Shown here piece after piece: positions 1-64,000 of a stretch of 64,000 nucleotides of DNA. The DNA comes from Arthrobacter antibioticus (GTDB taxonomy: Bacteria; Actinomycetota; Actinomycetes; Actinomycetales; Micrococcaceae), in NCBI RefSeq assembly GCF_030063205.1, contig NZ_JASISQ010000002.1, forward strand, positions 186,001 through 250,000, written 5' to 3'. Below the pieces are notes generated by a model, which worked only from the letters and a program-made list of their open reading frames with translations, did not search any database and had not been told where the DNA came from. Made by a program: the position numbers and the translations under genes. How positions within the stretch are numbered: position 1 is the stretch's first letter; the number at the start of each line of letters is the position of its first letter.

Positions 1-623
1 TGTTCAACTCACTGCTGCAGATCCTTGAAGATGGCCGTCTCACAGACAGCCAGGGCAGGGTTGTGGACTTCAAGAACACCATCATCATCATGACCACGAA
101 CTTGGGCACGCGCGATATTTCCAAGTCGATCGCCACCGGGTTCCAGTCAGGTTCAGATACTCAGACCGGTTACAACCGGATGCGAGCACGGGTAACAGAG
201 GAGCTCAAGCAGCACTTCCGCCCCGAGTTCCTGAACCGTGTTGATGACGTAGTGGTCTTCCCGCAGCTCACCCAGGATGAGATCATCGAGATCGTTGACC
301 TGATGATTGCACGTTTGGAGTCTCGTCTTGCAGATAAAGGTATGGGCATTGAGCTCACACCGGCAGCCAAGATTTTGCTCGCCACCAAGGGCTACGACCC
401 CGCTATGGGTGCACGGCCGCTGCGCCGCACCATCCAGCGCGAGATCGAAGATCACCTCTCCGAGAAGATCCTGTTCGGGGAACTCAAGGATGGCGACATT
501 GTCACCGTGGACGTTGAAGGCGAAGGTGACGAGGCAAAATTCACTTTTGTGGGCGCAACCAAACCGAATGTTCCGGAGGCCATCACTGCCTCAGCTGAAG
601 CAATCGATGTAGTAAAGCACTAA
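1..623 (+). CDS. clpC: ClpC-type AAA+ unfoldase, C-terminal part (5' end outside window)
   Basis: Only the last ~206 residues are present; the frame is open from the first bases. ClpC is the ATP-driven unfoldase that feeds substrates to the ClpP1P2 protease in the actinobacterial cytoplasm. Visible are the end of the second AAA+ module, with an LTDSQGR stretch before the sensor-1 segment (MTTNLG), the arginine-finger region RPEFLNRVDD, and the sensor-2 motif GARPLRR, followed by the D2 small domain and an acidic tail. Its position near mutY, disA and radA agrees with the arrangement I recall around clpC1 in Mycobacterium. ClpB was considered, but the local sequence and short tail fit ClpC better. 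Confidence 0.95.
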   Translation, partial: FNSLLQILEDGRLTDSQGRVVDFKNTIIIMTTNLGTRDISKSIATGFQSGSDTQTGYNRMRARVTEELKQHFRPEFLNRVDDVVVFPQLTQDEIIEIVDLMIARLESRLADKGMGIELTPAAKILLATKGYDPAMGARPLRRTIQREIEDHLSEKILFGELKDGDIVTVDVEGEGDEAKFTFVGATKPNVPEAITASAEAIDVVKH

Positions 624-643
624 AGCACCAAAGTACAGCGAAG

Positions 644-677
644 GGCGCATGACCTGAATGGGTTGTGCGCCTTTTTT
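644..677 (+). terminator. Rho-independent terminator after clpC
   Basis: Inverted repeat GGCGCA/TGCGCC with a 16-nt loop, directly followed by six T residues, 20 nt after the clpC stop codon. Confidence 0.8.
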
Positions 678-737
678 GCGTGCTGGTTTATTACGCAGGC
701 CGGATTTGCGACGTCGAAAAACTCCGGCCAAGGGTCA

Positions 738-743
738 TAGACT
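738..743 (+). promoter_or_regulatory. Probable leaderless -10 box of argA
   Basis: TAGACT fits TANNNT. It lies 6 nt before the GTG at 750 and 3 nt before the ATG at 747, and no Shine-Dalgarno is visible. The spacing suggests transcription starting at the GTG itself. Confidence 0.5.
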
Positions 744-746
744 GAA

Positions 747-1301
747 ATGGTGACTACCAATACCTCCAACCCAGCTATTTCACTGCGGGCCGCCCGCACT
801 TCCGACGTTCATGCCATCAAGGAACTTGTGGCGCCCTTGGCGGAAAAACGAATCTTGATTTCCAAAGAATCAGTCACCTACTTTGAAGCTATCCAGGAAT
901 TTCTTATCGCTGAGGTTGACGGGAAGATCGTTGGCTGCGGGGCGTTACACGTCATGTGGGAAGATTTGGCGGAAATCCGCACATTGGCCACCGATGATGG
1001 ATGGCGAGGGCATGGGGTTGGCCGGGCGCTGGTTGATCAACTACTTGCAAACGCTCAAGAGTTGGGTGTGGGACGGGTATTTTGCCTGACCTTTGAGGTG
1101 GACTTTTTTCTTCGCAACGGATTCGCAGTCATGGCCGACCAAAGTGTTGTGGACCCTGCTGTTTATTCTGAACTGTTGCGCTCGGCAGATGAGGGTATTG
1201 CCGAGTTCCTTGACCTGGCTAGGGTCAAGCCCAACACTTTAGGCAACACACGCATGATCCGGACCCTTCCGGCCTTACCAGCAGGGAACTCTCCGGGGTA
1301 A
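747..1301 (+). CDS. argA: Amino-acid N-acetyltransferase (short actinobacterial ArgA type)
   Basis: A 184-residue GNAT protein. From memory it resembles mycobacterial Rv2747 closely: RRARTSDV-like N-terminus, a YFEAIQEF segment, GCGALHVMWEDLAEIRT, the acetyl-CoA loop GHGVGRALV (around residue 90), and VFCLTFEVDFFLRNGF followed by EFLDLARVKPNTLGN. These short ArgA enzymes acetylate glutamate/glutamine with acetyl-CoA as the first step of arginine synthesis and lack the kinase-like domain of the long NAGS. The TANNNT box at 738–743 argues for leaderless start at GTG 750 rather than ATG 747. It stands alone between the clpC terminator and dhaK; no arg genes are near. Confidence 0.85.
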   Translation: MVTTNTSNPAISLRAARTSDVHAIKELVAPLAEKRILISKESVTYFEAIQEFLIAEVDGKIVGCGALHVMWEDLAEIRTLATDDGWRGHGVGRALVDQLLANAQELGVGRVFCLTFEVDFFLRNGFAVMADQSVVDPAVYSELLRSADEGIAEFLDLARVKPNTLGNTRMIRTLPALPAGNSPG

Positions 1302-1368
1302 GGTTCGGATGGGAGCCAGACTGAAACTGGTTTGCCATTCACCGCTGTGCGATTCGGAAGGTTTTGCC

Positions 1369-2370
1369 TTGAAAAAGCTCATCAATGATCCCAAAACAGT
1401 TGTCGATGAATCTGTGGAGGGGTTTGGTCAGGCCCACGCAGACCATGTAAAAGTTCATCCGGACCCGTTGTTCATTACGCGCAAAGATGCGCCCAGGGAG
1501 GGCAAGGTTGGCCTGGTCTCCGGTGGCGGTAGCGGGCATGAGCCCTTGCACGCCGGGTATGTTGGTTACGGCATGTTGGATGCGGCAGTGCCGGGGGCCA
1601 TGTTCACCTCGCCCACGCCGGATGCGATCATTCCGGCAACCCTCGCAGCGAACGCGGGTGCCGGCGTCGTCCATATTGTGAAGAACTACACCGGTGACGT
1701 ACTTAATTTTGAGACGGCGGCGGAAATGGCTGAAGCTGAAGGTGTCTTGGTGCGCACCATTTTAGTGAACGACGACGTAGCCGTGGAAGATTCGCTGTAC
1801 ACGGCTGGCCGGCGCGGGGTTGCGGGCACGGTTCTTGTAGAGAAGATCGCCGGGGCAGCCGCGGAACGCGGAGACGATCTGGACGCCGTCGCAGCTATTG
1901 GTAACAGGGTCAATGATAATGTGCGCAGCATGGGGGTCGCACTATCAGCGTGCACAGTCCCGCACGCGGGTGTCCCCAGTTTTGAGCTGGCAGAGGACGA
2001 GATTGAGATAGGTATTGGCATCCATGGGGAACCGGGCCGGCACAAAATACCGATGGAGAATGCGGACGGGATCACCGAAAGACTGCTTGAACCCATTCTG
2101 GCCGACCTCAAGCCAAAAGCGGGGGATAAAGTACTGCTGTTCGTCAACGGGATGGGTGGTACACCAACAAGCGAGCTTTACATCGTTTACCGCCATGCTG
2201 CCAAAGTTCTGGCGCAGGCCGGTCTGGTGGTTGAACGCTCACTGGTGGGCAACTACATCACGGCCCTTGAAATGCAGGGCTGTTCCATCACAGTGCTTCG
2301 GCTGGATGATGAAATGACCAAACTATGGGACGCTCCGGTGAACACGCCGGCACTGCGTTGGGGGATGTAA
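1369..2370 (+). CDS. dhaK: Dihydroxyacetone kinase subunit DhaK (substrate-binding)
   Basis: PTS-dependent dihydroxyacetone kinase subunit, 333 residues, close to E. coli DhaK in length. The start is TTG at 1369, preceded by GGAAG eight bases upstream; the protein then begins MKKLINDPKTVVDES, as family members do. An upstream ATG at 1309 would add 20 residues not seen in the family. Landmarks are SGGGSGHEPLHAGY, TSPTPD, IVKNYTGDVLNFE, DDVAVEDSLYTAGRRGVAGTV and H219 in IGIGIHGEPG, the histidine that binds dihydroxyacetone covalently as a hemiaminal. First gene of dhaKLM; it presents substrate to ADP-loaded DhaL. Confidence 0.97.
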   Translation: MKKLINDPKTVVDESVEGFGQAHADHVKVHPDPLFITRKDAPREGKVGLVSGGGSGHEPLHAGYVGYGMLDAAVPGAMFTSPTPDAIIPATLAANAGAGVVHIVKNYTGDVLNFETAAEMAEAEGVLVRTILVNDDVAVEDSLYTAGRRGVAGTVLVEKIAGAAAERGDDLDAVAAIGNRVNDNVRSMGVALSACTVPHAGVPSFELAEDEIEIGIGIHGEPGRHKIPMENADGITERLLEPILADLKPKAGDKVLLFVNGMGGTPTSELYIVYRHAAKVLAQAGLVVERSLVGNYITALEMQGCSITVLRLDDEMTKLWDAPVNTPALRWGM

Positions 2371-3018
2371 ATGTCAGAGACAACACTTGATGTGGCGTGG
2401 GCCGTGGACTGGCTCCGCCGCAGTGCAGCAGTAGTGGGCGAAAACCGGGTGGCACTGAGTGAGCTGGACAGGGCCATTGGAGATGGAGACCACGGCGAAA
2501 ATATGGATCGTGGATTCAGTGCCATCCTCCAAAAGCTGGACGCCGAGCCTCCTGCCACGCCGGGAGCTGCATTCAAGCTTGCTGCCATGACCTTGATGTC
2601 CAAGGTGGGCGGGGCGGCCGGACCGTTGTTTGGCACAGCCTTCCTGCGCGCGGCAACCGCAGTGGGGGATGCCACTGCTATTGATTCCGGCATGCTTGCT
2701 GCGGCACTGGGAGCTGCCCGCGATGGAGTTGTTGCCCGCGGCAAGGCTGCTGTGGGAGAGAAAACGATGATCGATGCCTGGAGCCCCGCCGTGGATGCGG
2801 CAGCAGCTGCTTCCTCTGCCGGGGCTTCGCCGGCGGTGTTGCTGGAGAACGCTGCCGCGGCGGCCGAAGCCGGCGCAGTATCTACCGACCCGCTGATCGC
2901 GCGAAAGGGGCGGGCCAGCTATTTGGGGGAGCGGGCAATCGGGCATAGGGATCCCGGAGCGGCCTCGTCGGCGCTCATTTTGCGTGCTGCAGCGCAAGCG
3001 GCAGGGGTTAGCGCATGA
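2371..3018 (+). CDS. dhaL: Dihydroxyacetone kinase subunit DhaL (nucleotide-binding)
   Basis: A 215-residue all-helical ADP-binding subunit. It carries the metal/ADP-coordinating DGDHG motif at residues 38–42, then the conserved MDRGF and MSKVGGAAGPLFGTAFLRAA segments. DhaL keeps its ADP bound; the ADP is rephosphorylated to ATP by DhaM and then phosphorylates the dihydroxyacetone held by DhaK. The ATG immediately follows the dhaK stop (no gap), with a GGGGGA purine tract in the dhaK end serving as ribosome binding site. Confidence 0.96.
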   Translation: MSETTLDVAWAVDWLRRSAAVVGENRVALSELDRAIGDGDHGENMDRGFSAILQKLDAEPPATPGAAFKLAAMTLMSKVGGAAGPLFGTAFLRAATAVGDATAIDSGMLAAALGAARDGVVARGKAAVGEKTMIDAWSPAVDAAAAASSAGASPAVLLENAAAAAEAGAVSTDPLIARKGRASYLGERAIGHRDPGAASSALILRAAAQAAGVSA

Positions 3019-3701
3019 ACGTTGGATTAGTGATCATCTCGCACAGCGCCCAGCTAGCTGCCGGGGTGGTTGAGTTGGCCGCCCAGATGGCCCCGAATGT
3101 TGTTCTGGTTCCTGCCGGCGGCATGGACGACGGCGGCATTGGAACTTCCCTGGAAAAGGTCATGACGGCGCTGTCGCGAGCAGATACCGGCAGTGGTGCC
3201 GTGGTGCTGACCGACCTAGGGTCAGCCGTTATGACTGCCGAAGCGGCTCTTGAGTTCATGGGCAACCCCGAGGAGCTAAAACTGGCAGAGGCTCCATTAG
3301 TGGAGGGTGCGGTTGCAGCCGCCGTAGCGGCTGAATCGGGCGCCTCCCTAGCCGATGTATGTAAAGCCGCTGAGACGGCGTTGCAACCAAGCGCGGTGGC
3401 AACGCTGCCAGCGGAGGAAAACGGTTCGGATCTAGATGGTGATGGCGCAGTAAGTGCCGTTCTGACATTGCTGAACCCGATGGGCTTGCATGCACGGCCG
3501 GCTGCGGTCTTAGCGGGAAAGTTGGGTGCCATGGATGTTCAGATCGATATCAACGATGTGGATGGCCAATCGGTCATGATGCTGATGACCCTGGGCGCAG
3601 GGCAGGGGACCGAGCTGAACGTTTCTGCCACTGGACCGGATGCGCAGCGTGCGGTTGATCTGGTGCGCAGCGAAGTTGCCGCTGGTTTCGGAGAGCTCTG
3701 A
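3015..3701 (+). CDS. dhaM: DhaM phosphotransferase: EIIA-mannose-like plus HPr domain
   Basis: 228 residues with two domains. The N-terminal EIIA(Man)-like domain (about 1–130) has phospho-acceptor H10 in VIISHSAQLAAGV; the C-terminal HPr domain (about 145–228) has H159 in GLHARPA and a GQSVMMLMTLGAGQG segment matching the HPr serine region. It passes phosphate from Enzyme I to the ADP on DhaL. The partial Enzyme I domain of E. coli DhaM is absent, so a free Enzyme I is needed; a ptsI gene lies at 23.2–24.9 kb. The ATG overlaps the dhaL stop by 4 nt, indicating translational coupling. Confidence 0.95.
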   Translation: MNVGLVIISHSAQLAAGVVELAAQMAPNVVLVPAGGMDDGGIGTSLEKVMTALSRADTGSGAVVLTDLGSAVMTAEAALEFMGNPEELKLAEAPLVEGAVAAAVAAESGASLADVCKAAETALQPSAVATLPAEENGSDLDGDGAVSAVLTLLNPMGLHARPAAVLAGKLGAMDVQIDINDVDGQSVMMLMTLGAGQGTELNVSATGPDAQRAVDLVRSEVAAGFGEL

Positions 3702-3732
3702 GGGCCCGCTTTCCAGGGGAGAATTTTTTCTT

Positions 3733-3770
3733 GCTCCTGATCCCCCGTCTTTACTGGGGGGATCAGGAGC
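3733..3770. terminator. Strong hairpin between convergent dhaM and mutY
   Basis: Perfect 14-bp arms (GCTCCTGATCCCCC/GGGGGATCAGGAGC) around a 10-nt loop lie between two converging genes. The flanks are T-rich before and A-rich after, so neither strand has a clean U-tract after the stem. Probably a bidirectional transcript end, possibly only a 3' processing hairpin. Confidence 0.55.
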
Positions 3771-3785
3771 AAAAGGAGAGTCAGG

Positions 3786-4694
3786 TCAATGCGGTAGGTG
3801 ATAGCCGGCGTCGGAGAGCTCTGCCAAACCATCTGCCACCAGCCCGGTTAGGGCACGTTGCAGCTGGGGGGCGTGTGTGTTCAAACTATGTAGCTTGCTT
3901 AACTCGGAACCGACCTCAGCATGCACCAAGGCTGCCGCCGCGTCCCAGAAGAGATCCGCGTGCACCGGGGAGCTTGCGGCGCGCAGCACGGCCATGACCG
4001 CGCCACGAACTTGCCTGTCGGTGCCTGCCCAAGGCTGCCCCTTGGGAATGTATGTGGGTTCGGGCTGGCCGGCCGCGATCCAAGCACACTTATCTAACAC
4101 CGGGCAACTCTGGCACTTTGGATTGCGGGCAGTGCAAATTAGTGCACCCAACTCCATCACACCCGCATTCCAGAGCACCGATTCTTGGGTGTCTTGGGGC
4201 AGCAGCTTAGTGGCCAAAGCCATCTCGGCAGCTGTGAGAGTGGGCGCCGGCAGGGCTTGTCCAATAACGAGCCGGGCGTGTACACGGCGGATATTTGTAT
4301 CAACAACTGTGCTCCGCTGACCGAAAGCGAAGGCGGCAACTGCGGCGGCCGTGTAGGTGCCCACGCCTGGAAGGGCTAACAGTTCCGCGTAGGTACCTGG
4401 CACGGCACCATTGTGCTGTTGAACAATCTGTTGCGCGGCGGAATGCAATCGCAGTGCTCTGCGTGGATAACCTAGTTTGCCCCAGGCGCGAAGCACATCA
4501 GCTGCGGGTGCGGCGGCGAAATCAGAAGGGGTGGGCCAGCGCTCCAACCACTGCTCCCACACTGGCCGTACCCTCACTACGGGAGTCTGTTGGAGCATTA
4601 TTTCACTGACAAAGATTCCCCACGCTGAACAATCCCCACGCCACGGCAGGTCTCTAGCCTCGCGGCTGAACCACTCCTGGATTTCTTTGTACAC
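3786..4694 (-). CDS. mutY: Adenine DNA glycosylase MutY
   Basis: 302 residues from a GTG start at 4694, chosen because AAGGAG sits 5 nt upstream and the protein then starts just before the conserved DLPWR. Longer readings to 4778 lack a ribosome site. MutY removes adenine mispaired with 8-oxoguanine. Visible: catalytic Glu31 (SEIMLQQT), helix-hairpin-helix LPGVGTYTAAAV, catalytic Asp132 (VVDTNIRRV) and the four [4Fe-4S] cysteines C187-X6-C194-X2-C197-X5-C203. The C-terminus is short (about 100 residues after the cluster), as in actinobacterial MutY. Part of the radA/disA/mutY neighbourhood. Confidence 0.95.
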   Translation of the reverse strand: MYKEIQEWFSREARDLPWRGDCSAWGIFVSEIMLQQTPVVRVRPVWEQWLERWPTPSDFAAAPAADVLRAWGKLGYPRRALRLHSAAQQIVQQHNGAVPGTYAELLALPGVGTYTAAAVAAFAFGQRSTVVDTNIRRVHARLVIGQALPAPTLTAAEMALATKLLPQDTQESVLWNAGVMELGALICTARNPKCQSCPVLDKCAWIAAGQPEPTYIPKGQPWAGTDRQVRGAVMAVLRAASSPVHADLFWDAAAALVHAEVGSELSKLHSLNTHAPQLQRALTGLVADGLAELSDAGYHLPH

Positions 4695-4886
4695 CCAAAC
4701 TCCTTGTAGCTTGCTGTTTCTCATGTCGCTGCTGGTGGATACCATGGCGCAGTGGCAGTTCCACTGTAGATTACCCACGGCTCAGTGGCGCCCAGGCCGC
4801 CTCATCATGCGGGCTGGGCGCTGCGTTGATCCATCCCACGACATCATTTGGCGGCGTGGTTAGCGATGGGTGGAGCACGATTTAGA

Positions 4887-4892
4887 TAAGCT
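4887..4892 (+). promoter_or_regulatory. Probable leaderless -10 box
   Basis: TAAGCT (TANNNT) lies 6 nt before the GTG at 4899, a typical leaderless spacing. Confidence 0.45.
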
Positions 4893-4898
4893 GAGGAT

Positions 4899-5552
4899 GT
4901 GGGAACAAAAGGGAAGTCCGGAGCGGGCAGGGGTCCTTCCTCCGCGCCTCGATCCAAACCCAGAGTTTCGGCCAAAGTGTACCGACGGCGCCGGTTGGTG
5001 GCTCTTATTTTGCTGATGGGCGTCATTGTTGGACTTGTTGTTGGTGGGTTCTTCATCGCGGGCTTGCTTGGAACAGGCAGCAGTACCCAGGATTCCCCCG
5101 GCCTCGATTCAGGCACAGCGAATCCGAAGAGTGCGCCGAAACCCGGCACACCGCCGTCGGCCGTTTGCGATGAAGCTGGCATCAAGGTAACGGCCGCTGT
5201 AGATAAACCGGCCTACGGGCCGGAGGAAACACCTATTCTGACATTGCAGGTGACAAACTCCGGCAAAACATCTTGCGATATCAACGTGGGAACAAGCCAA
5301 ATGGAGTATCAAATCACCAGCGGAGATGACATCATCTTCAACTCCAGGAACTGCCAGCTGGATCCGAGTGATCTGGTGAAAAACCTCAAACCGGGGGCCT
5401 CAGAGTCAGCGAATTTTGTCTGGAAAGTCAACAGAAACGCACCTGAATGCGCCGAGGTTCAGAGCAAGCCAGGCCGGGGCGGGGCAACCTACATGTTTGT
5501 GGCAACGCTAGGTAAGTGGTCAAGTGAGAAGGTCACCTTCACCTTGCAGTGA
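4899..5552 (+). CDS. Membrane-anchored extracytoplasmic protein (syntenic with Rv3587c)
   Basis: 217 residues: a basic, disordered N-terminus with many Arg/Lys, one transmembrane helix (about 32–57), a Pro/Ser linker, then a β-rich outer domain with LTLQVTNSGKTSCDINVG. Four cysteines (C90, C126, C152, C184) could form two disulfides outside the cell. The function is unknown. It lies between mutY and disA on the opposite strand, the position and polarity I recall for Rv3587c in M. tuberculosis, so it is probably the same conserved family. The start is GTG, possibly leaderless. The fold resembles immunoglobulin-like accessory domains by strand pattern only. Confidence 0.75.
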   Translation: MGTKGKSGAGRGPSSAPRSKPRVSAKVYRRRRLVALILLMGVIVGLVVGGFFIAGLLGTGSSTQDSPGLDSGTANPKSAPKPGTPPSAVCDEAGIKVTAAVDKPAYGPEETPILTLQVTNSGKTSCDINVGTSQMEYQITSGDDIIFNSRNCQLDPSDLVKNLKPGASESANFVWKVNRNAPECAEVQSKPGRGGATYMFVATLGKWSSEKVTFTLQ

Positions 5553-5600
5553 CAGCACTAGTGCGGACCTCTCATTCAAGGCAACGCGTAAGCCTACGGA

Positions 5601-6671
5601 TTAAAGGAAACGGTCCAGCAGGCTGGCTTCTGCAATCCGAGACAGGCCCTCCCGGACATTACGGGCACGAAGTTCGCCAATACCGTCTACCCGCATGAGC
5701 TCATCAATGGTTGCTGCCATCAAATTCTGTAGTCCGCCAAAGTGGTCAACAAGGCGTCCCGCAACTGCGCGCGGAACCGCCTTCAGTCCTGACACCAAGC
5801 GGTACCCACGGGGTTGAATGATGGCGTCGAGTGAGTCGTTTCCACTGGTCAGCCCTACAATTCGCGCAATGAGACTCAGATCGATCAGGTCAGCTTGATC
5901 GATCTCCTGCAGGGCGGCAACGGCACCGTCAACATCGGTTGAGCCGCCGTCTGTGTAATCGCGGATGACCATATCTGCACCCGACCCGCGGGCAGTTGAG
6001 AGTTCTTCCAATTGCAGGGACAGCAAGCGCCCGTCAACACCAAGTTCAAGGACGTATTGGGCAATTTCTTCCGAAATTCTGCGTACCATTTCATGGCGTT
6101 GCAAGGTGACGGCCACGTCGCGAACGGTGACCATCGCCTCAATCTCTAGGGCAGAGAGGGAGTTTGTTACCTGATCCAGGCGGGCTCGGTAACGTTCCAA
6201 GGTGGCCAAAGCCTGGTTAGCGCGGGCCAAGACTTTTTCCGAGCCTTCCAAAACGTAACGCAAGCCATCCACGTACAAGGCAATGATCTGCATGGACTGG
6301 CTCACGGATACAACCGGCACCCCAGTCTGGATGGCGACGCGCTCTGCCGTACGGTGCCGAGTTCCTGATTCCTGAGTTTCAATGCTTGGATCTGGTACCA
6401 GCTGGACGGCGGCACGCAGGATCTTGGTTACGTCCTTATCGCAGACAATGGCGCCGTCCATTTTCGCCAATTCGCGCAAACTTGTGGGAGCAAAATCTAT
6501 GTCAATTTCAAAGCCACCGGAGCACAGGCTCTCAATTGTTTTATCTGAACCAAGCACAATCAGTGCCCCAGTGCGCCCGCGAAGAATCCGTTCCAGCCCG
6601 TCACGCAGGGGTGTCCCCGGTGCGACTCGAGCAAGCGTGGCCTTGAGGGCCTCTTCGGGACTGCGAAGCAT
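5601..6671 (-). CDS. disA: DNA integrity scanning diadenylate cyclase DisA
   Basis: 356 residues, the usual length. DisA makes c-di-AMP from two ATP and slows when it meets branched DNA. The N-terminal DAC domain carries DGA at 72–74 and RHRTAE at 105–110; a helical linker follows, and the C-terminal RuvA-like helix-hairpin-helix domain ends in MRVDGIGELRARNVREGL. The ribosome site AAGGAG lies 5–6 nt before ATG. It follows radA on the same strand after a 315-nt gap; RadA is a known partner and inhibitor of DisA in Bacillus. Confidence 0.97.
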   Translation of the reverse strand: MLRSPEEALKATLARVAPGTPLRDGLERILRGRTGALIVLGSDKTIESLCSGGFEIDIDFAPTSLRELAKMDGAIVCDKDVTKILRAAVQLVPDPSIETQESGTRHRTAERVAIQTGVPVVSVSQSMQIIALYVDGLRYVLEGSEKVLARANQALATLERYRARLDQVTNSLSALEIEAMVTVRDVAVTLQRHEMVRRISEEIAQYVLELGVDGRLLSLQLEELSTARGSGADMVIRDYTDGGSTDVDGAVAALQEIDQADLIDLSLIARIVGLTSGNDSLDAIIQPRGYRLVSGLKAVPRAVAGRLVDHFGGLQNLMAATIDELMRVDGIGELRARNVREGLSRIAEASLLDRFL

Positions 6672-6986
6672 GGAAGCTCCTTCTTTTCACGCACGGGAAT
6701 CCGCGCAGGTATCACTTCCATAATAGTGGGAATTCCGCGTATTTATGGGCTTGCATGCCCAAATGGACAGGGCATCGTGACCGATCTGTGTCTTTTGGGC
6801 TGATACATGGCCATTACTGCTTGGTGTCAGGAGCCGTTAACTCCTCGCCACGCCCCGTCGCCACGCCCCGTAGCCGCACGTTCCGTATCTGGAAACACCG
6901 TAGCTGGAAACCCCGCAACTGGGCACCCCGTGCCAAAGATGAGGAAGCCGTGACGCTCCGAAGGGGCACCACGATGATGGGCAGCG
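6672..6986. other. Intergenic radA–disA region with a short tandem repeat
   Basis: 315 nt with no supported gene. It holds a perfect 13-bp tandem duplication CGCCACGCCCCGT (6846–6858 and 6859–6871), followed by degenerate repeats of a GTAGCTGGAAACCCC type to about 6930. An AT-rich patch near 6715–6725 (TATTAT on the minus strand) could be the -10 of a disA promoter. Nothing else is recognisable. Confidence 0.5.
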
Positions 6987-8396
6987 TTAGATTCGAGGCT
7001 CTGGTGAGCCATGGAGGATGAGTTCAGTGGCTTCGGCGATATGTTCAATCTCCTTTACGGTGAAATCAGGGGGGATGATGCCAGGCCCGGCCGGGCTGCG
7101 AGGGACAAGGGCATAGGAGTACCCAAGCCGGCTGGCCTCGTGAATTCGTTGGTTGATGCCCGGTACCGGGCGTACCTCACCGGCTAGTCCAACCTCACCA
7201 AACGCAACCATCTTGGTATGGACGGGTTTGTTGGTTTTGGCGGAAACTATTGACAGTGCCACGGCCAGATCCATGGCTGGCTCGCTCAACCGGGCCCCGC
7301 CTACTGTTGCCACATAACTGTCGTCAGCATCGAGGCGTAGTCCGGCCCGTTGCTGAAGGACCGCAAGCAGCATGCCAATGCGGGTGGAGTCTAAACCGCT
7401 AACCGTGCGACGGGGCTGGGAACCTAGAGCCGGTGTCAGCAACGCTTGAACCTCAGCCAGCAGTGGGCGGCGGCCTTCCATTGTCACTGTGATGCAGGTT
7501 CCGGACACCGGTTGGGACGTTCTGGAGGTGAAAAGTCCGCTGGGATCGGCAAGCCCCTCAATGCCATCATCGGTCAGATCAAAACAGCCGACCTCGTCAG
7601 TTTGGCCGTATCTGTTTTTCACAGCCCGCAACAGGCGTAATCGGGAGTGACGTTCGCCGTCGAACTGACACACAACATCCACCAGGTGTTCAAGCAGGCG
7701 TGGCCCGGCAATGGAGCCATCCTTTGTGACATGACCAACCAGTAAGGTCGTCATATTCAGACGCTTGGCAGCAGCAATAAGCGAGGCTGCCACCTCACGG
7801 ACCTGTGACACGCCACCAGCACTGCCATCGACCATTGCACTGCTGAAGGTCTGCACAGAGTCCACAATCAACAGAGCCGGTTGCACCGCCTCGACCTGGC
7901 CAAGAGCCGTGCCAAGGTCAGTTTCAGCACTGAGATAAAGAGTGTCCGCAACGGCGCTAATGCGTTCTGCACGCAGCTTCACCTGCGCGGCGGATTCTTC
8001 ACCCGTCAAATAAAGCACTACTTTTGGTTCGCGTCCATGCTCGTTGCGGGCAAATTTAGCTGCCACGTCCAGTAGCAGGGTGGATTTGCCGACGCCGGGT
8101 TCCCCTGCCAGCAGGATTACGGCGCCCGGAACCATGCCACCGCCTAGAACGCGATCGAGCTCGGGGACACCTGTGAGATTGTGGGCGGCGTGAGAGGCAT
8201 CAACTTCGGAGATGAGCTGGGCCGGGCGCACCACTGAAGTGGCCGCTGTTGTCCGCACAACAACTGTCCCGATTTCCTCCAATGTGCCCCACGCCTGACA
8301 CTCGCCACAGCGCCCTACCCATTTGACAGCGCTCCAGCCACATTCGGCACAGCGGAAGTTTTTCCCAGCGTTCGTCTTTGCACTCTTTGTTGCCAT
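6987..8396 (-). CDS. radA: DNA repair protein RadA
   Basis: 469 residues, standard length. Domains in order: C4 zinc finger (C16, C19, C30, C33), RecA-like ATPase with Walker A GEPGVGKST at 98–106, the RadA-specific KNRYG motif at 260–264, and a C-terminal Lon-protease-like domain (AVALSIVSAKTNKPV, GEVGLAGEVRPV). RadA promotes branch migration of recombination intermediates. No Shine-Dalgarno precedes the ATG; a TAGTGT box 6 nt upstream suggests a leaderless mRNA. Confidence 0.97.
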   Translation of the reverse strand: MATKSAKTNAGKNFRCAECGWSAVKWVGRCGECQAWGTLEEIGTVVVRTTAATSVVRPAQLISEVDASHAAHNLTGVPELDRVLGGGMVPGAVILLAGEPGVGKSTLLLDVAAKFARNEHGREPKVVLYLTGEESAAQVKLRAERISAVADTLYLSAETDLGTALGQVEAVQPALLIVDSVQTFSSAMVDGSAGGVSQVREVAASLIAAAKRLNMTTLLVGHVTKDGSIAGPRLLEHLVDVVCQFDGERHSRLRLLRAVKNRYGQTDEVGCFDLTDDGIEGLADPSGLFTSRTSQPVSGTCITVTMEGRRPLLAEVQALLTPALGSQPRRTVSGLDSTRIGMLLAVLQQRAGLRLDADDSYVATVGGARLSEPAMDLAVALSIVSAKTNKPVHTKMVAFGEVGLAGEVRPVPGINQRIHEASRLGYSYALVPRSPAGPGIIPPDFTVKEIEHIAEATELILHGSPEPRI

Positions 8397-8402
8397 GGTT
8401 CA

Positions 8403-8408
8403 ACACTA
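8403..8408 (-). promoter_or_regulatory. Probable leaderless -10 box of radA
   Basis: Minus-strand TAGTGT with a 6-nt spacer to the radA ATG (8396). Confidence 0.5.
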
Positions 8409-8535
8409 TCGCCGGGTACTGACAACGGTATTAGTTGCTGATCGATTCGTTCGCGCGGAGGTGTCATTGTCTCCAATCTCACGAGGGCGGGGTGGCGAGG
8501 GAGAGGGATAGATGAGGGTGGGGTGGTGAGGCTGG

Positions 8536-9654
8536 CTACAGCTTGGGCAGCATGGATCTGGCTTCGGAGGGTGTCATTTTGGCCGTCTCAAGAAGATCAA
8601 CCATCAGCGTGCGGAATAACAGCACCACAGCTTCACCTTCCATTCGGGTGATTTCCAATTGTGTGGGGTGCAGTCGGGTAGCAATGTCTGCCAGGGTGTG
8701 GCGGGCATGGCTGAGCATGGAGTGAGAAGTTGTGTCGGAAAGGGCGGCACCTAGCTCATCCACGGCTGCCGCCGTATCGCTGAGTGCATCGGCAAGATGA
8801 ACTGTGCCGGTGTCTGAAAGTGCTGCATTGTTGATCACGCTTGCCAGCCGTCTGGCGAGTACCCGACTTGAACGCATGGCGTAATCCACGTGCACCATCA
8901 GTTTCGTCAACCCCTCAACTTCCTGCAAATGTTGCCTGTACACGGGGGAAAGCCTGGCAATTTCAACTGAGCCTCGCAGGCCTTGGCGCATGGCGTCAAT
9001 GCGGGTCTGTTGATTGCGGGCTCTGACAAGGGCGTGCCAAGCGGTGGTTGAGTCGTTGTATGAGAGTGCAGAGGCACATTCACGCAGGACAAGGGAGAGC
9101 TCGCCAAGGACCTCTTTAAGGTCGTCTTTGGGTTGCCGGCGAGGATCCCGTGGCAGCAGAAATGTTGCGGCCAACGCAAAGCATCCACCGACGACGGCGT
9201 CCAGGCTGCGAGTGAAAGGGCCGCCCACAGGAATTGGCAGCAACACTACAAGCAGGGACTGTAAGGCTAACTGGGTGGTGAAAATAGCGCCGCTGTCAAG
9301 GAACCGTGCCAGCAGAATGGATAGGAAAAGTACCAGTGCCGCCTGCCAGATGCCGGAACCAAGGAAGTGCAGAAGCAGGTCTCCCACAGCAATGCCAATG
9401 GTGCAGCCCAGCCCCACCTCAAGCACACGGCGCAGGCGCGGATCTCTGGAGAACCCCAAAGCGATAATTGCACTGGTTGCCGCAAACAATGGGCCGTGAT
9501 GCCCCAAAACCAGCTCAGAGAAATAGTAAGCGCCCACGGCACAAACGGCCATCAACAGCGCGGGGAGAATGGAGCTCCAGCTTCGGCGCAAGCCCAAACG
9601 GACACGCCGCTTCAGAAAGATGACGGTTTTGGCGGACCGATCCAGCTCTGACAT
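8536..9654 (-). CDS. FUSC-family membrane protein (aromatic acid exporter type)
   Basis: 372 residues. The N-terminal half has about six hydrophobic helices (roughly residues 25–165) with PLFAATSAIIALGFSRDPRLRRVLEVGLG, typical of the FUSC/ArAE fold. The C-terminal half is a soluble helical domain. Such proteins are thought to export aromatic or other organic acids; the substrate cannot be read here. ATG 9654 is preferred because TAGACT sits 7 nt upstream in a leaderless arrangement; a GTG at 9681 would add nine residues. It ends beyond the MarR/MFS pair on the same strand but has its own promoter. Confidence 0.8.
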   Translation of the reverse strand: MSELDRSAKTVIFLKRRVRLGLRRSWSSILPALLMAVCAVGAYYFSELVLGHHGPLFAATSAIIALGFSRDPRLRRVLEVGLGCTIGIAVGDLLLHFLGSGIWQAALVLFLSILLARFLDSGAIFTTQLALQSLLVVLLPIPVGGPFTRSLDAVVGGCFALAATFLLPRDPRRQPKDDLKEVLGELSLVLRECASALSYNDSTTAWHALVRARNQQTRIDAMRQGLRGSVEIARLSPVYRQHLQEVEGLTKLMVHVDYAMRSSRVLARRLASVINNAALSDTGTVHLADALSDTAAAVDELGAALSDTTSHSMLSHARHTLADIATRLHPTQLEITRMEGEAVVLLFRTLMVDLLETAKMTPSEARSMLPKL

Positions 9655-9661
9655 GGGCACC

Positions 9662-9667
9662 AGTCTA
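9662..9667 (-). promoter_or_regulatory. Probable leaderless -10 box of the FUSC gene
   Basis: Minus-strand TAGACT, 7 nt before ATG 9654; no Shine-Dalgarno is visible. Confidence 0.45.
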
Positions 9668-9702
9668 TGCCAGGGCGGCACCTGCGCGAGCCACCGGAAA
9701 CG

Positions 9703-10191
9703 TTAGTCCGCGTTCTCATTGAGACGGCCAAGCAGGTCGGCAAAGCGGCGGACTTCCACGGGGTCCCACGTCGAGAGTCTGTCGTAGAGCACGCGCCGGG
9801 TGTTGGCTAGCGAGGCGCTGTAACGGGTGTGGGTTTCCTCTGTCATGGCAACCAGCATGGCCCGCCCGTCATCAGGATCCGCGGTGCGGTGGACCAACTT
9901 GAGCACTTCTAAATGCTTGACTGTGCGGCTCATGAGGGCCTTATCGACCCCCATCTCCTCCGCCAGCGTCACCTGCTGGGAAGGCCCCAGTTGCGAGAGG
10001 ATAGTCAGCACCTTGAAGCCCGTAGGCTGTAATTCCGGGTGGATGGCTGCTGCACGTTTCCGGATGGCATTTCGGGTCCTGATGACCATGGTGCCAAACT
10101 GTTTCTCCACGTCCGCAATGGCATCGATCATATGCTGATCGGAGTCGGGTAGAGATGGTGGCGACTCACACTGTTCATTGACACGATTCAC
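9703..10191 (-). CDS. MarR-family transcriptional regulator
   Basis: 162 residues from GTG 10191, one base after the MFS stop codon, so translation is probably coupled. An in-frame extension to 10266 would run inside the MFS gene. A winged helix-turn-helix is seen in FKVLTILSQLGPSQQVTLAEEMGVDKALMSRTVKHLEVLKLVHRTADPDDGRAMLVAMT, with the wing motif DPDDGRA. It is co-transcribed with the exporter and is the natural candidate to bind the two palindromes at 11936–11979 and release on binding an exported compound. Confidence 0.88.
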   Translation of the reverse strand: MNRVNEQCESPPSLPDSDQHMIDAIADVEKQFGTMVIRTRNAIRKRAAAIHPELQPTGFKVLTILSQLGPSQQVTLAEEMGVDKALMSRTVKHLEVLKLVHRTADPDDGRAMLVAMTEETHTRYSASLANTRRVLYDRLSTWDPVEVRRFADLLGRLNENAD

Positions 10192-10192
10192 G

Positions 10193-11908
10193 TCAGCTTC
10201 GTACCCCTGTGTCTTCTTTATTAAGAGTTGGGGTGATCGCAACGACCGCTTCGCTAACCTCAACAAGATTTTGTTCAGCAGCCTCTAGTGCTTGGTTTGA
10301 ATTCTCTGCGGCTATGTCGCTTTTAGCTCGTTCGTCGCGGGTCTGAGCGCTCAGCTCAAGGTTGGGAAGGAACGCGACGGCCAAGATTGTTAGGATGCTC
10401 AGCGGCGCGGCGATCATGAAAATGTAGGCCACAGAATCACCATAGCTTGATTCGATGATGGTGCGTACCGAGTCCGGGAGGTTATGTACGGCAGGGATGT
10501 TCCCGCTGGCCAGAGCCGCACCGATGTCCTTGCCCTTGTCCCCCAGGGCGGCGATGGCCGTTTGAAGTTCGGCTGATTTACTTGACATCAAGTCCATGAC
10601 CTTGGTGGCCATCAGGGCGCCCAATACGGAGACCCCGATGGTGCCGCCAAGTGAGCGGAAGAACGCAATCCCCGAGCTCGCCACGCCGATTTCGGCAGGG
10701 GTGACGGCGTTCTGCACAATCAGCACCAGGTTCTGCATGACCATGCCCAAGCCCGCTCCGAGCGCGAACATGTAGAGGGAGACAAGTGCAAAATTTGTGT
10801 CGTAATGAATGGTGCCCAGTAGGAACAAACCAAGTAGCTGGAGCACTGATCCTGTCACCATAATGGCTTTCCACTTACCGTGCTTGGAAATCAAGGCCCC
10901 GGCAACGGTAGAAACAATCAACAGTCCGGCCATCATGGGGATGGTCATGAGTCCGGACTGTGTGGCGTTGGCGCCGCGAGCCAGCTGCATGTATTGGGCC
11001 AAGAAGACTGAGGTGCCAAACATTGATACTCCCACGGAGATGGAAGCAAGCACTGACAGCGTGAATGTGGGGTTCTTAAACATTGTCAGTGGGATAATCG
11101 GCTCAGCTGCCTTGAATTCCACAATCACGAACGCGATCAGGGATACGACTGCTCCACCAACCATGACATAAGTGTTGATGCTGGCCCATTCAAACTGACT
11201 TCCGGCCAGCGAAACCCAAATCAACAGCAGTGAAACTCCTGCCGAAAGCAAAGCGATCCCGGCGTAGTCGATGGAGACTTTGCGTTTGGGCTGAGCAGGG
11301 AGGTGGAGAGTCTTTTGAATCAAGATGATGGCAAGAGCCGCAAAGGGCAGGGCTACAAAGAAGTTCCAACGCCAGTTGATGGCGTCGGTGATGAACCCGC
11401 CGATCAGCGGCCCACCCACGGTGCCCAAAGCCATCACGGCGCCAAACAATCCCATGTACTTGCCGCGCTCACGCGGAGAAATGATGTCTGCCATGACAAT
11501 CTGGGTCAGTGCCGTCAACCCGCCAGCGCCCAACCCCTGAAAAACGCGCATGGTGATCAACATGGTGGTGTCTTGGGAGAACCCAGCGATAGCTGAGGAG
11601 ATGACAAACACCAGTAAGGAGATCTGCAGCAGCAGCTTTCGGTTCGAGAGGTCGGCAAGCTTGCCCCAGATGGGCGTTGAAATTGTCGTGGCCAGCAAAG
11701 TGGCCGTGACCACCCAGGTGTAGGCGGTCTGAGTGCCGTTCAAATCCGAAAGAATGACGGGAAGTGAAGTGGAGACAACCGTTCCAGCAAGGATTGAGAC
11801 GAACATTCCCATGAGCAGACCTGTCAGTGACTGCATCACCTGACGGTGGGACATGCCGGATTCAGGTGGCGCAGAGGCTGGCTGTGCGGTGGTTGGTGCG
11901 TGGGACAA
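10193..11908 (-). CDS. MFS multidrug exporter, DHA2 (EmrB/QacA) 14-TM family
   Basis: 571 residues with about 14 hydrophobic segments. MFS motif A appears as GKLADLSNRKLLL, and the motif-C region as GAVMALGTVGGPLIGGFITDAINWRWNFFVALP, the antiporter signature. DHA2 proteins expel lipophilic drugs in exchange for protons. The C-terminus is a long charged cytoplasmic tail (after about residue 520). The start is TTG at 11908, with GGAG six bases upstream. First gene of a two-gene operon with the MarR regulator. Confidence 0.92.
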   Translation of the reverse strand: MSHAPTTAQPASAPPESGMSHRQVMQSLTGLLMGMFVSILAGTVVSTSLPVILSDLNGTQTAYTWVVTATLLATTISTPIWGKLADLSNRKLLLQISLLVFVISSAIAGFSQDTTMLITMRVFQGLGAGGLTALTQIVMADIISPRERGKYMGLFGAVMALGTVGGPLIGGFITDAINWRWNFFVALPFAALAIILIQKTLHLPAQPKRKVSIDYAGIALLSAGVSLLLIWVSLAGSQFEWASINTYVMVGGAVVSLIAFVIVEFKAAEPIIPLTMFKNPTFTLSVLASISVGVSMFGTSVFLAQYMQLARGANATQSGLMTIPMMAGLLIVSTVAGALISKHGKWKAIMVTGSVLQLLGLFLLGTIHYDTNFALVSLYMFALGAGLGMVMQNLVLIVQNAVTPAEIGVASSGIAFFRSLGGTIGVSVLGALMATKVMDLMSSKSAELQTAIAALGDKGKDIGAALASGNIPAVHNLPDSVRTIIESSYGDSVAYIFMIAAPLSILTILAVAFLPNLELSAQTRDERAKSDIAAENSNQALEAAEQNLVEVSEAVVAITPTLNKEDTGVRS

Positions 11909-11935
11909 AAGAGCTCCAAAAAATACTTACGAATG

Positions 11936-11979
11936 GTTGATGTGTATCAACTATATATTTTAAGTTGTCCCAGGACAAC
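11936..11979 (-). promoter_or_regulatory. MFS/marR promoter bracketed by two palindromic operators
   Basis: Minus-strand -35 TTGTCC (11973–11978) and -10 TATAGT (11950–11955) are separated by exactly 17 nt. Palindrome 1, GTTGAT-GTGT-ATCAAC (11936–11951), touches the -10 and the start region. Palindrome 2, GTTGTCC-CA-GGACAAC (11964–11979), covers the -35. Binding to either would block RNA polymerase; the neighbouring MarR protein is the likely ligand. Confidence 0.7.
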
Positions 11980-12077
11980 CATCTCTCGTGTGAGCTGCCC
12001 CAAATTTTTCGCCGACGCCCCGGATTCGTTCAAAAATGTGACTCGCGTCCTACCAGGTTTCCAAGAATCCCCGCAGC

Positions 12078-12099
12078 GTTAACCTTCCGTTCACTTGGC
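12078..12099 (+). promoter_or_regulatory. PHO-box-like direct repeat upstream of pstS
   Basis: Two adjacent 11-nt units, GTTAACCTTCC and GTTCACTTGGC, resemble the GTTCACC-type direct repeats bound by actinobacterial PhoP. They lie about 90 nt before the pstS start, as expected for phosphate-starvation activation. Confidence 0.6.
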
Positions 12100-12186
12100 G
12101 GCGGCCGTTGAGTCACTTCCGGCTCTTAGGCTCAAGGAGTAATGAATCGAAAGCAGCGCAACGAAGACGTAGAAGAGGTAAAAAGG

Positions 12187-13305
12187 GTGAAGTCACTTCA
12201 CATTGGCCGCGTGGCAGCAGTACTCACTGTTGGCGCATTGGCACTGACAGCTTGCGGTACCGACGCAGTGGTGGACTCCGGCAGCGGAGCAACGACTCCG
12301 GCAAACGCTGGCCCCTCCGTCACCGGCACTCTGACCGGCACCGGCGCAAGCTCCATCTCCGCAGCCATGGACGCCTGGAAGGCCGGCTTCGAGTCCTCGA
12401 ACTCAAATGCCAAGATCCAGTACTCCCCGGAAGGCTCCGGCGCCGGGCGCAAAGCCTTGATCGCAGGAGCCGTGCAGTTCGCTGGCTCGGATGCGTATCT
12501 GAAGGATGAAGAGCTAGTCTCCGCACAGGAAAAGTGTGGTCCGGACGGTGCCATCAACATCCCCTGGTACATCTCACCGATCGCTGTCGCGTTCAACGTT
12601 GAAGGCGTCAAGACGCTCAAGCTCGACGCCGACACCATTGCGAAGATCTTCCGCGGGGACATCAAGAACTGGAATGACGAAGCCATCAAGGCCGCCAACC
12701 CAGAGGCAACTCTGCCCGACCTGGCCATCACGCCCGTGCACCGCTCCGATAACTCGGGCACCACCGAGAACTTCACTGACTACCTGGCGGCAGCAGCTGA
12801 CAGCGTATGGACCGATAAGAAGTCCGGCGACTGGCCCGCATCTCTACCCGGCGAGAATGCCAAAGGCACCTCGGGCGTTGTCAAGACTGTTACAGAAACC
12901 GCTGGTGCCATCACATACGCTGATGACTCCGCTGTAACCGATGCTCTTGGCAAGGCCGAACTGAAGGTTGGAGACTCCTTCGTTGCCGTCACCGCCGAGG
13001 CAGCAGCCAAGGCAGTAGACGCAGCCAAGATGGTTGAAGGGCGCTCTGCTAACGATCTGTCCCTGAAGCTGGACCGCAAGACAACTGCTCCGGGCGCTTA
13101 CCCCGCAATCCTGGTCTCCTACGGTGTGTTCTGCGCCCATTACCCGGACGCCGCCACCACCGATCTGGTAAAAGCCTTTGGCAACTTTGTCCTTAGCGAT
13201 GAGGGTCAGAAGCAGTCCGCAGCTGCGGCTAAGAGTGCGCCACTGTCCGCTGAGCTGGCCGGCAAGGCCAAAGCAGCAATCGACTCAATCAGCGTCGCCA
13301 AGTAA
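12187..13305 (+). CDS. pstS: Phosphate-binding lipoprotein PstS
   Basis: 372 residues from GTG 12187, which has GAGG eight bases upstream and leads straight into a signal peptide ending in lipobox LTAC (lipidated C23). An ATG at 12142 would put 15 charged residues before the signal and its purine tract lies too close. PstS is the high-affinity phosphate receptor outside the membrane. The ligand loops TGTGASSISAAMDAW, SGAGRKALIAG and HRSDNSGTTENFTDYL match the phosphate-binding serines and threonines of the family. First gene of pstSCAB behind a PHO-box-like repeat. Confidence 0.95.
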   Translation: MKSLHIGRVAAVLTVGALALTACGTDAVVDSGSGATTPANAGPSVTGTLTGTGASSISAAMDAWKAGFESSNSNAKIQYSPEGSGAGRKALIAGAVQFAGSDAYLKDEELVSAQEKCGPDGAINIPWYISPIAVAFNVEGVKTLKLDADTIAKIFRGDIKNWNDEAIKAANPEATLPDLAITPVHRSDNSGTTENFTDYLAAAADSVWTDKKSGDWPASLPGENAKGTSGVVKTVTETAGAITYADDSAVTDALGKAELKVGDSFVAVTAEAAAKAVDAAKMVEGRSANDLSLKLDRKTTAPGAYPAILVSYGVFCAHYPDAATTDLVKAFGNFVLSDEGQKQSAAAAKSAPLSAELAGKAKAAIDSISVAK

Positions 13306-13326
13306 GCATCAGTAGAAAGCACTAGA

Positions 13327-14271
13327 TTGTCCACCACAAAGCTCGAACCGAAAGCAGCTGGGCAAGCCCGGACGGGCCGCATTGGAGACAAGGTTTTCTC
13401 CAGTGCGGCCCTGGCCGCGGGCGCGCTGATTGTTGCCGTGCTGTTTGCCGTAGCCCTGTTCCTTGTTGTTCAGGCACTGCCAACCTTTAGCGCACCATCC
13501 TCCGATATCAGCGGTGGTGAGGGGTTCTTCTCCTACATCTACCCGATCGTTATTGGTACGCTCATCGCAGCCACGATCGCCCTGCTCATTGCCACGCCCA
13601 TTGGGGTGGCTGTGGCATTGTTCATCTCCCACTATGCTCCGCGCAGTCTTGCTCGAGGGTTGGGATATGTGGTGGACCTTCTGGCGGCTATCCCATCAGT
13701 CATCTACGGCGCCTGGGGTGCCAGTTTCCTGGCATCCCAACTAAAGACACCGTACGCGTGGTTGGCTGAAAACGCTGGCTGGATTCCAATCTTTGGCGGG
13801 CCGGCATCTGGAACTGGAAAAACTATCCTGACGGCCGGTATCGTCCTGGCTGTCATGGTGCTTCCCATCATTGCCTCACTAACCCGCGAAATTTTCCTGC
13901 AGGCACCAATGCTGCATCAGGAAGCGGCGTTGGCGTTGGGGGCAACACGGTGGGAAATGGTCCGTATGGCTGTTCTTCCCTTTGCTCGCGGCGGCATCAT
14001 TAGCGCCGTCATGCTGGGTCTGGGCCGTGCACTGGGTGAAACCATGGCCGTGGCGCTTGTCCTCTCCTCCGGCCCGTTGATCGCCTCCTTGATCCGTTCC
14101 GGCAACCAAACAATTGCCGCTGAGATCGCACTGAACTTTCCTGAAGCCTTCGGTCTGCGCATGCACGAACTCATCGCTGCCGGACTCGTATTGTTCCTCA
14201 TTACGCTGGTGGTTAACATGGTGGCTCGATGGATCATCAACCGTCACAAAGAATTCTCGGGAGCCAACTGA
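13327..14271 (+). CDS. pstC: Phosphate ABC transporter permease PstC
   Basis: 314 residues, about six transmembrane helices. The EAA-type loop that docks PstB is visible in LHQEAALALGATRWEMVRMAVLPFARGGI, and the ALGETMAVALVLS segment is typical of PstC. The start is TTG at 13327, 21 nt after pstS, with a weak AGAAAG site. The stop codon overlaps the pstA start (TGATG). Confidence 0.95.
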   Translation: MSTTKLEPKAAGQARTGRIGDKVFSSAALAAGALIVAVLFAVALFLVVQALPTFSAPSSDISGGEGFFSYIYPIVIGTLIAATIALLIATPIGVAVALFISHYAPRSLARGLGYVVDLLAAIPSVIYGAWGASFLASQLKTPYAWLAENAGWIPIFGGPASGTGKTILTAGIVLAVMVLPIIASLTREIFLQAPMLHQEAALALGATRWEMVRMAVLPFARGGIISAVMLGLGRALGETMAVALVLSSGPLIASLIRSGNQTIAAEIALNFPEAFGLRMHELIAAGLVLFLITLVVNMVARWIINRHKEFSGAN

Positions 14272-15377
14272 TGGCCACGCTCATGACCGAACGCAAGCGA
14301 TCGGCGCTGACCCGCGGTCACTTGCCGCGCTACACCCCTTATGTGATCGGCGGCAGCGCCATTGTGGTGGCCGCAGCACTCATGTCCCTGATCGGATTCA
14401 ACGTCTTTGGCTGGGCCGTGCTTTCGGCGGTGCTGTTTGCTGCAGGAAACGTCACCAGCGCTGCAGTTGTTGAGGGCCGCCGGAAGGCAACAGACAAACT
14501 AGCCACCTCCCTTGTTGTGGGCGCATTCCTGGTGGCGTTACTGCCGCTTATCTCAGTCATCTGGACGGTACTTATCAACGGTGTGCCGGGCCTGCTGACA
14601 CCTGGATTCCTGAGCACCTCAATGAATGGCGTGACAGGTGCCGTGGATAATGCCTCGGTCAAGGACGGTACTCCCGTCCTTGGTGGTGTCTACCACGCCC
14701 TGATCGGCTCGGTTCTGATCACTCTCTGGGCAACTTTGATCTCGGTGCCTGTAGGGCTGCTCACAGCCATCTATCTTGTGGAATACAGCGGCGACAACTA
14801 TTTCTCAAAGGTCATCACCTTCCTGGTCGACGTCATGACAGGGATTCCTTCGATCGTCGCCGGCTTGTTCGCCGCGGCCTTCTTCGCCATGATCATGGGG
14901 CCGGGAACCAAGACCGGGTTCGTGGCCGCAGTCGCCCTTTCAGTGCTCATGATCCCTGTGGTTGTTCGCTCGAGCGAGGAAATGCTCAAAATCGTGCCCA
15001 ACGAACTTCGGGAAGCAGCGTATGCACTGGGTGTGCGCAAGTGGCGCACCATTCTCAAGATCGTCATTCCGACGGCGATCTCGGGTATCGCTTCCGGTGT
15101 GACCTTGGCGATCGCCCGGGTCATTGGGGAAACAGCACCACTACTTGTCACGGCCGGGTTCGCCTCCTCCATCAATATGAACGTTTTTGCCGGTTGGATG
15201 TCATCCCTGCCCACGTTTATCTACACGCAGATCATGACGCCCACCTCGCCGTCAAACTCGGATCCCTCCACGCAGCGTGCCTGGGCTGCGGCGCTGTTGT
15301 TGATCATCCTTGTCATGCTCCTGAACCTTGGTGCCCGCCTGGTGGCCCGCCTCTTTGCGCCGAAAACCGGCCGCTAA
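14271..15377 (+). CDS. pstA: Phosphate ABC transporter permease PstA
   Basis: 368 residues from the ATG that shares one base with the pstC stop (TGATG at 14269–14273). An in-frame start inside pstC at 14229 was discarded. Two hydrophobic helices precede the usual PstA core, so this is the longer actinobacterial form. The EAA loop is seen in PNELREAAYALGVRKWRTILKIVIPTAISGI, followed by ARVIGETAPLL. It forms the membrane channel with PstC. Confidence 0.95.
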   Translation: MATLMTERKRSALTRGHLPRYTPYVIGGSAIVVAAALMSLIGFNVFGWAVLSAVLFAAGNVTSAAVVEGRRKATDKLATSLVVGAFLVALLPLISVIWTVLINGVPGLLTPGFLSTSMNGVTGAVDNASVKDGTPVLGGVYHALIGSVLITLWATLISVPVGLLTAIYLVEYSGDNYFSKVITFLVDVMTGIPSIVAGLFAAAFFAMIMGPGTKTGFVAAVALSVLMIPVVVRSSEEMLKIVPNELREAAYALGVRKWRTILKIVIPTAISGIASGVTLAIARVIGETAPLLVTAGFASSINMNVFAGWMSSLPTFIYTQIMTPTSPSNSDPSTQRAWAAALLLIILVMLLNLGARLVARLFAPKTGR

Positions 15378-15402
15378 ATTATTCTGAAATGGAACTCTAG
15401 CT

Positions 15403-16182
15403 ATGTCCAAACGTATTGATGTCAGCGATTTGAACGTCTACTACGGTGATTTCCGTGCCGTGGAGGACGTCAGCATCACTCTCGACGCCAAGAGCGTCAC
15501 AGCGTTCATTGGCCCGTCAGGCTGCGGCAAGTCAACGTTCCTGCGCACCTTAAACCGCATGCACGAGGTCATCCCGGGCGCGCGCGTAGAGGGGAAGGTT
15601 CTGCTCGACGGGGACAACCTCTACGCCGACGGCGTCGACCCAGTGACCGTGCGCAGCCAGATCGGCATGGTGTTCCAGCGACCCAACCCGTTTCCCACCA
15701 TGAGCATCCGTGACAACGTGCTGGCTGGGGTCAAGTTGAACAGCCGCCGCATGCCCAAATCCGATGCCGATGCACTAGTGGAAAAATCCCTGCGCAGCGC
15801 CAACCTGTGGAACGAGGTCAAGGATCGTCTGGAGAAGCCCGGTTCCGGCCTCTCCGGTGGTCAGCAGCAGCGCCTGTGCATCGCCCGCGCCATAGCGGTA
15901 TCACCGGATGTAATCCTGATGGACGAGCCCTGCTCGGCCCTTGACCCCATCTCCACGCTCGCTATTGAGGACCTCATCAACGAGCTCAAGGACGAGTACA
16001 CGGTGGTGATCGTGACGCACAATATGCAGCAGGCCGCCCGTGTTTCTGACAAGACAGCGTTCTTCAACATTGCAGGCACCGGGAAACCGGGCAAGCTCAT
16101 CGAGTTCGCCGAGACGGCAGCGATCTTCAATAACCCGAGCGAGAAGTCAACCGAAGACTACGTCTCCGGCCGCTTCGGTTAG
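15403..16182 (+). CDS. pstB: Phosphate ABC transporter ATPase PstB
   Basis: 259 residues. Walker [10 protein letters not shown] (37–45), Q-loop in [10 protein letters not shown], signature LSGGQQQRL (150–158), Walker B ILMDEP with catalytic Glu, and the H-loop VTHNMQQA. It powers PstSCA uptake. The gap to pstA is 25 nt. phoU, often the next gene, is absent; a DUF47 (PhoU-like) gene occurs about 1.3 kb away beside pit. Confidence 0.97.
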
Positions 16183-16184
16183 TC

Positions 16185-16389
16185 CCCACGCCCTCCCCCT
16201 GTTCGCAAGCTCACAGCGGGGCCCTCGGGCGCGTGGGCCCACCCACGCCCTCCCACACCGGTCCATGTTCACAGCGGGGCCCTCGGGTGCGTGGGCCCAC
16301 CCACGCCCTCCCACACCGGTCCATGTTCACAGCGGGGCCCTCGGGTGCGTGGGCCCACCCACGCCCTCCCACACCGGTCCATGTTCACA
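16185..16389. repeat. 58-bp tandem repeat array, about 3.5 copies
   Basis: Units begin with CCCACGCCCT at 16185, 16242, 16300 and 16358. The first is one base shorter and diverged; the next two are nearly identical; the last is cut at 31 nt. Each unit contains a GC-rich hairpin GCGTGGG-CCCA-CCCACGC. The array fills the space between convergent pstB and pit. There is no open frame conserved between units. It may act as a transcription barrier or be passive slippage DNA. Confidence 0.9.
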
Positions 16390-16488
16390 TAATGTACGAC
16401 GGCGACGCTCACCATAACGGTGGGGTCGCCGCCGAACGTTAACGCCTGGTTTTCTCCTGCAACACAGCCGGAAAGCTAGGGCGTAGTT

Positions 16489-17499
16489 TTACGCCAGTGG
16501 TGCCAGGGCCAGGAAGAACAGCGCGCCCAGGAGCAGGCAGGCAATGGGAGTTGCTACCCAGGCACCGGCAATCCGGGTCAGCACCCGTCCGTTGGTGGCT
16601 GCAAAGCGCTGATTCCCCCCGGCGCCGACAATGGCGGCAGTAACAGTGTGGGTTGTGGACAAGGGCATATGAAGTCCAATGGCGCCAATGAACAATAGCC
16701 CGGCGCCCACCAGCTGGGCGACAAATCCACGCATGGGGTCGATGCGGACAAGTCGGTGTCCCAGCGTGTAGGAGATCCGCCAGCCACCAAATAGTGTGCC
16801 TATTGTCAGAAACGCGGCGGTGAAGATCGGCACCCACAGGGGTATTTCGCCAGCCCCGATGGTGCCGGCGGCTATGAGGGCAAACAAGACAACCGCCGTC
16901 GTGCGTTGGCCGTCCTGAAGCCCATGCCCAAATGCCACTGAGGCTCCAGCAACTGACTGTAACTGCCGGGTGCGTTGGTTTACTTTGTTGGGTGCGGTGT
17001 TTCGTGCGGCCCAAGATGTGGGGTAAACAGCCAGGAAACCAAGGATGAAAGCAACGACGGGGGAGACCAGCAGCGGCACCAGCACCAAAATCAGCATGGT
17101 GGCGTAAATGCCTTCAAGCGGGGGTTGCCCAATAATGGTTGAACCCAAGGAAGCCCCGACGAGCGCACTGATCAGGGCGTGCGTTGAGGATGATGGGAAG
17201 CCGCGCCACCATAGGTAGACACCCCATAAATTGGCGCCAATAAGTGCTGCAAGTAGCAGGATCAGACCACTGCGGCCTTCAGGTACCGAGAACAGCTTCT
17301 CGGCGAACGTAGCCGTCAGCGCCACGCTAGCTATAGCACCCAGACAGTTGAATAAACCAGCCAAGAGCAGCGCCACGGTGGGCGTTAGCGCGCGGGTTCG
17401 CACTGAAAGTGCGACGGCGGATGAGGCATCGCGAAAACCGTTCAGGAACGCGAATATTGCTGCAGTGACGATCACAGCACTGAGCAGGACGGTGATCAA
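16489..17499 (-). CDS. pit: Low-affinity inorganic phosphate transporter, PiT family
   Basis: 336 residues, about ten transmembrane helices. Both PiT signature regions are present: FLNGFRDASSAVA and GFPSSSTHALISALVGA in the N-half, SVAFGHGLQDGQRT and MPLSTTHTVTAAIVGAG in the C-half. PiT proteins move metal-phosphate with protons when phosphate is plentiful. The start is TTG 17499, with AAGGAA nine bases upstream inside the end of the DUF47 gene. DUF47-pit gene pairs are common in bacteria. Confidence 0.93.
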   Translation of the reverse strand: MITVLLSAVIVTAAIFAFLNGFRDASSAVALSVRTRALTPTVALLLAGLFNCLGAIASVALTATFAEKLFSVPEGRSGLILLLAALIGANLWGVYLWWRGFPSSSTHALISALVGASLGSTIIGQPPLEGIYATMLILVLVPLLVSPVVAFILGFLAVYPTSWAARNTAPNKVNQRTRQLQSVAGASVAFGHGLQDGQRTTAVVLFALIAAGTIGAGEIPLWVPIFTAAFLTIGTLFGGWRISYTLGHRLVRIDPMRGFVAQLVGAGLLFIGAIGLHMPLSTTHTVTAAIVGAGGNQRFAATNGRVLTRIAGAWVATPIACLLLGALFFLALAPLA

Positions 17500-17502
17500 C
17501 GC

Positions 17503-18120
17503 TTAGGATTCCTTGACGATGATGCTGCCGACCTGTGTGGCCACTGCACGAATTCGGTGGCTGGCTGCTGCGAACTGGTCTGTCAGCATCCTGTACTTGG
17601 TAAAAGTTGTGGGACTGTGAGCGGCAAGCAATTCAGAAACAACGGCGCGGTGAGTGTGGTCAGCCCGCTTGGATAGCCGCAAGACCTCCAGCCAATAGTC
17701 CTCCAGGCTGTCCAAGTCGTTAAGGGACTTCATGGAAGTCAAGGTCAGTTCGCACTGCCGCGCTAAGATCTCAAGCTGGTCGCTGACTCGGGACGGAACA
17801 CGGTCCAGGGTGTACAGCTCCACGATTTCTCCAGCACCTGTGAGGACTTCGGTGGTTTCGTTCAGCAGCCGTCCCAGTGCGTAGAGGTCCTCACGCGGCA
17901 GTGGGTTGATGAAACTTGTGCGCATGGTGGTCAGCAGGGTGGCGAAATTGGCTGAGGAGGCGGCCTCGTGCTGGCGCAAGGATTCTGTGAGGGAGGAAAA
18001 ATTGGACCTCCCGGCCCCAAGGAGTTCGGCCAACGTGTGAGTTCCGGCGAGGACGTGCTCGGCCATGCTTACCAGAGCCTGAAGGCCGGCAGTCTCCTGA
18101 GGGAAAAGTCGAAACTTCAC
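17503..18120 (-). CDS. DUF47 / PhoU-like protein paired with Pit
   Basis: 205 residues, all helical, starting MKFRLFPQETAGLQ. It shows the two three-helix halves of DUF47, with an acidic D/E-rich stretch (ESLRQHEAASSANF, LNDLDSLEDYWLEVL). These proteins resemble PhoU and are thought to modulate the adjacent PiT transporter. Its stop is three bases before the pit TTG, so the two form one operon. The start is GTG 18120 with AAGG seven bases upstream. Confidence 0.85.
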   Translation of the reverse strand: MKFRLFPQETAGLQALVSMAEHVLAGTHTLAELLGAGRSNFSSLTESLRQHEAASSANFATLLTTMRTSFINPLPREDLYALGRLLNETTEVLTGAGEIVELYTLDRVPSRVSDQLEILARQCELTLTSMKSLNDLDSLEDYWLEVLRLSKRADHTHRAVVSELLAAHSPTTFTKYRMLTDQFAAASHRIRAVATQVGSIIVKES

Positions 18121-18175
18121 GATGAGGCCTTTTTGTTAGCGGATCGAACGGAGTGCCCGGTTAGATTCACGGCAT

Positions 18176-18210
18176 AAAAGTGGTGCCGAACCGGGAGCGC
18201 CTCTCGGCAC
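18176..18210 (-). terminator. Probable terminator before the DUF47–pit operon
   Basis: Hairpin GTGCCGA/TCGGCAC (18183–18210) followed on the minus strand by a short TTTT. A second small hairpin GCCGCT-CGT-AGCGGC sits next to it (18214–18228). Both are downstream of the minus-strand gene ending at 18323. Confidence 0.45.
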
Positions 18211-18322
18211 TGGGCCGCTCGTAGCGGCTATAAAATGGAGCCCGGGGGTTCCACGGTTCGACACCGCTTTCAGTCTTCTACGTCCTGCCCCGACTGTCAA
18301 CTGGGGTCTGTGGATCAGTGGA

Positions 18323-18970
18323 TTAGTCCAGTTCGCCTTTACGCCAGGATCTGGCGGCGCCCTCCAAGTCTTCAGCTGTCCGAACCAGCTGGTGAGCCTT
18401 TTTCGTCAGTGTGGCCGAGTGCTCCGGGTGAGCCACTTCACGCTCGCCGGCCATGGTGGCCTGACCTAGCGCGATGACGCGGCAAAATGCGGCTGAACGT
18501 TCCAAGGCAACATCGAAATCGCCGTCAAAGGCGCCAGATAAGATCGCATCAGCCATGACGGTGATCTCTTCAGCACCCGGCGGCTCGGCCACACCGGCGA
18601 CTGCGTTGGAGACCTGCGCGGTGTGCTGCCCTGCTCGGAAGAATACGCTGATGCCTTCTGGATCCTGCAGTGTTGCTGCTCGCAGTGCGTAGAGCCGCCA
18701 CAGGGCGCCGGGGAGGGAACGGGCAGGGCTGGCCGCCCACATCTCCGCGATGGCTTCCAGCCCTTGCTTATCTGCAAGCTTCACTAGCCGTTTGGTGACC
18801 GCGGGGTCATTGCTTGCACGGCCGCTATGGACAAGGGCACGGGCGGCAAGGTGAGCCGCTTCTGAAACGCGTGCCGGGTCGGTGCCGCCTGCGTACTGCT
18901 CAAAGTCAATAGGAGCAAATGGGACAGGCTTATGCGGTCGGGGGGTGTTGCTGGCTGGTCGATCATTCAT
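18323..18970 (-). CDS. Conserved actinobacterial protein of unknown function
   Basis: 215 residues, mostly helical and soluble. The N-terminus is Pro-rich (NTPRPHKPVPFAPIDFEQYAG); the rest is Ala/Leu-rich helices without any catalytic motif I recognise. The ending LEGAARSWRKGELD is strongly charged. No signal peptide or transmembrane segment. The ATG at 18970 has TAGTGT six bases upstream and no Shine-Dalgarno, so it is probably leaderless. It is monocistronic and no function is proposed. Confidence 0.7.
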   Translation of the reverse strand: MNDRPASNTPRPHKPVPFAPIDFEQYAGGTDPARVSEAAHLAARALVHSGRASNDPAVTKRLVKLADKQGLEAIAEMWAASPARSLPGALWRLYALRAATLQDPEGISVFFRAGQHTAQVSNAVAGVAEPPGAEEITVMADAILSGAFDGDFDVALERSAAFCRVIALGQATMAGEREVAHPEHSATLTKKAHQLVRTAEDLEGAARSWRKGELD

Positions 18971-18976
18971 GACACG

Positions 18977-18982
18977 ACACTA
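18977..18982 (-). promoter_or_regulatory. Probable leaderless -10 box
   Basis: Minus-strand TAGTGT, 6 nt before ATG 18970. The identical hexamer and spacing occur at radA. Confidence 0.5.
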
Positions 18983-19193
18983 CCCCTGCTGTCCGGTGTG
19001 GTCGAGAGAGACAAAGCGAGCGCACTCAAATCGTTCGATTTCATCGGTGCAGACACATGCGGCTGGGGTTCTGTGAGTAAAACGGTGGGTAGGATCCGTG
19101 GCGAAATTGCATTCTGGTGGCGGTGGTGCGGTAGTCTAATATGCGTCAACTTTTGCAGAGATGAATTCATCGCTGCGCGGTTGTCATTAGGTC

Positions 19194-19266
19194 GGGCCTT
19201 TAGCTCAGTTGGTAGAGCATCGGACTTTTAATCCGTGGGTCGCGGGTTCGAGCCCCGCAGGGCCCA
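19194..19266 (+). tRNA. tRNA-Lys (anticodon TTT)
   Basis: A 73-nt cloverleaf: acceptor GGGCCTT/AGGGCCC (one G·U), D-arm GCTC/GAGC, anticodon loop CTTTTAA, T-arm GCGGG-TTCGAGC-CCCGC, discriminator A. A full CCA is not encoded (ACC then G). Position 27/43 is a T·T mismatch at the base of the anticodon stem. Confidence 0.96.
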
Positions 19267-19274
19267 CCGACAAT

Positions 19275-19323
19275 GCCGCAGTTCAAAACCATATTTTATG
19301 GTTTTGAACTGCGGCTCTTTTTT
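19275..19323 (+). terminator. Terminator after tRNA-Lys
   Basis: A near-perfect 19-bp stem from GCCGCAGTTCAAAACCATA to its complement around a TTT loop, ending TCTTTTTT. Confidence 0.92.
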
Positions 19324-19407
19324 AAGTTCTTTTGAGGAGCCCTTGGCAGGCCACAGGACGGCAGGGGAAGGCACTGCTGGGCGCTGATGAGGTGGCAAGA
19401 TAGTTCT

Positions 19408-20241
19408 ATGACCAAACATGCCCCCGCACTTGCCCTGACCATCGCCGGCTCCGAAGCAACCGGCGGTGCCGGAGCCCAGGCCGATCTTAAAACGTTCCAA
19501 GAACTGGGTGTATTTGGCATTGTTAATCTCACCTGCATTGTTTCCTTTGACCCTAAGGACAATTGGAACCACCGCTTTGTGCCGGTTGACCAGCAGGTTA
19601 TTGCCGACCAGTTAGAGGCAACGCTGGCGGCCTATGGTGCCGGCTCCGGGGCGCCTGCACTGCTTCAGACGGTGAAGATAGGTATGTTGGGCAGCCCCGC
19701 CACTATCAGCACGGTTGAAACTGCGCTTAAAGCTGCGTCTTTCAAGAATGTTGTCCTTGACCCGGTTCTGATTTGCAAGGGCCAGGAGCCCGGGCATGCC
19801 CTTGACACCGATCAGGCCCTGAAAAATCAGATCCTGCCGCTGGCAACCTTCGTCACACCTAACCATTTTGAGGCGGAATCGCTGTCCGGTCTGAAGATTA
19901 ACAACGTTCAGGATCTAAAGGATGCGGCCCGGAAGATCCATGAGATCAGTGGAGCAGCGGTGCTCGCCAAGGGTGGGGTGCGGCTGGAAGGTGCTGACGC
20001 CGTCGACGTCTTCTTTGATGGTGAAACTCTGGAAGTCCTCTCTGCCCCGAAGGTTGGCAACGTAGCCGTATCCGGTGCCGGTTGCTCACTGGCCGCCGCT
20101 GTGAGTGCTGAATTGGCCAAGGGTGCTACACCTTTGGAGGCTGCGCGCACGGCCAAGGCGTTTGTTACAGAAGGTATCAAGAACCGGGTTGTATCCGGCG
20201 CTCCGTTCACTGCTTTGTGGCAGGGTGGCGCCGGAGCGTAG
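19408..20241 (+). CDS. pdxK: Pyridoxine/HMP kinase, ThiD-like PdxK type
   Basis: 277 residues of the ribokinase superfamily. [27 protein letters not shown] resembles Bacillus PdxK, as does [16 protein letters not shown]: that NWNH segment marks the pyridoxal-kinase branch of ThiD-like proteins. Further motifs are [22 protein letters not shown] and the anion-hole [12 protein letters not shown], where G-A-G-C carries the catalytic region. It phosphorylates pyridoxine/pyridoxal and perhaps hydroxymethylpyrimidine. ATG 19408 is favoured by homology over 19387. No thiamine genes are adjacent. Confidence 0.85.
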
Positions 20242-20295
20242 GGACATCAGCAAAGGGTTGTTGCCAGTACCTGCTCAGTGTGCCAAGCTCACTTT

Positions 20296-20631
20296 ATGAG
20301 TGTGAATGCAGCCCCAGATTCTGACCCCTTTGATGCAACGGTGCGGATGACCCGCAATGATTCTTTGCATCAGTATGAACTTTTTGCGGCCAACGATTTA
20401 GCCGTGGTCATCACCTTCGAGGATTTACCAGGGCACGTAGATCTCACCCATACGGTGGCCCAAACGGGCTTCGAAGGCCGGGGTCTGGCCAAAGTGCTGG
20501 TCCGGTACGCGCTCGATGACGTAGTGGCTTCGGGGAAGAGAATCATTGTGCACTGCTCGTATGTGGCTCACTTCATCCAAAAGCATCCCGATCTCTACAC
20601 GCAGTACACCGACCTTCCCCAGGAGGCATAA
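20296..20631 (+). CDS. Small GNAT-like acetyltransferase (YjdJ/COG2388 type)
   Basis: 111 residues. A reduced GNAT fold with the acetyl-CoA loop GFEGRGLAKVLVRYALDD and the C-terminal CSYVAHFIQKHPDLYTQY, which is typical of the YjdJ-like family of very small N-acetyltransferases. The substrate is unknown. The next gene starts directly after its stop, so the two are probably co-translated. Confidence 0.8.
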   Translation: MSVNAAPDSDPFDATVRMTRNDSLHQYELFAANDLAVVITFEDLPGHVDLTHTVAQTGFEGRGLAKVLVRYALDDVVASGKRIIVHCSYVAHFIQKHPDLYTQYTDLPQEA

Positions 20632-21393
20632 GTGAACCGGCCAACCGCGCTCATTACAGGTGCCACCTCGGGCTTGGGTGCCGAGTTTGCCCAACAGCTT
20701 GGCCGTGCCCAGCACGATTTAGTGCTGGTTGCCAGGGATGTGCCGCGCCTTGAAGCGAAGGCTGTACGGCTGCGAAATGACTTTGGCGTTCACGTGGAGG
20801 TTTTGCCAGCGGATTTAGTGACGGACGACGGCGTTGCCTCCGTTAGAGCCCGGCTGGCGGACCCTGCCCGGCCCGTCTCGGTGCTCGTGAACAATGCAGG
20901 CTTCAGTTTACTTAAACCATTTGAAGTCAACAGCATCCAGGATGAGATCGCGCACCTACGCATTCTGGCCCAAACTCCCATGGAGCTGATGCATGCTGTG
21001 CTCCCCGGGATGTTGGAACGCGGCAACGGGAGAATTATCAATGTTTCCAGCATTGCGGGGTTCATCCCCAGAGGCAGCTACGGTGCAGCGAAAGCTTGGG
21101 TAATCAACTTTAGCCGCTTCGCGAACCTGAGATACGGTGCCCAGGGCGTAAAAGTGAGCGCCGTGTGCCCCGGATTTGTGCACACCGAATTCCACCAACG
21201 CATGGGTGCCAACATGGGCGGGGTTCGTTCCTGGATGTGGCTCAACGCGGATCAAGTGGTGCGTGAAGGGCTCATTGACAATGCAGCCGGCAAAGCAGTG
21301 TCAATCCCGTCAAGGCGTTATGCAACGCTGATGGGCTTGGCCAAACTGCTTCCTGACAAAGCTCTAGCGGCCGCGGGAAACCGCGGCCGCTAG
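20632..21393 (+). CDS. Short-chain dehydrogenase/reductase
   Basis: 253 residues. Rossmann NAD(P) motif TGATSGLG (9–16), VNNAGF around 86–91, and catalytic Ser139/140, Tyr150 and Lys154 (YGAAK), then CPGFVHTEFH. The loop between Ser and Tyr is slightly short. This fits the classical SDR subgroup with DltE/YqjQ-like members; the substrate cannot be told. The start is GTG, immediately after the GNAT stop. The stop codon lies inside a 13-bp perfect inverted repeat. Confidence 0.88.
   Translation: MNRPTALITGATSGLGAEFAQQLGRAQHDLVLVARDVPRLEAKAVRLRNDFGVHVEVLPADLVTDDGVASVRARLADPARPVSVLVNNAGFSLLKPFEVNSIQDEIAHLRILAQTPMELMHAVLPGMLERGNGRIINVSSIAGFIPRGSYGAAKAWVINFSRFANLRYGAQGVKVSAVCPGFVHTEFHQRMGANMGGVRSWMWLNADQVVREGLIDNAAGKAVSIPSRRYATLMGLAKLLPDKALAAAGNRGR
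21364..21393. terminator. Perfect GC-rich hairpin across the SDR stop codon
   Basis: Arms CTAGCGGCCGCGG and CCGCGGCCGCTAG (13 bp, perfect) enclose a GAAA tetraloop. It lies between convergent SDR and MFS genes, and the last triplet is the TAG stop. There is no T-tract, so it may be a 3'-end stabiliser or a factor-assisted terminator. Confidence 0.6.
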
Positions 21394-21425
21394 TGCCAGG
21401 CTCAGCCGGCGTTGTTGGCTTTTGT

Positions 21426-23033
21426 TCAGTTCTCGGAGTTCTCCGGGCGGCCCACGGTGATCGGGATGCCTGTGCCAGGAGTTGGCGGCTCGTAGGTTTC
21501 ATCGAAAGGCAAGTAGTCCATATCCAACAATGGATTTTCATCCTGCGTCTCAACCAGCTCACGTGCTTCTGCTTCCGAAGCCACGCTGGGCATGGAGCCA
21601 GGTAGCGGCTTTTGTGAGGATTCACGCAGGAAGTAAATGCCGATGGCACCAACTGTTGATGTCAACATCAAATAGTAGGCAGGCATCATGTCGTTGCCGG
21701 TAAGTGTGATCAGACCCTTCATGACGAAGGGTGCTGTGCCACCGAAAATTGCAACGGCAAAGTTGTATGAGATGCCCATGCCACCGTAGCGGCTTGAGGT
21801 CGGAAACAGTGCCGGCAGCGAGGACGCCAGGTTGGAGACGTAGAACGTTACAGGGAAGGCGATGAGCGCCAAACCGAGCAAAGTGGACCAGATATGCCCC
21901 AGGCTGATGAACATGAAGGCTGGGGTTGCCAGCACCACTGTGCTCAGCGCACCAATCCACAGCACGGGACGGCGTCCGATTCTATCGGAGAGACGTCCGG
22001 CCAGGGGTATGCACAGAGCCATCGCCACCAAGATGGGGATGGTGAGTATGGTTCCGTGGACGGGGTCGTAGCCCTTTGATTCGGTCAGGTAGGTCGGCAT
22101 GTAGGACGTGAGAGCGTAACCCGCTGTGTTGGCTGCGGCCACCAGGATCATCGCCAGCAGGACCTGGCGCCAATACACCTTGACCAGTTGGACGGGGCCG
22201 TTTGAGGTGTTCTCGTCGCCAGCGGCGGCAGACTTTGACTTCTCCTCGTTGGCGTCAAGAGTTGCCTGGAACTGGGGGGATTCCTCGATTTTGAGGCGGA
22301 AGTAGATGGCAATCAGGCCCAACGGACCGGCGATCAAGAATGGGACGCGCCAGCCCCACGCCTCCATGGCTTCCTGGCCAAGAGTTAGCTGCATCACCGA
22401 GACCAGCGAGGCGCCAATTGCAAAGCCCATGTAGCTGCCGAGGTCCAAGATGCTGGCAAAGTAGCCGCGGCGCTTATCTGGGGCGTATTCGCTGACGAAC
22501 GTTGTAGCGCCTGCGTACTCGCCGCCTGTTGAAAAGCCTTGGACGAGCTTAACCACGACCAGAAGCACTGCAGCCCAGATTCCGATCTGTGCATAGCCTG
22601 GCAGAAGACCAACGGCGAATGTGGAGGCAGCCATGACTATCAGCGTCAGGGCCAGTACCTTTTGGCGCCCAACTTTGTCACCGAGCCAACCAAAGACCAC
22701 GCCACCCAGAGGGCGCGCTATGAACGTGGCAGCAAAGGTACCAAGTAAGAAGAGCGTCTGAACGTCCGGGTCTGCATCTGGGAGGAAGACTGGACCCATG
22801 GTGGCGATCAAGTAGCCGAACACACCGACGTCGTACCATTCCATGGTGTTTCCAACAACGGTGCCACCCAGTGCCTTTTTGAGCATGGGGCCATCAACAA
22901 TATTTACATCGTCAACACCGAGTCTGCGCTTTTTAAGTTTAGGCATCCGGGGTTTCTTACCCCGGGGCTGCGCTCGGGTCGGGGTGTCTTTTGTACCCGT
23001 TTCCGGTTGAGCCAAGCTTGGATCTTTGGGCAT
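21426..23033 (-). CDS. MFS transporter of the metabolite:H+ symporter (ProP-like) family
   Basis: 535 residues, 12 transmembrane helices. MHS-family markers: GNTMEWYDVGVFGYLI in TM1, RPLGGVVFGWLGDKVGRQKVL (motif A) and VKLVQGFSTGGEYAGATTFVSEYAP. The charged N-terminal extension of about 50 residues (KKPRMPKLKKRRLG) and the acidic, Pro-rich C-tail (about 470–535) are cytoplasmic. Family substrates include proline, betaine, citrate and other organic acids; the substrate here is not certain. It stands alone, downstream of the ptsI terminator. Confidence 0.88.
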   Translation of the reverse strand: MPKDPSLAQPETGTKDTPTRAQPRGKKPRMPKLKKRRLGVDDVNIVDGPMLKKALGGTVVGNTMEWYDVGVFGYLIATMGPVFLPDADPDVQTLFLLGTFAATFIARPLGGVVFGWLGDKVGRQKVLALTLIVMAASTFAVGLLPGYAQIGIWAAVLLVVVKLVQGFSTGGEYAGATTFVSEYAPDKRRGYFASILDLGSYMGFAIGASLVSVMQLTLGQEAMEAWGWRVPFLIAGPLGLIAIYFRLKIEESPQFQATLDANEEKSKSAAAGDENTSNGPVQLVKVYWRQVLLAMILVAAANTAGYALTSYMPTYLTESKGYDPVHGTILTIPILVAMALCIPLAGRLSDRIGRRPVLWIGALSTVVLATPAFMFISLGHIWSTLLGLALIAFPVTFYVSNLASSLPALFPTSSRYGGMGISYNFAVAIFGGTAPFVMKGLITLTGNDMMPAYYLMLTSTVGAIGIYFLRESSQKPLPGSMPSVASEAEARELVETQDENPLLDMDYLPFDETYEPPTPGTGIPITVGRPENSEN

Positions 23034-23152
23034 TTGTTCATTCCCTTAAGGAGGTCATTTGCTTGCGACTTACTACAACATCGCTACGGGCAGACCACAA
23101 ATTCTAGCAGATGGGACATTGTGGACCTTTAGATCAGACAATGTCAACCGTG

Positions 23153-23200
23153 AAAATACCGGTGGAGAATACCTCTGACAGCCCTCTCCACCGGTATTTT
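23153..23200 (-). terminator. Strong terminator downstream of ptsI
   Basis: Perfect 16-bp arms AAAATACCGGTGGAGA/TCTCCACCGGTATTTT with a 16-nt loop. The A-run on the plus strand gives the U-tract on the minus strand. It separates ptsI from the MFS gene. Confidence 0.9.
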
Positions 23201-23220
23201 TCAACGTCCGGGCGTTTACC

Positions 23221-24939
23221 TCAGAGGCCTAGTTCTTTTAGGGCAGGAAGTGCATCGCGGACGAGGTCGCGAGCCTCGGTTGCCGATGACGCAGCAACTG
23301 CCTTATGGGCGAGTTGGCGGGCCTGTGCCAACGTGACTGTGCGCAGAACTGCGGCGACGGCCGGAAGCGCTCGCGCAGTCATCGACAGTGAAGAAACACC
23401 CAGGCCCGCAAGGACCACGGCGAGGACAGGGTCAGCTGCCGACTCACCGCACACGCCCACCGGCTTAGGTAGTGAGTCTTCAACCGCCAGGGAAGCTGAA
23501 TGTTTCGCCTGGGAAATGGCGCCTTCTACAGTTGCTTGGATCAAAGCTAGGACGGCAGGCTGCCAGGGATCGTTCAACGCGGCTAGTGGGCCAAGCTGCC
23601 TGTCGGCTGCCATGGTGTACTGCGTGAGATCGTTGGTGCCCAAGCTGGCAAATTCCACTCGGTCAAGAATATGCCGTGAGGTCAGTGCCGCGGAGGGAAC
23701 CTCAACCATGACCCCTGGAATTTGCAGCCCGGCCTCCGCGCATTGGGCAGCAAAATCTGCGGCCTCGGCCGGTGTTGAAATCATGGGAGCCATGACCCAG
23801 ACCACGGCTTCACTCTGAGCTGCCGCGTCTGCAATGGCGCCAAGCTGCCGGAGGAGAACCCCGGGGGTGGTGGTCTCAGTACGGTACCCGCGAACACCCA
23901 GTGCGGGGTTTGGCTCTGTGGAATCAGTCAGGAACGGTAGCGGTTTATCCGCGCCCGCATCCAAAGTCCGTACAACAACTTTTTGTCCGGGGAACGCGTC
24001 AAAAACTCCCTTATAGGCGGCCACTTGATCGTCATGGCTGGGCTCGGTGCTATTGCCAAGAAAACAGAATTCCGTGCGCAGCAGACCAACACCTTGGGCC
24101 TTAGCTTCTGCGGCTTCCTGTGCATCCTTAGCGCCACCAACATTTGCAAGAAGAGGCAGCAATGTGCCACAGCCAAGCTGTCCGTTCCCGTCGAAGACGC
24201 TGAGCAGGGCGGCTTTCTCCTGCCAGAGAGCCACGGCTGACCGTTCATTTTCGCCAGGCTCGGTGCTCACCACTCCGGTTGAACCGTCAACGAATATTAG
24301 CGAATCCTCAACGAGTTCATAGGCACCTGCGGCAGCAACAACGGCCGGCAGGCCCAGCGCGCGGGCAATGATGGCTGTGTGTGACTGCGGACCACCGCCG
24401 GCGGTAACCAAGGCGATGACCTTTTCCGGGTCAAGTGTTGCTGTGTCTGCCGGGGCCAGATCTTCTGCCACCAAAATGAACGGTTCAGGGAAGTCTGGAA
24501 TCTCCGGCACCTGAACCCCGCGCAATACGGCAATAATGCGCAACTTTACGTCGTGGACGTCGTGTGAACGTTCAGCCATCATGCCGCCAAGGTCATGCAG
24601 CATTTGTGCCACCGACTCGCCAGCTTCCCAAATGGCCCTTTCGGCAGAACTTCCGGCGTTGATGAGCTTGATAGCTGCTTTGATCAACATAGGATCGGTG
24701 GCCATGAGCGCGGTGGCTTCGAGCACGTCCTTGCCAGCACCGGTTGCACGGCTGGCGCGGTCCTGGAGCTGAGCTTTCACTGTTGCCCCAGCGTCCTTGA
24801 GGTTTGCCGCAGCAGCCTCGGGCGTCGTCGAACTTTCCAACTGTTCACCTGCGGGCGGCTCTGCCAGGGCCGGTGGCATGTGCCGGACGGGGCCAATGAC
24901 GCGGCCGCGGAAGACGCCAACTCCAACAAAATTTTGCAT
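23221..24939 (-). CDS. ptsI: PTS Enzyme I (phosphoenolpyruvate-protein phosphotransferase)
   Basis: 572 residues. The phosphorylated His187 is in GGGPQSHTAIIARALGLPAV. The C-terminal PEP-binding barrel shows GVGLLRTEFCFL, RTLDAGADKPLPFL, NPALGVRGYR, MVEVPSAAL and SLGTNDLTQYTMAADR. The catalytic cysteine is in VGVCGESAAD, where most enzymes read GEMAGD. Enzyme I starts the phosphoryl chain to HPr and so to sugar permeases and DhaM. GGAG lies just before the ATG. No ptsH is visible beside it; HPr could come from elsewhere, and DhaM has its own HPr domain. Confidence 0.95.
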   Translation of the reverse strand: MQNFVGVGVFRGRVIGPVRHMPPALAEPPAGEQLESSTTPEAAAANLKDAGATVKAQLQDRASRATGAGKDVLEATALMATDPMLIKAAIKLINAGSSAERAIWEAGESVAQMLHDLGGMMAERSHDVHDVKLRIIAVLRGVQVPEIPDFPEPFILVAEDLAPADTATLDPEKVIALVTAGGGPQSHTAIIARALGLPAVVAAAGAYELVEDSLIFVDGSTGVVSTEPGENERSAVALWQEKAALLSVFDGNGQLGCGTLLPLLANVGGAKDAQEAAEAKAQGVGLLRTEFCFLGNSTEPSHDDQVAAYKGVFDAFPGQKVVVRTLDAGADKPLPFLTDSTEPNPALGVRGYRTETTTPGVLLRQLGAIADAAAQSEAVVWVMAPMISTPAEAADFAAQCAEAGLQIPGVMVEVPSAALTSRHILDRVEFASLGTNDLTQYTMAADRQLGPLAALNDPWQPAVLALIQATVEGAISQAKHSASLAVEDSLPKPVGVCGESAADPVLAVVLAGLGVSSLSMTARALPAVAAVLRTVTLAQARQLAHKAVAASSATEARDLVRDALPALKELGL

Positions 24940-25054
24940 AGGTGCTCCTTCGAACTCAATTTCAGGACCTGGCTGGTCTCGCTTGCAAGCTGCGCTGATG
25001 CAAGCGTATCAACGCATTTCTTATGGTCTCCCCGGCAAGGAGACGTGTCTGCTC

Positions 25055-25060
25055 TAGGCT
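25055..25060 (+). promoter_or_regulatory. Probable leaderless -10 box of the esterase gene
   Basis: TAGGCT with a 7-nt spacer to ATG 25068; no Shine-Dalgarno is visible. Confidence 0.45.
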
Positions 25061-25067
25061 TGGCCGT

Positions 25068-25709
25068 ATGGATACCGTTTTATTCTCGCGGACGGAAGAC
25101 GCACGTGAGGGCACACCGCTTTTATTGTTGCTGCACGGGTATGGCTCGGATGAAAATCGAATGGCGGCGCTCTTTAATTGCATGCCAAAAGGGTTCACGT
25201 GCGCGGCCCCGCGGGCACCGAGGGAGATCGCAGGGGATCGCGGCTGGTTCCTGCTGGATTATTTTCTGACAAACGACTTTGCCGAGGTGGTTGGTGCCGC
25301 ATCGAGCGTTCTTGGCTGGTTAGACACCCTCATGAAAAAATATAAGTTCAGTTCTGTCTCGGTTCTTGGTTTCTCACAGGGTATGGCCATGGCCACCACT
25401 TTGATGCGGCTGCGCCCGGAGATGTTCACTGCCGGCGTTGGGCTCTCAGGCTTTGTACTGGAGAATGAACTGCTCGCTGCCATGGAACCATTGGCGGTAA
25501 AGATACCCTTTTTCTGGGCCCGGGATCCAGAGGATCTTGTGATTAACCCGGATGCCACGGAATTCAGCGCTCAATGGCTTGCCGCTAACACTGAGCTGAC
25601 GAAGGCTCGCTACGCAGGCATTGGCCACGGTATGGGCGCCGAGGAGCTAAGTGATGTATCCGCTTTTCTCACTGGCCACGTGTCTGGTTCTTTTGTGCCA
25701 GGTGTCTAG
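25068..25709 (+). CDS. Alpha/beta hydrolase, phospholipase/carboxylesterase (YpfH-like)
   Basis: 213 residues with a complete α/β-hydrolase core. Oxyanion region LLLLLHGYGSDEN, nucleophile Ser103 in GFSQG, acid probably Asp153 or Asp156 (ARDPEDLVI), His187 in GIGHGMGAEEL. This fits the carboxylesterase type 2/phospholipase group. No signal peptide, so cytoplasmic. It is divergent from ptsI. The start at 25068 is chosen by homology and the upstream TANNNT box over 25023. Confidence 0.85.
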   Translation: MDTVLFSRTEDAREGTPLLLLLHGYGSDENRMAALFNCMPKGFTCAAPRAPREIAGDRGWFLLDYFLTNDFAEVVGAASSVLGWLDTLMKKYKFSSVSVLGFSQGMAMATTLMRLRPEMFTAGVGLSGFVLENELLAAMEPLAVKIPFFWARDPEDLVINPDATEFSAQWLAANTELTKARYAGIGHGMGAEELSDVSAFLTGHVSGSFVPGV

Positions 25710-25825
25710 GGCACAATTCAGCCCGAACCGCTGGGTCCACTGAAGCCGCTTAGTTCTCCTACAGTGAACTCCAGGTTTCTGGCACAGTTGCCGGTTACCC
25801 TATTAAACACAGAAGGGGAGGGGAA

Positions 25826-26755
25826 ATGATGGCACGCAAAGATCTCAACCACGTAGGCATTCCGTCCGGTCCGGGATTCGCAAAATCTGCAGGCAAGCCC
25901 AACCCGGCCGTGAAAATGGTGGCCGGGGCAGCTTTTGACGAGCAGGGCGCTCCCGCCCCAGCCGTACACGGCATGCTGCTGCGAGCAGTTGAAGTTCAGC
26001 GCCCGTTGGTGCTGGCTAATTTGCGGAGGTTGCGCAAGCGGCACCCGAACGCCACGGCGTTTGAGCTAAGCCAGCGTCTAGAGCGGGATTTTCTCAACGG
26101 CGTTGGTACGGGAGGTGCTGCCATTGGGGCCACAGCCATTATTCCGGGCGTTGGAACCATCGCTGCCCTGTCCATCTCTGCCGCAGCAACAGTTGTGTTC
26201 TTGGAAGCCACCGCGCTTTACGCGCAATCTATCGCCGAACTCCACGGCGTCAGGTTGGCGAATCCGGAAAGTGCCCAGCTCACTGTCATGGCCGTCATTT
26301 TAGGTGATGAGGGGCAAGCCATGTTGGCTGGCCTGACGGGACATGCGCTGGGGTCAGGCAAAACGCCCATGCAGGCCTGGGGGAAAACTGTCAGCAAAAG
26401 TATTCCACTGACAACTGTCCGCAGCCTTCTTGCACCCATGCGGAAAAAATTCCTCAAGAAATTCGCGCTCAAGGGAAGCGCCTCCGTTGTGGGACGGGCA
26501 TTGCCGTTTGGTATCGGCGCAGCCGTTGGCGGGGTGGGCAACTACATGATGGGGAAAGCTGTCATTGCCTCGGCCAACCGTGCTTTTGGACCGGCTCCGC
26601 TGGAAATCCCGCATGAACTACTGGCCGAACTGAATGCCACGGCCAAGGCACCTAAAGCCGCCAAGGCCCCTAAAGTCCCGAAGGCGCTCAAAGCCGCCAA
26701 GGCCCCTAGAGTGCCGAAAATGCTTAAGGGACCCAAACCGCCTAAGTTACGTTAA
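25826..26755 (+). CDS. Membrane-associated protein with Lys/Pro/Ala repeat tail (EcsC-like?)
   Basis: 309 residues. The middle holds two glycine-rich hydrophobic stretches (GTGGAAIGATAIIPGVGTIAALSISAAATVVF at about 93–125 and a second near 215–240), reminiscent of EcsC-family proteins. The last 37 residues are an irregular K-A-P repeat (AKAPKAAKAPKVPKALK...) like the PAKKA tails of actinobacterial nucleoid proteins, which would make the C-terminus strongly basic. It could bind nucleic acid or acidic membrane lipids, but this is inference. A strong GGGGAGGGG ribosome site precedes ATG 25826. Function unknown. Confidence 0.7.
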   Translation: MMARKDLNHVGIPSGPGFAKSAGKPNPAVKMVAGAAFDEQGAPAPAVHGMLLRAVEVQRPLVLANLRRLRKRHPNATAFELSQRLERDFLNGVGTGGAAIGATAIIPGVGTIAALSISAAATVVFLEATALYAQSIAELHGVRLANPESAQLTVMAVILGDEGQAMLAGLTGHALGSGKTPMQAWGKTVSKSIPLTTVRSLLAPMRKKFLKKFALKGSASVVGRALPFGIGAAVGGVGNYMMGKAVIASANRAFGPAPLEIPHELLAELNATAKAPKAAKAPKVPKALKAAKAPRVPKMLKGPKPPKLR

Positions 26756-26798
26756 ATCCTTACAGTTCCCTGAACCGTTAGAGCCTTCAGCTCAATGG

Positions 26799-27950
26799 TT
26801 AATACCTTAGGATCGCAGCAACCTCGCTGTTGGGCGCAACAGTTTGGGAAGTCGCAAAGATCAGTCCGTTCGTGTGTAGCGTCGCCACTGCCGCCGCATC
26901 AACAAGCTCGCAATCGGCGAATCTTTCATCAGCACCGAGCTCCACAACCGGGGCGTCATCATCCGTGGCTCTTTCCCAACACCAGGGATCGGCTTTAACG
27001 AAGAGAGTTTCTACCCGGCCCGCTGTAGCCGCCTCGAGGATCGTGCGCAGATCGCCGGAAACACGTCCAGTTCCGTTAAGTTCCTGGAATCGCCCGATCA
27101 CCCGGGCACGCTCTGCGCGTAGCCGGCTCTCGATTAGTGGCCACGCCATCTTGTGCAGCTCGTCCTTGGAGAGCTGATCGGGATTGTGCTCGATCGCCTC
27201 ATCAATGACGTTTGAGTACGTGTTGACCTCTCGATAGGCGGTAACGAGGTGTTCCAAGCCCACAAGCACCATTGGAATTGTTTGACCGGCCAGAATGTCC
27301 TTCACGCCCGTGGACACGCTGCGAAGGAACTGCTGGACCTCAATGTCCTTCACATGCCGATCTCCTGCACCGTGTCCGTAGAATACGGCAGAGCCTCCGC
27401 GACCGGCCGAGGCGGCAGGCCTAGCCATAGTGTCTGATCGGGGGTCTCTGGGGATGCTGGCATCCTTCAAACTGGTGGGGACATCGGTGAGCTGTAGATC
27501 TCCCACGGTGTTGCGGCTTCCTTCCATCAATCGGATTTCGCGCTGGCTCAGGGCTAAAACGAGGAACGCTCCGTCACCGGAGAGGAGTCGCAACATTGGG
27601 CCAAGGACTGCTTTGTCACCAACCGTCGCCAGGGTGGGCATGGGCGCTGCTACCCGGAAGGTGCGCTGGCGATCCTTGCTCAAAAACATGGCCAGACCAT
27701 CACTCATGTACTGCCACTCCATGGCGTCATCACGCAGCTGATGTGCCGGGGCAAGCAGATCATCGATCTCTGCCTGCTTCATCCGTTTTCCGAGGGACGC
27801 TTCGACTCCCGCCAGAAGATTTTTAAATCGCAGCCGGTCCGCATCCACACCCCGGCCAAACCTGTGTGTGGGCATGAATAGAGAGATGTTTAGGCCCCCT
27901 TGTCCCGGTTCCGCCAGTGCTGCGATATCGGCGCTTGTCAACAGATCCAC
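26799..27950 (-). CDS. Bacterial archaeo-eukaryotic release factor-like protein (baeRF3/7 type)
   Basis: 383 residues. The layout follows the baeRF families: an N-terminal domain with ISLFMPTHRFGRGVDADRLRFKNLL, a central RNase-H-like part (FLVLALSQREIRLMEGSRN) and a C-terminal eL30-like domain (FVKADPWCW...TNGLIFA). The FYGHG segment sits where release factors carry the GGQ loop, but GGQ itself is absent. Families of this kind are proposed to rescue ribosomes or act near translation termination; the exact role is unknown. The start is GTG 27950 with AGGAGG just upstream. Confidence 0.7.
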   Translation of the reverse strand: MDLLTSADIAALAEPGQGGLNISLFMPTHRFGRGVDADRLRFKNLLAGVEASLGKRMKQAEIDDLLAPAHQLRDDAMEWQYMSDGLAMFLSKDRQRTFRVAAPMPTLATVGDKAVLGPMLRLLSGDGAFLVLALSQREIRLMEGSRNTVGDLQLTDVPTSLKDASIPRDPRSDTMARPAASAGRGGSAVFYGHGAGDRHVKDIEVQQFLRSVSTGVKDILAGQTIPMVLVGLEHLVTAYREVNTYSNVIDEAIEHNPDQLSKDELHKMAWPLIESRLRAERARVIGRFQELNGTGRVSGDLRTILEAATAGRVETLFVKADPWCWERATDDDAPVVELGADERFADCELVDAAAVATLHTNGLIFATSQTVAPNSEVAAILRY

Positions 27951-28063
27951 GAGTCCTCCTGCGTTCGAGTTGGCTTACACTCTTACCATACCTTGGACCG
28001 TTATCAGACCAGCTTCTTGGTTGCGGGCGCACTTCGGTGGATGGTGGGCTGTGGCAGGCGTAG

Positions 28064-28105
28064 CCAAATCCGTGCGTGCTCTTTCCAAATCCGTGCGCGC
28101 TCTTT
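28064..28105. repeat. 21-bp tandem duplication
   Basis: CCAAATCCGTGCGTGCTCTTT is followed at once by a copy differing at one base. The second copy runs into the stop codon of the DUF445 gene (28104–28106). Confidence 0.85.
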
Positions 28106-29393
28106 AACCGAACACCAGCGTTGCAACCGTGAAGATGGCCAGCCCAGCCAGTGAACCAACCACTGTGCCGTTAATGCGGATGAACTGAAGATCCTTGCCC
28201 ACCTGCAGTTCAATCTTCTGGCTTGTCTCCTCAGCATCCCAACGCTCAACCGTATCTGTGATCAGTGAGGTGATCTCGTGCTTGTAGGTTCCCACAAGGT
28301 AGGCCGCAGCATCTGAAATCCACTTGTTGACCTTGGCCGACAGCTCAATGTCCTGGACAAGCCGGGTGCCGAAGTCCCGGACGGCTGCCGTGAATTTTAT
28401 CCGCAGCTCTGAGTTGGGGTCTTCAACGGCTTCTGTGAGAGCTGACTTGATTGTTTCCCAGGTACGCCCTGCCAGTTCGCGAACTTCCGGATCCCCCAGC
28501 ACCTGGGCCTTGATGGACTCAGCCTTGGCGATCATGGCGGGGTCATGTTGCAGCTCTTGAGCCAGTTCCTTCAAATAGCTATCCAGTTGTTGGCGAACCT
28601 GGTGGTCTGGGTCTTCCTGAACTGCGCGGGCAAACTTGTAGATCTCGTTGTAAATCTTGTCTCCCACCAGTCCGTCAACAAATTGTGGGACCCAACCGGG
28701 GGAGCGGTCTGAGACAAGACCACTAATGGTTGTGTGGTTTGCCCGGATCCACGTTGCGGAGCGGTCAATCAACAAATCCACAAGTGAATGGTGGTGGCCT
28801 TCGGCAAATATCCGCTCAGCCAGTTTCCCGATGGGTGGTCCCCACGGCGGTTCGAGCAAGTGCTTGCGCACCATGGACTCAATGATGTCCTGGACGTCTT
28901 CATCTTTAAGCACCGCAATAGCACCGCGCAACGCAGCCGCGCCCTCCGTGGCAACACGTTCGGCGCTCGCAGGCTTTGTCAGCCAGGTGCCGACTTTCTG
29001 CGCAATTTCGATCGTTGCCAGTTTCTGGGCAACAACAGTTTCCGAGAGGAAGTTGGTTTCCACAAACTCCGCCAAGGATGCGCCAATCTCATCCTTGCGG
29101 TTGGGAATGATGGCAGTGTGTGGGATTTTGATTCCCATGGGGTGCTTAAACAATGCTGTGACGGCAAACCAGTCGGCAAGCGCGCCCACCATGCCACCCT
29201 CTGCGGCTGCCCGGACGTATACAAGCCACGGGTAGTGGTGTTGCAGTGCAAAGGCAAAGCAGAAAACAACAGCCATGAACAGCAGTAGCCCCAGCGCAAT
29301 GTTCTTCATGCGTCGCAAGGCCGCAGCTTTTTGAATGTCAGGATGCGGTACCGGTGAGGTGCCAACCGGGCCAAGTTGTTCTGTCTGCGCCAT
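28104..29393 (-). CDS. DUF445-family membrane protein
   Basis: 429 residues from ATG 29393. One or two hydrophobic helices near the N-terminus (about 35–60 and the GGMVGALADWFAVTALF segment, which is the DUF445 hallmark with PIPHTAIIP-like IKIPHTAIIPNRKDEIGASLAEFVETNFL), then a long helical, charged central region that may form a stalk, and a C-terminal transmembrane helix (NGTVVGSLAGLAIFTVATLVFG). The family is widespread and uncharacterised. An ATG at 29417 would overlap the next gene; 29393 fits a leaderless promoter. Confidence 0.88.
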   Translation of the reverse strand: MAQTEQLGPVGTSPVPHPDIQKAAALRRMKNIALGLLLFMAVVFCFAFALQHHYPWLVYVRAAAEGGMVGALADWFAVTALFKHPMGIKIPHTAIIPNRKDEIGASLAEFVETNFLSETVVAQKLATIEIAQKVGTWLTKPASAERVATEGAAALRGAIAVLKDEDVQDIIESMVRKHLLEPPWGPPIGKLAERIFAEGHHHSLVDLLIDRSATWIRANHTTISGLVSDRSPGWVPQFVDGLVGDKIYNEIYKFARAVQEDPDHQVRQQLDSYLKELAQELQHDPAMIAKAESIKAQVLGDPEVRELAGRTWETIKSALTEAVEDPNSELRIKFTAAVRDFGTRLVQDIELSAKVNKWISDAAAYLVGTYKHEITSLITDTVERWDAEETSQKIELQVGKDLQFIRINGTVVGSLAGLAIFTVATLVFG

Positions 29394-29399
29394 GAAGTA

Positions 29400-29409
29400 A
29401 GCGTAACGT
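29400..29409. promoter_or_regulatory. Back-to-back leaderless -10 boxes for DUF445 and GDPD genes
   Basis: Plus-strand TAACGT (29404–29409) is 6 nt before the GDPD ATG at 29416. Minus-strand TACGCT (29405–29400) is 6 nt before the DUF445 ATG at 29393. The two boxes overlap by two bases, and only 22 nt separate the start codons. Confidence 0.55.
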
Positions 29410-29415
29410 GATGCC

Positions 29416-30261
29416 ATGACAGTTCAGATCTACGCCCACCGTGGGGCGAGCGAGTTGTATGCCGAACACACCCGGGCAGCCTATCTTCAGGCTCTTGCCG
29501 AGGGCGCAGACGGGGTTGAATGCGATCTTCACCTCACGGCTGATGGCGAACTTGTTCTGATTCATGACGACGAGGTGAGCCGGACCTCCAACGGCTCCGG
29601 TGCAGTAGCGGCATTGACGCTTGCCGAGCTGCGTGGATTGGATTTCAGCTCGTGGCATGGGGCGTCCATTCCGCCCAGCTACGGGACTACAAGCACACAA
29701 TTGTTATCGCTTCCTGAGCTGCTAAAGATACTTGGCGGGGCGGGCAGGACTATCGGCTTAGCCATTGAATTCAAGTACGGGGCCGTGTTCGATCCCGTGC
29801 TCATTGAGGCCACTTTCAAAACGCTGCGTCGCCACGGTTGGTCCCCCGAGAACTCCACCGCCGGCAATGTGATGATTTCATTTATGAGTTTTCACCCTGC
29901 AGCGGTGAAGTATTTGGCCGTGCATGTGCCAGCAAAACACTTATGCCAGCTGTTGGAACTGATTGATGGCCAGGACGCCTACGCCAACCAGGAGTTGGTC
30001 TCCCTCATGCGAGCTGCCATGGCTGAAGGGGAACAATTATTGGACGACGGCGTTGCGCACCTGGCCGGGCCCGGCGTCGAGTACCTGCGCACTTTCCCGG
30101 AAAAAGCAGCACGGTGGCTTGCCAGTGGCAGAACCTTCCGAGTGTGGACTATTGACACGGCAGATGACGTGCAGTTGTGCCTGAGCGCAGGGGTGAGAGA
30201 ACTAACAACCAACAAGCCACGAGAGATTCGCTCACTGCTGGCCGCAGAGCGGCGTATTTAG
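29416..30261 (+). CDS. Glycerophosphodiester phosphodiesterase family protein
   Basis: 281 residues, TIM-barrel fold. Active-site residues: H8-R9 (AHRGAS), E35 and D37 (GVECDLHLTADGELVLIHDD) and H50. Hydrolyses glycerophosphodiesters to glycerol-3-phosphate and an alcohol. The first loop reads AEHT where most members have PENT, an unusual change next to the metal site. No signal peptide, so probably cytoplasmic. It is followed 32 nt later by the GH15 gene on the same strand. Confidence 0.9.
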   Translation: MTVQIYAHRGASELYAEHTRAAYLQALAEGADGVECDLHLTADGELVLIHDDEVSRTSNGSGAVAALTLAELRGLDFSSWHGASIPPSYGTTSTQLLSLPELLKILGGAGRTIGLAIEFKYGAVFDPVLIEATFKTLRRHGWSPENSTAGNVMISFMSFHPAAVKYLAVHVPAKHLCQLLELIDGQDAYANQELVSLMRAAMAEGEQLLDDGVAHLAGPGVEYLRTFPEKAARWLASGRTFRVWTIDTADDVQLCLSAGVRELTTNKPREIRSLLAAERRI

Positions 30262-30293
30262 CAGCTATTGGTGCCATGTGGAACCATAGAACC

Positions 30294-32147
30294 ATGGCAT
30301 CAAGAATTGAAGACTATGCACTGCTTTCCGACCTGCACACGGGAGCCCTGGTGGGCCGTGACGGAAGCATTGACTGGCTGTGCTTTCCCCGCTTTGATTC
30401 GCCTGCGGTGTTCACCGCCCTATTGGGCAACTCCGACAACGGGCGGTGGCTCATAGCGCCAACCCATGCGGATGCGAAGGTAGCGCATCGGTCCTATCGT
30501 GGCAGAACTTTTGTGCTGGAGAGCGAATGGCAAACACCAGAGGGCACGGCACGCATTACCGACTACATGCCCGTGGGAGACCGCCGAGCTTCCATTGTGC
30601 GCCGGATCGAAGGTTTAAGCGGCAACGTTGAGTTTGGTCAGACGATCACCATGCGCCCTGGCTATGGCAAAGTCTTGCCCTGGGTGCGACGCGTTGATGA
30701 CGGCAATGATACGGAAGCCATCGTTGCCGTTGCCGGACCAGACGCCCTGGTTCTTCGCGGCGATGAGCTGCCTCACGCCGTCGACCGTGAACACGCAGGA
30801 AAGTTCACCGTGGCCGCCGGGGCCAGAGTGGAACAGGAATTGATGTGGTACCCCTCCCACCGCCCGGTCCCCACCGCCATTGACACCGATCTGGCGCTGG
30901 AACAAACCTGTGCGTACTGGGAGGACTGGGCGGCCCGTTATAACAAGGACGGGAAATATGCCAGCATTGTGGAGCGTTCGCTGTTGGTCCTGCGTGCGCT
31001 GACGCATGAAGACACTGGTGGCATCGTGGCAGCGCCAACCACTTCGCTACCGGAAGATTTTGGTGGGGCACGGAACTGGGACTACAGATTCTGCTGGTTG
31101 CGGGACGCTGCGCTGACGCTTGAAGCCATGCTCACGCACGGCTACGCGGACGAGGCTCTGAAATGGCGTGACTGGTTGTTGCGGGCTGTTGCAGGAGACC
31201 CCGAAGACTTGCAGATCATGTATGGACTGGCAGGAGAACGGGACCTCTCTGAGGGCGAGCTCTCGCATTTGTCCGGCTACGAGGGTGCCCTGCCGGTCCG
31301 GATCGGCAATGGGGCAGTGGGACAGTACCAAGCCGATGTGGTTGGCGAAGTCATGGTGGCTCTTGAAAAACTGCGCCTAGCCGGTGGACACGAGGACCAT
31401 TTCTCGTGGCCGCTGCAACAAGCAATGCTTGGCTTCATTGAAAAGAATTTGCAAGCAAAGGACCACGGCATCTGGGAAATGCGCGGGGACCTGCTGTACT
31501 TCACGCACTCGCGGGTCATGATGTGGGCGGCCTTTGACTGTGGAGTCCGAGCTGTTCGCAATCATGGTTTGGAAGGAAGGGTGGAGCTCTGGGAGAGCAT
31601 TAGGGAACAGCTCCACGCTGAAATCATGGAGCACGGGTTCAATAAGGAACTCAACACGTTCACTCAAACTTATGGCGGAACAGTTACCGACGCATCGTTG
31701 CTTGTTATTCCTCAGGTCGGGTTTGTTCACTACAACTCACCCGAGATGCGCGGTACCGTCACTGCTTTGGAAAACGAGCTTGTGGATAAGCACGGCCTGA
31801 TTCTGCGCTATGAGACATCTGCGGGTCTGGACGGACTGGCGCCGGGGGAACACCCCTTCCTTGCCTGTTCTTTCTGGCTGGTGGAACAATATGCGCACAC
31901 GGGACGGCGGGATGAGGCCGTAGCGTTGATGGACACTTTGGTGGGATTGGCCAATGAGGTGGGCCTGCTCAGCGAGGAATATGACATGGACCAAGGCAGA
32001 ATGGCCGGGAACTTTCCGCAAGCCTTCTCGCACCTGGCCTTGGTCCGGGCAGCAGATGCGCTGCACGGTACCGAGAATCTGTGCTTGTCCAGCGATCCGA
32101 ACAGCACAGTGGCCGAAACTGAGCCCGCAGACATTCTTCAGACGTGA
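30294..32147 (+). CDS. Glycoside hydrolase family 15 protein (trehalase/glucoamylase type)
   Basis: 617 residues from ATG 30294. The N-terminal β-domain starts IEDYALLSDLHTGALVGRDGSIDWLCFPRFDSPAVF, diagnostic of the actinobacterial GH15 group to which mycobacterial trehalase belongs. The (α/α)6 catalytic domain has NWDYRFCWLRDAALTLEAML and, near the end, GLLSEEYD, whose glutamates are the likely general acid/base, followed by GNFPQAFSHLALV. No signal peptide, so an intracellular role on trehalose or maltodextrins is likely. A trehalose/maltose-type ABC importer lies at 59.7 kb. Confidence 0.9.
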   Translation: MASRIEDYALLSDLHTGALVGRDGSIDWLCFPRFDSPAVFTALLGNSDNGRWLIAPTHADAKVAHRSYRGRTFVLESEWQTPEGTARITDYMPVGDRRASIVRRIEGLSGNVEFGQTITMRPGYGKVLPWVRRVDDGNDTEAIVAVAGPDALVLRGDELPHAVDREHAGKFTVAAGARVEQELMWYPSHRPVPTAIDTDLALEQTCAYWEDWAARYNKDGKYASIVERSLLVLRALTHEDTGGIVAAPTTSLPEDFGGARNWDYRFCWLRDAALTLEAMLTHGYADEALKWRDWLLRAVAGDPEDLQIMYGLAGERDLSEGELSHLSGYEGALPVRIGNGAVGQYQADVVGEVMVALEKLRLAGGHEDHFSWPLQQAMLGFIEKNLQAKDHGIWEMRGDLLYFTHSRVMMWAAFDCGVRAVRNHGLEGRVELWESIREQLHAEIMEHGFNKELNTFTQTYGGTVTDASLLVIPQVGFVHYNSPEMRGTVTALENELVDKHGLILRYETSAGLDGLAPGEHPFLACSFWLVEQYAHTGRRDEAVALMDTLVGLANEVGLLSEEYDMDQGRMAGNFPQAFSHLALVRAADALHGTENLCLSSDPNSTVAETEPADILQT

Positions 32148-32172
32148 GGACATCCCTGCAGCCTGAAAATCT

Positions 32173-33003
32173 ATGGAGATGAAACTTAGAGATTCACCGG
32201 CCGCCAAAATCGGGGTCTCGATTGCCGTAGCCACCGGGCTGTACGGGGTATCTTTTGGTGCGCTTTCAGTAGCCTCCGGTCTGAGCTTTTGGCAGACAAT
32301 GGTGCTGAGTTTGTTGCTCTTTAGCGGGGGTTCACAGTTTGCGTTCATTGGTGTGGTGGCTGCCGGTGGTACTGGCGTAGCCGCAATGAGCGCTTCGGCA
32401 CTATTGGGTATCCGCAATGGTGTTTACGGGATGCAGCTGAACGCTCTGTTGGGTCCCAAAGGATGGCGCCGTCTGGCTGCTGCCCACATCACCATCGACG
32501 AATCAACTGCAACAGCTACCGGACAAACGGATCCCGACGAACAAAAGCGCGGATTCTGGGTGGCAGGGCTAGGAATTTTCCTCTTGTGGAACCTTATGAC
32601 TGCTGTGGGTGCCGTCATCGGTGACGCCTTGGGAGACCCCAAACAGTGGGGACTGGACGGGGCCGCAGTGGCGGCATTCCTAGGCTTGTTGTGGCCGCGA
32701 ATCAGGGCATTCCAACCGGCTGCGATCGCTGTGGTCTGCGCCGTTGTAACACTGCTGGCCGTGCCGCTTGTGCCCCCGGGTGTGCCCATTTTGGTGGCTG
32801 CCCTGGTAGCTGGACTGATTGGCTGGTTCAGAAGCGGGAACTCACCTGCTCATGCACTAGGTCACGTCCAGGACGGCTTGGAACCCGATATTGATCCATA
32901 CCAAAACCACCCCGGCACCCGCGATCCCATAGGCACCAGTCAGAGCGCTAACGACGGCACTACTGGCAGTGTCGATGACAGCGCACAGGGGAGCAGGGCA
33001 TGA
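32173..33003 (+). CDS. azlC: Branched-chain amino-acid exporter large subunit AzlC
   Basis: 276 residues. AzlC features: GLYGVSFGALSVASGLSFWQTMVLSLLLFSGGSQFAFIGV, IRNGVYGMQLN, and about seven hydrophobic helices. It forms a two-component exporter with AzlD, usually for branched-chain amino acids. An unusual hydrophilic C-terminal tail (about residues 225–276, D/N/T/G-rich) extends beyond the core. ATG 32179 is an alternative start just after a GGAG. The stop overlaps the azlD start by 4 nt. Confidence 0.92.
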   Translation: MEMKLRDSPAAKIGVSIAVATGLYGVSFGALSVASGLSFWQTMVLSLLLFSGGSQFAFIGVVAAGGTGVAAMSASALLGIRNGVYGMQLNALLGPKGWRRLAAAHITIDESTATATGQTDPDEQKRGFWVAGLGIFLLWNLMTAVGAVIGDALGDPKQWGLDGAAVAAFLGLLWPRIRAFQPAAIAVVCAVVTLLAVPLVPPGVPILVAALVAGLIGWFRSGNSPAHALGHVQDGLEPDIDPYQNHPGTRDPIGTSQSANDGTTGSVDDSAQGSRA

Positions 33004-33287
33004 ACATGTGGGTTTGGCTACTGGTGGCGGCCGCAGTTTCCTATGCCACCAAATTGCTGGGCTACCTTGTGCCAGCTAAAGTACTGGCCAACCCGCGAAT
33101 GTCCCGCGTGGCAGGAACCCTAACAATAGGGCTTCTGGCTTCGCTCACCGTTGTTAATGCGGCAGCAAGCGGTACAAGTGTGGTGCTGGATGCTCGAGTC
33201 GGCGCCCTGGCAGGGGCGGCAATCGCCCTCTGGCTCAAGGCGCCGTTTCTCGTGGTGGTGCTGGCAGGTGCGGGCGCCGCCGCCGGG

Positions 33288-33311
<24 letters not shown>
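33000..33311 (+). CDS. azlD: Branched-chain amino-acid exporter small subunit AzlD
   Basis: 103 residues with three to four hydrophobic helices; AVSYATKLLGYLVP at the start and the small Ala/Gly-rich C-terminal helices are typical. ATGA overlap with azlC shows coupling. The last 24 bases overlap the end of the convergent poly-Gln membrane protein gene. Confidence 0.9.
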
Positions 33312-33950
<639 letters not shown>

Positions 33951-33958
33951 GGTGCAAC

Positions 33959-33964
33959 GTTATA
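33959..33964 (-). promoter_or_regulatory. Probable -10 box of the poly-Gln protein gene
   Basis: Minus-strand TATAAC, 8 nt before ATG 33950. No Shine-Dalgarno is present, so the transcript is leaderless or nearly so. Confidence 0.45.
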
Positions 33965-34082
33965 TGCACCAGTGGGTAGATCCCAATGGGGTGAACTGCC
34001 CATAATGGAAGAAGTAGCAGAAATAATACAAAAATAGGCAATATCTATAGCCGTCAATATTTATATCCAACGGGAGATACTC

Positions 34083-34415
34083 ATGATCGTGGCATTTTCA
34101 GTGGCTCCCAGTGGGACACCCGGTGACGTGGTCGCCGGGACGGGCGAGGACGCCTCAGCGCACACCGCTGTTGCGGCAGCAGTAAAAGTGGTCCGCGAGT
34201 CGGGGCTGCCAAACAATACAAGTTCCATGTTCACCGAAATTGAGGGTGAATGGGATGAGGTTATGGACGTAGTTAAGCGCGCAACAGAAGCAGTTGGACG
34301 CTACGGCTCCCGCGTTTCCCTGGTCTTAAAGGCGGATATCCGCCCCGGGCATACCGGTGAACTTACTGGCAAAGTTTCTAGGCTGGAACACGCCCTCGAG
34401 AAGCTCGGTCAGTGA
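34083..34415 (+). CDS. MTH1187/YqgV-family thiamine-binding-type protein
   Basis: 110 residues, ferredoxin-like fold of the former DUF77 family: FSVAPSG, then SGLPNNTSSMFTEIEGEWDEVMDVVKRATEAV and SRVSLVLKADIRPG. Some relatives bind thiamine; others act in tetramers with unknown ligand. The ATG has GGGAGATACTC in front, a clear ribosome site. No thiamine genes or TPP riboswitch are nearby, so a transport role is unproven. Confidence 0.85.
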   Translation: MIVAFSVAPSGTPGDVVAGTGEDASAHTAVAAAVKVVRESGLPNNTSSMFTEIEGEWDEVMDVVKRATEAVGRYGSRVSLVLKADIRPGHTGELTGKVSRLEHALEKLGQ

Positions 34416-34510
34416 GAGCGCCGTACATCAGCTACCGCAGCTCTGGACTACGCTGACAGGGTGATGATTCGCCTCCATGATGTCCGCGTCCCGCCCCTTG
34501 AGGGTTTCTA

Positions 34511-35371
34511 ATGGGACGCAAACGCGCGCCTAAAAATGTGGTTGCACAGCTGGGTGCAACCACTACCGGGCCCGTGGCAGGCACATTCCAAACTGACACC
34601 GGCCTGGCCGAGCTGATCCCCGACGGTGACAACCCCCATGGTTGGCTGCTCATGCTCAATGGGGTGCAAAGCTCGCACGTGGATCTGGCTGACCCACTCC
34701 ACCTTGAGTTTGAATATATGCGCTGGATCATGGCACTTGTGCAGGACAAGTGGACGGGGGAGGAAAAGCTGCGCACGCTGAGCCTGGGCGGAGCGGCCTG
34801 TGCAATGCCCCGTTATTTGGTTGCCGCGTACCCGAGTTCCCGGAACGTTGTGGTGGAGATAGATGGCAAATTGGCCAGTTACGTGCGGGATTGGTTTGAC
34901 CTGCCGCGGGCGCCGCTGCTGAAGATTCGGGTGGGGGAGGCCCGTGAGGTCACAGAATCGCTCACCGAGGGAAGCCGGGATTTAATCATTCGCGACGTTT
35001 TTGCCGGCGCCCAAACCCCACACGCGCTAACAACGGCAGAGTTCACAGCATCCGCCCACAAAGTTCTTATTCCCGGTGGGATATATATGGTTAATTGTGG
35101 TGACTCTCGTGCCCTCACCAATGCCCGGAGTGAGGCTGCCACGATTGCCGCAGTGTTTAAGTACACAGCCATCGTTGCTGACCCGTCCATGCTCAAGGGC
35201 CGACGCTCAGGTAACGTCATCATCGCCGGAAGTGACCTGCCTTTGGGGGACGGTGCAGGGCTACCCAGAGCATTACTTGGCGGCGCCATGCCGGCGCACA
35301 TCTGGGACGATGCTCAAGTGCGCCAGTTTGCTCGTGCTTCCGCGGTCCTTACCGATGCCGCCGGGTCATGA
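34511..35371 (+). CDS. Spermidine-synthase-like SAM-dependent methyltransferase-fold protein
   Basis: 286 residues. The Rossmann SAM site is in LRTLSLGGAACAMPRYLVAAYPSSRNVVVEIDGKLASYVRDWF; the following SRDLIIRDVFAGAQTPHALTTAEF resembles the spermidine-synthase loop where a catalytic Asp is usual. The protein is of the lone type seen in actinobacteria that is annotated spermidine synthase-like but is not proven to make polyamines. GAGGG lies six bases before the ATG. Confidence 0.75.
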   Translation: MGRKRAPKNVVAQLGATTTGPVAGTFQTDTGLAELIPDGDNPHGWLLMLNGVQSSHVDLADPLHLEFEYMRWIMALVQDKWTGEEKLRTLSLGGAACAMPRYLVAAYPSSRNVVVEIDGKLASYVRDWFDLPRAPLLKIRVGEAREVTESLTEGSRDLIIRDVFAGAQTPHALTTAEFTASAHKVLIPGGIYMVNCGDSRALTNARSEAATIAAVFKYTAIVADPSMLKGRRSGNVIIAGSDLPLGDGAGLPRALLGGAMPAHIWDDAQVRQFARASAVLTDAAGS

Positions 35372-35409
35372 ATCGTTTGCCCATAAACTAGCGCAAGGCT
35401 AGCCAAGCG

Positions 35410-36490
35410 TCAGGGGCGGGTGTCCGTCGTCGTACTTGGCGAAAGGCGCCCGCGCTTGCTCACGCGGACGCTGGATTCATCCACGAGAACAGCACGTTCC
35501 CGACCCTCGCCGCGCACCCATATTTTGTACGCGATGGTTAGCAGCACTAGCCAGACACCTCCCACATACAGGGCCACCCGTGTATCGGAGAACAAGCCCA
35601 ACAAAACGATCACGCCAAGCATGAATGCCCCGGTCAGTATCGATGCCGGGGGCCAAAAGGGGTTGGAAAATTCGATGGGGCAAGGCGCTTACGGCTGACT
35701 TCACGCTTCATAGCCACATGGGAGGCCAAAATCATCAGCCAGACTCAAACAGTGGCAAACGTGGCGATCGAGGCGATGAGTAGGAACACCTCTTGAGGGA
35801 TGGCGGCGTTGAGAACCACGCCGGCAAGCAACACCCCCGTTATGAGCACAACTCTCATCCACGGAACCCCTGAACGCGAAATTCTGCCAAATACGCTGGG
35901 GGCGTGACCCTGCTCAGGGAGCCCTAGGAGGACGCGGCCGGCACCAAAGGTATCGCTATTGACAGCGGAAAGAGCGGCGGTGATCACCACCGCGTTGAGG
36001 ATATGTGCGGCAAGGGGCATGCCCAACGAATCAAAGATCTGTACAAAGGGGCTAGTCTCGCCGGTGATTTCATTCCACGGGACCAAGCTCATAAGTATGC
36101 CGATTGTCAGCACGTAAAAAAGCAGGATGCGAACCGGAACGGTGTTGATGGCAGAAGGGATCGACCGGCCAGGATTTTCTGCCTCACCGGCGCTGACACC
36201 GATGGTCTCGATGCCACCAAAAGCAAACATGACCACAGCAAGTGAGGCCAGTAAGCCCACCCCTCCGTTGGGCACGAAGCCGCCGTAATCCACCAGGTTT
36301 CCCAATCCCGGGGTGGCTGAACCAGTGTCCAGATCGAAGCCCAGGACAATGATGGCAAGGCCGCCTGCGATCATGGCCATGATGGCTGCGACCTTGATGA
36401 GGGAGAACCAAAACTCCAGCTCACCAAAAACTCTCACGCTGAGCAGGTTGATGGCAGCCAAGAAGAAGATGATGGCGAGGACCCAGAGGA
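35410..36490 (-). pseudogene. Decayed APC-family amino-acid permease
   Basis: Remains of an amino-acid permease read on the minus strand. The middle part is intact ([28 protein letters not shown] ... [12 protein letters not shown] ... [11 protein letters not shown]). It then meets a TGA at 35745 where the family continues VWLMILASHVAMKREVSRK, which is still encoded in frame. A one-base frameshift near 35655–35665 precedes the C-terminal part (ILTGAFMLGVIVLLGLFSDTRVALYVGGVWLVLL). The N-terminal third is missing: homology stops at about 36488, just before the IclR gene. Being beside iclR and hutH, it was probably a histidine-pathway permease. Confidence 0.88.
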
Positions 36491-36518
36491 ATCTGGGATT
36501 TCAGACTGCAATATTCTA

Positions 36519-36524
36519 TAGTGT
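36519..36524 (+). promoter_or_regulatory. Probable leaderless -10 box of the IclR gene
   Basis: TAGTGT, 7 nt before GTG 36532; an overlapping TATAGT lies at 36517–36522. The site is only about 30 nt from the truncated permease end. Confidence 0.45.
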
Positions 36525-36531
36525 TGGTGCT

Positions 36532-37410
36532 GTGATCGCGATTCCGGAACCATCCCAAAGCACCACGACAAATCCTCCCCGGACATTCGAAGGGGACCAT
36601 CTGGCACGGTCCGCGCCAGCGACCTCGGCCAAGACGCCTTCCAAGGTTCCTGCAGCAGAAAATACGCTGCGAATCTTGAAGTTGTTGTCCTCCAAGCGTG
36701 GACCGCTGGCGGCGTCGACCATAGCCAGCACATTGAAACTTCCGCGTTCAAGCGTCTATCACCTCCTAAATGTTATGGAGCAAAGTGGCTTTGTCATGCA
36801 CTTGCATGAAGAGCAGCGCTATGGACTGGGCGTGGCCGCTTTTGAGCTCAGCAGCGCGTATTCGCGGCAGGAACCCTTGTCTCGGCTTGGCCGGCCCCTG
36901 CTGGTGGCGCTGGTGGATAAGATTGGTGAAAGTGCCCATCTTGCCGTGCTACATGGGCGCGATGTGGTCTATATTGCGGAGGAACGAGCCAAGAACCGGC
37001 CATCTCTTGTGACAGATGTTGGGGTCCGCTTGCCCAGTCACCTCACAGCTAGCGGTCGGGCTATCCTTGCGGCGCTGCCAAAGTCCCAGGTCAGGGTGCT
37101 CTACCCGAATGTTGCGGCGTTCAGTTCATTGACCGATGTTCCAGAGCCCATCAGTAAATATTCCACCCTCTCCGCCCACCTCGATCAGGTGCGGATCCGG
37201 GGCTACTCCACTGAGCACGGTGAAGTTAGCGATGGGTTTGGTTCCGTTGCGGCCGTGGTGACCGATCACCTCGGTTGGCCGGTTGCGGCGGTGGCCGTCA
37301 CATTTTTAGAAGAAAAGGTGCCCGTTGAGAAGTGGCCTGCCCTGGCTGAGAGGGCAAAGAAGGTTGCTGCTGAGCTCTCAATCCGCATTTACGGGCGCCG
37401 CGAGGAGTAA
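36532..37410 (+). CDS. IclR-family transcriptional regulator
   Basis: 292 residues from GTG 36532, with a ~45-residue polar N-terminal extension. The winged helix-turn-helix is in NTLRILKLLSSKRGPLAASTIASTLKLPRSSVYHLLNVMEQSGFV; the effector domain has LGVAAFELSSAY, HLAVLHGRDVVYIAEE, LPSHLTASGRAILAAL and IRGYSTEHGEVSDGFGSVAAVV, with the LTASGRAIL ligand-pocket signature. An in-frame extension to 36313 would overlap the permease remnant and has no family counterpart. Its position before hutH suggests control of histidine use. The stop is 3 nt before the palindromic repeat copy 1. Confidence 0.88.
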   Translation: MIAIPEPSQSTTTNPPRTFEGDHLARSAPATSAKTPSKVPAAENTLRILKLLSSKRGPLAASTIASTLKLPRSSVYHLLNVMEQSGFVMHLHEEQRYGLGVAAFELSSAYSRQEPLSRLGRPLLVALVDKIGESAHLAVLHGRDVVYIAEERAKNRPSLVTDVGVRLPSHLTASGRAILAALPKSQVRVLYPNVAAFSSLTDVPEPISKYSTLSAHLDQVRIRGYSTEHGEVSDGFGSVAAVVTDHLGWPVAAVAVTFLEEKVPVEKWPALAERAKKVAAELSIRIYGRREE

Positions 37411-37413
37411 GCC

Positions 37414-37481
37414 TGGTGCTCGGGGGTAGCTAATACTTTGTGCAGTACGTCCGCCACGGGCGAAAAGTATTAGCTACCCCC
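37414..37481. repeat. 68-bp palindromic repeat, copy 1
   Basis: Starts TGGTGCTCGGGGG and contains 18-bp complementary arms (GGGGGTAGCTAATACTTT and its complement) around a ~24-nt loop. It matches copy 2 at 65 of 68 positions, in the same orientation. The right arm contains the stop codon (minus-strand TAG, 37474–37476) of the AbiEi/DUF559-like gene. Confidence 0.95.
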
Positions 37482-38460
37482 TAGCCCCTGTCGTCGCCCG
37501 GATTGTTGAGGGCAACCCGGCCTCGGAGAGGAGCTGAGCCAGCCTCCGTGGATCTTTGAGGTCACGCCAAACCCACCGAACCACGTTGTAGCCTTTGGCG
37601 CGCAGGCGGTTCTCACGGTTCTTTTCAGTAACAACCACTTCAGATGGCGTCCTGCCTCGGAGGAATCGTTGATCTGAGTACTTTTCGTAGCCATCGAATT
37701 CACCTATCAACCTATATTCTTCCCAATGGAAATCTGTTCTTCCGATGAGTCCTTCTCGATCTGTAAAGAGACTCTGCAGGACTGGAAGTGGGAAGCCATA
37801 CTCGATCATGAAGGCCCGGCTGACAGATTCGCCAGGTGACTCGGAGTGTGGGTTTGCCACCTCCAATACGCGCAGAACTCGGCGACGTTGGACGCCATAG
37901 AGCAGCGTCGCCAGGCTGTCCTGAACGCTGGTTTCGGAAAAGGTCAGCTGGGTGTTGATGGGGGAGCCCGGCAGGATCTTTCGTTGCAGGAGGTAGTCCA
38001 TGGCTGGAAGCGATTCACTCAGTGGTAAACGCACGGCCAAATCACGCACTGTTTGCGGCGGTGGCGTTACCAGCAGACCGAACATCTCCCACGGTGGAGG
38101 ATCGCCGGCAACGGCACTGATCCGGTGAACTCCGTAGTTACTCTGCCCACCATTGTTATTGGGGGAGATCACCGTTTGGACTTCTTGGGGAATGCGTACC
38201 AGTGGAAGACCCATAATCTGGGCGGCAGACTCTCTGGCAAAAACCGGCGGATACTGAGCCAATTCATGGACGGCTTGAATTTTCATGCGGTATTTTTCCC
38301 AAGGTCTTAATGACTCCCACACCTCCGTGGGGAGATAGCACCCGCGCCGTACGCGGATCAAGGAGCCTTTCTTAGCTTGCTGAGCAAGACGCCTGGTGGA
38401 ATATTCGTCGGTGTATTTACTTGAGGCAGTAATAAACGGGGGCAGTAGAAAGTTCGTCAT
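37474..38460 (-). CDS. AbiEi-antitoxin-like N-terminus with DUF559-type nuclease-like C-terminus
   Basis: 328 residues. The N-terminal ~60 residues (STRRLAQQAKKGSLIRVRRGCYLP) form the winged-helix seen in AbiEi-type antitoxins. The C-terminal ~100 residues resemble the DUF559/Vsr-like PD-(D/E)XK group: GRTDFHWEEYRLIGEFDG, KYSDQRF, then EKNRENRLRAKGYNVVRWVWRDL. D...E-x-D and the following K/Y could be the metal site. No AbiEii toxin gene is next to it. Base composition is visibly more AT-rich than its neighbours. It is flanked by direct copies of a palindromic repeat, so probably a mobile or exchangeable cassette. Function unknown. Confidence 0.8.
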   Translation of the reverse strand: MTNFLLPPFITASSKYTDEYSTRRLAQQAKKGSLIRVRRGCYLPTEVWESLRPWEKYRMKIQAVHELAQYPPVFARESAAQIMGLPLVRIPQEVQTVISPNNNGGQSNYGVHRISAVAGDPPPWEMFGLLVTPPPQTVRDLAVRLPLSESLPAMDYLLQRKILPGSPINTQLTFSETSVQDSLATLLYGVQRRRVLRVLEVANPHSESPGESVSRAFMIEYGFPLPVLQSLFTDREGLIGRTDFHWEEYRLIGEFDGYEKYSDQRFLRGRTPSEVVVTEKNRENRLRAKGYNVVRWVWRDLKDPRRLAQLLSEAGLPSTIRATTGARG

Positions 38461-38584
38461 GTCTCAAGAATGGGAGGCGCCTGGCCGGCGGAACATGGAG
38501 ACCCACACGAATGTGGAAAACCTTGCCCGCTGTCCGGAGTGTGGAGGAGTGATTCCACAGAGCCGCCTTGGTGCTCGGGGGTAG
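38459..38584 (+). CDS. Possible 41-residue zinc-ribbon micro-protein
   Basis: Reads MSQEWEAPGRRNMETHTNVE then a CPECGG knuckle and VIPQSRLGARG. The ATG overlaps the divergent AbiEi-like ATG within one CATG. The last codons and the TAG stop lie in repeat copy 2. Only one CxxC pair is present, so a metal site would need a dimer or truncation. No ribosome site or TANNNT box is clear. It may be a real small protein, the remnant of a longer gene cut by the repeat, or chance. Confidence 0.35.
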   Translation: MSQEWEAPGRRNMETHTNVENLARCPECGGVIPQSRLGARG

Positions 38585-38636
38585 CTAATACTCTGTGCAG
38601 TACGTCTGCCACGTGCGAAAAGTATTAGCTACCCCC
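38569..38636. repeat. 68-bp palindromic repeat, copy 2
   Basis: 65/68 identical to copy 1. The stem is longer here: perfect 19-bp arms CTCGGGGGTAGCTAATACT and complement (outer end at 38639). The three mismatches to copy 1 are at the arm/loop boundary and in the loop. Confidence 0.95.
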
Positions 38637-38785
38637 GAGTGTTCAAAAGGGCACCGGTTGTGACAAAACCTACGCCAAGTTGCCATGTCTGGCATCCCGG
38701 ACAGCCTGCGCGTCAACGGGCAGATTTCGCTGCGGTTAAGCGCCATAGTTGAAGGCAAGAGCACTGCAACATAAAGGATTCCGCA

Positions 38786-40357
38786 ATGAGCGCCGCCGTA
38801 CAGTCCCCAAAAGTCACACTCTCATCCACGGGCGTCACCCCCGAAGATGTCATCGCTGTTGCCCGCCACGGCGCACAGGTGGTGATCAGTGCGGAGGCGC
38901 TGGCTGGCGTGGAACGCGTTCGGGCGCACATTGAAAAACTGGCACACTCCGAGACACCTGCTTATGGTATCTCCACCGGTTTCGGTGCCTTGGCCAACCG
39001 GCATATCCCGACGGACATGCGAACGCAGTTACAAAAATCGCTCATCCGGTCCCACTCAGCGGGCATGGGCCCTGCCGTGGAGCGTGAGGTGGTGCGCGCC
39101 TTGATGTTCCTGCGGGCCAAGACCCTGGCCAGTGGCCGCACAGGGGTCCGCCCCGTTGTGGTCCAAACGATGGTGGATGTACTCAACGCCGGAATTACCC
39201 CTGTGGTCCGCGAATTTGGCTCATTGGGCTGTTCCGGCGACCTTGCACCGCTCTCACACTGCGCCTTGGTGCTTATGGGTGAAGGTGAGGCGGCCGGCCC
39301 CGACGGCGAGATCCGCCCCGTCCCCGAACTGCTCGCCGAAGCCGGTATCACGCCGATCGAACTGGCCGAGAAGGAGGGCTTAGCGCTTGTCAACGGCACC
39401 GACGGCATGCTTGGGATGCTCCTGATGGCCATCGCCGATCTAAAAATGCTGCTGACGACGGCGGATATCACGGCCGCGCTCAGTGTGGAGGGTCTGCTCG
39501 GTACCGACCAGGTGTTTGTGCCCGAACTGCACATGGAACTGCGCCCGCACCCCGGCCAGGCCGCTAGCGCCGAAAATATGCTGGCCGTACTGGCGAATTC
39601 ACCCATCGTGGCCTCGCACCGTGTAGGAGACTCCCGCGTGCAGGACGCCTATTCATTGCGCTGCGCCCCGCAGGTGGCCGGGGCCGCCCGCGACACAGTG
39701 GATCACGCACTCATGGTTGCCACGCGCGAGCTTGCCGCCACCATCGATAACCCCGTGGTGCTTCCCGACGGCCGCGTGTCCTCCAACGGCAACTTCCATG
39801 GCGCTCCGGTGGCGTATGTGTTGGATTTTTTGGCGATTGTCTGCGCTGATGTGGCCTCCATCGCCGAACGCCGTACCGACCGCATGTTGGATCCTGCCCG
39901 CTCACACGGCTTGCCCGCGTTCCTTGCCGGTGACCCCGGAGTTGATTCAGGATTGATGATCGCCCAGTACACACAGGCAGGTCTGGTCTCCGATTCCAAG
40001 CGTCTGGCCGTGCCCGCATCCGTGGACTCCATCCCAAGCTCGGCCATGCAGGAAGACCACGTATCCATGGGCTGGCATGCCGCTCGCAAGTTGCGTAGTT
40101 CCGTGGAAAACCTCCGCCGGGTGCTCGCCATCGAGCTGGTCACAGCCACGCGCGCCATTGACATGCGCACTTCCATGTCCGACGGCGAATTGCTCCCCGG
40201 CCCAGCTGGCGCGGCAGTGCTTGAGGTGCTTCGTGCAACGGTTCAGGGCCCTGGTAGTGACCGCTTCTTATCCCCGGAACTTGAGGAAGCGGACCGCTTG
40301 GTGGGTTCCGGGGCCATCCGGGCTGCCGCAGAGAAAGCCACTGGGCCGCTGAACTAA
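38786..40357 (+). CDS. hutH: Histidine ammonia-lyase
   Basis: 523 residues. Turns histidine into urocanate and ammonia, the first step of histidine degradation. Conserved Tyr60 precedes GISTGFGALAN; His90 (SLIRSHSAG) is the position that selects histidine over phenylalanine or tyrosine. The MIO cofactor triad is C149-S150-G151 in GSLGCSGDLAPLSH, Cys replacing the common Ala, as I recall for Streptomyces HutH. Further landmarks are LVNGTDGMLGML and QDAYSLRCAPQV. AAAGGA precedes the ATG. hutG lies 5.5 kb downstream on the other strand; hutU and hutI are not in the window. Confidence 0.96.
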   Translation: MSAAVQSPKVTLSSTGVTPEDVIAVARHGAQVVISAEALAGVERVRAHIEKLAHSETPAYGISTGFGALANRHIPTDMRTQLQKSLIRSHSAGMGPAVEREVVRALMFLRAKTLASGRTGVRPVVVQTMVDVLNAGITPVVREFGSLGCSGDLAPLSHCALVLMGEGEAAGPDGEIRPVPELLAEAGITPIELAEKEGLALVNGTDGMLGMLLMAIADLKMLLTTADITAALSVEGLLGTDQVFVPELHMELRPHPGQAASAENMLAVLANSPIVASHRVGDSRVQDAYSLRCAPQVAGAARDTVDHALMVATRELAATIDNPVVLPDGRVSSNGNFHGAPVAYVLDFLAIVCADVASIAERRTDRMLDPARSHGLPAFLAGDPGVDSGLMIAQYTQAGLVSDSKRLAVPASVDSIPSSAMQEDHVSMGWHAARKLRSSVENLRRVLAIELVTATRAIDMRTSMSDGELLPGPAGAAVLEVLRATVQGPGSDRFLSPELEEADRLVGSGAIRAAAEKATGPLN

Positions 40358-40397
40358 AGCGGGAAAGGCTGATAGGTGGAGTGAGGCTGGCGTCAGC

Positions 40398-40715
40398 TTA
40401 ATCTGCCGCTGCCCCGAGGACGGCATCCAGTAAGCCAGGGAATCGCAGGTTCAGATCTGCTGTGCGCAGGTTGTTTAGAATTGATGTGCCGCGGTAGTGC
40501 TGGGAGATGACGCCGGCCTCACGCAGTACCCGAAAGTGGTGTGTGGTGGTTGATTTACTCACAGGCAGCGCGAAAGCAATGCATCGCTGGTCCTCGTGAC
40601 CACAGGACAACTGCGCCACGATGGTGCGGCGGATGGGGTCGGCCAGGGCGGATAGGACTAAGTCCAGACTCATTTCTTCGGCGGTGGGGTGCTCAAGGTT
40701 CCGTGGGGACACCAT
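40398..40715 (-). CDS. ArsR-family helix-turn-helix regulator
   Basis: 105 residues. A winged helix-turn-helix: VLSALADPIRRTIVAQLSCG, then VSKSTTTHHFRVLREAGVISQHYRGTSI, where SKSTTTHHFRVLREAG is the recognition helix pattern of ArsR proteins. No metal-binding ELCVCDL motif, so a non-metal signal (perhaps electrophiles or redox) is likely. It is divergent from the old yellow enzyme gene, with a 35-bp dyad between them. Confidence 0.87.
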   Translation of the reverse strand: MVSPRNLEHPTAEEMSLDLVLSALADPIRRTIVAQLSCGHEDQRCIAFALPVSKSTTTHHFRVLREAGVISQHYRGTSILNNLRTADLNLRFPGLLDAVLGAAAD

Positions 40716-40746
40716 TGATTGCTGCTCTCTTTCCTCCGGCTTGCTT

Positions 40747-40781
40747 GTACGAGTTTCATCATACTACGATGAGGCTCGTAC
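40747..40781. promoter_or_regulatory. 35-bp dyad operator between arsR-type gene and OYE
   Basis: GTACGAG-TT-TCATC-ATACTAC-GATGA-GG-CTCGTAC: two nested pairs of arms, 7 bp outer and 5 bp inner, symmetrical apart from the TT/GG spacers. It is centred between the divergent starts (40715 and 40820) and contains -10-like elements on both strands (minus TAGTAT, plus TACGAT). Confidence 0.7.
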
Positions 40782-40819
40782 TAAGAATGAGACATGCCAA
40801 CATATGGGAGATCCTGCGC

Positions 40820-41920
40820 ATGACTGAGTTGTTCGAGCCCCTGACCATTCGGGGAACCACCATCCCCAACCGTGTGTGGATGTCCCCGATGTGCACATAC
40901 TCCGCGCTCTCGGAGGGCAAGGAGGCGGGTGCTCCAAACGATTTCCATCTGGCTCACTATGCTGCCCGCGCCGCAGGTGGTGTTGGTTTGGCCATGGTTG
41001 AGGCCACTGGGGTGACGGCGCAAGGACGGATCTCTGCCTACGATCTAGGGCTGTGGGACGACACGCAGATTTCTGCCCACCGCAGACTGGCACGTGCCAT
41101 CAGCGATGCCGGTTCCACCCCTGGGATCCAGCTGGCTCATGCGGGGCGCAAAGCGTCTATGGAACGGCCTTGGTTTGGCGGTGGACCTGTGGCGGTAGCC
41201 GACGGCGGTTGGGACACGGTGGCGCCTAGTAGCGTTGCCTTCCCCGGCTATGCCGACCCAGCCGCCATGACAGTGGCGGAGATTGGTGACGTCGTTGCGG
41301 CGTGGGCAGAGGCGGCGCGGAGGGCACTTACAGCTGGCTATCAAGTGGTTGAAATTCACGCGGCCCACGGCTATCTGCTGCACTCTTTCCTGTCCCCGTT
41401 GAGCAACACCCGTACGGATGCTTACGGCGGGAGCTTGGAAAATCGGGCCCGCATAGTCCTTGAAGTCCTCGATGCTGTTCGGAACGTGTGGCCTACTGAG
41501 AAGCCCGTATTCCTGCGCATCTCCTCCACTGATTGGGTGGCTGAAAACCAGGAGAGCAACGGCAATGTCAGTGAGGCCTGGACGCTGGAGGACTCAATTG
41601 TGCTCTCACGCTGGGCTCGTGAGCACGGCGCAGATTTGATCGATGCGTCCTCGGGTGGCTTGGTTCCGGCGAAGATTCCGCACCGGGACGACTACCAAAC
41701 GTTCAATGCAGCGCAGCTGAAAGCTAGCAGCGGCGTGGCTGTTGCCGCCGTGGGACGGATAACTGACCCGGTTGCGGCAGCACAACTGCTAGAAAATGGT
41801 TCTGCAGATGCCGTCTTCATTGGTCGGGCGCTCTTGCGAGATGCCTCCTGGGCCAACAATGCCGCAGCGGTTTTGGGCGCTCGTGGCCGTTTCATGCATC
41901 AGTACGACTACGCCGTCTAA
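40820..41920 (+). CDS. Old yellow enzyme, YqjM-like NADH:flavin oxidoreductase
   Basis: 366 residues from ATG 40820, preceded by GGGAG. FMN-binding TIM barrel of the thermophilic-like OYE class: the regulatory Cys25 in WMSPMCTYSA, substrate-binding H180/H183 in IHAAHGYLLHSFLSPLSNTRTDAYGGSLENR, and the C-terminal VGRITDPVAAAQLL with FIGRALLRD. These enzymes reduce the C=C bond of α,β-unsaturated carbonyls and often detoxify electrophiles. It is probably repressed by the divergent ArsR-like protein. Confidence 0.92.
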   Translation: MTELFEPLTIRGTTIPNRVWMSPMCTYSALSEGKEAGAPNDFHLAHYAARAAGGVGLAMVEATGVTAQGRISAYDLGLWDDTQISAHRRLARAISDAGSTPGIQLAHAGRKASMERPWFGGGPVAVADGGWDTVAPSSVAFPGYADPAAMTVAEIGDVVAAWAEAARRALTAGYQVVEIHAAHGYLLHSFLSPLSNTRTDAYGGSLENRARIVLEVLDAVRNVWPTEKPVFLRISSTDWVAENQESNGNVSEAWTLEDSIVLSRWAREHGADLIDASSGGLVPAKIPHRDDYQTFNAAQLKASSGVAVAAVGRITDPVAAAQLLENGSADAVFIGRALLRDASWANNAAAVLGARGRFMHQYDYAV

Positions 41921-42050
41921 GGGCTTCGGTGGCGTCCTGAGGCGCTGACATTCTTTAAAAGCAACTGTGTGCAACGGGCATCACTGTTGCCAGAGGTTGG
42001 TGGCGCGGGGATAATATTCGAAGACAGCGAAAGATCAAACATCACTTCGA

Positions 42051-43793
42051 ATGGGATCCCTCGTGACACTTCTCCGGTTGGCGATTCGCCACGCCCGGCC
42101 CTATCGCCGCTGGATTGCCGCCGTGCTCCTCCTGCAATTAATAGCAACCATTGCAGCTCTGTACCTGCCCAGCCTTAACGCGCAAATCATCGATCAAGGT
42201 ATCGCTAAGGGTGACACCGATTTCATCTGGTCAACGGGTGTCCGGATGATTATTGTCTGCTTCGTGCAGGTTGCGGCGGCGATTGGCGGTATTTATTTTG
42301 GTGCCCGCACAGCCATGGCCATTGGTCGCGATCTGCGGCGTGAGGTGTATTACCGGGTCAACGCCTTGGGAGCCCTGGATGTCACCCGGTTCGGTACGGC
42401 AACCCTGATCACCCGCAACACCAATGACGTCCAGCAGGTGCAAATGCTAGTGCTGATGGCCCTGAACTTCATGGTTTCAACGCCCATCATGTGCGTAGGT
42501 GGGATCGTCATGGCCTTGCGAGAAGACGTGGGGCTGTCTTGGCTACTGTGGGTTTCTGTGCCTCTACTGTTTGTGGTGGTTGGTTTCCTGGTGGTTAAGC
42601 TGCTGCCGTTGTTCCGTGAGATGCAGGAGCGGATTGACACCGTCAATGCAGTGCTGCGTGAACAAATTGTTGGCATCCGGGTGATCCGTGCCTTTGTGCG
42701 CGAGAAGTTTGAGGCTGAACGCTACCGAGGCGCGAACCTGGCGCTGACCCGTGTCTCAGTGCGCGTGGGGAACTTGTTTGTGCTCATGTTCCCGCTGATC
42801 ATGATGATCCTGCACCTGGCCACCGCCGCCGTCCTCTGGTTTGGCGGACACCGTGTGGATGCCGGACAGATGCAGATCGGTTCACTGACCGCTTTCCTGC
42901 AGTATCTGCTGCAGATCCTGATGGCCGTGATGATGGGCGTCTTCATGGTAATGATGATTCCCCGGGCGGCTATCTCGGCCGAGCGCCTGGATGAGGTGCT
43001 CAGTGCCAAACCCTCGCTGGCCGTGCCGCAGGAGAGAACTCTGCCGGAAAATCACGCCGTCGAATTTTCCTGCGTTTCCTTTGGTTACCCCGGCGCTGAG
43101 CGTCCCGTGCTGAATAACGTGAGCTTTACTGCGGTGCAAGGGGCGACGACGGCGATTGTGGGCTCCACTGGTTCGGGCAAGTCCACCCTGTTGAACCTGA
43201 TTCCGCGGCTTTTTGATCCGCAGCAAGGCACGGTGCGTATTGGCGGTGTGGATGTTAGTGAGCTCAGCCGGAGCCAGCTGGCGAAACTTGTGGGACTGGT
43301 GCCGCAAAAGCCGTACCTGTTCTCGGGAACGGTGGCATCCAACCTGAAATTTGGCCGGCCGGAAGCTGACGACGACGAGCTGTGGGAGGCTCTGCGGGTG
43401 GCCCAGGCCAAAGACTTTGTGCAGCAGAAGCCCAAACAGCTCAATACTGGCATCTCCCAAGGCGGCACCAACGTTTCAGGCGGCCAGCGGCAGCGGCTAT
43501 GCATTGCCCGGGCGCTGGCTTCACAACCACGAATTTTCCTGTTTGATGATTCCTTCTCAGCCCTGGACGTGGCCACCGATCAGCGGCTGCGTGAATCGCT
43601 TAGTGCTGCCACCAAAGGAGCAACAGTGATCATTGTTGCCCAGCGGATAGCAACCATCAGGGAAGCGGATAACATCATTGTGCTTGAGAACGGTGAGATT
43701 GTGGGCTCCGGCACCCATGATGAGCTCCTTGCGGATAATGCAACGTATCGCGAGATTGTGCAGTCGCAGCTCAGTGTTGAGGGGGTGGCGTAA
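42051..43793 (+). CDS. ABC exporter half-transporter A (degenerate ATP-site subunit)
   Basis: 580 residues: six-helix exporter domain (about 1–320) then nucleotide-binding domain. Walker A GSTGSGKST; Q-loop in GLVPQKPYLFSG; signature VSGGQRQR (canonical); Walker B IFLFDDSFSALD, with Asp instead of the catalytic Glu; H-loop replaced (VAQRIAT instead of ...H). It pairs with the next gene, which overlaps by one base. The ATG at 42051 has no clear ribosome site; a GTG at 42063 is an alternative. The missing Glu and His mark this as the non-hydrolysing half of a heterodimer. Confidence 0.9.
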   Translation: MGSLVTLLRLAIRHARPYRRWIAAVLLLQLIATIAALYLPSLNAQIIDQGIAKGDTDFIWSTGVRMIIVCFVQVAAAIGGIYFGARTAMAIGRDLRREVYYRVNALGALDVTRFGTATLITRNTNDVQQVQMLVLMALNFMVSTPIMCVGGIVMALREDVGLSWLLWVSVPLLFVVVGFLVVKLLPLFREMQERIDTVNAVLREQIVGIRVIRAFVREKFEAERYRGANLALTRVSVRVGNLFVLMFPLIMMILHLATAAVLWFGGHRVDAGQMQIGSLTAFLQYLLQILMAVMMGVFMVMMIPRAAISAERLDEVLSAKPSLAVPQERTLPENHAVEFSCVSFGYPGAERPVLNNVSFTAVQGATTAIVGSTGSGKSTLLNLIPRLFDPQQGTVRIGGVDVSELSRSQLAKLVGLVPQKPYLFSGTVASNLKFGRPEADDDELWEALRVAQAKDFVQQKPKQLNTGISQGGTNVSGGQRQRLCIARALASQPRIFLFDDSFSALDVATDQRLRESLSAATKGATVIIVAQRIATIREADNIIVLENGEIVGSGTHDELLADNATYREIVQSQLSVEGVA

Positions 43794-45841
43794 TGGCGCG
43801 CAAAAATAAGGCAAACGGACCCGCCGATTCCAAACCCCAGGATGCCCGCACAATGGCGGAAGCCGAAGCTGATGAAGAACTAGTCTCCGAATACAAGCCA
43901 ACAGAGGCTGATGGGGACATGTTTGGTGGAACTCCGGCGAAGAAAGCCGAACATTTCTGGCCGGCCGTGAAACGGCTAGTTGGTCTGCTGCGCCCGGAGC
44001 GCATGATGTTCTCTGTGGTGATCATGTTCGTTGCCGCCTCAGTGGTGTTGACCGTCATTGCACCTAAGATTCTCGGTGCTGCCATGGATGTGATCTTCAA
44101 CGGAGTCATTGGTTCGCAACTGCCCCAGGGCGTGCCGCTGCAGACGCTGGTGGAGGCGCAACGAGCTGCCGGCAACGAGCAGTTCGCGGACATGCTCGCA
44201 AAGACCGCACTGACCCCCGGTGCGGGCATCGACTTTGTTGAACTGAGCCGGCTCATAGTCTTTGTATTAGCCCTGTACATGGTGGCCTCGACACTCATGT
44301 GGCTGCAGGGTTATTTGCTGAACGCCCTGGTGATGCGGGTTGTCTTCCGCCTCCGCGAGGACATTGAACGCAAGCTCAACCGGCTGCCCCTGGGCTACTT
44401 TGACACCCGCCAGCGCGGGGACCTGATGTCTCGGGTGACCAACGACGTTGATAACATCCAGGCCGCCCTGCAGCAGGCTTTCTCGCAACTGGTGCAGTCC
44501 GCACTGACGGTTATAGGCATTGGCGTCATGATGTTCATAGTGTCTTGGCAGCTTGCGTTGATCGCGTTGATTGCCCTGCCACTCTCGGCAGTCTTTGCTG
44601 GGGTGATAGGGACCCGTTCGCAGAAACTTTTTGCCGCGCAGTGGAAGCACACGGGCTCACTTAACGGCCACATTGAAGAGACGTTCTCTGGGCTTGAACT
44701 TGTTCGAGCGTATGGCCGGGATAAGGAGATGCTGGAAGAATTTGATGAGCGCAACGAGGACCTGTTTAAAGCTTCCTTTGGGGCCCAATTTGTTTCAGGC
44801 ATGATCATGCCGGCAATGCAGTTTGTCTCCTACCTCTCCTACGTTCTGGTGGCCGTGGTTGGCGGCCTGCGGGTGGCCACGGGGCAAATGACGTTGGGTG
44901 ATGCAACAGCGTTCATCCAGTATTCGCGGGAGTTTTCCCAACCCATTGGTGAGATGGCCGGCATTGCCAATATGATCCAGTCGGGTGTGGCCTCGGCTGA
45001 GCGAACCTTTGAGATTCTCGACGCCGATGAACAGGAAGCTGAAGAAGACTCGGCGTTGCTGCCCGAACAAGCAGACGGCCACGTACGTTTTGAGAAAGTG
45101 TCCTTCAGTTACTCACCTCAGACCCCGCTCATCAACGATGTCTCCTTCACCGTGGAACCAGGTCAGACAGTTGCCATTGTGGGGCCCACCGGTGCGGGCA
45201 AAACAACGTTGGTGAACCTTGTTATGCGCTTCTACGAGGTCACCGGCGGGCGCATCCTGCTCGATGGGGTGGACACCCGGGCGCTGACCCGCGAACAAGT
45301 CAGAGCCCAAGTGGGAATGGTCCTTCAGGACGCGTGGCTGTTTGAGGGCACCATCCGGGAGAACATTCGCTACGGTCGGTTGGAGGCCACCGACGAGGAG
45401 ATTATCGCGGCGGCCCAGGCCACCATGGTGGACAGATTCGTGCGGCAACTTCCTGATGGATATGACACGGTGCTCGATGCCGATGGGGGCACGGTCTCGG
45501 CCGGTGAACGCCAGCTCATCACCATTGCGAGGGCCTTCATTGCCCAGCCATCGTTGTTGATCTTAGATGAGGCAACGTCCTCGGTGGACACCCGCACGGA
45601 GCTGCTTGTTCAACATGCCATGGCCGCGCTGCGCACTGACAGGACCTCATTTGTGATTGCGCACAGACTTTCAACCATCCGCGATGCTCACGCGATTTTG
45701 GTCATGGAAGATGGAGACATCGTTGAACACGGCACCCATGAGGAATTGCTGAGCCGTCGGGGTGCGTACTACAAGCTCTACAAGACCCAATTCCAAGGTG
45801 GTCATGAGCTGGACGACGAGGTAACAGCCCAAGCCCACTGA
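43793..45841 (+). CDS. ABC exporter half-transporter B (catalytic subunit)
   Basis: 682 residues, with a ~60-residue charged N-terminal extension, a ~55-residue extracytoplasmic insertion between TM1 and TM2 (IDFVELS region) and the nucleotide-binding domain. Walker A GPTGAGKTT; Walker B LLILDEATSSVD with catalytic Glu; H-loop VIAHRLST intact. Its signature is VSAGERQL instead of SGGQ. Together with subunit A this gives one normal and one degenerate ATP site, as in TM287/288 and BmrCD. Substrate unknown; lipids or drugs are typical. Confidence 0.92.
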   Translation: MARKNKANGPADSKPQDARTMAEAEADEELVSEYKPTEADGDMFGGTPAKKAEHFWPAVKRLVGLLRPERMMFSVVIMFVAASVVLTVIAPKILGAAMDVIFNGVIGSQLPQGVPLQTLVEAQRAAGNEQFADMLAKTALTPGAGIDFVELSRLIVFVLALYMVASTLMWLQGYLLNALVMRVVFRLREDIERKLNRLPLGYFDTRQRGDLMSRVTNDVDNIQAALQQAFSQLVQSALTVIGIGVMMFIVSWQLALIALIALPLSAVFAGVIGTRSQKLFAAQWKHTGSLNGHIEETFSGLELVRAYGRDKEMLEEFDERNEDLFKASFGAQFVSGMIMPAMQFVSYLSYVLVAVVGGLRVATGQMTLGDATAFIQYSREFSQPIGEMAGIANMIQSGVASAERTFEILDADEQEAEEDSALLPEQADGHVRFEKVSFSYSPQTPLINDVSFTVEPGQTVAIVGPTGAGKTTLVNLVMRFYEVTGGRILLDGVDTRALTREQVRAQVGMVLQDAWLFEGTIRENIRYGRLEATDEEIIAAAQATMVDRFVRQLPDGYDTVLDADGGTVSAGERQLITIARAFIAQPSLLILDEATSSVDTRTELLVQHAMAALRTDRTSFVIAHRLSTIRDAHAILVMEDGDIVEHGTHEELLSRRGAYYKLYKTQFQGGHELDDEVTAQAH

Positions 45842-45868
45842 TGCTAACGGGCTGCCCTCCACTTCCAC

Positions 45869-46846
45869 TTAGCGCAAGAGGGTGTCGATCAGCCGGGCCG
45901 CAACTTTGGCCGTACGGTTATCGATGTCAAACTCCGGGTTTAACTCCGCAACATCGAAATGGAACAGCTTTCCACTGGCTGCAACCTGGCGGCACACGGC
46001 GGCGATCACCGGTAAAGGCGCCCCGTAGGCTGCAGGGGCGCTAACCCCGGGCGCCACGGCGGCTGGCAGCACATCCAGATCAATCGTGAGGTACACAATG
46101 TCCACGGTTTCCAAAAACGCATCAACAAACCCTGCACTCCGTTCATCGCTGCAGTCCTCATCCAGCAGGTACTTCACATCGAGTTCATGAGCCGTATCAA
46201 AAAGGGCGCGCGTGTTGTTGGGTTCACTGATGCCGACGACGGCGTAATTGAGTTCCCGGTCCGCGGCAGCTTCGGCGCGGGCCATCTGTAGAAACGGTGT
46301 GCCCGAGCTAGGTGCTGGGTCAGCACGTAAGTCAAAGTGGGCGTCCAGGTTCAATACCCCGAGCCGGGCCCCGTTGCGCACAGCCGCTGTGCCGGCCACA
46401 CCCAGATAGCTGGCATAGGCGGTCTCGTGGCCCCCGCCAAGAACGAACGTGAGGTAACCGGCGTCGAGCATCTGCGTGAGGGCCGCACCGGCACGGATCT
46501 GGCCGTCCTCAAGTCCGTCACCAGCAACCACAATGTCGCCGGCGTCTGTGATGGAGCGGGCGCCGTGGAAGGCCAGCGAGCCCAGCGCCGAGCGGATCGA
46601 GGCGGGGGCTGCGGCGGCTCCCGCGCGCCCGTGGTTGCGCAGAACGCCGGCATCCGAGGCGAAACCCATCAGGGCGGCGGAGCCGGGCAGCGAGGCGTCC
46701 AGGGAGGTGTCCGGGGAGGCGTCCAGGGAGGATTGCGCAGATATTTTCACGGCTTGCCACCAACGGCGGTGGGCGGGACCGTCGCCGTCGTTCCTTCCAG
46801 TCCACGCAGAAGGGGCAACGTCCATGGTGAGCCGGGAAAAGTCCAT
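45869..46846 (-). CDS. hutG: Formimidoylglutamase (arginase family)
   Basis: 325 residues from the ATG at 46846; a further ATG at 46825 is also possible. The N-terminal APSAWTGRNDGDGPAHRRWWQAV is typical of HutG. Metal ligands lie in GGGHETAY, NLDAHFDLR and TIDLDVLP, with FDVAELNPEFD near the end. Cleaves N-formimidoyl-glutamate to glutamate and formamide, the last step of one histidine-degradation route. Residues around 40–55 contain a short duplicated segment (SLDASPDTSLDAS) from a repeated GGAGGCGTCC-type DNA stretch. Convergent with the ABC exporter. Confidence 0.9.
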   Translation of the reverse strand: MDFSRLTMDVAPSAWTGRNDGDGPAHRRWWQAVKISAQSSLDASPDTSLDASLPGSAALMGFASDAGVLRNHGRAGAAAAPASIRSALGSLAFHGARSITDAGDIVVAGDGLEDGQIRAGAALTQMLDAGYLTFVLGGGHETAYASYLGVAGTAAVRNGARLGVLNLDAHFDLRADPAPSSGTPFLQMARAEAAADRELNYAVVGISEPNNTRALFDTAHELDVKYLLDEDCSDERSAGFVDAFLETVDIVYLTIDLDVLPAAVAPGVSAPAAYGAPLPVIAAVCRQVAASGKLFHFDVAELNPEFDIDNRTAKVAARLIDTLLR

Positions 46847-46957
46847 ACTTCCAGAGAACATCAGGGCGCCGTTAAATGCCAGCCCGGCACGCAATGAGCT
46901 GTCTCACCGGGCAGACTCCACGGTCGCGGCGCCCGTCATGGTTGAGTTGGTCAGTTC

Positions 46958-48412
46958 CTAACCGATGCCAAACAGCGCTTCAACCGTGCCAATCCCAAAG
47001 AACAGCAAGAAGGCTGCCGCAACGGCCCACATCAGCGGGTGAATTTCGCGTGCACGGCCCTGGAACAAGCGGATCAGCACAAAAGCGATGAAACCTGCGC
47101 CTAAACCGTTAGCGATCGAGTACGTGAAGGGCATCAACGTAAACGTCAAGAAAGCGGGGATGCCAATGCCCCAATCGGACCAATCGATTTTGCCCACCTG
47201 GGAAACCATCATGAATCCAACCACCACCAGGGCCGGGGCCACTGCTTCGAAAGGAACCAGCTTGATCAGGGGAGTGGCAAACATGGCGACCAGCAGCAGC
47301 AGACCCGTGACGATAGAAGCCAAACCGGTTCGCGCGCCCTCACCAATTCCGGCCCCGGATTCCACGTAGATCTGGTTTGAGGAAGCAGAGGCGCCACCGC
47401 CGGCGATCGCACCAAATGCGTCAACTAGCAGCACACGGTCCACATTGGGAATGTTGCCGTCTTTGTCGAGTGTTCCAGCTTCAGCGGCCAGCCCAACCAT
47501 GGTTCCCATGGCGTCAAAGAAGATACTGAGCAGGATCACAAACGCGAGCAGAATCGCTGCAAGGGCTCCGAGCTTGCTGAAAGCACCAAAGAGGTTGACC
47601 TGCCCCAACAGCGAGAGATCGGGCAGGGACCATTGCGAAAGCTGCGGGGAAACAAGTGACCAGCCCTGCGGATTGCTGGTGACGCCGTCAAAGGAAGGAC
47701 CGATGTGGAGGGTCATTTCCAAGATGTTTGCAAGGATGGTCGACACCACAATGCCGATCAAGATTGCACCCTTGACCTTGCGTACTACCAAGCCAATGGT
47801 CAGTACCAAACCAACCACAAACACCAACGTGGGCCAGCCCATGAGTTTTCCATCGAAGCCCAGTCCCACGGGAACTGTTGTGCCGGCAACATCGGGAATA
47901 CGGCGGACAAAGCCTGCATTAACGAGACCGATCAGTGCAATAAACATGCCGATGCCCACCACAATGGCGGTTTTAAGTCCTTCGGGGACGGCTCTGAAGA
48001 CGGCTGTGCGGAATCCTGTAAGCACCAAGATGAACATGGTGATACCGGAGAGCACCACAAGACCCATCATGTCCGGCCAGGTCAGACCCGGGTTGGTGGC
48101 AACTGTGACGGCCACAAACGCGTTGACGCCCAGTCCGGCTGCCAGCGCGAAGGGATGTTTAGCCCAGGCGCCCATCAGGATGGTCAGGATACCTGCAACA
48201 AAAGCTGTGACGGCGGCTACGCGCTCCAGCCCCAGCTCACCACCAGTGGCGTCCGCACCACCAAGGATCAGCGGGTTCAACACCACGATGTAGCTCATGG
48301 CAAAGAAGGTCGCAAAACCACCGCGGATTTCCCTCGAGTAGTTCGAGCCGCGTTCGGTGATCATGAAATATTTATCGACCGCAGACAAGCGGGTAGCCGT
48401 CTTCGTTGCCAT
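46958..48412 (-). CDS. Purine permease, AzgA-like NCS2 family
   Basis: 484 residues, about 12 helices. ATG 48412 is preceded by GGAGG eight bases upstream; longer frames lack support. Motifs: REIRGGFATFFAMSYIVVLNPLIL, HPFALAAGLGVNAFVAVTV, ILLSIFFDAMGTMVGLA and GAIAGGGASASSNQIYVESGAGIGEGARTGLAS, which place it in the AzgA branch (hypoxanthine/guanine/adenine:H+). No purine riboswitch was found in its leader. It sits downstream of hutG in the opposite order and is probably independent. Confidence 0.92.
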   Translation of the reverse strand: MATKTATRLSAVDKYFMITERGSNYSREIRGGFATFFAMSYIVVLNPLILGGADATGGELGLERVAAVTAFVAGILTILMGAWAKHPFALAAGLGVNAFVAVTVATNPGLTWPDMMGLVVLSGITMFILVLTGFRTAVFRAVPEGLKTAIVVGIGMFIALIGLVNAGFVRRIPDVAGTTVPVGLGFDGKLMGWPTLVFVVGLVLTIGLVVRKVKGAILIGIVVSTILANILEMTLHIGPSFDGVTSNPQGWSLVSPQLSQWSLPDLSLLGQVNLFGAFSKLGALAAILLAFVILLSIFFDAMGTMVGLAAEAGTLDKDGNIPNVDRVLLVDAFGAIAGGGASASSNQIYVESGAGIGEGARTGLASIVTGLLLLVAMFATPLIKLVPFEAVAPALVVVGFMMVSQVGKIDWSDWGIGIPAFLTFTLMPFTYSIANGLGAGFIAFVLIRLFQGRAREIHPLMWAVAAAFLLFFGIGTVEALFGIG

Positions 48413-48595
48413 AAGGAGCCCTCCGGGCGAAGTGAAATGAAAAAGGTTATTCCCACAAATTCTAGCTGCTAAAGGCTTGGGGCAATTTATTGGCTCAGGC
48501 ATAGTCGTCTCGGGTGCCCCAACTCTGCGGCTACTCACATAATCTTGGGGTAGCGTGTGATAGCTTCCCCTGAATCTATCGAAGGATATTGCGCT

Positions 48596-49210
48596 GTGAA
48601 CAGTCCTGTAGGTCATCGCCGGAATGAGACGAATCTTTCGCTGCACAGGCTTGTGCGACGCAGCTTTGCAGGAGTCATGGCTGTGCTGTTTTTGCTGCTT
48701 GGTTCATCGACAATGGCCAGTGCCCATGACGTTGTCACAGGCACTGCACCGACCAATGGCTCAACCGTGGAGAGCATGCCTGAAAATGTTGAAATCAGCA
48801 TGAGCAACACCCCTGCCGTGATTGGTTCACAGGTTCTGGTTGTTGACGATGCTGGTACCAACTGGGCTAGCGGGGAAGTAGATGTTTTAGATCAGATTGC
48901 CAGCCAAAACATACGTGCTGGTGCTCCAGCAGGTAAATACACCGTGAAGTGGCGTCTGGTGTCCTCCGATTCCCACCCCGTTGAGGGCGAATTCAGCTTT
49001 AGCGCGAAAACCGCCTCAACCAGCACAGCTGCACCGGGTGCTGTTGCCGGTCCGGTGGCATCGGTGGAGCCTGCCCCGGAAGCCGCGCCGCAACAAACAC
49101 AGGATGAGTCCGCCGTGCCGTGGAGTGTAATCGGACTTATTGCTGTCTTGATTGGCGTGGTTGTGGCCATGGTAGTTGTTGCTCGACGGCGTTTGTCCAG
49201 GGAAGACTGA
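48596..49210 (+). CDS. CopC-domain copper-resistance-type protein
   Basis: 204 residues from GTG 48596 (GAAGGA nine bases upstream). A signal peptide ends ...STMASAHDVV, giving a mature N-terminal His that would bind Cu(II) as in CopC. The β-barrel continues GTAPTNGSTVESMPENVEISMSN, and SSDSHPVEGEFSFS holds the second conserved His. An Ala/Pro/Thr linker leads to a C-terminal transmembrane helix (about 172–195) and a basic tail. No CopD or YcnI gene is adjacent, so its copper role is inferred from the fold alone. Confidence 0.88.
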   Translation: MNSPVGHRRNETNLSLHRLVRRSFAGVMAVLFLLLGSSTMASAHDVVTGTAPTNGSTVESMPENVEISMSNTPAVIGSQVLVVDDAGTNWASGEVDVLDQIASQNIRAGAPAGKYTVKWRLVSSDSHPVEGEFSFSAKTASTSTAAPGAVAGPVASVEPAPEAAPQQTQDESAVPWSVIGLIAVLIGVVVAMVVVARRRLSRED

Positions 49211-49302
49211 CCTTCCCCAGCACGCACCTGCTCCGGCACTGACCCGCTCCGGCACTGACCCTACCCAGCGAGGGCAGATACTGCCGGGAATGACTGGTTG
49301 GG

Positions 49303-49926
49303 CTAAGCCACTACTGCGTGAGGGCCCAGTTCGCGGGCGGCGACGCGTGCGGAGATCGACTGGCTGGCACGTTTTGCCTGATGCAGTATTTCCTGCGTTG
49401 TGGGGATTGCCAGGTCGCCAACACCCACCAGATACAAACCCAAGGAATGCATACCCGAGCGGACGTCGGTTGCCGTTGTAACACCCATGCTGTGCAGCAC
49501 GCGGCCCAGCTGGCTCAACGCGCCGCGGGTGAAGACTACGCTGTGTGCGCTCAGAGTTCCGTTGGATGTATGCACGCGCCATTGCTGTTGCGCGGCTACG
49601 CTCTGGTGCACCCGGGTGAGCTCCAATGCCTGAGTTTCAGGGCGGATATCAAGACTGTTTCGACGAGCGTAGTGCTCGAGTAAACGAACAATTTCACTGC
49701 GCTCACTGAGTGCGTCCAAGCTGATGCCGCCGGTGGTGGGTTGCAGCGGCGCGGATTGCTTTAAGGGACAAAAAGTATCAACAACGATTGCCTTAACACC
49801 CTGCCTGTTGAGTTCGGCAGCCACTGCCAGCGCGGAAAATCCTGAACCAATCACAACGGTGGAGGTTACCTCAGGTGCGCCAGACCGGGCCGCCGGGGGA
49901 TTGGCAGTCAAAGTCGCAGCAATCAT
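49303..49926 (-). CDS. Compact FAD-binding protein of unknown role
   Basis: 207 residues. The N-terminal dinucleotide fold is clear (VVIGSGFSALAVAAELNRQGVKAIVVD). The C-terminal segment LYLVGVGDLAIPTTQEILHQAKRASQSISARV matches the second FAD-contact region of flavin monooxygenases and thioredoxin-reductase-like enzymes. The NAD(P)H domain that normally sits between is missing, since only ~130 residues separate the two ends. It may be a reduced enzyme fed by another reductase, or an internal-deletion relic, although no frame break is visible. It lies downstream of the two enzymes at 50.0–52.6 kb. Confidence 0.6.
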   Translation of the reverse strand: MIAATLTANPPAARSGAPEVTSTVVIGSGFSALAVAAELNRQGVKAIVVDTFCPLKQSAPLQPTTGGISLDALSERSEIVRLLEHYARRNSLDIRPETQALELTRVHQSVAAQQQWRVHTSNGTLSAHSVVFTRGALSQLGRVLHSMGVTTATDVRSGMHSLGLYLVGVGDLAIPTTQEILHQAKRASQSISARVAARELGPHAVVA

Positions 49927-50001
49927 GGCTCATGCCTCCACGAACGGTAACGGAACAGGCGGGTGGCGCCACCCGTGGACGGGGTGGTGCCTTGATGAAT
50001 A

Positions 50002-51321
50002 TCAGGGTAGTACCCGGTCCAGGTATGCGTTGGAAAACACGCGTTTGGGATCGAGAACATTTCGAACCTTACAGAACTTTTCAAGGTCTGGGTAGAGCTG
50101 GCTAAAGTCTTTCGAATGGAGGAAATGCCACTTGCCCCAGTGCGGACGTCCGGCGTAGGAGCGGAAAATTTCCTCCGCCGCTTGGAAGTACTCGCTGTGC
50201 TTTGAATTGATGTGCTGATGGATGGCTATATACCCACTTGGGCGTTGATTGGCTGTGGATAAGGCTATGTCGTCACCAGCAGCGCTGCGCACCTCCACAG
50301 GGAATGAAATCTGCAACCCGCGCCGGTTAATCATTGCCTCAAGATCCCGCAGCGCTGCTGGAATGCTCTCCAACGGTAAGGCATACTCCATTTCCCGAAA
50401 ACGGACTGTCCGGGATGTAGTAAACACCTTGTGTGAGGCATCGCCAAACTCCCTGTGTCCGGTCAAAGTAGATGCCAGCCTGTTGACCCGTGGAATGGTC
50501 TTGGGCATTTTGCCTGTGACGTTGCACAGCGCAGAAAAGAGGGTGTTTGAAACAATCAGGTCATCCACTATGTGTGAGGACACACTTAGGGGGCGGACAC
50601 CGTCCGGCAAAGTGCCCGGTGCATGCCGGGTATTGCTCTTAGTGAGTGCGATCTCGGTGTGCGGAAACCAGTAAAACTCGAAGTGATCATGCGTAGCGTT
50701 GCGTTCAGCCAGGCTTTGAAGCACCTCGGCCAACGGTTCAGGACGCTCAACCGCGTGCAGCATGAAGGCGTCAACGCATTGCAGGGTGACTGCGGTGATG
50801 ATGCCCAGGGCTCCGAGGCCAACCCGGGCGACGGCGAATATCTCGGCATTGTGCGTGGCGGAGCAATGCAGCACCTCTCCGGTCCCCGTAACCAACGTCA
50901 GCGCCCGCACTTGTGTGGCGATACCACCAAATTTCAGTCCCGTACCGTGCGTCCCGGTGGAGATGGCTCCGGAGATTGACTGTGCATCGATATCACCCAG
51001 GTTCTCCATTGCCAGCCCGTAGGGCTTCAGCAGGGCAGGTATCTGGTGCAGGCGCGTGCCGCCCCATAAGGTGATGAGTTTAGCGTCGCGGTCCACGTTC
51101 AAGAGCCCGGTGAGCGAGTCAAGGCGCACTTGCACACCGTTCGTTAAGGCAATATCCGTGAAGCTGTGCCCGGCACCCACCGCTTTGATGGTATGCCCGG
51201 AGGCCCCGGCCTCGGCAACCAGTGAGCAGAGCTCTCCCACGGTGCTAGGCCACGCTACGGCAGTAGGTCTGCAGCGCTGATCCCCGGCCCAATTACGCCA
51301 CTGACGCCTAGCACCACTCAT
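50002..51321 (-). CDS. FAD-linked sugar-1,4-lactone oxidase (ALO/GulDH family)
   Basis: 439 residues. The FAD domain of the VAO family is seen in GHTIKAVGAGHSFTDIALTNGVQVRLD and GDIDAQSISGAISTGTHGTG; the C-terminal HWGK motif (GRPHWGKWHFL) is diagnostic of aldonolactone oxidases such as D-arabinono-1,4-lactone oxidase and mycobacterial gulonolactone dehydrogenase. The position of covalent His attachment is not obvious (KAVGAGHSF may hold it). Its start overlaps the stop of the preceding PLP-enzyme gene by 4 nt. Confidence 0.9.
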   Translation of the reverse strand: MSGARRQWRNWAGDQRCRPTAVAWPSTVGELCSLVAEAGASGHTIKAVGAGHSFTDIALTNGVQVRLDSLTGLLNVDRDAKLITLWGGTRLHQIPALLKPYGLAMENLGDIDAQSISGAISTGTHGTGLKFGGIATQVRALTLVTGTGEVLHCSATHNAEIFAVARVGLGALGIITAVTLQCVDAFMLHAVERPEPLAEVLQSLAERNATHDHFEFYWFPHTEIALTKSNTRHAPGTLPDGVRPLSVSSHIVDDLIVSNTLFSALCNVTGKMPKTIPRVNRLASTLTGHREFGDASHKVFTTSRTVRFREMEYALPLESIPAALRDLEAMINRRGLQISFPVEVRSAAGDDIALSTANQRPSGYIAIHQHINSKHSEYFQAAEEIFRSYAGRPHWGKWHFLHSKDFSQLYPDLEKFCKVRNVLDPKRVFSNAYLDRVLP

Positions 51322-52616
51322 ACAAAAGCCTTCCCTTCGCCGCGGTAGGTACGTGCTGAACCCACTCGTTGGCCGCCGTCGAGCAGTTCCAAGGCATCCA
51401 CATGTTCACAAACCTCCCCGGACTTGGCGTGCCTGAACCAAACATTATCGCCAATACACAGCTGCGCGGCGGCAGAACCGCGCAGTGGGGTTTGCACCTC
51501 ACCGGCGCCTTCTGTGCCGATGGTTGAGAGTCCGGGCGGATACACCGGCACGGGGGACCTGTCCGGGCCGGTGGGCCCCGAGGCAATCCACCCTCCACCA
51601 AGCACTGTGACAATTTCAGGTCCGGGCCGGCGCACCACAGGGGCGGCGAAGCCAACGGCATGGGCTGGCATGAAGCGTGAATAACCGTCAAAGAGGGCCG
51701 GACCAAAAAAGCCTGACCCCGCGGCAAGTTCCGTCACCGAGTCATCGGCACTTGTTAGCTCGATGCTGCCGGTACCTCCGCCATTGACGAATTCTAATTC
51801 GGCAACGTTGCGCACAGCTGCCACGACGTTGGCACGTCGCTGGGTTATTTCAGTCATGGAGGCGCGCTGCATTTGCTGCAGAACAGCGGCTTTGGCTGCG
51901 TCTGCCACCTTGTTGCCCGAACGTGGTTTGTCCTGCAAACCCGCAACTTGGGCCTCGTAGGCCATGATGCCGGCAAGTCTGAAGCGTGGCGCGGAACCGT
52001 GACGGTAGCCACCAATCGCCAGGGCCAGCGCGATGGCGTCGGCACCTGTGCGCAAGGGTGAACGGTACACGCCAATGTGTCCTACGGTCCGGCCCCGAAC
52101 CGTGGGCCGCCAGGATGCGTCCAAGTCCAGGCAGAGCCGGATGGGGGCGCTTTGGAACTGTCCTGCCAACGTGGCATTCATCCACTCCAGTTGTTCGGTG
52201 GAGTCAACCATGAGCGTCACGCGCTCGCAGGCGAGAGGGTCAGCGGCCAATGCCTGCAGGGCTTGGGCATCAGCCGTGGGATACGCAACAACAATGTCAG
52301 TGAAAACGCTTGAGGGATCAGTTGCAAGCCATAAGGCTTCGGGCAAAGTAAATCCTAAAATTCCTGCAAATCCGGGCTGTTTCAATAGGGCTCGGAGCAC
52401 TTCTTTGCTACGGATCGATTTACTAGCCAGACGGATGGGCTTCCCGGCCGCCCGGCGCAGCAATGACCCGGCATTGAAGGACAGCGCTTGGATATCCAAA
52501 ACCGCCATCGGAGCGGATAATCCCCTGCATGCAGCATCTGCGTCAGCCCAGATAGTTGCAGGGGCGCCCTCGCCGGCGCGCCCACGGGCAAGGAACGGAA
52601 CAAGTAACTCCAGCAT
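51318..52616 (-). CDS. PLP-dependent amino-acid deaminase/aldolase (alanine-racemase fold)
   Basis: 432 residues. The N-terminal barrel binds PLP through Lys66 in IRLASKSIRS; GIMAYEAQVAGLQD and FVNGGGTGSIELT contact the phosphate. The C-terminal β-domain (from about 330) resembles D-threonine aldolase/D-serine dehydratase. Such genes are found next to the lactone oxidase in many actinobacteria; the joint pathway is unknown to me. First gene of this operon. Confidence 0.85.
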   Translation of the reverse strand: MLELLVPFLARGRAGEGAPATIWADADAACRGLSAPMAVLDIQALSFNAGSLLRRAAGKPIRLASKSIRSKEVLRALLKQPGFAGILGFTLPEALWLATDPSSVFTDIVVAYPTADAQALQALAADPLACERVTLMVDSTEQLEWMNATLAGQFQSAPIRLCLDLDASWRPTVRGRTVGHIGVYRSPLRTGADAIALALAIGGYRHGSAPRFRLAGIMAYEAQVAGLQDKPRSGNKVADAAKAAVLQQMQRASMTEITQRRANVVAAVRNVAELEFVNGGGTGSIELTSADDSVTELAAGSGFFGPALFDGYSRFMPAHAVGFAAPVVRRPGPEIVTVLGGGWIASGPTGPDRSPVPVYPPGLSTIGTEGAGEVQTPLRGSAAAQLCIGDNVWFRHAKSGEVCEHVDALELLDGGQRVGSARTYRGEGKAFV

Positions 52617-52851
52617 CGCCGCCTACTTTCTCAGTGTGGTTCAGGTCTCAACTCTTGCATATGTCTTGCATAAGCGGGCATGTATTTGGCGATGGGTAAG
52701 AGCAGTGGGTACGCACTGCCAGGCCATGGCCGCCTCGAGGTGGAACTTGACGAGCCAAGCCGAACCCGCAATAGTCACAAGTACAGGCCGCGAAGGGGAG
52801 GCGCCACGGCGTTTGTGTACCCTCCGGCATACCAGAACCAGGAGGCGCAGC

Positions 52852-53856
52852 ATGAGTAGCCCAGAAGAAAACCTGCAGGGCGCATCGCCTACGGAGGTTC
52901 CCAGTCCCACAGGAATCGTTGTTGGTATTGATGGGTCCGAACAAAGCAATTGTGCCCTGATATGGGCCGCCCGGGAAGCCAAGGCACGGAATCTTCCGTT
53001 GCATCTGGTCACCGCCTACACAGTGCCTATTTTCGCTGCCTCAGGGCTCGACGGTGGATATGCCACAGTGGACGACGACGTTATCCGCCAAGGCGCCGAA
53101 GCTGTCCTTCGTGAGGCGGCCGCGAAGATTGCCCACCTGGACATTCAGATCGACGCACGCGTTGAAAACGGTGACGCCGCAGGGGTGCTGCTTGAGTTAA
53201 GCGAAACTGCGGAGTTACTGGTCTTTGGTTCACGTGGCCGCGGCGGCTTTCTCGGGCGGCTTCTTGGCAACGTCAGCACAGCGCTTCCGGCGCACGCCAA
53301 ATGCCCCACTGTGACAGTGCCCCTGAGTTGTGCGCCACGCCTTGGGGAGGGCCCTGAGGGTGAAAAAGCCGATTCGAAGGTTGAGAAGGTCATCACGGCC
53401 GGCGTTGATGGTTCAGATCAGGCGCGCTACGCCGTCCTGCTTGCCGCCGAGGCGGCCGAACGGGCTGGCAGCACACTGCGTATTATTTGCGCAGTCCAGC
53501 CGTACACCGGCTCACTTGCGTGGATGCCGGCACCTGTGGATCGGGAAGCCCTGTTCGTAGAAATTCAGGGCCAGCTGGATGCTGGCGAGAAATGGCTTCG
53601 CAACCACTTCCCGAAACTTCCCATTGAGGTTGTGCTGCTCGAGGGATCGGCAGTTGACGCACTGGTCACTGCCTCGGCAACGTCAGAATTAGTCGTGATG
53701 GGTACTCGCGGGCGGGGCGGGTTCGCCGGCATGCTCCTTGGCTCAACCACGGATGGAGTCCGGCACCATGCCAAGGGCCCCATCATGGTTGTTCGTGACA
53801 ATGAAGACCCGCGTCTGGGCGACCGGTCAGCATTTGGTCCACTCTTGCAGGCCTGA
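52852..53856 (+). CDS. Tandem universal stress protein (two UspA domains)
   Basis: 334 residues from ATG 52852, with AGGAGG seven bases upstream. Domain 1 (about 20–155) and domain 2 (about 175–320) each keep the ATP-binding G-2X-G-9X-G-(S/T) loop: GSRGRGGFLGRLLGNVST and GTRGRGGFAGMLLGSTT. Such ATP-binding USPs mark dormancy and stress survival in actinobacteria. A much longer upstream reading frame is antisense to the PLP-enzyme gene and was discarded. Confidence 0.93.
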   Translation: MSSPEENLQGASPTEVPSPTGIVVGIDGSEQSNCALIWAAREAKARNLPLHLVTAYTVPIFAASGLDGGYATVDDDVIRQGAEAVLREAAAKIAHLDIQIDARVENGDAAGVLLELSETAELLVFGSRGRGGFLGRLLGNVSTALPAHAKCPTVTVPLSCAPRLGEGPEGEKADSKVEKVITAGVDGSDQARYAVLLAAEAAERAGSTLRIICAVQPYTGSLAWMPAPVDREALFVEIQGQLDAGEKWLRNHFPKLPIEVVLLEGSAVDALVTASATSELVVMGTRGRGGFAGMLLGSTTDGVRHHAKGPIMVVRDNEDPRLGDRSAFGPLLQA

Positions 53857-53878
53857 AAATTCGGAGATCTTGCACAGA

Positions 53879-53934
53879 AATAACTGAGGCGCTTTGCTCC
53901 ATGAAATCCATGGAGCAAAGCGCCTCAGTTATTT
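53879..53934. terminator. Bidirectional terminator between usp and the NlpC/P60 gene
   Basis: Perfect ~25-bp arms (…AACTGAGGCGCTTTGCTCC and complement) with a 5-nt AAATC loop, A-run before and T-run after. It serves both convergent genes. Confidence 0.93.
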
Positions 53935-53961
53935 GATCCTTGACTTTTGTGAACCAGCCTT

Positions 53962-55476
53962 TTAGTACCTGGCCGCATAGGGGTACAAGCTCATACCTGA
54001 CATCCAGGACAGCGATGTGATACCCAAAGGCTGGCTTGGATTTAGGGCCTGAACCACCTGGTTATTACCAATGTAAATAGCGATGTGGCCAAACCGGCCG
54101 GCTCCGTTGTCGTCAAACACCAGCAAATCCCCGTACCGCATCTGGGAGAGCGGGACTCGTTGCGGTGCGGCCCAGAACTGGTCGCTGCCTTGGCGAGGGA
54201 CCGCGATGCCAGCGGAGGCAAAGGCCTGCTGCACCAGCCCGGAGCAGTCAAACGCAGTGGGGCCATTGCCGCCCCACTGGTAGGGCCCGCCAATTTTGGA
54301 CATAGCGTAGTTGACCATGACCTGCGTGTGCGAGCCTGACGGGGCTGGCGCTGGCGCTGGCGGCTTGGGAACCGGTGCGGGAGCCGGAGCCGGCGGTTTT
54401 GGTGCCGGTGGCCTGGGAACTGGTGCGGGGGCCGGTGCTGGTGGTTGAGGCGCTGGTGGTTTGGGGACTGTCGGTTTGGGGACTGTCGGGGCAGGCGGGG
54501 CAGGCCGGTTGGGTGCCTGCGGCTGCACAGGCAGTGGGCGGGTAATTATATTACCGGCAGGGAGTAGTTCATTTGCCGGGGGGCGCAGTGGTTCAGGGGC
54601 GCTGGTTGATTCGGCGATTTGCTGCTTCAGGGCCGCTTCCTGTGCTTGACGAGCCAGTTCATCCACACGGGCGCCTTCCAACGCCACGGTGGTGTTGTGC
54701 AAAGCGGCCATTCTTTGCAGCAGGACGTCTCGCTGTGCCTGGTTTTCAGCGATGATCCCGGCCTGTGCGTCGGCAGCTGACTGGGCTTGTGTGTGTGAGG
54801 CTTTTGCGTCGGCAATGGCATCGTCGGCCGCGTTCCGTGATGCCACGGCTTGGGCGTCAAGTGCTGCCGAAGTTGCCGCAGATGCCTTGGCGGTGTCAAA
54901 GGTGTGGGCCCGATTGGTGCTCAACGCCATCAGCGTTGACGCTTGATACATGGCATTGTCAGCATCGGAGCTGGCCAGGAAGCTTTGCACGCTGAGGTCA
55001 AGCCCGCCATTTTTGTACAGACTACCTGCCAGTTGCCCCAGCTGGGCTTGGGCCAACTTGCTGGCGCTGGTGGCTGCCTCGGATTTTGCCTTGGCTGTCT
55101 GCGCTTCAGCTTCTCGCTGCTCCATAATCACCAAAGCGTTGGTGTATGAGCTGTTGGCGCCCATGGCGGCGAGGGTTGAAGCTTGAAGTTTGTCATTCGC
55201 TGAGCTGATAATCGCATCTAGCTGCGCCGAAGCAACAGCAGTGGCACTTTCGGATTGCTTGGCTTCGGTGATGTCATCTGCGCTGGGAACGGCGGGACTG
55301 AACGGGCGCAGCGCCAACTGTTGCCACGCCGTCGTACTGAGAGCGCCGGGCCCAAAGGCGGAAGAAGGGGCATCTGCAGCAGTGGGGGCGGCAAGTGCGG
55401 GGGATAGCAGTGCCGTTGAGGTGAGAACAGCACACGCCAGTGCCGTTGTACCGCGAACCAAATAACGCATAGTCAT
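53962..55476 (-). CDS. Secreted NlpC/P60 peptidoglycan endopeptidase with coiled-coil and Pro-rich linker
   Basis: 504 residues. Signal peptide (TTALACAVLTSTALLSPALA), an Ala/Gln-rich coiled-coil (about 60–285), a Pro/Ala linker of repeated PPAPAPAPVPKP type (about 310–375), then the NlpC/P60 domain. Catalytic Cys411 in FDCSGLVQQAF and His464 in FGHIAIYIG; the third polar residue lies in the following strand. The layout is like RipA/CwlO-type hydrolases that split stem peptides during division, with the coiled-coil thought to block the active site. AAGG lies seven bases before the ATG. No c-di-AMP riboswitch was recognised in its leader. Confidence 0.93.
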   Translation of the reverse strand: MTMRYLVRGTTALACAVLTSTALLSPALAAPTAADAPSSAFGPGALSTTAWQQLALRPFSPAVPSADDITEAKQSESATAVASAQLDAIISSANDKLQASTLAAMGANSSYTNALVIMEQREAEAQTAKAKSEAATSASKLAQAQLGQLAGSLYKNGGLDLSVQSFLASSDADNAMYQASTLMALSTNRAHTFDTAKASAATSAALDAQAVASRNAADDAIADAKASHTQAQSAADAQAGIIAENQAQRDVLLQRMAALHNTTVALEGARVDELARQAQEAALKQQIAESTSAPEPLRPPANELLPAGNIITRPLPVQPQAPNRPAPPAPTVPKPTVPKPPAPQPPAPAPAPVPRPPAPKPPAPAPAPVPKPPAPAPAPSGSHTQVMVNYAMSKIGGPYQWGGNGPTAFDCSGLVQQAFASAGIAVPRQGSDQFWAAPQRVPLSQMRYGDLLVFDDNGAGRFGHIAIYIGNNQVVQALNPSQPLGITSLSWMSGMSLYPYAARY

Positions 55477-55639
55477 CCAATTGCCTTACTGCAGATCGGT
55501 AGATAAGTGGCGCATTGCTGCGGGCCGTGGGGCAGGGAAGCGCTTGCGAAGAAACTTGCCCAGCTCATCAGACCTTACGGCTCCGAAGAGGCCTTGGCAA
55601 CATGAGCACCATGGGCAACATGAATCACATTGGTGTCAT

Positions 55640-56047
55640 TTATCCCCAGCCGAGCTCATGTAGACGCGCGTCGCTGATCCCAAAGTGGTGAGCGATCTCA
55701 TGGACCACGCTCACGGTGACTTCATGAATGACTTCCGCACGGTTCTGGCAGATTCCCATGATCGGGTGGCGGAAGATCGTGATGCGGTCAGGCAGGGATC
55801 CTGAGTCCCACCACGCATCACGTTCAGTTAGAGGCGTTCCTTCATATAACCCAAGCAGCACCGCTGTGGGGTCATCGCCCGGTTCGGGGACGTAGTCATC
55901 GCAGATAAAAATCGCCACGTTGTCCATCTTCCCGCGTAGCTCATCCGGGATCCTTTCAATAGCCGCTTCCACGGCGGCGTCAAACTCCTGTTCATCCATG
56001 GTGAACGGGGCGAAAGAGGGGATGCTGGCGAGTGGATTTTCAGGCAT
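55640..56047 (-). CDS. Minimal zincin metallopeptidase-like protein
   Basis: 135 residues from ATG 56047 (GGGGGG upstream). H116-E117-I-A-H120 in VSVVHEIAHHFGISDARLHELGWG provides the HExxH zinc site with a nearby Asp/His as possible third ligand. The upstream LPDRITIFRHPIM and acidic E/D-rich segments are typical of the small actinobacterial metallopeptidase family. No signal peptide, so cytoplasmic. Substrate unknown. Confidence 0.88.
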   Translation of the reverse strand: MPENPLASIPSFAPFTMDEQEFDAAVEAAIERIPDELRGKMDNVAIFICDDYVPEPGDDPTAVLLGLYEGTPLTERDAWWDSGSLPDRITIFRHPIMGICQNRAEVIHEVTVSVVHEIAHHFGISDARLHELGWG

Positions 56048-56231
56048 ACCCCCCAGCTTAATGAGTGGTTGCGGCAACGCCAGATCCTTGGCACATTTCA
56101 GCTATTTTGAACTGTGCAACCGGGTGGGGTGGATGGCCGTTTTGTGTTCTGGGTAAATAGGCTCTATAGTTTTTGGAGTCCACTTCAAACCGAAGCGCTG
56201 GAAACAACGCGGCGGCCTGAAGGATGACTAG

Positions 56232-56304
56232 GCCCCCATCGTCTAGCGGCCTAGGACACCGCCCTTTCACGGCGGCGGCACGGGTTCGAATCCCGTTGGG
56301 GGTA
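56232..56304 (+). tRNA. tRNA-Glu (anticodon TTC)
   Basis: 73 nt: acceptor GCCCCCA/TGGGGGT (G·U first pair), anticodon stem CCGCC-CTTTCAC-GGCGG, T-arm with GGTTCGAATCCC. CCA is not encoded. Confidence 0.96.
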
Positions 56305-56422
56305 CTTTTACGAGTAAGTGGTTAGCCGGTGAAAAAATTGCTGGTACGCTATAGATCGTGAAAATTACGCGAAAGCGTTGTTTGAAACAAGTTGTTTGAA
56401 GCAAAATGCAGTAATTAAGTAT

Positions 56423-56496
56423 GGCCCTGTAGCGCAGTTGGTTAGCGCGCCGCCCTGTCACGGCGGAGGTCGCGGGTTCGAGTCCCGTCAGGGTCG
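56423..56496 (+). tRNA. tRNA-Asp (anticodon GTC)
   Basis: 74 nt: acceptor GGCCCTG/CAGGGTC, anticodon loop CTGTCAC, T-loop TTCGAGT, discriminator G. CCA is not encoded. Confidence 0.96.
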
Positions 56497-56564
56497 CTTT
56501 GGTTTTCTTGACTAGTGCAAGAGGATCTGGTGACGAGGATTTTCAGATCACCAAGGCTCTGTAG

Positions 56565-56630
56565 CTCAGTTGGTAGAGCGTTCGACTGAAAATCGAAAGG
56601 TCACCGGATCGACGCCGGTCGGAGCCACCA
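56565..56630 (+). tRNA. tRNA-Phe (anticodon GAA), 3' CCA encoded
   Basis: Acceptor GGCTCTG/CGGAGCC, D-arm GCTC/GAGC, anticodon loop CTGAAAA, discriminator A and encoded CCA. The T-loop reads ATCGACG, so position 54, almost always T (ribothymidine), is A. All stems are intact, so the gene looks functional. Confidence 0.93.
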
Positions 56631-56632
56631 GT

Positions 56633-56660
56633 AAGACCCCGAGAAATCGGGGTCTTTCTC
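56633..56660 (+). terminator. Terminator of the tRNA cluster
   Basis: AAGACCCCGA-GAAA-TCGGGGTCTT, then a T-rich TCTCGTTT. Confidence 0.85.
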
Positions 56661-56762
56661 GTTTAACCTGCCAGGTTCTTTCGGGGGTTAGCTCTCCCGG
56701 CGTTGCCCCTTAAGTAAGCGGTGCATAGGCTTACCGTAAGAGGAACAGAAAAGGACCCGTTA

Positions 56763-57308
56763 ATGGACGCGCACAACCAGGCTTCATATTCTTCAAGCAC
56801 AGCCAACCCGGAGGGCACCCAGGGCCGCACCACTATTGCCGAGGCAGCGGTGGCCAAGGTGGTGGGCGTGGCCGTTCGCGGTGTGGCGGGTGTCCATGCG
56901 GTGGGTTCCGGTGCGTCCCGCTCCCTTGGCGCGATTCGCGAGGTTGTGGGGGCAACGGATCTAACCCAAGGTGTTCGTGTGGAGGTGGGTGAATCTGAAG
57001 TTGCTGTGGATATTGTTTTGCTGGCAGAGTACGGCTATCCACTGCAGGCCCTCGCCGACACGGTTCGTCGAGCCGTTTATGCCGCAGTGCAGGAGCTGGT
57101 GGGGCGCAGCGTCATTGAGGTGAATATTGAGATCACTGACGTGTTCATTCCGGCCTCTGAGTCCGAGAAGTCTGTTCAGCGTCCGCGCTTAGCGGGACGT
57201 TTGGGCGCGCTGGACGTACAGCCGCCCGCGCCAAATTCAGCGGCGATCCTGCCACCGGCGTCAACCAAGAACCGCAACAATCCAATGGAAACCGGGGAAC
57301 AGCTGTGA
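56763..57308 (+). CDS. Asp23/Gls24-family envelope stress protein, copy 1
   Basis: 181 residues from ATG 56763 (AAAGGA upstream). The Asp23 domain spans about 20–130: GRTTIAEAAVAKVVGVAVRGVAGVHAVG, then VRVEVGESEVAVDIVLLAEYGYPLQALADTVRRAVYAAVQELVGRSVIEVNIEITDVF. The C-terminus is a polar Pro/Arg tail. In Firmicutes, Asp23 is a cytosolic membrane-anchored protein linked to cell-wall stress. First of five genes that overlap by 4 nt each. Confidence 0.9.
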   Translation: MDAHNQASYSSSTANPEGTQGRTTIAEAAVAKVVGVAVRGVAGVHAVGSGASRSLGAIREVVGATDLTQGVRVEVGESEVAVDIVLLAEYGYPLQALADTVRRAVYAAVQELVGRSVIEVNIEITDVFIPASESEKSVQRPRLAGRLGALDVQPPAPNSAAILPPASTKNRNNPMETGEQL

Positions 57309-57496
57309 ATCTCAGCGTAGTCTGCGCCGCATTCGGCGCGTTTTTAGCATTTATGGCGTTTGCTTTTGGTTTTTGGGGCTTCCTGATTTCAGTTATCTTT
57401 ATTGTTGTTGGAGCATTCGTGGGCCGCGCGGCCAGCGGTCAGCTTGATTGGCGCGGTGCCTTGGATGCGCTCACCGGACGGCGCTCGTCCTCGTGA
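57305..57496 (+). CDS. Small two-helix membrane protein, DUF2273-like
   Basis: 63 residues: two hydrophobic helices (about 5–20 and 24–42, with AFAFGFWGFLISVIFIVVGAFVG) and a basic C-tail. Genes of this size (DUF2273) accompany Asp23/AmaP proteins. The GTG start overlaps the previous stop by 4 nt. It probably helps anchor the Asp23 complex. Confidence 0.8.
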   Translation: MNLSVVCAAFGAFLAFMAFAFGFWGFLISVIFIVVGAFVGRAASGQLDWRGALDALTGRRSSS

Positions 57497-57867
57497 CTGA
57501 AGACCTCACCAAACCTACTGAATTTGCCGGGCACAACCGGATAAGCACCCAGGCGCTAACCTCGCTGGCCAAAGTTGCCGCAGCCGAAGTGCTTGCTGTA
57601 GCACCAGCCCAGGTGCGGGTGGAGTTCTCCGACGACGCCGGTTCGCTGGCTCTGTCTATCTCCTCGGCCATGGGTGCCCCCTCCTTGAATGATGTGCGGG
57701 GCAATCGGGACCGGATAACTCAAAGCGGCGGCAGTATTTTAGTTCGGGCAAAGGCTGCCAAGGCCAGCATCATGGCTGAGGTTGAGCGTTTGAGTGGATC
57801 ACACGTTAGCCGTGTCAATGTGCGAATTTCAGGTTTGGTCACTCGCAGTGACGGGCGAGTCCTGTGA
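57493..57867 (+). CDS. Asp23/Gls24-family protein, copy 2 (short)
   Basis: 124 residues from GTG 57493. Compared with copy 1 the first strand is changed and the domain is shorter, but TQALTSLAKVAAAEVLAVAPAQVRVEF and KASIMAEVERLSGSHVSRVNVRISGLV follow the Asp23 pattern. 4-nt overlaps on both sides. Confidence 0.75.
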   Translation: MTEDLTKPTEFAGHNRISTQALTSLAKVAAAEVLAVAPAQVRVEFSDDAGSLALSISSAMGAPSLNDVRGNRDRITQSGGSILVRAKAAKASIMAEVERLSGSHVSRVNVRISGLVTRSDGRVL

Positions 57868-58484
57868 GTGAAGCCAGGCAGGAGAAGTCTGGATTCAGCG
57901 GCGAGAAACTAAACGACTACACGCGGCGAGTGCTGGGGCGTGAGACTCACTCGGCACGCTCTGGCGTGGCTGTTGTGGCGGCAATTTTGGTTACAGCAGT
58001 GGCGCTGTACTTCATGCTTGAAATGATCCTGGCAGGGCTGGGTCAACCTGCCTGGATAGCGCACCCGATCGACGCCGCCCGACGCGCAGCCGAGCTGCCG
58101 GGGGCCACCCCGCGGGTCCTGCTAGGTGCTGCGGGGGTGCTTATTATCCTGAGCGGTTTGATTTTTTTGGCGCATGGGCTGCTCCCGGGGCGTCGGGCAC
58201 GGCATGTGATTCTCAACAGCAAAGTAGCGATTGTGGTGGATGACGAGGTCATAGCCTCCGCCCTTGCTAGGTGCGCTCGCGTGGCGGCAGGTGTGACTCG
58301 TGAGCAGGTCATGGTGGTGGTTTCGGCTCGCCTGGTGCAGGTTAGCATCCGGCCCACATCCGGGATTCACCTCTCTGAGAATGCTATTGCGGCTGCCGTT
58401 GAGGCACAGGTCGCGGACATGGGGCTAAGCCCTTCCCCGGCCGTGAGCGTGAAGCTGGCCGTGAGCGGGGTGGTCGGGGTATGA
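57864..58484 (+). CDS. DUF6286-like membrane protein of the Asp23 operon
   Basis: 206 residues, GTG start. Two transmembrane helices (about 33–55 and 88–108, GVLIILSGLIFLAHGLLPG), followed by a cytoplasmic α/β domain (VAIVVDDEVIASALARCARVAAGVTREQVMVVVSARLVQVSIRPTSG) that resembles the Asp23/AmaP fold. Actinobacterial family without known function. 4-nt overlaps on both sides. Confidence 0.75.
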   Translation: MSEARQEKSGFSGEKLNDYTRRVLGRETHSARSGVAVVAAILVTAVALYFMLEMILAGLGQPAWIAHPIDAARRAAELPGATPRVLLGAAGVLIILSGLIFLAHGLLPGRRARHVILNSKVAIVVDDEVIASALARCARVAAGVTREQVMVVVSARLVQVSIRPTSGIHLSENAIAAAVEAQVADMGLSPSPAVSVKLAVSGVVGV

Positions 58485-59101
58485 ACGGAACTCCTCGAGC
58501 CTTAAACCGCCTCCTATTGACTGTGCTTGGGTTGTTCCTTGCGCTGGTAGGTGCGGGGGCGATCCTGCTTGCCGCAGTACCGTCAGCGGCCCGGTGGTGG
58601 CGGGGCTGGGCGGGTGGTCAGGTGGACGCGGTGGCGAGGTATGCGGAGCGAACGCGGCTGCTGGGAACGTCGGAGAGCTGGATTTGGTTTGCCGGGGCAG
58701 CCATCTTCTTGTTGGTGGTAATTGTGATGGTTTCTTGGATCGCGAACCAGGGCAAGGGCAGGGCCGGCACTCTGTATGACAATGGCGGCAACGGGGACGA
58801 CGACGGTGCCGCCGGTTCGGTCAGGCTTAGCTGTGCGGTGGCCGAGCAGGCGCTCAAAAGCGCACTTTTGGAACGTACCGACGTGTTTGGTGTTTCTGTG
58901 ACGAGTTATGACTTCCGCAAACGAACGGCACTGAGGGTTCGTGTACTCCCCCGTCAAGGCGTTGCGCCACAAGAAATTGCAGCAGAAATTACCGAACTGG
59001 TGAGCATCCTTGAGGAACTACTGGGCCTTGAAGTCCCGGTGCTGCTCAGCATCGGCTCCGGGGCAAGGTCACGCTTCACTAAAGCCGAACGAGTCCGCTA
59101 G
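58481..59101 (+). CDS. AmaP-like Asp23 membrane anchor protein
   Basis: 206 residues. Two transmembrane helices (about 10–33 and 66–86) enclose a short outer loop; the cytoplasmic C-terminal domain (LSCAVAEQALKSALLERTDVFGVSVTSYDFRKRTALRVRVLPRQG) has the Asp23-related fold. In Staphylococcus, AmaP tethers Asp23 to the membrane; the same role is likely here. Last of the overlapping genes. Confidence 0.78.
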   Translation: MNGTPRALNRLLLTVLGLFLALVGAGAILLAAVPSAARWWRGWAGGQVDAVARYAERTRLLGTSESWIWFAGAAIFLLVVIVMVSWIANQGKGRAGTLYDNGGNGDDDGAAGSVRLSCAVAEQALKSALLERTDVFGVSVTSYDFRKRTALRVRVLPRQGVAPQEIAAEITELVSILEELLGLEVPVLLSIGSGARSRFTKAERVR

Positions 59102-59169
59102 TCTCGATTTATCATCAACCTTGGGCGTAGAGCGCCTCGGGTCCGCAGCGGCACACGATGGAGGGCATC

Positions 59170-59433
59170 ATGACTGAGAGCAATACTGAAAAGACGGGTG
59201 GCGAAGCCATGGATAAGGCCAAGGATTTCGCCGCGGACGCAGTTGGAAACGCCAAGGAATTTGCTGGGGATGCCGGTGAAAACATCAAAGAATTCACCGA
59301 AGATGCTGTTGAGAACGTAAAGGAATTTGCAGGAGACGCTGCGGAGAACGTAAAGGAATTTGCTGGGGATGCAGCTGAGCATGCCAAGGGCCTTGGGGCC
59401 AAGATTTCCGGTCTGTTCAAGCACAATAAGTAG
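59170..59433 (+). CDS. LEA-like amphipathic 11-mer repeat protein
   Basis: 87 residues from ATG 59170, with GGAGGG just upstream. Residues 16–70 are five uninterrupted 11-residue repeats of the form NVKEFAGDAAE, followed by a sixth weaker unit (HAKGLGAKISG) and a Lys-rich end. This is the pattern of group-3 LEA and apolipoprotein-like proteins, which are disordered in water and helical on membranes or when dried. Two DNA units of 33 bp are nearly identical. It follows the Asp23 operon by 68 nt and probably shares stress regulation. No exact family is claimed. Confidence 0.8.
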   Translation: MTESNTEKTGGEAMDKAKDFAADAVGNAKEFAGDAGENIKEFTEDAVENVKEFAGDAAENVKEFAGDAAEHAKGLGAKISGLFKHNK

Positions 59434-59436
59434 TCT

Positions 59437-59491
59437 GCTGGACAAAAGTCCAGCAAGGGCGGCGGCTATCCCAGGGGTAGAAGCCGCCCTT
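59437..59491 (+). terminator. Two consecutive hairpins after the LEA-like gene
   Basis: GCTGGAC-AAAA-GTCCAGC (59437–59454) followed at once by AAGGGCGGC/GCCGCCCTT (59455–59491), then ATTTCTGTC. The second is the likely terminator. Confidence 0.75.
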
Positions 59492-59609
59492 ATTTCTGTC
59501 TAAAGCGCCGCCTAGGGGCGTCCAGCGCGGCCATGGGCGCACCGTGGCGAATCTGGCGCGGGCTCCCGGGCCCATATTCTTGTATGGAAACGAAATGGTA
59601 AAGAAAAGG

Positions 59610-59623
59610 TGTAAGCGCTTGCA
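59610..59623 (+). promoter_or_regulatory. LacI/GalR-type operator of the sugar ABC operon
   Basis: TGTAAGCGCTTGCA matches the TGNAANCGNTTNCA-type consensus of LacI-family operators with a central CG. It overlaps a possible -35 TTGCAC (59619–59624), 18 nt before TAGTGT (59643–59648), so binding would repress. The LacI-family gene at 63466 is the expected ligand. Confidence 0.75.
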
Positions 59624-59719
59624 CTATATGCCCGCTTGTAACTAGTGTGAGGTTCACCACTGGCGCGATCCGTCCAAAAGGATGCAGCGTATGGAGATTT
59701 TCACTTTAGGAGAATGAGC

Positions 59720-61009
59720 ATGGGAACCAAGATTTCAAAGTTGTATATGCCACTGGCGGCTGCTGCGGTGTTCGCCATGACACTTTCCGCTTGTGGCGGG
59801 GGCACCGGAGGGGGGACCAGCGGCGGCAACGGCGCCGCCTCAGAGAACCTTGATGGCCGAGGTCCCATCACCTACGTGCAGGGAAAGGACAACTCCGACG
59901 TGGTGCGCCCGCTCATTGAAAAGTGGAACGCTGCGCACAAAGACGAGCAAGTTAAATTCAAGGAACAGTCTGATAACGCCGATCAGCAGCATGATGACTT
60001 GGTAAAAAACTTTCAAGCAAAAAACGCTGATTACGACGTGGCCAGCGTTGACGTGATTTGGACGGCAGAGTTTGCGGCCAAAGGCTGGCTGCAACCCTTG
60101 TCAGACGCCATGAAGGTAAGTACTGATGGCATGCTTGAGGCCACAGTGAAAACAGGAACCTACAAGGACGTGCTCTACACGCTCCCGCAGACCTCCGACG
60201 GTGGCATGCTTTATTACCGGAAAGACTTGGTACCCACCCCACCCAAAACTTGGGAAGAAATGATGGGCATGTGCTCCATCGCCAAGGAAAAAGGCATCGA
60301 TTGCTACGCCGGTCAGTTCGCCCAGTACGAGGGCCTAACAGTCAACGTCGCTGAAGCCATCAACAGCGAAGGCGGGAAGATTGTGGATAAAGATGGCAAA
60401 TCCACAGTAAATTCCCCAGAGGCAAAAGCTGGGCTGCAAAACTTGGTTAAGGCTTACAAGGATGGGGATATCCCCAAGCAGGCTCTGACCTACCAGGAAG
60501 AGCAGGGTCGCCAGTCATTTGAAGCTGGCAAGCTAATGTTCCTGCGCAACTGGCCCTATGTTTATAATCTTGCCAAAACAGACGGCTCCTCCACAATCAA
60601 GGACACCTTTGGTGTTGCGCCGCTGCCGGGCAAGGATGGCCCAGGCGCTTCCACCCTTGGTGGACACAATCTGGGAGTCAGTGTGTACTCCAAGAACAAA
60701 GCCACTGCTAAAGACTTCCTAGAATTCATGACGTCGGAAGAAACCCAAAAGTTCTACGCCACGCAGGGATCCATGGCACCGGTGCTCGGTTCCTTGTACG
60801 ACGATGCGGAACTCATTGCCAAGCTGCCGTACTTGCCAGTTTTGAAGACCTCGATTGAAAATGCTGTGCCCCGTCCGGTAACTCCGTTCTACCCGGCTGT
60901 TACTCAGGCAATCCAACAGAACAGTTTCGCGGCTCTGCAAGGTAGCAAAACCGTGGAGCAGGCGTTGATGGATATGGAAGCAGCCATCAACACCACCACA
61001 TCCAAGTAG
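59720..61009 (+). CDS. Sugar ABC transporter substrate-binding lipoprotein
   Basis: 429 residues from ATG 59720 (AGGAG seven bases upstream; ATG 59714 is too close to it). The signal peptide ends in lipobox LSAC, followed by a Gly-rich linker. Family-1 binding-protein features: WNAAHKDEQVKFKEQSDNADQQHDDLVKNFQAKNADYDVASVDVIWTAEFAAKGWLQPL and RNWPYVYNL. The general pattern resembles trehalose/maltose-binding ThuE/LpqY proteins, but the sugar cannot be assigned by eye. First gene of the operon. Confidence 0.88.
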   Translation: MGTKISKLYMPLAAAAVFAMTLSACGGGTGGGTSGGNGAASENLDGRGPITYVQGKDNSDVVRPLIEKWNAAHKDEQVKFKEQSDNADQQHDDLVKNFQAKNADYDVASVDVIWTAEFAAKGWLQPLSDAMKVSTDGMLEATVKTGTYKDVLYTLPQTSDGGMLYYRKDLVPTPPKTWEEMMGMCSIAKEKGIDCYAGQFAQYEGLTVNVAEAINSEGGKIVDKDGKSTVNSPEAKAGLQNLVKAYKDGDIPKQALTYQEEQGRQSFEAGKLMFLRNWPYVYNLAKTDGSSTIKDTFGVAPLPGKDGPGASTLGGHNLGVSVYSKNKATAKDFLEFMTSEETQKFYATQGSMAPVLGSLYDDAELIAKLPYLPVLKTSIENAVPRPVTPFYPAVTQAIQQNSFAALQGSKTVEQALMDMEAAINTTTSK

Positions 61010-61159
61010 CCGGTGGCGGTACTCGCACCAGTGTGAGAGCGAAAACAAGGGTGCCGAACCGCTAGTAACGGGTGGTGCTGCTGAGGCTGAGAATAGCCAA
61101 AACGCGCACCACCCGTTGTTGACGTTGCACATCAATCGAGGATTATGAAAGGGGCCGGC

Positions 61160-62191
61160 ATGTCCACAAATGTAGACCCGCAAGCCAAACCTGGTAAGGC
61201 GCCAACGGGGCCGAGCGCCAAAAGTGAAGTAGGCGCGGATCGCAAGGAAAAGACCCAAGGGCGGACAGCGACGCTGCTGATTGTCCCAACACTAGTTGTT
61301 TTGGCAATCGTCATCTTGTATCCAGTGATCAACGCCATCATTATGTCGCTGCAACAAGATGAGGGTCTGGACCCGGTTACGGGCACATTTGTGGCTGGCG
61401 GCTTTGCCGGCCTGACAAATTACATTCACTGGTTGTTCCAGCAGTGCACCGGCCCCAGCGGCGACGCACTAAGTTGCCCCCCTGGCACTTTGGGTGCGCA
61501 GTTTTGGTCAGCGACCGGAGTAACGTTCTTTTTCACCGTGGTAACGGTGTTTTTTGAAACCATTCTTGGTTTTTGGATGGCATTGATTATGGCCCGCACT
61601 TTCCGGGGCCGCAGTGTGCTGCGTGCGGCAGTTCTTGTCCCGTGGGCTATCCCGACAGCTGTCACAGCAAAGCTGTGGTTCTTTATCTTTGCCTTTGATG
61701 GGATTGCCAACACGCTCTTCAACACCTCGATCCTATGGACAGGAAGTGAAGGCCCCGCACGGACTGCGATCATTATCGCCGACGTGTGGAAGACAACACC
61801 ATTCATGGCACTGCTGATTTTGGCGGGTTTGCAAATGATCCCGTCGGACATCTACGAGGCTGCAAAAGTGGATGGTGCTTCCACCTGGCAAAGATTCCGG
61901 TTGATCACACTGCCCTTGGTGAAACCAGCTCTCATGGTCGCCATCTTGTTCCGCGTCCTGGATGCGCTGCGTATGTACGATCTACCGGCGATCATGACAG
62001 GAGGGGCAAATGGCACCACAACGCTCTCCATTTTGGTTGTCAATCAAATCCGGATTGGTTTTAATTCGGCGGCCGCCCTGTCAACAATTACGTTCTTGAT
62101 TATTTTTATTGTGGCGTTCATTTTTGTTCGGTTCCTCGGTGCAAACGCAGTTGAATCAGCCAGTGGCGGAGCTAAGGAGAAGCTGAAATGA
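61160..62191 (+). CDS. Sugar ABC transporter permease (MalF/ThuF type)
   Basis: 343 residues from ATG 61160 (AAAGGGG upstream). Six transmembrane helices; the EAA loop is in SDIYEAAKVDGASTWQRFRLITLPLVKPAL. A ~45-residue N-terminal polar extension precedes TM1. A 151-nt gap after the binding-protein gene may hold a processing site: a short hairpin-like stretch CACCCGTTGT is seen near 61110. Its stop overlaps the next start by 4 nt. Confidence 0.92.
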   Translation: MSTNVDPQAKPGKAPTGPSAKSEVGADRKEKTQGRTATLLIVPTLVVLAIVILYPVINAIIMSLQQDEGLDPVTGTFVAGGFAGLTNYIHWLFQQCTGPSGDALSCPPGTLGAQFWSATGVTFFFTVVTVFFETILGFWMALIMARTFRGRSVLRAAVLVPWAIPTAVTAKLWFFIFAFDGIANTLFNTSILWTGSEGPARTAIIIADVWKTTPFMALLILAGLQMIPSDIYEAAKVDGASTWQRFRLITLPLVKPALMVAILFRVLDALRMYDLPAIMTGGANGTTTLSILVVNQIRIGFNSAAALSTITFLIIFIVAFIFVRFLGANAVESASGGAKEKLK

Positions 62192-63078
62192 GCACGGTTA
62201 TGCAAACTCAAAGCGAACATACCGCCGCGGCCAAGACTGTTGCCCGGAGACGCGCACGATGGGCTAGCTCACGAACATACATCAGTGCCGTAGTTATAGT
62301 GATCTGGTGCCTGCTACCGTTTTATTGGATGGTAGTCACCGCTTTTCGCGAAGTTGGGTACACCTTCGATCCAACACCGTTCTTTACCCATGTCACGTGG
62401 GACAACTTTGCCACGGCCTTTTCTGCCGAGATGGGCAACCACTTGGATAGGGCGCTGCTAAACTCCCTCTTCATCTCAAGTGTCACCACTGCGGTTGCTT
62501 TGCTTTTTGGGGTGTTTGCGGCTTATGCCTTGGCCAGGCTGAAATTTCGCGGGAAGTTTCTTGTATTGGGAGTTGTGCTCGGGGCTTCTATGTTCCCGGG
62601 CGTGGCAATCGTGACACCTTTGTTCCAGCTGTTTACAAATATCAACTGGATGGGCACATATCAAGCGTTGATCATCCCGAACATTTCTTTTGTCCTCCCA
62701 CTAACCGTCTATACACTGACATCTTTCTTCCGTGAGATGCCGTGGGAGTTGGAAGAAGCCGCCCGCATTGATGGCTGTTCAGCCGGGCAGGCCTTCCGCA
62801 AGGTCATTATGCCGCTGGCGGCTCCGGCAGTATTTACCACTGCTATCCTGGCGTTCATCGCAGCCTGGAACGAGTACCTGATTGCCAGTATTCTCTCCAG
62901 CGACGCCACCCAGACCGTGACAGTAGCTATCGCCAGTTTTGCTGGTTCCCAGCCTCACCAGGAACCTTATACGGCCGTGATGGCCGCAGGAACTGTTGTG
63001 ACCATTCCGCTGGTGATTTTGGTGTTGATCTTCCAGCGCAAGATCGTCGCGGGGCTCACAGCAGGGGCGGTGAAATAA
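62188..63078 (+). CDS. Sugar ABC transporter permease (MalG/ThuG type)
   Basis: 296 residues, six helices. The EAA loop is in MPWELEEAARIDGCSAGQAFRKVIMPLAAPAVF. N-terminal ~35 residues are basic and cytoplasmic. ATGA overlap with the first permease. No ATPase gene is in the operon, so a shared MsiK-type ATPase encoded elsewhere is expected, as in other actinobacteria. Confidence 0.92.
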   Translation: MSTVMQTQSEHTAAAKTVARRRARWASSRTYISAVVIVIWCLLPFYWMVVTAFREVGYTFDPTPFFTHVTWDNFATAFSAEMGNHLDRALLNSLFISSVTTAVALLFGVFAAYALARLKFRGKFLVLGVVLGASMFPGVAIVTPLFQLFTNINWMGTYQALIIPNISFVLPLTVYTLTSFFREMPWELEEAARIDGCSAGQAFRKVIMPLAAPAVFTTAILAFIAAWNEYLIASILSSDATQTVTVAIASFAGSQPHQEPYTAVMAAGTVVTIPLVILVLIFQRKIVAGLTAGAVK

Positions 63079-63081
63079 AGA

Positions 63082-63339
63082 ATGCGAAAACAAACGGAAA
63101 AAACCAATAGTTTGCACATTCCCACAACCAAGCAAAAAAGTGCTGAAGACTTTGACATCATCATCGGTTTCCTGGGTTTTTGGGCAGTAGTACTCTTCGC
63201 AGTGACGGTATGGCTGGAACTCACCGGAGAACCAGCATTGATTTGGGCGATAGGGTTATTGCTTGTTTGCTTGGGTCTTTGGGGCATGATCCGGCTTCGT
63301 AAGAAACTGCCCCAGAGGCGGAGTAGACGCCCTCAGTAG
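63082..63339 (+). CDS. Small two-helix membrane protein after the sugar permeases
   Basis: 85 residues: polar N-terminus, two helices (about 26–46 and 50–70, WAIGLLLVCLGLWGMIRL) and a very basic tail (RKKLPQRRSRRPQ). It starts 3 nt after the permease stop, so it belongs to the operon. Short genes of this form are found with actinobacterial sugar ABC operons; role unknown. Confidence 0.75.
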   Translation: MRKQTEKTNSLHIPTTKQKSAEDFDIIIGFLGFWAVVLFAVTVWLELTGEPALIWAIGLLLVCLGLWGMIRLRKKLPQRRSRRPQ

Positions 63340-63398
63340 CTCCAGATGTCAGACTCTGTTCTCATAGCCTGCACTGCCGTTCCCGGTTTGGGCGAGCC

Positions 63399-63432
63399 GC
63401 CAAGGTGATTGCCAAGCCAGTGCCACCTTGGC
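63399..63432 (+). terminator. Hairpin between the ABC operon and the lacI-type gene
   Basis: GCCAAGGTG/CACCTTGGC with a 16-nt loop. No T-tract follows, so it may be an attenuating hairpin or partial terminator. Confidence 0.4.
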
Positions 63433-63465
63433 AATGACTGAGGAAATAGAGAGGAAGACACAGGC

Positions 63466-64000
63466 ATGAGAGTCAGTATCGACGACGTTGCCGAGCGTGC
63501 GGAGGTTTCAACCGCAACAGTCTCACGCGCCCTCCGTGGTCTGCCTAAAGTCCATCCGACCACACGGGCACGAGTGTTGGCCGTGGCCAAAGAGATGGGT
63601 TATGTAGCATCTCCGTCAGCCACCAGATTGGCCACAGGTCAGATGAAAACGGTGGGAGTCCTGGTCCCGTTCATTGACCGCTGGTACTTTGCACGTGCGC
63701 TGGAAGGGATTGATCAAGAACTGCGCGAGCACGGCTTCAACTTGATGCTGTTTAGTTTGGGCGGCTACATGCATGGCCAGCAGCGCAGGTTTACTGAACA
63801 AATGGTGCGCAAGCAGATCGATGCGTTGGTAGTCCTTTGCTTGGGGTTATCCGCCACGGAGCTTGGGGAGCTGCAACGAACCCACGTTCCGACAGTGTCT
63901 GTTGGTGGTCCAGTGGAGGGCTGTCAAGGGATACATATTGATGATGCGGCGGCGGCCGCTGCCGCTACCCAACACCTCATCGATTTAGGTCATCGCAAGA
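63466..64000 (+). CDS. LacI-family transcriptional regulator (3' end outside window)
   Basis: 178 residues are visible from ATG 63466 (GAGGAAG upstream). The N-terminal helix-turn-helix and hinge read VSIDDVAERAEVSTATVSRALRG, VHPTTRARVLAVAKEMGYVASPSATRLATGQ, the standard LacI pattern. The start of the periplasmic-binding-protein-like domain follows (TVGVLVPFIDRWYFARALEGIDQELREHGF). It lies directly after the sugar ABC operon and probably binds the operator at 59610–59623. Confidence 0.93.
   Translation, partial: MRVSIDDVAERAEVSTATVSRALRGLPKVHPTTRARVLAVAKEMGYVASPSATRLATGQMKTVGVLVPFIDRWYFARALEGIDQELREHGFNLMLFSLGGYMHGQQRRFTEQMVRKQIDALVVLCLGLSATELGELQRTHVPTVSVGGPVEGCQGIHIDDAAAAAAATQHLIDLGHRK

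Follow-up and report, generated by a model that had tools for sequence, protein, structure and literature searches.

A palindrome-flanked gene between iclR and hutH

The window, the whole 64-kb stretch of DNA analysed here, contains a gene for a 328-amino-acid protein enclosed by two copies of a palindromic repeat (Table 1). The 71-nt copies lie in direct orientation with 94% identity, and local alignment reproduces the 65 of 68 matching positions (95.6% over 68 nt) and shared orientation given in a preliminary description of this locus. Both copies form long hairpins, as that description stated, but the 18–19-bp arms it reported are slightly short for copy 1 (22 positions, 21 of them paired). 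From the coordinates, the stop codon of the gene falls within the copy 1 hairpin. The enclosed gene had been described as single, AT-richer and placed between iclR and hutH, and we find the same: its G+C content is 55.0% against 57.9% for the window, its neighbours are assigned by Pfam as iclR (IclR_C and HTH_IclR) and hutH (Lyase_aromatic), and the only other listed open reading frame inside the cassette is an 85-amino-acid antisense frame. The hutH gene shares 95.7% identity with its counterpart in an Arthrobacter plasmid record, which suggests an Arthrobacter-like actinobacterium. By sequence inspection, the window palindrome has no T-run.

Six hairpins scoring at least 16 occur in the window, compared with none in each of five mononucleotide shuffles. 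We also noted two more perfect long hairpins of other sequence, at 53878-53934 and 19275-19315, with arms of 26 and 19 bp. Judged by eye, the amino-acid permease reading frame adjoining iclR (35745-36461; 238 amino acids, TTG start) seems to be cut at its N terminus, and a small membrane-like protein (33288-33950) carries a long glutamine-rich repeat at its end.

Table 1 Features of the palindrome-flanked cassette, in window coordinates
Feature	Position	Strand	Description or basis
Palindromic repeat copy 1	37414..37484	+	3′ side of the gene
Hairpin of copy 1	37418-37485		Arms 37418-37439 and 37464-37485; 21 of 22 positions paired
Gene for the 328-amino-acid protein	37474..38460	-	AbiEi-like winged helix and predicted PD-(D/E)xK (Vsr/DUF559/MTES_1575-like) nuclease domain
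Codons for residues 208-298, conserved nuclease residues	37567..37839	-	S208, E211, R215, D243, E254, D256, G257, K260, E279, R282, E283, R295, W298; alignment of relatives
AbiEi_4-matched stretch, codons for residues 21-44	38329..38400	-	Pfam, E 0.0019, below the curated cut-off
Leader, 5′ palindrome to start codon	38461..38568	-	In relatives, spacing has a median near 150 nt
Palindromic repeat copy 2	38569..38639	+	5′ side of the gene
Hairpin of copy 2	38574-38639		Arms 38574-38592 and 38621-38639; 19 of 19 positions paired

An AbiEi-like winged helix joined to a predicted nuclease domain

The preliminary description of the protein as an antitoxin-like winged helix joined to a nuclease-like end is supported by AbiEi matches in Pfam and PADLOC and by a motif conserved in relatives. 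Pfam matches of the window protein itself are weak (AbiEi_4, 18.7 bits against a cut-off of 25), and the nuclease assignment leans on the relatives and the motif; the match to the PADLOC AbiEi model has an E value of 2.3e-5. Among 59 relatives compared with Pfam, 43 matched AbiEi_4, 20 matched REase_MTES_1575 (PF18741) and 13 matched DUF559 (PF04480). Across their alignment, A79, T137, D155, S208, E211, R215, G257, R282 and R295 are invariant and D243, E254, D256, K260 and E279 nearly so, with D243, E254, D256 and K260 conserved in at least 90%. We take the conserved D, E and K residues to represent the PD-(D/E)xK arrangement, and the protein family retains the presumed catalytic D, E and K of a Vsr/DUF559-like nuclease. 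A single-sequence AlphaFold model of the protein reached a pLDDT of 34, and a PDB sequence search gave no significant match.

The earlier statement that a transposase is absent also agrees with Pfam: the window protein and its 59 relatives matched only AbiEi_4, REase_MTES_1575 and DUF559, and no transposase family or HUH/tyrosine transposase domain was found. In two close pairs of genes, dN and dS were 0.032 and 0.177, and 0.046 and 0.218; dN lies far below dS, indicating that the protein is under purifying selection.

Matched palindromes flank homologues across the genus and phylum

Homologues of the gene are present in all 23 genomes of the genus, at 4-12 matches per genome, a count in which some genes appear twice because their match is broken in two, and in 114 of 296 genomes across the phylum. 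We scored a locus as paired when it carried matched hairpins of at least 60% identity or a direct repeat between its flanks of at least 30 nt with E below 1e-5. Matched repeats, mostly palindromic, stood on both sides of 45 of 68 genus homologues, which are related to each other and so do not count as independent events, and of 16 of the 29 best-scoring homologues examined across the phylum (10 via hairpins). As controls we took 260 genes from the window and from 20 arbitrarily chosen stretches of 20 kb; none was flanked in this way. No matched pair was detected at 23 of the 68 genus and 13 of the 29 phylum homologues. The hairpin rule by itself captures 27 of the 45 passing genus homologues, and an earlier hairpin-only count gave 27 of 69 homologues against 0 of 267 controls. 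Four of 42 direct-repeat genus loci (L038, L045, L054 and L069) are without self-complementarity. The genus set comprises the best-scoring rows and mainly the rows of single-contig genomes, part of a longer list; it was reduced from 72 loci by dropping a strain duplicate (L022) and three loci cut by contig ends (L025, L029 and L035), and includes the near-duplicates L060/L083 and L017/L044.

The flanking palindromes are alike within a locus and unlike those of other loci, with hairpin identities of 0.81 within and 0.55 between loci. Palindromes change faster than proteins, yet track them: protein and palindrome similarity are correlated over 50 loci (Mantel r 0.31), a value reached in 0 of 2000 permutations. 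Median distances are 150 nt from the end of the 5′ palindrome to the start of homology and 26 nt from the end of homology to the 3′ palindrome. The direct orientation emphasized in the preliminary description holds for the window pair but is not general, 13 of 26 matched pairs aligning better as direct repeats, 7 as inverted repeats and 6 equally well as either.

L060 and L083 (G021:C1:15259 and 4356001) are cassettes with the same palindromes, located close to the two opposite ends of a single 4.36-Mb contig; one of the two frames carries a stop, and the arrangement may be an assembly overlap or a duplication. A search of contigs with a single protein returned one locus, L110, from a record titled Sporosarcina beigongshangi, presumably a name from another phylum; the assembly is possibly contaminated or misnamed.

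Gain and loss of the cassette between relatives

Of the 23 genus genomes, 5 (from 4 species) carry the gene between iclR and hutH and 16 have iclR followed by hutH without it, which supports a palindrome-ended cassette that is gained or lost. In the other two genomes, a galactanase-like gene (named by eye) adjoins hutH instead; no matched pair was found beside it in the 1.5 kb examined, which ends before that gene's far side. A search with the repeat recovered gene-free copies related to it, at 73-83% identity, at three other places in the window's own genome (C20:73118, C14:76406 and C16:175712), and a single match, in one genus member, among 57 other genomes (21 from the genus). The repeat thus recurs without the gene, and the gene is carried by some relatives and not by all, unlike the pattern that would have spoken against the preliminary description. 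Comparison of the iclR–hutH interval across strains, which the preliminary description had put forward as informative, yielded one long hairpin in 4 of the 16 gene-free intervals (G020, G002, G008 and G007). These solo hairpins resemble palindromes of their own genome's homologues elsewhere, at 90% in G002, 81% in G008 and 78% in G007, and by eye in G020.

The same description had tentatively linked the locus to defence, likening it to a hypervariable slot in which defence genes are swapped by recombination between the repeats. This appears highly improbable. Although PADLOC models for AbiEi score the AbiEi-like half and the gene is slightly richer in A+T than its surroundings, no other palindrome-flanked gene was seen at iclR–hutH in the 23 genomes, in a search centred mainly on one gene family, and no AbiEii nucleotidyltransferase lies beside the window gene, whose neighbours are iclR and hutH. 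Nothing was found to connect the gene with phage defence: the 50,697 phage records searched contained no match, none of 24 pattern matches in one profile scan of viral contigs was confirmed, and 72,556 plasmid records gave 2 weak matches. On the occupancy of the site (AbiEi-like gene in 5, no gene in 16 and another neighbour in 2 of 23 genomes), we rejected a defence slot at iclR–hutH.

Members of the window subfamily (rows of at least 48% identity) number one or two per genome and occupy two loci, iclR–hutH and a second conserved locus. At the latter, the G018 cassette (L028) is absent from G009, in which flanks 90% and 85% identical are separated by 73 bp, and in G004 about 106 bp lie between the flank matches. 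Neither site contains the gene or a hairpin. The absence of the whole cassette from these empty sites indicates that palindrome, gene and palindrome form one unit. Loss of the 3′ palindrome in G009 (L242) relative to G018 (L237) looks like a deletion, as part of an arm remains.

Solo hairpins at four iclR–hutH sites where other genomes hold the cassette could be viewed as homing targets, which the nuclease would cut and into which repair would copy the gene, leaving a palindrome on each side. In some cassettes, moreover, the direct repeat continues into neighbouring sequence (88 nt in L023 and 109 nt in L024), as if palindrome and neighbour had been duplicated. Homing would nonetheless be quite unlikely: the second-locus empty site has no hairpin, and one or two subfamily members per genome against many palindromes is the reverse of what efficient homing would give.

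A palindrome by itself also differs between close genomes. In G008 (L310:7130-7195), 60 nt lie between TCC and GGA, where G007 (L309) reads TCCGGA, the flanks being about 95% identical. The difference reads as a blunt 60-nt insert at the TCC^GGA centre or as 56 nt with CCGG on each side; the first reading, in which an insert splits a 6-bp palindrome in the middle, agrees with the palindromic flanks of solo copies described below. In this comparison of two genomes, the difference could also reflect precise loss from G007, through slippage between two CCGG at the hairpin base. G007 and G008 are 96% identical at the hutH locus and most compared palindrome copies are common to both; one G007 site has two copies against one in G008, which is not a clean insertion, and for copy L229 of G007 the stretches compared contain no partner. 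A further site in these genomes appears rearranged: at about positions 1500-1570, a single G008 site (L232) combines left flanks that belong to two separate sites in G007 (L219 and L225), each left flank ending at a palindrome, so that palindromes lie at the breakpoints.

Dispersed gene-free palindromes

The palindromes of several homologues recur as gene-free copies, which are concentrated in the genome that carries the matching gene. The palindrome of a G002 gene occurs at 18 places in G002 among 40 in all, flanking copies included; 12 of the others are in G005 and 10 in G007, G008, G001 and G019 together, and the other 17 of the 23 genomes hold no copy. A palindrome from G014, queried with 45 nt of its sequence, has 9 of its 24 places in G014. 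The copies in G005 match none of the palindromes found beside the G005 genes examined. A second palindrome family in the window's genome, G000, belongs to the palindrome-flanked homologue L018 and occupies 10 places there, of which two are at contig ends, and 9 places in G058. G000 and G058, strains of the window species, showed no difference at the 8 L018-family places that could be paired. The contig ends concerned, G000:C17:1-49 and G000:C20:1-40, lie within the palindrome, and L018-family repeats therefore seem to break assemblies.

Solo units have sharp borders and are 60 nt long; their arms and centre are constant, and the inner part varies. By eye, units are mostly 50-74 nt long and end in GGGGG..CCCCC or in an A-run and T-run, the latter for example in the L263 family. 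Across 19 aligned copies, pair changes on both sides of the stem were seen in 15 cells compared with 5.3 after shuffling, exceeding all 500 shuffles; template switching from arm to arm could produce such compensatory changes without selection. In 23 solo copies, direct flank matches, as expected of a target-site duplication, averaged 0.83 nt against 0.61 nt in shuffled flanks (92 of 1000 shuffles as high), and the palindromic character of the flanks exceeded that of shuffled flanks (2.0 against 1.1 nt, with 0 of 1000 shuffles as high). A search of Rfam gave only sub-threshold matches. We further noted by eye that in close genomes (L210/L211 and L271/L272) an asymmetric palindrome centre seems to be inverted in place with its flanks conserved, and that a relE-like reading frame (named by eye) in G007:C95 (L154:1880-2115) has a palindrome at its end, as though inserted there.

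Crude gene prediction placed 12 of 25 solo copies between convergent genes, 10 between co-directional genes, 2 inside a predicted reading frame and none between divergent genes, with 1 unassigned. The bias towards convergent gene ends would suit an explanation in which the palindromes are sites of winged-helix autoregulation and bidirectional terminators and the protein acts otherwise, for instance as a defence or repair nuclease, copies having spread by ordinary recombination and been retained as terminators. AbiEi is reported to bind a long inverted repeat and repress its own promoter (PMC3985639), and the A-runs and T-runs of families such as L263 would also agree with termination. We nevertheless consider this operator and terminator explanation rather unlikely: the window palindrome lacks a T-run, matched pairs are absent from all 260 controls, operators need not be near-identical 60-nt units at 18 places, and the cassette is present or absent together with both palindromes.

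A candidate palindrome-and-nuclease system

We conclude that 37414-38639 is probably one cassette of an Actinomycetota-wide palindrome-and-nuclease system that resembles a REPtron, with a Vsr-like nuclease in the place of the RAYT transposase. In such a system, the winged helix would recognize the genome's own palindrome much as AbiEi does a long inverted repeat; that AbiEi binds inverted repeats in its promoter makes recognition of the flanking palindrome a reasonable inference. The nuclease might then nick or cut the palindrome once it is extruded as a hairpin or cruciform, and repair or replication could copy it as a non-autonomous unit of about 60 nt, the whole cassette being copied more rarely. 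Gene-end sites would be the destination, where the copy might enter a short palindromic target at its centre. Mobilization by the protein is a proposal drawn from sequence, and we infer from distribution only that the protein would cut the palindrome, copy it to other sites and move the cassette.

We count in favour of this interpretation the matched pairs, the higher hairpin identity within loci, the occurrence of homologues across the phylum, the dispersed copies, the four solo hairpins at iclR–hutH, the empty site, the solo unit, the Mantel correlation, the stem covariation, dN below dS and the reported binding of inverted repeats by AbiEi; against it we count the places shared by G000 and G058, the possible precise deletion in G007, the copies in G005, the lack of a clear target-site duplication in the group, the unpaired homologues, the weak Pfam matches of the window protein and possible template switching between stem arms. 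A stronger claim, which we hold to be evenly balanced, is that these genes represent a separate palindrome-dispersing class, in which a winged-helix PD-(D/E)xK nuclease recognizes its own hairpin and copies it to the centres of short palindromic targets, with several pairs per genome in one genus, each with its own palindrome and under purifying selection.

Many genomes are strewn with short palindromic repeats, whose spread is tied to HUH transposases (RAYTs) in the papers cited below. If the interpretation is correct, a second, unrelated enzyme class would live with its own palindromes across a phylum, implying that this lifestyle arose more than once; it would account for many actinobacterial repeats and solitary AbiEi-like annotations and would offer simple gene–palindrome pairs for biochemistry. 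Caution is warranted in annotation, as defence-finding models (PADLOC) score these genes as AbiEi. Among the matches listed in a search of the open PMC literature, which leaves subscription papers outside, none links this gene family to palindromic repeats. To our knowledge, no described enzyme–repeat pair has this enzyme class and repeat.

Comparison with known systems

The cassette shares with the AbiE type IV toxin–antitoxin system a predicted AbiEi-type N-terminal winged helix and an inverted repeat upstream, AbiEi being described as binding inverted repeats in its own promoter in the cited text (PMC3985639). It differs in that the window cassette has no adjacent AbiEii, a nuclease domain follows the helix, and the palindromes stand on both sides and are also dispersed. 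Similarity to DUF559/MTES_1575 Vsr-like restriction endonucleases is seen in relatives that match PF04480 and PF18741 and retain the presumed catalytic residues. The known MTES_1575 domain, by contrast, is given as a Vsr-family endonuclease domain that came from a very long protein, a HEPN/helicase fusion (PMC3710099), in a paper whose main text does not contain the word stem palindrom-. Unlike insertion sequences and MITEs, the cassettes have no transposase family in the 59 proteins compared with Pfam.

The closest likeness is to REPtrons. RAYT genes are described as flanked by GTAG repeats (PMC3733652), co-evolution of TnpAREP with REPs has been reported (PMC8266576), and for the CGTC class of REPs the text cited reports no dedicated transposase (PMC3733652). 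Like REPtrons, the cassettes combine a palindrome-flanked gene, dispersed copies, pairs that change together and a location at gene ends. In contrast to REPtrons, the cassette enzyme is a winged helix with a predicted PD-(D/E)xK nuclease, with no HUH/tyrosine transposase domain found; the palindromes are mostly 50-74 nt long, compared with 20-40 nt for REPs; and the units, by eye, have no unpaired GTAG or CGTC foot tag. The cassette would therefore work like a REPtron but is not one, because its enzyme is unrelated.
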